Virus record (IMG/VR): IMGVR_UViG_3300025407_000161
Location: 1-20,300 of that record
DNA length: 20,300 bases
Direction: 5' to 3' (one strand)
Source: a virus
This document shows positions 1-20,300 of the stretch, piece after piece. The notes beneath the pieces were generated by a model that had not been told where the DNA came from, made no database searches, and saw only the letters and a program-made list of their open reading frames with translations. Numbering within the stretch: position 1 is the first letter of the stretch; every line of letters begins with the position of its first letter. The position numbers were made by a program, and so were the translations under genes.

Positions 1-258
1 AAAGACCGCATAGTCCACTCCGTATGGCAGATCGTCGCCCTTAATCGGGTTCCAATACTTTGCCCTGTAAAGCGGCATGACGTCGGCGGGCGTCAGCGCC
101 CTAATGTCGTCCTTGGTCACAGGATGGCCGACCCACGCCTCCCAAGTGTCCTTGGTGCAGCCGAGATTAGTTGCCCCACCCGGATCGTGCGGGTTGTCGA
201 CGTAGCCACCTTCATTCCGCAGAACGAGGGCAAAGCACTGTTCAAAATTATTTTCCAT
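1..258 (-). CDS. GH108-type phage endolysin (N-acetylmuramidase), 3' end cut off by window edge
   Basis: This is the N-terminal 86 residues of a peptidoglycan hydrolase; the frame runs open to base 1. Near the N-terminus is the signature EGGYVDNPHDPGGATNLG (from Glu16). It matches the start of glycoside hydrolase family 108 phage muramidases, in which the Glu of EGGY is the catalytic acid. A Thr-Lys-Asp-Thr-Trp stretch and a later LYRAKYWNPI motif also fit that family. No signal peptide is visible, so export would depend on a holin. The ATG at 258 overlaps the last 11 bases of the upstream holin gene, which implies translational coupling and a holin-endolysin pair. The predicted reaction is cleavage of the MurNAc-GlcNAc bond in the cell wall at lysis. 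The C-terminal peptidoglycan-binding domain usual in the family would lie outside the window and cannot be assessed. Confidence 0.9.
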   Translation of the reverse strand, partial: MENNFEQCFALVLRNEGGYVDNPHDPGGATNLGCTKDTWEAWVGHPVTKDDIRALTPADVMPLYRAKYWNPIKGDDLPYGVDYAVF

Positions 259-778
259 TGCCGAGAGCCGCCGTCAAAGCATCCGTCTTCTGCTTGGAAC
301 CAGCCGAAGACCCAAAATAGAACCCCATCACGCTTGTCCATGCCGTGCCGAGCGTTCCGATCAGCATCAAAAGCGCTTCGCCTCCGGTCGGTGGCAGGCC
401 ATAATGCAAAATGTAACCCACGATGCCAAAGAACCCGAGCGTGACACCAACCGCAAGGACGCGCGGAATCCAGTCGCGCGTTTGAATTTCCATGTTGCGG
501 GCCGAATCGCGATCAGCCTCAGAGATGCGCTCAAGATCGATGTCGAGCGACTTCATTTGAACCTTGAAGTCGGCGTCGATCTTTTTAAGCGCGGCAAGCT
601 GATCGCCGTTAGGATTGGCAAGAGCGGCCATAATGTCGTCTTCGGAAGCGTTCTCGTGGCCGAACAAAGCGCCCGAGATAGCCCTGACAGCCATGCCAGC
701 GACAGGGCCGCCGAGCGCGGTCGCAATAGTTGGTGCGATTGACCCAATAAGTGGGCCGAATGATTTCAAAAGGTCCAT
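248..778 (-). CDS. Holin, GTA-type three-transmembrane family (GTA_holin_3TM-like)
   Basis: This 176-aa protein has a hydrophobic N-terminal stretch (about residues 8-38), a charged amphipathic middle, and two further hydrophobic segments (about 104-126 and 133-155). The middle holds ADRDSARNMEIQTRDWIPR (residues 88-106), which I recognise as the characteristic motif of the three-segment holins associated with gene transfer agents and alphaproteobacterial prophages. It would oligomerise in the inner membrane and form lesions that let the endolysin reach the wall. The ATG at 778 follows a GGGGAT ribosome-binding site. The endolysin start lies inside the 3' end of this gene, which supports the lysis role. 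A less likely alternative is a membrane-anchored virion protein. The family call comes from memory of the motif, not from a search. Confidence 0.85.
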   Translation of the reverse strand: MDLLKSFGPLIGSIAPTIATALGGPVAGMAVRAISGALFGHENASEDDIMAALANPNGDQLAALKKIDADFKVQMKSLDIDLERISEADRDSARNMEIQTRDWIPRVLAVGVTLGFFGIVGYILHYGLPPTGGEALLMLIGTLGTAWTSVMGFYFGSSAGSKQKTDALTAALGNGK

Positions 779-790
779 TTTGATCCCCTA

Positions 791-1255
791 TTAGTGCGTT
801 AATGACAACCAGATGCCGAGGCCAGCCATGGCCGCCAGAAGGCCGCCCACAATGCTCGACACCATGATCACGTCGCGACGGGTTTCCATCGCTTGTTCAT
901 ACTCTTCCTTAGCCTGTCGCGCGGCTTCTTTCCGCAACTCAATAACCTTGCGCTGAACATTGTCCCACGCCGCGACACCGTGCATGGCGACAAACATATT
1001 CTTTGCCTCTGCCGCCATTTGTTTGGCCTTGTCTTTGGCAGCATAGAGCTTCATCGCCTGCGCTTCAAACTCAGCCTGCGACTGAAACACCTTCTTCTTG
1101 CGCGGCATTGACACAAGCTGAACGACTTTGGCGACTTCGGACATAAGGCTACCAACTCGATGCGCGGTATCAACGACGTCCTCGCCCGCACTGACGGCAG
1201 ACTTCAGCCCGTTGTAGATAGCAGTGGCACCAGCCAATACGGTAAACGGGTCCAT
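791..1255 (-). CDS. Tail-anchored coiled-coil protein next to the lysis genes, function unknown
   Basis: This 154-aa protein has a mildly hydrophobic N-terminus (1-22), a long Ala/Lys/Glu-rich helical region (about 55-128) likely to form a coiled coil, and one clear C-terminal transmembrane segment (about 130-151) ending in SLTH. I recall similar proteins just upstream of holin or lysozyme genes in podovirus genomes, with no assigned function. The start at 1255 shares one base with the upstream stop (TAATG), and the holin gene begins 12 bases after its stop, so it is part of the lysis operon. The C-terminal anchor argues against a classical inner-membrane spanin, which has its anchor at the N-terminus. 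A holin modulator or membrane-remodelling role is possible but unproven. Confidence 0.75.
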   Translation of the reverse strand: MDPFTVLAGATAIYNGLKSAVSAGEDVVDTAHRVGSLMSEVAKVVQLVSMPRKKKVFQSQAEFEAQAMKLYAAKDKAKQMAAEAKNMFVAMHGVAAWDNVQRKVIELRKEAARQAKEEYEQAMETRRDVIMVSSIVGGLLAAMAGLGIWLSLTH

Positions 1256-1575
1256 TAGTCACCTACCCAGAATGGTGGATTTTGCGGTTGAATCGGTGCC
1301 GGAGACAAAGCGGCAATCTGCGCCGCAATCTGTGCCTCAACGCCAGGGACGCTGATTAAAGAGGCCACCCAGCTCGCCGCCATCTCCTGCGTGATGTCTT
1401 GATACGGTATGAACTCGGCAGGATTAGGGCTGCCAAGTTTAACCGTACCGGATGCAGATGACGTATTCGTGCCGTCCGTGCCGGTGCATACCCAATTGAT
1501 GCCGACGACGACGTTCTGCAACGTGCCTTCTTGCGGTTTTACGATGAATTGCGGGTATGTCCAAGTGAATTGCAT
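1255..1575 (-). CDS. Small conserved phage protein at the fibre/lysis boundary (DUF7936-like)
   Basis: This 106-aa protein begins with a Trp-containing beta-strand motif (FTWTYPQF), continues with a Ser/Thr/Gly-rich loop, then FIPYQDITQEMAASWV (residues 55-70) and a helical, Ala/Gln-rich tail ending in WVGD. The layout of a strand with TW, then F-IPY-D-T, then a W-containing helix, then a short Ala-rich helix resembles a small family common in phage genomes next to tail-fibre genes, which I believe is DUF7936. Its role is unknown; a fibre-associated or virion accessory protein is a reasonable guess. The stop of the 307-aa fibre gene lies three bases upstream of the ATG, and its own TAA overlaps the next ATG, so it is translated as part of the chain. 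Confidence 0.7.
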   Translation of the reverse strand: MQFTWTYPQFIVKPQEGTLQNVVVGINWVCTGTDGTNTSSASGTVKLGSPNPAEFIPYQDITQEMAASWVASLISVPGVEAQIAAQIAALSPAPIQPQNPPFWVGD

Positions 1576-1578
1576 GGC

Positions 1579-2502
1579 TTACGCGTACTGGGTTTGAGCT
1601 GCCAAGACGGTATAGGATGCGGAACCTGTCTTGATGATTGTGTAGGTGTAGACATCGATCCCACTGGCATTGCCGGATACCGGTGCAGAACCGCCTTGCC
1701 ACTTCGGAGTGACGGTCGTTGAGTCGATCTGGAATGTTGTCTCGTAATATGGCGTTGATCCCTGCGCTGCCAAGAAGGCAATCGTGACAACTTGACCGGT
1801 CGAGACAACCGAGTTGAACGTATTGGAGCCATTGCCGCGCACATTGATTGTGAAGTTGCCGGTCGCGCTCGCCGAATAAAACAAGATCGATTGCGTCAAC
1901 ACGTCAAAATTGATCGTGCTTGATGCGCCAGAGCCCACAATCGTGACCGGCTCGGCAGCGTTTTGCAAAACGGCAGCGAGCGTGGACGATGAACCGCTCA
2001 AGGTCGCAGTCGCGTTAAAGGCCGATGTGCCATTGAACGTCGATGCGCCGCCGACCGAAAGCGTTCCTGTCAGAGCCAAACTGGTGAGCGAGTTGAGCAA
2101 CCCATTGTCAGCGGGATAAATGCCCGAGCCATCCGAATACAAAAAGACGCTGTATCCTTGCGGCGCGACGACGGAGTTTGCGCCACCGGCTGACGCAATT
2201 GTTACCGTGTAAGCACCGGATGTTGCGTTGGTGAAAATCCAGAACCCGCCAATGGCGGGGACGGTCACGATGATGTTGGCCGAGATCGCGCCGGTGAATT
2301 TAATCCGCATGGCTTGCGTATTGCCGCCACCCGACGATGACGGGCTGGTCAGCGTGACGTTTGCATTGGTCAAGGCGATTGATGTCGTATTGCCAAAGAT
2401 CGCATCCAAGATGGTTGCGTTGTTGTTCAATGGCTGATCCCACGTCGGTGACGTGCTGTTATAGGCGGGTTCGTTCAGCGCCAAATTTGTCGTCGTAGCC
2501 AT
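1579..2502 (-). CDS. Tail fibre-like virion protein, 307 aa
   Basis: The protein is rich in Ser, Thr, Gly, Ala and Asn with almost no charge, typical of trimeric phage fibres. Residues 1-40 (NLALNEPAYNSTSPTWDQPL followed by N-rich sequence) and a domain to about residue 130, with the marker GGFWIFTNATSGAYTVTI, form a beta-rich module that recurs in phage fibre proteins. A middle segment repeats short Gly-Ser-Thr strands. The C-terminal part (about 200-307) looks like a further beta domain and may be the distal binding part. It starts at ATG 2502, two bases after the Gly-rich gene stops, behind an AGGA site. It is likely one component of the multi-fibre receptor-binding set. No enzymatic motif is seen, so a depolymerase function cannot be claimed. 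Confidence 0.8.
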   Translation of the reverse strand: MATTTNLALNEPAYNSTSPTWDQPLNNNATILDAIFGNTTSIALTNANVTLTSPSSSGGGNTQAMRIKFTGAISANIIVTVPAIGGFWIFTNATSGAYTVTIASAGGANSVVAPQGYSVFLYSDGSGIYPADNGLLNSLTSLALTGTLSVGGASTFNGTSAFNATATLSGSSSTLAAVLQNAAEPVTIVGSGASSTINFDVLTQSILFYSASATGNFTINVRGNGSNTFNSVVSTGQVVTIAFLAAQGSTPYYETTFQIDSTTVTPKWQGGSAPVSGNASGIDVYTYTIIKTGSASYTVLAAQTQYA

Positions 2503-2504
2503 GA

Positions 2505-3317
2505 TCAGTAATCCTGTGTGTTCGTTGCGGGGTAGGCGCGACCCTTACCCCAGAGAATACGCACTGCGCCGCCACCGCCTGTCGTGTTAGCGTTTAACCC
2601 GGAACCGGCTCCGCCACCATAAGCGCCGCCAGAACCTTGCGTTCCGTCGCCACCCGCGCCGCCGTTTTGTCCACCCGAGCCGCCGCCACCTGCGCCACCG
2701 GCAGCGCCGTTTGACCCTTGGCCCAAGATGCCGACACCGCCACCACCAGCGCCACCAGCATCCGAACCCCCGGCAGACCCGCCACCACCGCCACCGCCTG
2801 AACCGGGCGTTGAATAACCAATACCGCCATTGCCGCCATTGCCGGTGTAGCCACCCGCGCCGCCACCTGATGCCGGTGAGCTGGGCTGACCGTTTGCGGA
2901 CGCTTGGCCACCGTTGCCGCCGCCGTCGCCTGTGTATGTGCCGCCTGCGTTATAAGCGTGACCGCCGCCTTTGCCGCCAAAACCGCACACAGTTGACGTG
3001 TTGATGAAATAACTGTTTCCGCCGTCACCGCCTGTGCCACCGGCCCCTACAACGACAGTGTAAGACTGCCCCGGCACGACGCGGATATTGTTTTTCCAGC
3101 CAAGACCGCCGCCGCCACCGGCATAGTATCCGGGAAGATTGCAACTACCGCCACCGCCGACCGCGACAACACACACCGAACGCACATTGGCCGGAACGGT
3201 CCAAGAGTATGTTCCCGGCGTTGTAAAGGCAACCTGCGAAGGCACAGGGTTAGAGTAGCCGCTTGTGAACCCAAACGCCTTTGCCGATGCTGCTCCTCTT
3301 GTGACGAGGGTTGGCAT
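2505..3317 (-). CDS. Glycine-rich adhesin-like tail fibre protein, 270 aa
   Basis: A short N-terminal part (1-27) is followed by a beta module (about 28-55) with FTTPGTYSWTVPANVRSVCV. A very long glycine-rich region (about 54-250) comes next, with many GGGG and GGxGG runs broken by Ser, Asn and Ala. The end is AVRILWGKGRAYPATNTQDY, a C-terminal motif I recognise from other phage Gly-rich fibre proteins. Such Gly-rich motifs resemble the distal adhesins of T-even phages (gp38 type), where polyglycine II helices carry receptor-binding loops; that comparison is inference. The ATG at 3317 lies six bases after the stop of the small holin candidate. The high GC content here follows from the glycine codons and gives long misleading open frames on both strands. 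Confidence 0.82.
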   Translation of the reverse strand: MPTLVTRGAASAKAFGFTSGYSNPVPSQVAFTTPGTYSWTVPANVRSVCVVAVGGGGSCNLPGYYAGGGGGLGWKNNIRVVPGQSYTVVVGAGGTGGDGGNSYFINTSTVCGFGGKGGGHAYNAGGTYTGDGGGNGGQASANGQPSSPASGGGAGGYTGNGGNGGIGYSTPGSGGGGGGGSAGGSDAGGAGGGGVGILGQGSNGAAGGAGGGGSGGQNGGAGGDGTQGSGGAYGGGAGSGLNANTTGGGGAVRILWGKGRAYPATNTQDY

Positions 3318-3323
3318 ATTGCG

Positions 3324-3503
3324 TTAGCCCCTTTTCCATTCGCGATAGGCAAGCATGATTCTAAATATCAACAAACCGAGCGAGCCAATCGTCACGAAAA
3401 ATGCCGCCCAAGCCCCCATAACCTCCGCCCACCAAGGGAGTGTCATGGCCCCCGCAGCGATTGCGCTGTCGATCATGAGGTTGCTGTTGTCGTGAGAGGT
3501 CAT
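3324..3503 (-). CDS. Small T7-type holin candidate, 59 aa
   Basis: This 59-residue protein starts MTSHDNSNLMIDSAIAAGAM. It has an amphipathic N-terminal half, then one clear hydrophobic segment (about residues 31-49, from AWAAFFVTIGSLGLLIF) and a basic end YREWKRG. Length, an N-out-like short helix and the charged YREWKRG tail resemble the small class II holins of T7-like phages (gp17.5 type), which also lie next to fibre genes. The ATG at 3503 is preceded by AAGGTG at about 6-7 bases. It follows the stop of one Gly-rich fibre gene by 9 bases and precedes the next gene by 6, so it fits the operon tightly. If real, the phage has two holin candidates; this one could be an antiholin or a pinholin-like partner. 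A generic small membrane protein is the alternative. Confidence 0.75.
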   Translation of the reverse strand: MTSHDNSNLMIDSAIAAGAMTLPWWAEVMGAWAAFFVTIGSLGLLIFRIMLAYREWKRG

Positions 3504-3512
3504 GGCATCACC

Positions 3513-4349
3513 TTAATAGTTATAATGTTCTTCAATGATAATGATGCCAGAACCGCCCGCGCCTCCAGCGCCGCCGCCTGAACCTGCTGACCCAGCGGTG
3601 CCGCCAGCACCAACAGAGTAAGAATACGTTGAAGACGGAGAAGTCATAATTTTTTCTAAATACCCACCGGCAGAACCCGCTTGGCCAGAATAAATTCCAC
3701 TTCCGCCCCCAGCAGAGCCGCCACCGGCACCGGAATTTGTTTGTGCAGCCGTTCCGCTTCCTCCGCCATTGCTCCCCGAATTTCCTCCAGAGCCAAAAAT
3801 AGTGCTTGCCCCGCATTGTCCATAAGTATTGGTTAAATTTCCTCCCCCAGTAGCATTAGACGCGCTTTGTGTGGGAGCAAATGCTCCCTGAGCGTTAAAG
3901 TCCCCGCCTGTTGCCGTTCCTCCCGTATTGGGAGAACCACCAGTGCCTCCGTTGCTGCCAGCACTACCACCGCCGCCGCCATTGCAAGTTAAAAATGACG
4001 TACCAAAAGTGGTTGTCCCGCCTGTGCCACCATTACTTTGGCCGCCCGAACCACTTCCGCCACCACCACCGCCGCCGCCAACCATGCGGACGCGAATCCA
4101 CTTTACACCTGCTGGTAAAGTGTATGTGCCTGAACCGGATGTATAAATTGTTTGAGTCGGGCCGGTTGTGCTTTGGTTGTTTGCGGTGGTTGTCAACAAA
4201 ACACTTGTCCACGCCGAGCCATTATAGACGTCTGGCGCAACGGTTGTTGTATTAAAGCCTGTTTGCCCCGTGTTGGGCGTTGCAGGGCGTGTGGCTGTCG
4301 TCCATTGGGCTGGGGTTTCGCCAACCTGTCCGCTTAAAATAATGCTCAT
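3513..4349 (-). CDS. Glycine-rich adhesin-like tail fibre protein, 278 aa
   Basis: Residues 21-50 carry RPATPNTGQTGFNTTT followed by VYNGSAW, a short module that often starts phage fibre or fibre-tip proteins. Residues 66-90 form a strand region (TIYTSGSGTYTLPAGVKWIR) leading into an uninterrupted run of eight glycines (91-98). Glycine-rich sequence continues to about residue 265, and the protein ends GSGIIIIEEHYNY, a C-terminal motif common to this fibre class. Overall it parallels the 270-aa Gly-rich protein downstream: strand module, polyglycine body, fixed short C-terminus. The ATG at 4349 overlaps the preceding stop as ATGA, with GGAG eight bases upstream. A distal receptor-binding role is inferred from the resemblance to polyglycine phage adhesins. 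Confidence 0.82.
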   Translation of the reverse strand: MSIILSGQVGETPAQWTTATRPATPNTGQTGFNTTTVAPDVYNGSAWTSVLLTTTANNQSTTGPTQTIYTSGSGTYTLPAGVKWIRVRMVGGGGGGGGSGSGGQSNGGTGGTTTFGTSFLTCNGGGGGSAGSNGGTGGSPNTGGTATGGDFNAQGAFAPTQSASNATGGGNLTNTYGQCGASTIFGSGGNSGSNGGGSGTAAQTNSGAGGGSAGGGSGIYSGQAGSAGGYLEKIMTSPSSTYSYSVGAGGTAGSAGSGGGAGGAGGSGIIIIEEHYNY

Positions 4350-4513
4350 TGTGCGGCTCCAATGGTAAGTTTGCCTTCTGCGACGAGGGCCATGATGGCA
4401 GCGTAGTCGGTGTTGGCGGGGTCAAGCGGCACGAAACTGGTCACGCCGTTGATGTCAACGCGGATGCAATCATTTTTTCCATTTGAAAAAATATATTGTG
4501 CGTTTTCATACAT
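4346..4513 (-). CDS. Short fibre-associated protein, 55 aa
   Basis: The ATG at 4513 is chosen over one 14 codons upstream because it avoids a 40-base overlap, lies two bases after the previous stop and has GGAG eight bases upstream. The product begins MYENAQYIFSNGKND and contains VDINGVTSFVPLDPANTDYA, followed by a short helix (AIMALVAEGKL). Proteins with a DPANTDYAAY-like motif and a hydrophobic helix are frequent next to phage fibre genes, usually with no assigned role. A fibre-assembly or accessory function is suggested only by position. Its stop overlaps the next fibre start (ATGA). Confidence 0.72.
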   Translation of the reverse strand: MYENAQYIFSNGKNDCIRVDINGVTSFVPLDPANTDYAAIMALVAEGKLTIGAAQ

Positions 4514-4515
4514 GA

Positions 4516-5619
4516 TTACAACTCCGCCGATGCAGTTATATGGACGCCGCCCCATTCACCGTTTGTGTTCCCGCCTCCTGCGGCATAATACCAAGAAGCA
4601 GTTACGTTATCAGTCCCAATTGCGTCGGTTCCGCCATTATAATTTGTGCTGCTATCAAAATCTCTAAATGGATTTGTTGTGCTTCCATTGTTAGGATTGT
4701 AAAAAGTAATGCTTGGAGCGGTTCTTTTTGAAACCGCAAATTTCCATACCGTTCTAATTGTTTTTGAAGCAAATGACATCATAGACAAAATGCCATTGTT
4801 TGTTACCGTTCCCGGCGCTGTGGTTATGTCATAAGTCTTTTCATAATACCGCTGACACAGCATCAACTCCTGCCCATACAACCGCCGTTCAAACGGTGTG
4901 GCGATGGAGCCGGGTTCAAATTGGACGTTTCCAATAGACCATGTTCCACTCGTCTGTGCGCCAACCGTGAAAAGAATTTCAATCCCGGTAGTAGCAGCAG
5001 AAGGAACAGCAATATTTACAGTATATTGTGTCAGGGTTGACGAAACTGTAAACGTACCCGTCGCAATTTGAGTTTTAGTCGGGGTACCAATGGTTCCAAA
5101 CGTGTCAGCAGTATTTGCATACGACGCTGTCCACGTCACGGTTGTCAAAGTGCTGTTCGCAAGCAGAACCGAAAGAGTGCATGTCTGGCCCGCGAGATCA
5201 TACGAATTTAATTGCTCGATGCGTTGGCCTACACCAACTGCCGTTACAGAAGCAGCGCCTGTGATCTGAAGAAGATTTTTATTGTTACCACTACCTGCAA
5301 CTTGTGCGGCAGTTACGTTAGCACCTGTTGAATAAACGAACCAACGATCAACACATGGAAACCCTGCTGATGCAGTTGGAACAGCAGTTCCTGCCGTGAC
5401 TGTAGCAGACGTACCGCGCTGAGCAATCTGCATCGCACCATTGATGATGCGATTTCGCAAAAACGAAGACGCCATCACCACCGTGCCAGATGTGGCCGTG
5501 ATATTGTTTGCAGCCGTCAGACTGCTGCCGACAGTCACGTTGCCTGACGTATCCAATGCAAGATTGGTCGTGGAGGAAGCAGCGTTTTGGATGTTGGTAG
5601 TTTGAAGTGTTGCGGTCAT
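4516..5619 (-). CDS. Tail fibre with predicted carbohydrate-binding domain, 367 aa
   Basis: The N-terminal module (about 1-52) has the fibre pattern LALDTSGNVTVGSSLTAANN. Then comes NRIINGAMQIAQRGT (56-70) and a DRW (91-93), which open a beta-sandwich domain seen in many phage fibres. That domain closes with VQFEPGSIATPFERR (232-246) and CQRYYEKT (255-262). The set INGxM-xxxxRGT, DRW, and QxEPGxxATPFE is a recognisable phage tail-fibre signature of a putative carbohydrate-binding domain. The C-terminal 100 residues are less conserved-looking and may be the specificity tip. The ATG at 5619 has GGAG eight bases upstream. Immediately upstream is a 28-residue fibre fragment in another frame, so this gene may have replaced the body of an older fibre. 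Confidence 0.85.
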   Translation of the reverse strand: MTATLQTTNIQNAASSTTNLALDTSGNVTVGSSLTAANNITATSGTVVMASSFLRNRIINGAMQIAQRGTSATVTAGTAVPTASAGFPCVDRWFVYSTGANVTAAQVAGSGNNKNLLQITGAASVTAVGVGQRIEQLNSYDLAGQTCTLSVLLANSTLTTVTWTASYANTADTFGTIGTPTKTQIATGTFTVSSTLTQYTVNIAVPSAATTGIEILFTVGAQTSGTWSIGNVQFEPGSIATPFERRLYGQELMLCQRYYEKTYDITTAPGTVTNNGILSMMSFASKTIRTVWKFAVSKRTAPSITFYNPNNGSTTNPFRDFDSSTNYNGGTDAIGTDNVTASWYYAAGGGNTNGEWGGVHITASAEL

Positions 5620-5632
5620 TGCCCGATCTCCA

Positions 5633-5719
5633 TCAAAGTAATATAACTTGCTGTGCAGATGTGCCGCCAGCAGTTACTGGGAAGGAGATGCCATTGGTTC
5701 CGTCAACTATGGTAGTCAT
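5633..5719 (-). CDS. 28-aa ORF resembling a fibre N-terminal leader; possibly a gene remnant
   Basis: The peptide begins MTTIVDGTNGISFPVTAGGT, which matches the opening of many phage fibre proteins (a TIVDGTNGI-type first strand). Translation stops after 28 residues, 13 bases before the ATG of the 367-aa fibre, which is in a different frame. The start lies eight bases after the stop of the 200-aa fibre, with a purine-rich GAGTGAGA upstream, so initiation is plausible. Either it is a vestige of a fibre whose body was lost or replaced by recombination, or it is a tiny functional peptide. The sequence resemblance favours the remnant. Confidence 0.4.
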   Translation of the reverse strand: MTTIVDGTNGISFPVTAGGTSAQQVILL

Positions 5720-5727
5720 GGTTTATC

Positions 5728-6330
5728 TCACTCGTAGAAAATGTTGACTGTGCCAGCCGTAAATGTATCGGCTGAGGAAGATGTAATAGTCAAACTTGTT
5801 AGAACCGAACTAAGAGCGATAGAGCCGCCTCCATTGATGCCAAAATTTGAACTACCGTTAAAAAATCCGCCAGAATGAGTTGACAGCCAATTGTTCCCTG
5901 AAATGTTCATAATCGTCATATTGCAATAAAGTGTGTCTGACGATCCGCCATGCTGGAACGGAAACCCAGCAGAAGAACTACCACTTCCTGCGTTGCTGGT
6001 TGTATTCAAATATGCAAAATAACCCAAATACCCAGAAGACACGATGCCACTTGATGTTCCCAATTGAACAAGAAACAAACTTGACCCGTTTGTTTTTAAT
6101 CCGTTGCAAACAAAAGTAATTCTTTTGACGTATGATGGAATTCCGGTAAATGTGTATGAAGTTCCAGATGTTAACGTCTGGGGGGTTCCACTCACAATAT
6201 TTGTAGAGACACCCTGCACCGCGATTGTGCCTGTTCCCGATGGGACAGTGATAACACTGCTTCCCGCCACTGCTGGCACGGTCAACTGCACTGAGCCGCT
6301 GGTATCACCGTTGAGAGTAATGGATGACAT
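5728..6330 (-). CDS. Tail fibre-like protein, 200 aa
   Basis: The N-terminal 40 residues (SITLNGDTSGSVQLTVPAVA, then a TVPSGTGTI strand) form a short module shared with the 95-aa protein at 7312-7599, which reads LTLNGSSSGQITLSPPAVAG. The rest is Ser/Gly/Asn-rich beta sequence with few charges. It includes SYVKRITFVCNGL (about 67-79) and an aromatic-rich middle (FPFQHGG), and ends TAGTVNIFYE. This layout of a conserved anchoring module and a variable distal part is typical of small phage fibres. The start shares one base with the upstream stop (TAATG), so it depends on coupled translation. Function beyond virion receptor binding cannot be read from the sequence. Confidence 0.78.
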   Translation of the reverse strand: MSSITLNGDTSGSVQLTVPAVAGSSVITVPSGTGTIAVQGVSTNIVSGTPQTLTSGTSYTFTGIPSYVKRITFVCNGLKTNGSSLFLVQLGTSSGIVSSGYLGYFAYLNTTSNAGSGSSSAGFPFQHGGSSDTLYCNMTIMNISGNNWLSTHSGGFFNGSSNFGINGGGSIALSSVLTSLTITSSSADTFTAGTVNIFYE

Positions 6331-6758
6331 TATGCGTTCCCTTGAATTGCTTGTTCTACGGGGGAAACGGCAGTTACAAGATCAGTTGTTGTCTTGGCCG
6401 CAGTGATAGAATTACGGGCTGTTGTCAAAATTGCCAGCCAATCAGTGTCAGACAATTTATTTGAAATTCCAGCAGCCGTGTTTGTTAAGCGATGGGATGC
6501 TTCCGTTTTTGCCATTGCATTAAGATTGTTGGTGGCAATCGTTTGCGCCAATTGCATATCCACAGAAACCGACGAACCATTAATTTTCCATGCGTTGAAA
6601 AATTTATCATCGTCTCCTTTTGGGATTATTGCAGCATCCACAATCATTGCACCGGCAGGGCAATCCTTTACCAACACTTCTTCAATCGGCAATTCACCCG
6701 TAGGAGTGCAAACCGATACGCCGCCATTTTCATTTGTGTATATGATGACTTGCGACAC
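6330..6758 (-). CDS. Fibre-associated accessory protein, 142 aa (GTG start)
   Basis: The product begins MSQVIIYTNENGGVSVCTPT (the first residue from GTG at 6758), then has GELPIEEVLVKDCPAG, a DDKFFNAW motif (about residues 50-57) and a mostly helical C-terminal half. Unlike its neighbours it has a normal charged composition. I recall proteins opening IIYTNENGGVSVC in several phage genomes beside fibre genes; their role resembles that of small fibre-assembly chaperones, but this is not established. The GTG has a strong AAGGGGA site a few bases upstream. Its stop overlaps the next fibre start (TAATG). Confidence 0.75.
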   Translation of the reverse strand: MSQVIIYTNENGGVSVCTPTGELPIEEVLVKDCPAGAMIVDAAIIPKGDDDKFFNAWKINGSSVSVDMQLAQTIATNNLNAMAKTEASHRLTNTAAGISNKLSDTDWLAILTTARNSITAAKTTTDLVTAVSPVEQAIQGNA

Positions 6759-6769
6759 AATCCGTCCCC

Positions 6770-7312
6770 TTAATTGAACACGGCCAAAGAAGCATAAACA
6801 GGGTCAATCGCTAAATTGACCGCTGTATTATACATATAAAACCGCACGGCTGATGTTGTTGGAGCGACAGCCGAAAATGATGCGTTTTGATACATTGCCA
6901 TTCCACCTGTCGGATAATTGCTGCTTCCACTCGATGCGGCGCTAAAATTTCCAACTGCTGCATAGTTTGCACTTGATAAAGCATTGGTAAAATTGGCGGT
7001 ATAATCGCCTTGAGCGTTTCTGGTCAAAGAACTCACGTTAAATGAAGCGTTAACAGTTGCGCCGCCCGTGGAGCCGCTAAAAAATACCCAAGCCTTGCAC
7101 AATGTGCCAATTTGCCTTCCTGTGCTGTCGCCAAAAGCAGGGGCGGTATTAGACGCATTGCTAAGAATTTTTCCGCCGCCCGTCATGCTCAAATTTTGGG
7201 ACGTATCAACCGTAATGGCTGTCGTGCCATTATTTTGAATAGCAACGGCACCACTGTTGTCAGGAGTGACAACAAGGCCAGAAGATGTGGTTGCGTTTAA
7301 GATCGTAGCCAT
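6770..7312 (-). CDS. Tail fibre-like protein, 180 aa
   Basis: The ATG at 7312 is preferred over one five codons upstream because it forms a one-base TAATG overlap with the preceding gene, as elsewhere in this array. Residues 1-50 carry the fibre pattern SSGLVVTPDNSGAVAIQNNG then ITVDTSQNLSMTG, a common module of phage fibres that repeats a 'T-x-D-x-S-x-N/A' theme. From about residue 70 there is a distal domain with RQIGTLCKAWVFFSG (approximately 66-80) followed by a jelly-roll-like strand pattern, ending YASLAVFN. The KAWVxF motif with a following 'asfNVsSLTRNAQGDYTANF' strand is a recurring phage fibre tip domain. Likely part of the receptor-binding set. Confidence 0.8.
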   Translation of the reverse strand: MATILNATTSSGLVVTPDNSGAVAIQNNGTTAITVDTSQNLSMTGGGKILSNASNTAPAFGDSTGRQIGTLCKAWVFFSGSTGGATVNASFNVSSLTRNAQGDYTANFTNALSSANYAAVGNFSAASSGSSNYPTGGMAMYQNASFSAVAPTTSAVRFYMYNTAVNLAIDPVYASLAVFN

Positions 7313-7599
7313 TACAGCACCACCCACTTAGAGCCGCTTGGAACCGTAACGCTAATGCCAGAATTGACCGTAATCGGCCCGGCTGACACTGCGCTGCTTC
7401 CTGACGGGATACTATACGATGTTGAGACAGTTTGCGAGTTCACAAAGAACGGACCTGTGTTCACCAACGCGCCAGCCGAATTGATGAGAGGGATCGTTCC
7501 GGATGCCGCCTGAAGGCTTTGCGTCTGCGTTCCCGCAACCGCTGGTGGGGACAAGGTAATTTGACCTGACGATGATCCGTTGAGTGTTAAATTGCCCAT
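7312..7599 (-). CDS. Minimal fibre protein, 95 aa; C-terminus is a diverged copy of the large fibre's end
   Basis: The ATG at 7599 overlaps the endonuclease stop by one base (TAATG) and is chosen over one 12 codons upstream. The protein joins two modules. The first is the N-terminal LTLNGSSSGQITLSPPAVAG (also opening the 200-aa fibre). The second is a C-terminal 45 residues with QTVSTSYSIPSGSSAVSAGP and ending VTVPSGSKWVVL. The latter aligns with the last 45 residues of the 1106-aa fibre (QTVNSSYSIPSNTN, ending STWTVI). It is thus a very short fibre with an anchor and a terminal domain but almost no shaft. It may be a degenerate fibre, a capping subunit, or a leftover from recombination around the endonuclease gene. 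Confidence 0.72.
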   Translation of the reverse strand: MGNLTLNGSSSGQITLSPPAVAGTQTQSLQAASGTIPLINSAGALVNTGPFFVNSQTVSTSYSIPSGSSAVSAGPITVNSGISVTVPSGSKWVVL

Positions 7600-8453
7600 T
7601 ATGCCGCCTCCGCCAGAACTATCCGGCTCTTGCACCGATCCATATGATACCTGTTCATGGCACTTCCGCCACCTTCTTTACCACAATGTGGGCAAATCTG
7701 CCGCATCCTTAATTTGGCCATATGCTCTTCTGAAAACTTTTTCCCAGTCCAAGGACCGGGGCGACCACGCCCCCAAGAAGCAATTTTCTCCAATGTTTCA
7801 GAAGAATGTTTTCGGCCAAAAAATGGGTTAAGTTCTCCCTGCCGTTTGGCGGAAAGTTTTTGTTTTGTAAATTCACTATGCGGGCTGCGAACCACATTTC
7901 TTTTTTGGCTTATGCTCATTTTTGCACGAGTTTCATCAGAATGCTTTTTCCCCTTAAATGGAGAATTATGGGTTCTGTAATATTGCCGTATTTTTTCTTT
8001 TTGTTCTTCTGGCAATTTGCGACCACGCTGCGTTTCGCTAATTTTGCGACGATATTCATCGTCAACTACCCGTTTTGTTTTTGACCATTCAATAAATTTG
8101 GCAGTTTGTTTTTTCTTTGTTTCATCGGAAACATTAATGGCGCCGTCTCCGCCATCCGTGCAATTAACCAAAATTCCGGTTCCAATATCTTTCCGGCCAT
8201 ATTGTCTGATAAATTCAACTTCTAATTGAAGTGCTTCTTGGCTGGTTAAGCCATCTTTAACAACAGTTATAATCGGTTCTTGCCCATTGCGAAGCAACTT
8301 GGCAACAACGCGAACAGCCCATTTTTTATTGTTACGGCCAGCCTTAGCATCCCGCAAATGAATACGCTTGCGCGGCCCCGTTCCTTTACCAACGTAAAAG
8401 GGCGTCCCGTCTGGATAACTATAAGTATAAACGTAAAATTTCTTTTCGGTCAT
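7599..8453 (-). CDS. GIY-YIG homing endonuclease with NUMOD3 repeats and C-terminal zinc finger
   Basis: This 284-aa protein has an N-terminal GIY-YIG nuclease domain. YVY (8-10) and YVGKG (20-24) are the two name motifs, arginines follow at 28-34, and Glu78 in ALQLEVEFI is the likely metal-binding catalytic residue (Glu80 is an alternative). C-terminal DNA-binding repeats of the NUMOD3 type are at about 167-184 (KGKKHSDETRAKMS), 212-228 (GRKHSSETLEKI) and 236-252 (GKKFSEEHMAKL), with a degenerate one near 130-155. C254, C257, H270 and C274 form a probable zinc finger. It would cut a specific site in endonuclease-free relatives and spread by repair. The ATG at 8453 overlaps the large fibre stop as ATGA, so it is free-standing, not intronic. 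The gene is clearly AT-richer than neighbours, consistent with transfer. Confidence 0.93.
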   Translation of the reverse strand: MTEKKFYVYTYSYPDGTPFYVGKGTGPRKRIHLRDAKAGRNNKKWAVRVVAKLLRNGQEPIITVVKDGLTSQEALQLEVEFIRQYGRKDIGTGILVNCTDGGDGAINVSDETKKKQTAKFIEWSKTKRVVDDEYRRKISETQRGRKLPEEQKEKIRQYYRTHNSPFKGKKHSDETRAKMSISQKRNVVRSPHSEFTKQKLSAKRQGELNPFFGRKHSSETLEKIASWGRGRPGPWTGKKFSEEHMAKLRMRQICPHCGKEGGGSAMNRYHMDRCKSRIVLAEAA

Positions 8454-11400
8454 ATTACGGTCCAAGTCGAGGATGCGCCGACCGTGATCGTCGCGCCACT
8501 CGCAATAGTGACAGGCCCGAACGTGCCAGCGTTGGTGTTTGACGGGATGCTATACGACGAATTGACGGTCTGGCCGTTATTCCAGAAGATTTGATCCGTG
8601 CCGCCGCCTGTCGCACTGGCTGTAATCGTTGTCCATGTCGGGGGTGCTGACGGGCCACCGGACACAAAGGCTTGACCGGAAGTGCCATAATTGACCGTGG
8701 CTGCTGCAACAGAGCCAATGCCCCACGCGCCAGACGTATTAATCGCAAACTGGCCTGAACCGTTCGTGTAGAACGACAGCGGCAAATATGTGCCGGTGCC
8801 GTTGATGCCAGATACCAACTGAACGTCGGTTGAGCCGTTCGTCGCAATCAGAATTTTTGACGCATTGGTTGGATTAGAATTGTTTGTAGCTTGCCAAGAC
8901 GCCGCCGTTGAGGTGCCAGATGGCAGGGCATAGATGCCGGTCGTGCTGTTGGCTGTACTGGTTTGGAAGGCAAAACGGGATGCCACGGTCGTATTGGTGA
9001 AGTCAGCAAGGAACAACGCGCCTGTGCCGGTGGCTGTGATGTTGCCGCTTGTTGTCGGCGTCGTAATTGTGGGCGACGTGGCCAAGACAATACCGCCCGA
9101 GCCAGTGACTGCTTGGCCCAATGCGGTCTGGACGCCCGTGCCAAATGATGTGATGCCCGTGCCGCCATTCGCAATCGCAAGTGTGCCACCAAGTGTTATA
9201 GCACCGGTGGTGGCGGTGTTCGGCGTCAAGCCGGTTGTTCCCGCGCTAAATGACGTTACGCCGCCCGTTGACGCAGCCCACGTTGCCGTCGTGCCGTTTG
9301 AGGTCAAGACATAGCCACTCGTTCCAATGGCGAGGCGCGTTGCGCTATTTGTGCCATTGCCAATGATGAGGTCGCCCGTGGACGTGATCGGAGAAAGAGC
9401 ATTGAAAGCCGCAGATGCTGTGGTTTGCCCCGTACCACCATTGGCGATGTTAAGTGTGCCAGACAGTGTGATCGCGCCAGTCGTGCCGGTCGATGGAGAG
9501 AACCCCGTCGTACCAGCCGAGAATGACGTGACGCCGCCAGTTGATGCCGCCCAAGTAGGGACGCCGCCAGCCAATGTGAGGACGTAACCGTTTGTCCCCG
9601 CTGCAAGGCGCGACCAAGTATTTGTGCCGGAGCCATAAAGCAAATCGCCGGTCGCAACTGCTGTTTGGCCCGTGCCGCCGACCGTTGCACCGACCGAGCC
9701 TGACGTAATTTGCGAGCCAGCGATGGCGATTGACGTGTTGGACGCCGCCGTCAACTGCCCCTGAGCATTAACCGTGAATGTGCCGACCGACGATGCCGAA
9801 CCGTAAGAATTAGCAGAAACCGCCGTGTTTGTGATGCTGAACGTGGTGCCTGTAAGCGTGAGGCCCGTGCCAGCGGAGTATGACGTTGATGCACCGATTT
9901 GCACAAACACCAGCGGCGTTGTGCCGATTGTAATTGGCGCGTCCGTTGTCTGCACCCACTGGGTATTGGCGTTGACTGTTCCGTTAATGATGAACGTCGT
10001 GTCGCCCGGCGCAACTTCATTCTGACCAGTGCCGGTTTGATCGTAGTCAGTTGCGCGGGTAAGCACCCAGCCAACAGAACCCGAACCAACGCTTGTAACC
10101 GTGTAAATGCCGTTATATTGGCCGCTGGTTTCGTTCTTGACGAGGATACGCTGGCCGACCGATGGATTACCGCCGTCAATGGCGAGCGTGGCGAATGGCG
10201 ATGTCTTGGTGATTGTAGCACCGACGCCCGACGATCCGTTGTTATAGGTCACCGTGCCGAGGTCTGCCGTCGTCGCGTATTCGCAAGCGGCGTGGTAGTT
10301 GTTCCCGCTGACGACAGAATCGACATAAGTCTTGTTAACAATATCGGTCCCGCCCGATGGCGCGGTCGAGATTGTGCCGGTCGTCATCGCAACGCTGGTG
10401 GCAGATGCCGCGCCGAGGGTCGGGGTCACCAGCGTCGGCGAATTTGACAGCACCACGGAGCCCGTGCCGGTTGATGTCGTTGTGCCAGTGCCGCCATATG
10501 CAACACCAACCGTCGTTCCTTGCCAAACGCCTGTTGCAATTGTTCCAACGCTTGTAAGAGATGAATTGACAACCGTGCTATTCAGCGTTGAGCCAGAAAG
10601 AGTGCCAGCGGGAGCAACAACTGCCGTCGCTGACGCCGCAGTCAATTGGCCTTGTGCATTGACTGTAATTGACGGAACAGACGACGCACCACCATAAGAG
10701 CCAGCCGTCACCGTCGTATTGGCAATGCTAATTGTGCCGGATGATGTAATTGGATTTGTGGTGCTGCTGCTTAAACCGGTGCCGACGCCAATGCTCGTGA
10801 CCGTGCCGGTGCCGCCCGCGCTAACCCAAACAGGATTTGCTCCCGCGCCTTGTGTTTGAAGAATTTGGCCAGCAATGCCGGGAGAAAGCGCCACCCAAGT
10901 GCCCGCTCCTCTATACAGAAACGAGCCCTGACCCGTGCCAAACACGGCATCAAGCAATGATGTTAAAGAAACCCCAACGGGCGCGGCTGTTGAGCCTGTC
11001 GCATTTGCAACGACGTAATTTGTAGTGATCGGTGCAAGAGAAATGGTTCGGTTTGCGGAAAGATCGCCGCCACCGGTGAGCCCAGTACCCGCCGTAATTG
11101 TTGTCGAGGAAGCCGCAGCGCCAATATTTGACGGAACAATTGTAATACTTTGTGCTGATGTCAGGCGGCCATAGGCATCAACCGTAAACCGAGACAACGC
11201 AGAACTTGTGCCATATGTTCCCGCCGTGACGCCGGTGCTTGGCAAAGAAATTGTGCCGCTTGTCGTGATTGTGCCACCGTTGAGGCCGTCTCCTGCCGTC
11301 ACAGACGTGACAGTACCTGTCCCGTAACTTTGCGCTTTGACGAATGCCGTCGTGGCGATTTGTGTGCTGCTATCAGATGATGTCGGTGTTGGGGCGGTTG

Positions 11401-11770
11401 GTGTTCCGGTAAAGGCGGGCGAATTGAGCGGTGCCGCGCCGAGCAAAGTCATTGTTTGAGAAACAGTCAAATCCTGCGGTTGCGCCGCGCTGCCCGTATT
11501 ATTGCCCTTGATGGTGTTCGCCGCCATCGGGGAAAGGTATGAATTGGTGACACTATTCGTGTTCAAACCAATCGTGCCTGTCGTCGTAATTGTGCCGCCT
11601 GACAGCGGAGACTGCGCCGTAATCGACGTGACAGTTCCGCCGTTTGCGTTGAGATTAGCGATTTGCTGGGCACTAACGGCATACGATGTTCCGCCCTGCA
11701 CGACATTAAGAAGCGACGTGCCGCTGAGGCTAGTCAGAACTGGGAGGTTCGTGATTGTAATGTTGCTCAT
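8450..11770 (-). CDS. Large repeat-built tail fibre, 1106 aa
   Basis: The protein is almost free of Cys, Lys and Glu and is dominated by Gly, Thr, Ser and Ala, as in trimeric phage fibres. Its N-terminus (SNITITNLPVLTSLSGTSLL) is a common phage fibre anchor. The shaft uses recurring strand modules: GTVTS-type (45-69, 152-176, 322-349), SYG...VNAQGQLTAAS-type (182-206, 354-380, 651-677), and a 74-residue unit present twice (708-781 and 799-872). Residues 480-625 form a compact non-repeat domain with KNETSGQYNGIYTV and GWVLTRATDYDQTG, also widespread in fibres. The C-terminal 45 residues recur in the 95-aa protein downstream. No intramolecular chaperone domain is visible. The ATG at 11770 overlaps the upstream stop (ATGA). 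It is probably the main host-recognition fibre or its shaft. Confidence 0.92.
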   Translation of the reverse strand: MSNITITNLPVLTSLSGTSLLNVVQGGTSYAVSAQQIANLNANGGTVTSITAQSPLSGGTITTTGTIGLNTNSVTNSYLSPMAANTIKGNNTGSAAQPQDLTVSQTMTLLGAAPLNSPAFTGTPTAPTPTSSDSSTQIATTAFVKAQSYGTGTVTSVTAGDGLNGGTITTSGTISLPSTGVTAGTYGTSSALSRFTVDAYGRLTSAQSITIVPSNIGAAASSTTITAGTGLTGGGDLSANRTISLAPITTNYVVANATGSTAAPVGVSLTSLLDAVFGTGQGSFLYRGAGTWVALSPGIAGQILQTQGAGANPVWVSAGGTGTVTSIGVGTGLSSSTTNPITSSGTISIANTTVTAGSYGGASSVPSITVNAQGQLTAASATAVVAPAGTLSGSTLNSTVVNSSLTSVGTIATGVWQGTTVGVAYGGTGTTTSTGTGSVVLSNSPTLVTPTLGAASATSVAMTTGTISTAPSGGTDIVNKTYVDSVVSGNNYHAACEYATTADLGTVTYNNGSSGVGATITKTSPFATLAIDGGNPSVGQRILVKNETSGQYNGIYTVTSVGSGSVGWVLTRATDYDQTGTGQNEVAPGDTTFIINGTVNANTQWVQTTDAPITIGTTPLVFVQIGASTSYSAGTGLTLTGTTFSITNTAVSANSYGSASSVGTFTVNAQGQLTAASNTSIAIAGSQITSGSVGATVGGTGQTAVATGDLLYGSGTNTWSRLAAGTNGYVLTLAGGVPTWAASTGGVTSFSAGTTGFSPSTGTTGAITLSGTLNIANGGTGQTTASAAFNALSPITSTGDLIIGNGTNSATRLAIGTSGYVLTSNGTTATWAASTGGVTSFSAGTTGLTPNTATTGAITLGGTLAIANGGTGITSFGTGVQTALGQAVTGSGGIVLATSPTITTPTTSGNITATGTGALFLADFTNTTVASRFAFQTSTANSTTGIYALPSGTSTAASWQATNNSNPTNASKILIATNGSTDVQLVSGINGTGTYLPLSFYTNGSGQFAINTSGAWGIGSVAAATVNYGTSGQAFVSGGPSAPPTWTTITASATGGGTDQIFWNNGQTVNSSYSIPSNTNAGTFGPVTIASGATITVGASSTWTVI
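9155..9649 (-). repeat. Two 74-residue fibre shaft repeats (9428-9649 and 9155-9376)
   Basis: The two units encode GDLLYGSGTNTWSRLAAGTN... and GDLIIGNGTNSATRLAIGTS..., each continuing through GYVLT, TWAASTGGVTSFSAGTTG and GAITL, and ending IANGGTG. They are offset by 91 residues, with a short spacer between. The protein identity is high, while the DNA copies have drifted. Such units are targets for in-frame recombination that lengthens or shortens the fibre. Confidence 0.85.
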
Positions 11771-12498
11771 GTCGCAGGCCCAGTTTGTGGTATCTGAGTA
11801 TAGCCATAAGGCAGCCCGACCAGTGCGGTCACCATAAGCGTGGTGCTTTGCAACAAGCCGTTCGCAGGTATAGCATTGTTCGTTTGATAAGTGAATGCCG
11901 TAGCTGTGGTTACAGTGACACTATAAAAACCGTCTGCGGCATTATTTGACAGTCCCTCAACGGCAATTTGGTCATTGGTTGAAAGTCCATGCGGCGACGA
12001 ACAGGTGACAGTAATGGTGTTTGTTCCATTTGATGTCACGGACAAAAGAGGAAGCGCCACACGGTATGTCGTCTGGTTGTTGAGGGGCATGACGGCGCTC
12101 TGATCAAGACCAACCGGCTGGCCGATAGGCTGCGTTGTGATTGATTGGCCGTTTTCGGTGACAAGACTGACAGTCGGGTAGATCGGAATGCCCGTTGTCG
12201 GGTCTGTTTGAGCGCCTTGAGACACAGCAATTGTGGTTGTTTCTGCCGAATAATAGTCCTGAACGCGCGGATTTTGGATCGGCGTAGGATCGGCGGGCAG
12301 GACAATAGCCCTCAATTGGTTTTGAGGAACGTCATTGCATGGGTTGCACACCAAAATGCGCTTGTTGATAAGGCCCGCACCCGCGTAATCAAACTGCCAT
12401 TGCAATTGATAATGGTTCACCAAAAATCCACATCTGTCGCAAATACCAAAGGCGCGTGGATTTCTGCTTGATACGGATGCGCGGCCATGAGGTCTCAC
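11767..12498 (-). CDS. Zinc-ribbon virion-region protein with an inserted beta domain, 243 aa (GTG start)
   Basis: The N-terminal 60 residues contain two CxxC pairs, Cys20/Cys23 (CDRCGF) and Cys51/Cys54 (CNPCND), around a Trp-containing strand: a zinc ribbon. Proteins with this GICDRCGF motif are common in podovirus and prophage structural clusters between the adaptor and fibre genes; their exact role is unknown. Residues 150-215 form a beta domain (LLSVTSNGTNTITVT... HGLSTNDQIAVEG) resembling the insert in the neighbouring gp4-like adaptor. No ATG precedes the zinc ribbon. The GTG at 12498 overlaps the adaptor stop as GTGA and is taken as the start. The last codons overlap the large fibre start (ATGA). 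A neck or fibre-attachment role is inferred from position only. Confidence 0.8.
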   Translation of the reverse strand: MRPHGRASVSSRNPRAFGICDRCGFLVNHYQLQWQFDYAGAGLINKRILVCNPCNDVPQNQLRAIVLPADPTPIQNPRVQDYYSAETTTIAVSQGAQTDPTTGIPIYPTVSLVTENGQSITTQPIGQPVGLDQSAVMPLNNQTTYRVALPLLSVTSNGTNTITVTCSSPHGLSTNDQIAVEGLSNNAADGFYSVTVTTATAFTYQTNNAIPANGLLQSTTLMVTALVGLPYGYTQIPQTGPAT

Positions 12499-13433
12499 CT
12501 AAAGTACCCCTGAATTTGCGGTGAAATATACTGCTGCGCCTGTTCCACGTTCTGTTCTGCCGCGATCTCATACGCTTCATCGGCCAAAGGCTTCAAAATG
12601 GCTACCTTTTGAGGGTTCCAAATGACGGCAAGGCGCTGCGCCAAGCCATAGGCATAGGCTTCCATCCAAAGATATGGAATCTCGACGGTTTGGCCGTTTG
12701 TGAAGCCGCTGTCTTGAATTTGCCGCACACGATAATATTTCAAGTATTGCGACGACGTTCCATCTGGCACCGGCCAAAGCGTGACCGAAGGGCCAGGAGA
12801 GCCGGTCGAGCGTGACGGATCATTAAGGCGGTCAAACCAGAACACCGTCGGGAAGCCCGTCTGCTGCTTGTTTGGATACGATGCGTATTCCGTGCGCGAG
12901 ACAGGCAAAATGATGCGATCAATCGGTTGTGAGTTTGACTGCGTCGTCGTGACATAGGCGTCGAGGATGACCACTGTGCTCGGATCGACCGAATATGTGC
13001 CTGCGGGCGTCTGAGACGAGATCGTGCCGCCCGTCGCCGAGCCATTGTAAGAGGACGCAAATGACACAGAGCCATTCTTTGACGCCGTGACAGTCTGGAC
13101 GCCATCGACGACCGTGGTCCCCGACACCGTGATTTGGCTCCCGACCGTATAAACCGGCGTGTTGGGCGTTGCGTATGTGAGCGTTGTCGTAGCCCCGTTA
13201 CCTGTAACGGTCAAGATTGTTGGCGTCTGGTTGAACGTGACTTGCTGGAGATCGACAGCCCACAGGTTCACGCCACGGTTTGACCACGTCGCAAGAAGCA
13301 TGTTGGTCGCCATACGAGAGGCTTCCATGTGCTCTTGGGTGATAGCCGTGTTTCTGACTTCGCAAAGATTGTATGCGTAGAGTACAAGCTCGCCGAGAGA
13401 CGGATTAAAGTTGTAGGTGCCGCTCGTGGTCAT
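12495..13433 (-). CDS. Head-tail adaptor, P22 gp4-like (packaged DNA stabilisation protein), 312 aa
   Basis: The N-terminal 70 residues (LGELVLYAYNLCEVRN, then EASRMATNMLLATWSNRGVN and LWAVDLQQVTF) and the C-terminal helices (WMEAYAYGLAQRLAVIW, then YEIAAEQN) match the P22 tail accessory factor gp4 family. That protein binds the portal after packaging and seals DNA in podovirus heads. In typical members the QVTF strand leads directly into a TYxLDPxxVxxLDAY-like segment. Here that segment (TYSVDPSTVVILDAY) begins at residue 146, because a beta domain of roughly 70 residues (72-140) is inserted. The ATG at 13433 has GAGGAG at about seven bases. It links the head genes to the tail genes and supports a podovirus-like particle. 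Confidence 0.88.
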   Translation of the reverse strand: MTTSGTYNFNPSLGELVLYAYNLCEVRNTAITQEHMEASRMATNMLLATWSNRGVNLWAVDLQQVTFNQTPTILTVTGNGATTTLTYATPNTPVYTVGSQITVSGTTVVDGVQTVTASKNGSVSFASSYNGSATGGTISSQTPAGTYSVDPSTVVILDAYVTTTQSNSQPIDRIILPVSRTEYASYPNKQQTGFPTVFWFDRLNDPSRSTGSPGPSVTLWPVPDGTSSQYLKYYRVRQIQDSGFTNGQTVEIPYLWMEAYAYGLAQRLAVIWNPQKVAILKPLADEAYEIAAEQNVEQAQQYISPQIQGYFR

Positions 13434-13445
13434 AACGGCTCCTCA

Positions 13446-14270
13446 TCAGAAGTTTGTCGATGTAGCGTCAGCAATAAGATAACCACCTGCAAAGATTGAT
13501 GCGGTAAACGGCCCACCCGTATTGGACTTCATTTGATATTGAATGTCCGTGCCGCCGGGGTGGCCTACAGGAACCGTGTAGGGGATGTTAAAAATCTGCA
13601 CAAATGGCGACTGCGACAGCAACGTCGTGTTGCCATTGACTGTGTAGTTGTAGCCGTTTTCTTGGATTGTATTGCCAAGGTTGAATTTGTTGTATTCGGC
13701 ATAAAGCATGTAGTTGCTGGATGTGAACCCAATGCTTGCGTTCGCCTGAACATAAGTCAGATAGAACGTGTAGCCCTTTGGCACGGTGTAAATTGACATT
13801 TGCGTCTGCCCAACGCCAGCGTTGATCTGCGCGTAAAGGACGGTCGCAATTTTGGCTGTGATGTTACCGGCATTGATGCCATTGGTCACAAACAAACCAT
13901 TGATGCGGAAAAATGAGTTGGTCGTCGTTGCAGTGCCTGAACCGTTCAACGTGACTGTTTCTGACAAAAGGTTGTAGTTTGCATCCAAACCATTGACCTG
14001 AATGATCAACCCAGCGTCGGTTGCGCCGGATGCGCTGAGAAGCACCACAACGCCCGCGGAAGATGGGTAAGCATATACTCCGCCCGATTGCGTTAAGCCT
14101 TCCCACAAAGGACCAAGAGCCGTTCCGGCAACCTGAGTGCTGTAGCCAAAGATTTCAACCGGTTGATGGTTGGTAATTAATCCACGGCCAACTTGAAGTT
14201 CAAATGGCTCGTGCTTGCCGTTCTTTGTGATTGAATCCCAAACGACGCCGGATTGAGAGATCGTGCCCAT
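13446..14270 (-). CDS. Virion structural protein upstream of the neck adaptor, 274 aa
   Basis: It begins MGTISQSGVVWDSITKNGKH. The body is a beta-rich, low-charge protein with a marked Gly/Ser/Thr content, an ITAKI strand region, then SIYTVPKGYTFYLTYVQANA (about residues 158-177) and a C-terminal domain with PFVQIFNIPYTVPVG. The TVPKGxxxxLxxVqa pattern is typical of phage structural proteins sometimes annotated as head or decoration proteins. I do not recognise a named family with certainty. The ATG at 14270 lies two bases after the stop of the small basic gene, and no strong Shine-Dalgarno sequence is present, suggesting coupling. A capsid decoration or tail hub role is possible. Confidence 0.8.
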   Translation of the reverse strand: MGTISQSGVVWDSITKNGKHEPFELQVGRGLITNHQPVEIFGYSTQVAGTALGPLWEGLTQSGGVYAYPSSAGVVVLLSASGATDAGLIIQVNGLDANYNLLSETVTLNGSGTATTTNSFFRINGLFVTNGINAGNITAKIATVLYAQINAGVGQTQMSIYTVPKGYTFYLTYVQANASIGFTSSNYMLYAEYNKFNLGNTIQENGYNYTVNGNTTLLSQSPFVQIFNIPYTVPVGHPGGTDIQYQMKSNTGGPFTASIFAGGYLIADATSTNF

Positions 14271-14272
14271 AA

Positions 14273-14437
14273 TTACTTACCTTTTTTCCGTGCCGCAGCG
14301 GCGTTGTCGATCAAGTTCGGGTATGGCCGCCCAGCAGCTCTTGCCCTTGCTTTAGCACTTTGCTCCTGCTTATGCGACAAGTGCTTTGTGTGATGATCCT
14401 TGGGCAATTTCTTTTCCCAGAAAGGCTTCTCGGCCAT
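14273..14437 (-). CDS. Small basic phage protein, 54 aa
   Basis: It begins MAEKPFWEKKLPKDHHTKHL and continues with a Lys/Arg/Ala-rich helix and AAGRPYPNLIDNAAAARKKG. Short proteins with FWEKK near the start and AGRPYPNxxDN near the end are a recurrent family in phages, next to DUF6321-type genes. The start overlaps the upstream stop by one base (TAATG). It is strongly basic and could bind DNA or act in head assembly, but nothing shows this directly. Confidence 0.75.
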   Translation of the reverse strand: MAEKPFWEKKLPKDHHTKHLSHKQEQSAKARARAAGRPYPNLIDNAAAARKKGK

Positions 14438-14679
14438 TAGCAACCCCACTTGCGGAGAGATTTGTTAATCCGGCTATCAGGATCGGCGGCTGCGGCAGCG
14501 CCTGTCATTTTGCGCTTCATGCCTGTCATCCGCTCACAGAATGATTTGTGGCGAGGATTGCTTGAATCCTTCGTGGGTGCTTTCAGGTGATGGCCTTCAG
14601 CGCGGGCAGACTGCCTGCCCTTTTCATTAAGTCCACCAGATGGCGATTTGCCTTCTTTGCGTGTCCAAGCAGCAGTCAT
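14437..14679 (-). CDS. DUF6321-type small phage protein, 80 aa
   Basis: The sequence starts MTAAWTRKEGKSPSGGLNEK, contains KDSSNPRHKSFCERMTGMKR (about 37-56) and ends DPDSRINKSLRKWGC. AWTRKEGK-x-P-x-GGLN, R-x-SFC-RM-GM-K and DPDSRINKSLR-W-C are the conserved blocks of a short phage and cyanophage-like family I know as DUF6321. The function is unknown. It is basic, with Cys48 and Cys80 conserved in the family pattern. The ATG at 14679 follows an AGGGGA site and lies just downstream of an intrinsic terminator, so expression needs read-through or a promoter I cannot see. The stop overlaps the next start (TAATG). Confidence 0.85.
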   Translation of the reverse strand: MTAAWTRKEGKSPSGGLNEKGRQSARAEGHHLKAPTKDSSNPRHKSFCERMTGMKRKMTGAAAAADPDSRINKSLRKWGC

Positions 14680-14694
14680 GGTAATCCCCTATGG

Positions 14695-14719
14695 AGAAAG
14701 GGGGAGCCGAAGCTCCCCC
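14695..14719 (-). terminator. Rho-independent terminator with TTCG loop after the His-rich gene
   Basis: On the minus strand an 8-bp stem GGGGGAGC/GCTCCCCC (14700-14707 paired with 14712-14719) closes a TTCG tetraloop and is followed by TTTCT. It lies 7 bases after the stop of the His-rich gene and before the DUF6321-type gene. The short T tract suggests partial rather than complete termination. Confidence 0.85.
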
Positions 14720-14725
14720 CGACTT

Positions 14726-15103
14726 TTAGTGCTCTTCTGGTTCGTAGGACTTGTGAGCCTTTGGCTCCATGCCCTTGTGAGCTGAAGAAAGCGGGTTCAT
14801 GTCAGCGCCAGCGCGACCGCCCGACTTGCGGGGCTTACGGTCGGCGCGATGATGCGCGTGATGACCTTCGTGATGGCCAACATGGTGCTTGTGTTTCGCC
14901 GCGCCGCCATGCTTCCGCTTTTTGGCTTCCTTAGCCACGTTTGAGTCTTTGCCTTCATAGACGTCTGAAGGCGACTCGTCGTGATCCCAATGACCTTCCA
15001 TTGGTGACTCGACCTTACCACCCTTCTTGTGCTCCGCACGAGGGTGCTTGTGATGTACACCAGCATGCATAACGCCGTGGTGATGTCCTTTGTGACCCTT
15101 CAT
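14726..15103 (-). CDS. Histidine- and lysine-rich basic protein, 125 aa
   Basis: The protein has 24 histidines in 125 residues and many lysines. The His clusters are at residues 4-25 and 65-85, with a more acidic central patch (35-58). It ends with PRKSGGRAGADMNP (91-104) and a short tail. The PRKSGGR motif recurs in the partial protein at the right end of the window. I recall His-rich proteins of this type in structural clusters of alphaproteobacterial phages, with no known function. Metal binding, DNA binding or packing inside the head are possibilities, none demonstrated. The ATG at 15103 follows AAGGAG, a strong site at seven bases, and an intrinsic terminator follows the stop. Confidence 0.82.
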   Translation of the reverse strand: MKGHKGHHHGVMHAGVHHKHPRAEHKKGGKVESPMEGHWDHDESPSDVYEGKDSNVAKEAKKRKHGGAAKHKHHVGHHEGHHAHHRADRKPRKSGGRAGADMNPLSSAHKGMEPKAHKSYEPEEH

Positions 15104-15113
15104 GGTTCACTCC

Positions 15114-16310
15114 TTAGAAGTTGCTGTACTGAGTGAGGCCAAACAAGCCAGTCGTCGACTGGACATTGTACGGCGGAGGCGACTGACGAACGATCAGCTT
15201 GTTCGCACCGGTGCTGGAAGTGAAACCAGCATAAGTGCCACGAACGTCACCGGTTGTAGCGGTAGCGGTCGTGCGATCAGCATTCACGTAGCTTGTAGCC
15301 GCCGTGATAAGCGTCGTCTGTTCAAGAGACGAAGCATCGTTGATCAGAATGTCACCAAAGGTGTCAGAGCGGAGTGGCAACCCAAACACGTCGGTCGTGT
15401 CGACCGAATATGCGTGGGTAGCATCGGCTGCATTCAACACAACTGAGTAGATGTATTTGAATGCCTTCTTGCCCGATACTTGGTTACCAGCAGAGATCGT
15501 GATGTTCTCTTGCATTGGGTAGCCATAAATATCAAAGCCCGAAACCGTTGCTGTAGTCGCAGTAGCACTCGCAGCAGCAGTAACTGCCACGGCGCGGCCA
15601 ACGAGAGCCATCGGGTTCCAAAGATAGATGCCCGGTGTCTGAGCGTTGTTCGGGATCGCGCATTGCTGCACATTCTGGAACGCAAGCGTTACCGTGCCAG
15701 ACGTCGCAGTCAGATTGCTGTTGGTCTGGTAGGTGCCGGTGTAGCCCTGACCAACCGTCGTATATGTGCCGGTTGTCGTGAGCTGCGAGACGATCTGAAC
15801 GCCAGCGGCTGTGCCTTGCGACACGGTGCCACCTGTCGTCAACACCACCATGCCAGGGGAAATTGGCATGCCAGAGTTGGCTGTGATTGTCATCACACCG
15901 TTGGAGAACGATGCCGTCACCGATGCATAAGCATCAAGAGCGAGCACGTTCGTCTGGGCTCCAGTGTCTGAGCGGACGAAGTTCGTGTTGTTGTAATACA
16001 CGCCCGTCGTCGCCGAGTTCGTCGTGACAAGTGTCAACGTCGCACTGGTTGCGTTTGCAGAAGCGACAATTGCGCCCGCCGCCTTGGAATAAGGAACAAT
16101 GCTAAGGGTGTTAACATTGTCAAAACCAAGCCACCCAAAATCCTGTTGGGCCTGAGCTTCGCCGGGATTGTAGGTAAACGGGATGCGAGTGTCGAGGAAA
16201 CCCGCCCCTGAAGCAAACAGGGACGAGCCACCAATGTCGGGATTGTAATCAAGACCAACGGAGCTCTGCCCGAAAGTAATGATTGGACCTGAGAAAGCGT
16301 CAATCGCCAT
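15114..16310 (-). CDS. Virion structural protein downstream of the major capsid gene, 398 aa
   Basis: It begins MAIDAFSGPIITFGQSSVGL. Residues 1-75 include a region with DTRIPFTYNPGEAQ. A beta-rich insertion at about 135-212 (MTITANSGMPISPGMVVLTT, then Gly/Thr-rich repeats) resembles Ig-like or fibre-like decoration domains. The second half (GIYLWNPMALVGRAVAVTAA, then YGYPMQENITI and GKKAFKYIYSVV) looks like a conserved core of a family that often follows the capsid gene in podovirus-like phages. The last residues are LTQYSNF. Composition is low-charge, as for virion surface proteins. The ATG at 16310 has a very strong AAGGAGG site eight bases upstream, matching a high expression level. Capsid decoration or head-fibre protein is the best guess; I cannot name the family. 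Confidence 0.82.
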   Translation of the reverse strand: MAIDAFSGPIITFGQSSVGLDYNPDIGGSSLFASGAGFLDTRIPFTYNPGEAQAQQDFGWLGFDNVNTLSIVPYSKAAGAIVASANATSATLTLVTTNSATTGVYYNNTNFVRSDTGAQTNVLALDAYASVTASFSNGVMTITANSGMPISPGMVVLTTGGTVSQGTAAGVQIVSQLTTTGTYTTVGQGYTGTYQTNSNLTATSGTVTLAFQNVQQCAIPNNAQTPGIYLWNPMALVGRAVAVTAAASATATTATVSGFDIYGYPMQENITISAGNQVSGKKAFKYIYSVVLNAADATHAYSVDTTDVFGLPLRSDTFGDILINDASSLEQTTLITAATSYVNADRTTATATTGDVRGTYAGFTSSTGANKLIVRQSPPPYNVQSTTGLFGLTQYSNF

Positions 16311-16322
16311 GGTTATTCCTCC

Positions 16323-17237
16323 TTACGAGGTTGGGAACGAACCGTAGATCGCCCGCCAGTTGTAATAGCCGAACGAGTAACGCTCATAGCCCTTGACGAG
16401 AAGGTTATCAGTCACGAAGTCGACTTGCATGTCGGTTTCAAACTTCACGCGTTCCATGTAGGCAAGGCCGTCGATGTTCGTGAGCAAGAACCAAGCATAA
16501 GACGAGGTCAAGAAGTCGTTGACCATGTAGCCTTCAGGCAACCCACCGGCAGTGGTCATGATTGCGTTAACATCATTATCTGCTGTGCCTGGGCGGAGTT
16601 CCGTCTTCAAAAGACGAATAGCAACCGGCTCAAGAGCAGGTGGGATAATGAGCTTGCGACCGCGAGCAAACACCTTCAGGCCAGCCTGATCGCGGAAGTT
16701 CGTGCGGATTGCGATCATCGCATTCAGCAACGAGGCTTCGTTGAGGTCAATCTGGGTTGTTGGCGTGTTTGCAACCGAACCACCGTCAATCGGATGCGAG
16801 GTGGAGCAGAGAGCAACACCGTCACCGCCGACTGCAGCATTGTAGGTCTGCGCCGTGTTCAGAATGTTCGCGCCATAGATTTCCTTGGTCTGCTGGAATG
16901 ATTCCACCAAGCCGAGGTTGGAAGGCGTGAACTGGGTCTTGTAGAGGTTGTCGTCGATTGCCTTGCGGGTAATCGCGTAACCGAGAGCGATTTCAGTGTG
17001 CTCTTGGTTGTACACGAAACGCTCACCAGCGCCCGAGTCAAAGGAGGTCTGGCCGCCTTCGGTCTTGAGCTGGGCGAGGCCGAGGTAACGCATTTCAGCG
17101 GTACGCTCAAGAGCCATCTTTGAGTCGTGCTTCGTGAAGATTTTGTCGTACTGAGACGGAATCTGCTCGTACTTGCCTTCAACACCACGGAGTCCGGGGA
17201 GAAGAAGGTCTTTGATCTGTGAGAGATTAACAGCCAT
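16323..17237 (-). CDS. Major capsid protein, HK97-fold type, 304 aa
   Basis: The N-terminus (MAVNLSQIKDLLLPGLRGVE) is followed by YDKIFTKHDSKMALERTAEM and YLGLAQLKTEGG, then HTEIALGYAITRKAIDDNLY (about 80-99). This order is a widespread phage coat-protein pattern also seen in Mu gpT-like major head proteins. A later part has LKVFARGRKLIIPPALEP (163-180), a typical core strand-turn of HK97-fold subunits, and the C-terminus has MQVDFVTDNLLVKGYERYSF. The length of about 300 residues is normal. It would form the icosahedral shell around the scaffold. The ATG at 17237 has AAGGA five bases upstream and GAGGAG further back. It is flanked by decoration-like genes and preceded by scaffold and co-chaperonin, which supports the call. 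Confidence 0.9.
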   Translation of the reverse strand: MAVNLSQIKDLLLPGLRGVEGKYEQIPSQYDKIFTKHDSKMALERTAEMRYLGLAQLKTEGGQTSFDSGAGERFVYNQEHTEIALGYAITRKAIDDNLYKTQFTPSNLGLVESFQQTKEIYGANILNTAQTYNAAVGGDGVALCSTSHPIDGGSVANTPTTQIDLNEASLLNAMIAIRTNFRDQAGLKVFARGRKLIIPPALEPVAIRLLKTELRPGTADNDVNAIMTTAGGLPEGYMVNDFLTSSYAWFLLTNIDGLAYMERVKFETDMQVDFVTDNLLVKGYERYSFGYYNWRAIYGSFPTS

Positions 17238-17252
17238 TGGTCCTTACTCCTC

Positions 17253-17909
17253 TTACGAGATGCCGGTCGGGCCAGCACCGTTCGTGCGCCAGACTTCGTT
17301 ATTGAAGCCGACAACAAGATTGCAGTACTGCGTTGTGGGATCGCCGCCGTTGCCGAACGAAACGGCGTAGTCGACGATAATGAAGGGGTCGGTGACAGTC
17401 GTGTTGACAGCGTTGACATAAGCCGTCGAGCGGCCTGTGGCATTGTTGCCGCCGTTGGAATTGCCCGACGTTGCTCCGGTTGTGGAGTAGGCGAACGTGC
17501 AATACTGACCTTGTACGCCAGACGTATAAGACGTGGACGTGCCAGTGACAGGGAAGGCGGAACCAGAAGACTGCACGATGAAACGAGCATTTGGATCATC
17601 GATGACATATGCCGTCACGTCGCCGGTTGCGTCGGAGCCGGGCCAGTAGCTGGACCAGACAACGCGCTTCTGAGACGTGGACAGATATTTACAGCCAACA
17701 AAGATACCGGCGAGGACGGTTGAGCCGCCAGCCGTGGCTTGGGTGATATAACCGGTTGCGGAGCCGGTAACAGGCGATACAGGGTCGCCAGTGAAGATTG
17801 GCGTCGTGTTGCCAGACGCGATCAAACGGGGGGATTGTGCGAACGTCGGAGCGCCGCCTGCACCGCCCTGAAACTGCAAGAAACCGCTGGGCGCAAACGT
17901 ATTGGCCAT
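17253..17909 (-). CDS. Head decoration/structural protein preceding the capsid gene, 218 aa
   Basis: It begins MANTFAPSGFLQFQGGAGGA and includes SPRLIASGNTTPIFTGDPVS (about 26-45), LAGIFVGCKYLS (about 66-77), VVWSSYWPGS and a strand DDPNARFIVQSSG. The order MANTxAPxGF, FTGDPV, AGxFxGCxY, W-x-x-YxPGS, P-xxxFxVQ is a phage family that regularly precedes the major capsid gene and is usually annotated as head decoration or virion structural protein. The C-terminus holds a DPFIIVDYAVSFGNG segment. The ATG at 17909 follows AAAGGAGAA. This is the first gene after the strong terminator at 18026-18058. Confidence 0.82.
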   Translation of the reverse strand: MANTFAPSGFLQFQGGAGGAPTFAQSPRLIASGNTTPIFTGDPVSPVTGSATGYITQATAGGSTVLAGIFVGCKYLSTSQKRVVWSSYWPGSDATGDVTAYVIDDPNARFIVQSSGSAFPVTGTSTSYTSGVQGQYCTFAYSTTGATSGNSNGGNNATGRSTAYVNAVNTTVTDPFIIVDYAVSFGNGGDPTTQYCNLVVGFNNEVWRTNGAGPTGIS

Positions 17910-17974
17910 GACGGGATTCTCCTTTCAGAGAGTTCCATCATCGCACACCGGGGCGACTAAGAAACGGGAATTGT

Positions 17975-17999
17975 TAAAATCTCCCACGCCGGGGGGAGA
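17975..17999 (-). terminator. Second, weaker terminator-like hairpin
   Basis: On the minus strand TCTCCC (17999-17994) pairs with GGGAGA (17985-17980) around an eight-base loop and is followed by TTTTAAC. It lies just downstream of the strong terminator, in the leader of the decoration/capsid genes. It could be a backup terminator or a 5' leader structure; its 6-bp stem is modest. Confidence 0.45.
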
Positions 18000-18025
18000 A
18001 CGAGAATCGCACTATTGCATAGTTT

Positions 18026-18058
18026 GATAAAAAAGAAAAGGGGGCCGAAGCCCCCTTT
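18026..18058 (-). terminator. Strong rho-independent terminator with TTCG loop
   Basis: On the minus strand the 9-bp perfect stem AAAGGGGGC/GCCCCCTTT (18037-18045 with 18050-18058) closes a TTCG tetraloop and runs into TTTTCTTTTTT. It starts 19 bases after the stop of the 167-aa gene. It separates the co-chaperonin/scaffold group from the decoration/capsid group. A 168-base gap here (17910-18077) holds this terminator, a weaker hairpin and the ribosome-binding site of the next gene. I see no convincing -35/-10 promoter. Confidence 0.93.
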
Positions 18059-18077
18059 CCCCGTCCTAGCAGACGAC

Positions 18078-18581
18078 TTACTGTTCAGGAACAAAGAAAT
18101 TGTGGTCCTTGGACACTTTTGGCCGCACTTGGGCGTCCTCGCGGCTGATAATACCGCCACGGCCCTTCGGATCGAGCTGGCCTTCTTTGGTCCGCACCTG
18201 ATTCCGCGCGTTCTGGAGGTCTTTGGCCTGCCGTTCTTGCGTGATCACCATCGGGCGTTCGCAAAGGATCATGCCTTCGCGCTCAATTGAGCCGACATGA
18301 CCCTTTGGCATCATCTCGGGGTGCCGTTTTGACTCAACCGGCTCCCAGCCGCCCATAGAAATGCGGTTATAGTGGGCTGGGTCTTCCCAACCGTTCACCG
18401 ATTTCATCTTCCACTCGTATGACCAGCCTTCTGGCGGCTTGGGCGTGGCAAATTTGTCAACACCTTCGTCAAGGTTGGCGTTATTATGGTTCCGCAGCTC
18501 GGCAATACGCTTTGCAAGGCGGTCGTCTTCTACTTCTGGGCGCATTTCGGGGCGCAAACCCATACGATCTGTCGTCTTCAT
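18078..18581 (-). CDS. Conserved phage protein of unknown function, 167 aa
   Basis: The ATG at 18581 is chosen over an in-frame TTG two codons earlier because it has AAGGA nine bases upstream. The protein starts MKTTDRMGLRPEMRPEVEDD, then AKRIAELRNH and a P-E-GW-YEWKMKS motif (about 51-60). It continues with a WEDPAHYNRISMGGWEPV block, RHPEMMPKG, GMILCERP and a helical RNQVRTKEGQL. The order of these blocks (RPExRPE, PxGWxYEWKxK, DPA-Y-xxxxxGWEPV, HPEMMP, GMIL-ERP, ARNQVRxKE) is a family I recall from podovirus-like and alphaproteobacterial phages near the scaffold and capsid genes. It has no known activity and no transmembrane segment. A strong terminator follows. Confidence 0.85.
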   Translation of the reverse strand: MKTTDRMGLRPEMRPEVEDDRLAKRIAELRNHNNANLDEGVDKFATPKPPEGWSYEWKMKSVNGWEDPAHYNRISMGGWEPVESKRHPEMMPKGHVGSIEREGMILCERPMVITQERQAKDLQNARNQVRTKEGQLDPKGRGGIISREDAQVRPKVSKDHNFFVPEQ

Positions 18582-18597
18582 GTTCAATTTTCCTTAA

Positions 18598-19476
18598 TTA
18601 ACCGGCCAATTTGCCTTCTTTGATCAACGCCATTTTGTTTGCGGCGTATTCTTTTGGCGTCAGGCCCATATCGCGAGCCGCTTCTTGCTCGGCGCGTGAC
18701 AAGGTGACGACGTTTGACCGACCGCCAGTGCCTGTGCCCGAACGAGACACCGGTGCTGCGGGCGGGGCAGCGGCGCGACGGCCCGCTGTCGACGAGGATG
18801 CTTCAGACAATGCTGACTCCTGCTGCTGTGGTTCAGCGCGAGGGCTGATCCGAAGACGATCTTCAACGTATCTGAAGTATTCTGGGGTGTCCGCCACAAG
18901 GCCATCGTCCAAAGCGTCCTCATGGGCGCGGCCCATGCGGCGTGTAAGGACAGGATCGCGAGCATATTCAGGGTGAGCCCTGACCCATGCAGCCGATTGT
19001 GGCGTCAAACGGGCCGCCAGAGCCTCAACAGGATCAGAAGGCTGCGTTTTGACAGTCGCCTCATACTGTTGTTTGCCCGCAATCAACTTCTCGTGATCCA
19101 TCTGGGTCTTCTGGATCGACATCAGGATTTCAGCCTGAGCGTCCGCGTCCCCAGCGGCCACCGCATCGCGGAGATTCTGTCTCAAAATCTCTTGATTGCG
19201 CTTCACCGTTTCAATTGCGTTGTCGATCATCCGCATATTGCTGTCAGCGGCGTCGGTTTTGGCCGCCGTCGCTTGCTCATATGCTTCTTTAGCACGGCGT
19301 TCCGCATCTTCGCGGGCGCGGCGCTCTTCCTCAAGTTTTGCCTTGAGCTCGTTGATGCCATCTTCAACAGAAAGTTGAGGTTTTTCCTCAATTTTGATGT
19401 CTTCCGGCGCTTCAACGATTTGGATTTCGTCCTCGTTAGGTTCCAATTCTAACTGGATTTGATCTTCATCTGCCAT
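18598..19476 (-). CDS. Scaffolding-like coiled-coil protein, 292 aa
   Basis: The ATG at 19476 is preferred over an in-frame TTG seven codons earlier because AAAGGA lies seven bases upstream. The N-terminus is acidic (ADEDQIQLELEPNEDEIQIV). A long charged coiled coil follows (about 40-150, with KLEEERRAREDAERRAKEAY), then a Pro-containing linker. A third region has PQSAAWVRAHPEYARDP and EDALDDGL. A Ser/Gly/Ala-rich disordered stretch precedes the C-terminal LSRAEQEAARDMGLTPKEYA, a motif typical of the capsid-contact end of phage scaffolds. Its position upstream of the capsid genes fits a scaffolding protein that directs procapsid assembly and is then removed. No protease domain is seen. A different coiled-coil virion protein is the alternative. 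Confidence 0.85.
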   Translation of the reverse strand: MADEDQIQLELEPNEDEIQIVEAPEDIKIEEKPQLSVEDGINELKAKLEEERRAREDAERRAKEAYEQATAAKTDAADSNMRMIDNAIETVKRNQEILRQNLRDAVAAGDADAQAEILMSIQKTQMDHEKLIAGKQQYEATVKTQPSDPVEALAARLTPQSAAWVRAHPEYARDPVLTRRMGRAHEDALDDGLVADTPEYFRYVEDRLRISPRAEPQQQESALSEASSSTAGRRAAAPPAAPVSRSGTGTGGRSNVVTLSRAEQEAARDMGLTPKEYAANKMALIKEGKLAG

Positions 19477-19486
19477 GTTATATCCT

Positions 19487-19879
19487 TTACCAAACAATAT
19501 CAGGTGATTTGACGCGACCGCGAACGGCTACGTCATCAAGGATGCGGCAACGCTTGCTGTTGATGTCGATTGCCCACCCATCAGAGGGCCGGAAAACCAC
19601 CCAGTCACCGACCTTGATCTTCATATTCTTGAACCATTTGCCCGTCTCGTCGACAAAAGCATCCGGCCCCATCTTCAACACCAAGCCGACTTTGCCTTGG
19701 TATTTGTCTTCGTCGATTGTCTTGTCGGTCAGAATGATGCCCGAGGCGGTCTTCTGAGGACGAATATAGACGCCGACCAAGATTTGGTTGTTGAAGATTT
19801 CAACTTCCTTGATGTCACCGATCTCGTCCAAGATTTCCTTCTTGGGATCGACGGCATGTTTCATTTTCATAGGAGGCAT
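19487..19879 (-). CDS. Phage-encoded GroES-like co-chaperonin, 130 aa
   Basis: The core aligns with the cpn10 fold: NNQILVGVYIRPQKTASG (31-48), then IILTDKTIDEDKYQGKVGLV (48-67) and KVGDWVVFRPSDGWAIDINS (89-108), then RILDDVAVRGRV. The tripeptide Ile-Ile-Leu (48-50) sits where GroES carries the Ile-Val-Leu of its mobile loop that binds GroEL. It differs from GroES by an N-terminal extension of about 25 residues and a C-terminal SPDIVW tail, like phage co-chaperonins such as T4 gp31 that enlarge the folding chamber for coat protein. The start overlaps the previous stop (TAATG) with GAGAAA just upstream. The scaffold gene begins 10 bases after its stop, which suggests a role in capsid protein folding. 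Confidence 0.9.
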   Translation of the reverse strand: MPPMKMKHAVDPKKEILDEIGDIKEVEIFNNQILVGVYIRPQKTASGIILTDKTIDEDKYQGKVGLVLKMGPDAFVDETGKWFKNMKIKVGDWVVFRPSDGWAIDINSKRCRILDDVAVRGRVKSPDIVW

Positions 19880-20076
19880 TAGCGTTTCTCCGCGTTGGTT
19901 TGAGCCACTTCCATGAGTTCCAGAGCAATACGCAGGCCGGAGATCGTTCCGATGCTGCGTTGATAGTCTGCATAGTCATGTGCCGAACCGCCTGCGAGGT
20001 TATCGCGAATGCGCTCATACTCCTGTTCAATCAATTTACGCAGTTCTGCTGCGTATTTAGACGCTGTTGTTAACAT
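19879..20076 (-). CDS. Small conserved helical phage protein, 65 aa
   Basis: It begins MLTTASKYAAELRKLIEQEY and is mainly helical (ERIRDNLAGG, then a second helix SGLRIALELMEVAQTNAEKR). It has a charged, soluble composition with no membrane segment or motif of known activity. Similar two-helix proteins occur upstream of co-chaperonin or scaffold genes in some phages, but I cannot assign a family. The ATG at 20076 has GAGGG about five bases upstream and is the first gene after the hairpin-rich gap. The stop overlaps the co-chaperonin start (TAATG). Confidence 0.78.
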   Translation of the reverse strand: MLTTASKYAAELRKLIEQEYERIRDNLAGGSAHDYADYQRSIGTISGLRIALELMEVAQTNAEKR

Positions 20077-20108
20077 TGTGCCCTCTTTAACCCCTTGAAT
20101 TGATGGTC

Positions 20109-20147
20109 AGACCGGACGCCCCAAGGGGCTGGAAAGGCGTCCGGCCT
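20109..20147 (-). other. Long stable hairpin in the leader before the 65-aa/co-chaperonin genes
   Basis: On the minus strand AGGCCGGACGCC (20147-20136) pairs with GGCGTCCGGTCT (20120-20109) as a 12-bp stem with one G-U pair and a 15-base loop that itself holds a GCCCC/GGGGC palindrome. No T tract follows, so it is not a standard intrinsic terminator. It could be a rho-dependent or attenuator-like element, or a processing or stabilising structure for the downstream mRNA. Confidence 0.65.
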
Positions 20148-20155
20148 TCCTCTCA

Positions 20156-20182
20156 TCTGGGCAAGGGGAGAGCTCGCCCAGA
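20156..20182 (-). other. Smaller hairpin following the partial gene at the window edge
   Basis: On the minus strand TCTGGGC (20182-20176) pairs with GCCCAGA (20162-20156), a 7-bp stem with a 13-base loop, starting 7 bases after the stop of the edge gene. It lacks a T tract. With the hairpin at 20109-20147 it fills most of the 113-base gap 20077-20189; no promoter is obvious there. Confidence 0.5.
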
Positions 20183-20189
20183 GAAATTG

Positions 20190-20300
20190 TTACCGGCCCT
20201 TCAGACCGTAAGCCTTGATCTTCTCAAGCCGCGCTTCACCGCCGCCCGATCCCGAATCAATCGGATAACCGGTGCGGCCACCCGACTTGCGAGGCATTGG
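20190..20300 (-). CDS. C-terminus of a small basic protein with a PRKSGGR tail motif (partial)
   Basis: The frame is open to the window edge and encodes PMPRKSGGRTGYPIDSGSGG, then GEARLEKIKAYGLKGR and a stop at 20192-20190. An ATG at 20297 could be a start but may be internal. The end GGGEARLEKIKAYGL is a characteristic C-terminus of small, often His/Lys-rich proteins in alphaproteobacterial phage structural clusters. The PRKSGGR motif also occurs at residues 91-97 of the His-rich protein at 14726-15103, so the two may be related or share a binding tail. Function unknown. Confidence 0.7.
   Translation of the reverse strand, partial: PMPRKSGGRTGYPIDSGSGGGEARLEKIKAYGLKGR

Follow-up and report, generated by a model that had tools for sequence, protein, structure and literature searches.

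A 28-codon reading frame between two phage fibre genes is very probably the truncated 5' end of a fibre gene

The minus-strand run of fibre genes in an IMG/VR virus record contains an open reading frame (ORF) of only 28 codons, which is in all likelihood the truncated 5' end, or stump, of a once full-length fibre gene that stood between the two fibre genes now flanking it. The window (the whole stretch of DNA analysed, 20,300 bases) also carries a GroES-like gene and a major-head-like gene. The first-pass annotation had described a 28-residue fibre N-terminal fragment between two fibre genes, followed 13 bases later by a different fibre in another frame, and both descriptions were confirmed in coordinates, length and stop, the strand being minus. 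The ORF runs from ATG to TGA (5719-5633) and starts 8 bases 3' of the stop of the 200-aa upstream gene. After its TGA, 13 bases lead to the start of the next fibre gene at 5619, in a different frame. The features of this region are as follows:

4346-4513, minus: 55-aa gene (MYENAQYIF...) adjoining the downstream fibre; a homologue follows the corresponding fibre of relative L111 (67% identity over 55 aa)
4516-5619, minus: downstream fibre gene (MTATLQTTNIQ..., 367 aa), complete with its own start; phrog_4492, tail fiber protein (E 1.5e-54)
5621-5647, minus: 27-bp junction between the end of the alignment to L111 and the start of the alignments to L039 and L059
5633-5719, minus: 28-codon ORF, MTTIVDGTNGISFPVTAGGTSAQQVILL, very probably the truncated 5' end of a fibre gene, from its translation and anchor homology
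5648-5719, minus: codons 1-24 of the ORF, whose homologues are the anchors of full-length fibre genes from L111/L070, L072 and L065 (58 of 72 bases identical to L111)
5720-5727, minus: 8-base gap past the upstream gene's stop codon, from comparison with the relatives' leaders
5728-6330, minus: upstream fibre-like gene (MSSITLNGDTSG..., 200 aa); phrog_29482, function unknown (E 6e-08)

Elsewhere in the window, a GIY-YIG homing endonuclease gene with NUMOD3 motifs (7599-8465, minus) lies within the string of fibre genes and overlaps the end of a 1106-aa fibre gene, and the GroES-like co-chaperonin gene (19487-19879, minus) lies near the head genes. An ORF of 59 aa (MTSHDNSNLMID..., 3324-3503, minus), just below our ORF cut-off of 60 aa, has a membrane-like segment by eye and is possibly holin-like. 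Promoter and terminator scans gave no signal above shuffle level. A nucleotide search of a phage collection returned three records, each matching once, over 81-84 bases within the downstream fibre gene (window ~4844-4927), none of them matching at the 28-aa ORF; six Campylobacter phage records retrieved by tblastn of the 28 residues (E 6-8) were taken as chance.

The short frame and its full-length relatives

Relatives of the 200-aa upstream gene occur at 41 loci (designated by L numbers, the near-identical contig described below counted in), 24 of which were inspected at the point where the short ORF begins. The first-pass annotation had suggested a search for a full-length gene with this opening at the same locus, and two such genes were found: at the position of the ORF, immediately 3' of the upstream gene's homologue, a full-length gene opening with MTTIVDGSNGVS is present in L070/L111 (167 aa; L111 is the contig of L070) and in L071/L110 (166 aa; L110 is the whole contig of L071). 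Codons 1-24 of the ORF match the gene of L070/L111, which bears out the earlier view that an old anchor remains here, and over these 24 residues the amino-acid identity to L111, L072 and L065 is 71-83%. At the DNA level the window and L111 share 58/72 bases in codons 1-24 and 33/44 just upstream but only 6/27 in the stretch that follows, which argues that the resemblance of the opening is not due to chance. The anchor codons that differ from L111 comprise six synonymous and four non-synonymous ones, numbers too small to gauge selection.

The similarity extends to the bases preceding the start codon. The TGA of the upstream gene and the 8-base gap form a leader, TGAGATAAACC, before the ATG of the ORF, and similar leaders occur in L070, L071, L073 and L086, where they precede different fibre genes; before the full-length genes of L070 and L071 the leader reads TGAGATAA. 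Among 37 distinct anchor-opening ORFs in the loci compared, the 28-aa ORF is the shortest, bar a 12-aa minus-strand pattern match in L003, and the next shortest are 52-60 aa. Tblastn of the 167-aa L111 protein against the window matched in residues 1-24 only, and that of the L110 protein in residues 1-15 only, apart from matches at E 2.8 and above. Neither the locus nor any other part of the window thus contains the body of the gene opening with MTTIVDG.

The two full-length genes have their first 12 residues in common and different bodies (the L070 fibre gene matches phrog_7459, E 1.2e-06; the L110 body has a C1q match, E 0.00087, that falls short of Pfam's cut-off), indicating that the anchor carries exchangeable bodies. 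L110 has the gene order of the window with a full-length gene in the middle, and is the one relative in which this was seen: the upstream gene is followed by the 166-aa MTTIVDG gene, an MTATLQ fibre, a short gene ending in GKLTIGAAE and a gene with MSIILNGQNGETPAQWTTATRP. In L111, an 89-aa gene comes next after the 167-aa one, then an MVATLN fibre and the homologue of the window's 55-aa MYENAQ gene; as in L072, the MVATLN fibre comes after the additional 89-aa gene. Gene orders vary among the remaining relatives of the locus. An MTATL- or MVATL-type fibre directly follows the upstream gene in L073 (MTATLK) and L091 (MVATLN), an MSTLKATNLQ gene begins at that point in L086, and 60-aa MAV(I/T)IDGSVG genes do so in L079, L100 and L101.

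Sixteen relatives of the L070 gene were examined, and in 11 of them, on a visual count of the gene starts, the next gene is one of 77-89 aa with a recurring VTIRGD-like stretch (L112, L113, L116, L118, L119, L123, L128, L129, L133, L134 and L136). The L070-type body and this partner appear to move as a unit, possibly a fibre with its chaperone, and on this pattern the window has neither the body nor any such partner; tblastn of L111's 89-aa partner found no match in the window up to E 10. A scan of genome contigs for relatives of the L070 gene found none.

The junction and the downstream fibre

Local alignment between the window and L111 is gapless through the end of the upstream gene and codons 1-24 and ends at 5648, and the alignments to L039 and L059 start at 5620, a single base ahead of the MTATLQ ATG. 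The 27-bp junction in between holds the last codons of the ORF (VILL), its TGA and a GGAG that is likely the ribosome site of the next gene. In the loci compared, with the window and its near-identical copies excluded, the best ungapped match to the junction is 18/27, versus 18-21 for 15 shuffles, and exact pattern scans of viral contigs returned the near-identical contig as sole match. Neither these scans nor the compared loci yielded a parent with the full-length gene and an identical junction; the event itself is thus not reconstructed, and we infer its direction. The end of the window's ORF (VILL, then TGA TGGAGAT) resembles that of a gene in L102 (WVIV, then TGA TGGAGAT), a likeness that hints at an internal in-frame deletion and is too weak to claim one.

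Earlier, the fragment had been read as a scar of module replacement, in which the anchor stayed and its body was exchanged for the fibre that follows. The first part, an anchor without its body, agrees with our results; the second, the following fibre as the exchanged body, is at most partly supported and, on the gene order of L110, where an MTATLQ fibre stands after the full-length gene, would not be needed. L110 is a single relative in a set with varying gene order, and anchor-like openings are found joined to the downstream type of body within a single ORF (L060, L036, L058 and L102), which favours exchange. Judging from these fusions and from L110 versus L111, anchor/body exchange is real in this group. 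In the fused relatives, the anchor replaces the MTATLQ-type opening and does not precede it. In the window, the downstream fibre has a GGAG site ahead of its own ATG; in L039 and L059 the MTATLQ opening likewise has its own ATG, which overlaps another open frame's stop (95 and 416 codons, respectively), and in all seven other distinct MTATL-type starts listed an in-frame stop lies at most four codons upstream (within six in L059). These starts therefore carry no added anchor, and the downstream fibre, being complete and of a kind with its own start in relatives, is not a body in need of one. Since it has its own start and ribosome site and its type also follows the full-length gene in L110, the body of the truncated gene was probably lost and not visibly replaced.

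Alternative readings of the short frame

The same fusions could suggest that anchor and downstream fibre are expressed as one protein in the window too, by a programmed +1 frameshift at CTT TGA. Ahead of its ATG the downstream frame stays open for another 18 codons, back through DGDRA, and the stop context matches the CTT TGA of release-factor-2 (prfB) genes. Such sites need a Shine-Dalgarno-like run a few bases before the CTT and a C after the TGA, whereas the window has no such run right before the CTT (GTTATATTA) and a T after the TGA. Because MTATL-type starts in relatives carry no added anchor, and the anchor of the fused genes substitutes for the MTATLQ-type opening, we consider this frameshift highly improbable. 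Still further down the scale, at the edge of what we would entertain, is that the two frames are really one gene split by a sequencing or assembly error. A one-base change would join them and anchor-plus-body genes exist in relatives, but the downstream gene has its own GGAG site, relatives begin at the corresponding ATG, and a second contig is the same across the junction. This contig, IMGVR_UViG_3300006071_000275 (L069, one of the 24 inspected loci), is 99.96% identical to the window over 10,296 bp without gaps, its four mismatches all lying at 1510-1693 and its ORF region being identical. The unchanged ORF makes a simple assembly error appear unlikely, with the caveat that the two assemblies may not be independent.

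Alternatively, the short frame might encode a functional peptide or act as a leader ORF, linking translation of the downstream fibre to that of the upstream gene. Its start site is plausible and its stop lies 13 bases before the next ATG, points that we count against the stump reading since they could suit a leader. From the GIY-YIG gene (8465) to position 248, neighbouring genes are spaced by -4 to 13 bases, and without the ORF an untranslated gap of 108 bases would interrupt them; a predicted fold pairs the region of the ribosome site with bases in the ORF (z -1.72, 10 of 200 shuffles at least as stable). Yet larger gaps, of 168 and 455 bases, separate listed genes elsewhere in the window, and RNA folding and ribosome-site accessibility revealed nothing unusual: the site is as closed or more so in 17% of 260 background genes and is the fourth most closed of 20 starts in the window. 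Conservation of the same 28-aa ORF in distant relatives would, according to the first-pass annotation, have pointed to a functional peptide; in the viral-contig scans and the loci fetched, the ORF was found in the window and IMGVR_UViG_3300006071_000275 only, and the same start and stop were not found in divergent relatives. A peptide or leader function is thus very unlikely. The related idea that the stump has been kept as a translated bridge, over whose 28 codons ribosomes would pass from the upstream gene on to the downstream fibre, we rate slightly lower again; if true, translation would open a hairpin in which mid-ORF bases pair with the ribosome site of the fibre, and the dead anchor would now be a coupling leader. 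Programmed frameshift, conserved peptide and regulatory leader all find little support here, and the anchor fusions keep a reading by exchange or as a fused gene alive.

Proposed origin and comparison with mosaic fibre clusters

With full-length genes at the same spot in two relatives, the ORF is most likely an ordinary trace of the gain, loss and reshuffling of fibre genes. A fibre gene would once have stood between the two flanking ones, and its first 24 codons would be what is left after deletion or illegitimate recombination near the anchor/body boundary removed the remainder. The 27-bp junction left behind would supply a quick stop and the next fibre's ribosome site, and the last codons and stop may derive from the 3' end of an old gene. 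The direction would be loss in the window and not gain in the relatives. The stump has an ATG and a GAG-type ribosome site and lies in a dense run of genes, so it may be translated passively; as a peptide it probably does nothing. Full middle gene (L110), truncated gene (window) and directly adjoining fibre (L073, L091) would then illustrate one step of fibre-gene turnover in uncultured phages, the truncated form having been seen in two nearly identical contigs only among the viral-contig scans and the loci compared.

Compared to the full-length anchor genes, the window shares the first 24 residues and, with L070/L111, the locus, but has neither the ~140-aa body nor the 77-89-aa partner gene. 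The tail-fibre gene clusters of dsDNA phages are mosaic, with modules exchanged at shared N-terminal segments. Unlike in such clusters, the remnant in the window precedes a complete neighbour gene, of a kind also present in L110, instead of a visibly swapped body, and its junction contains 27 bp whose matches in the compared loci are at chance level. Like them, the locus combines shared openings with different bodies (L110 and L111), a gene content that varies among relatives and a truncated remnant at a junction; it leaves the general view of phage evolution unchanged and fits ordinary mosaic evolution.
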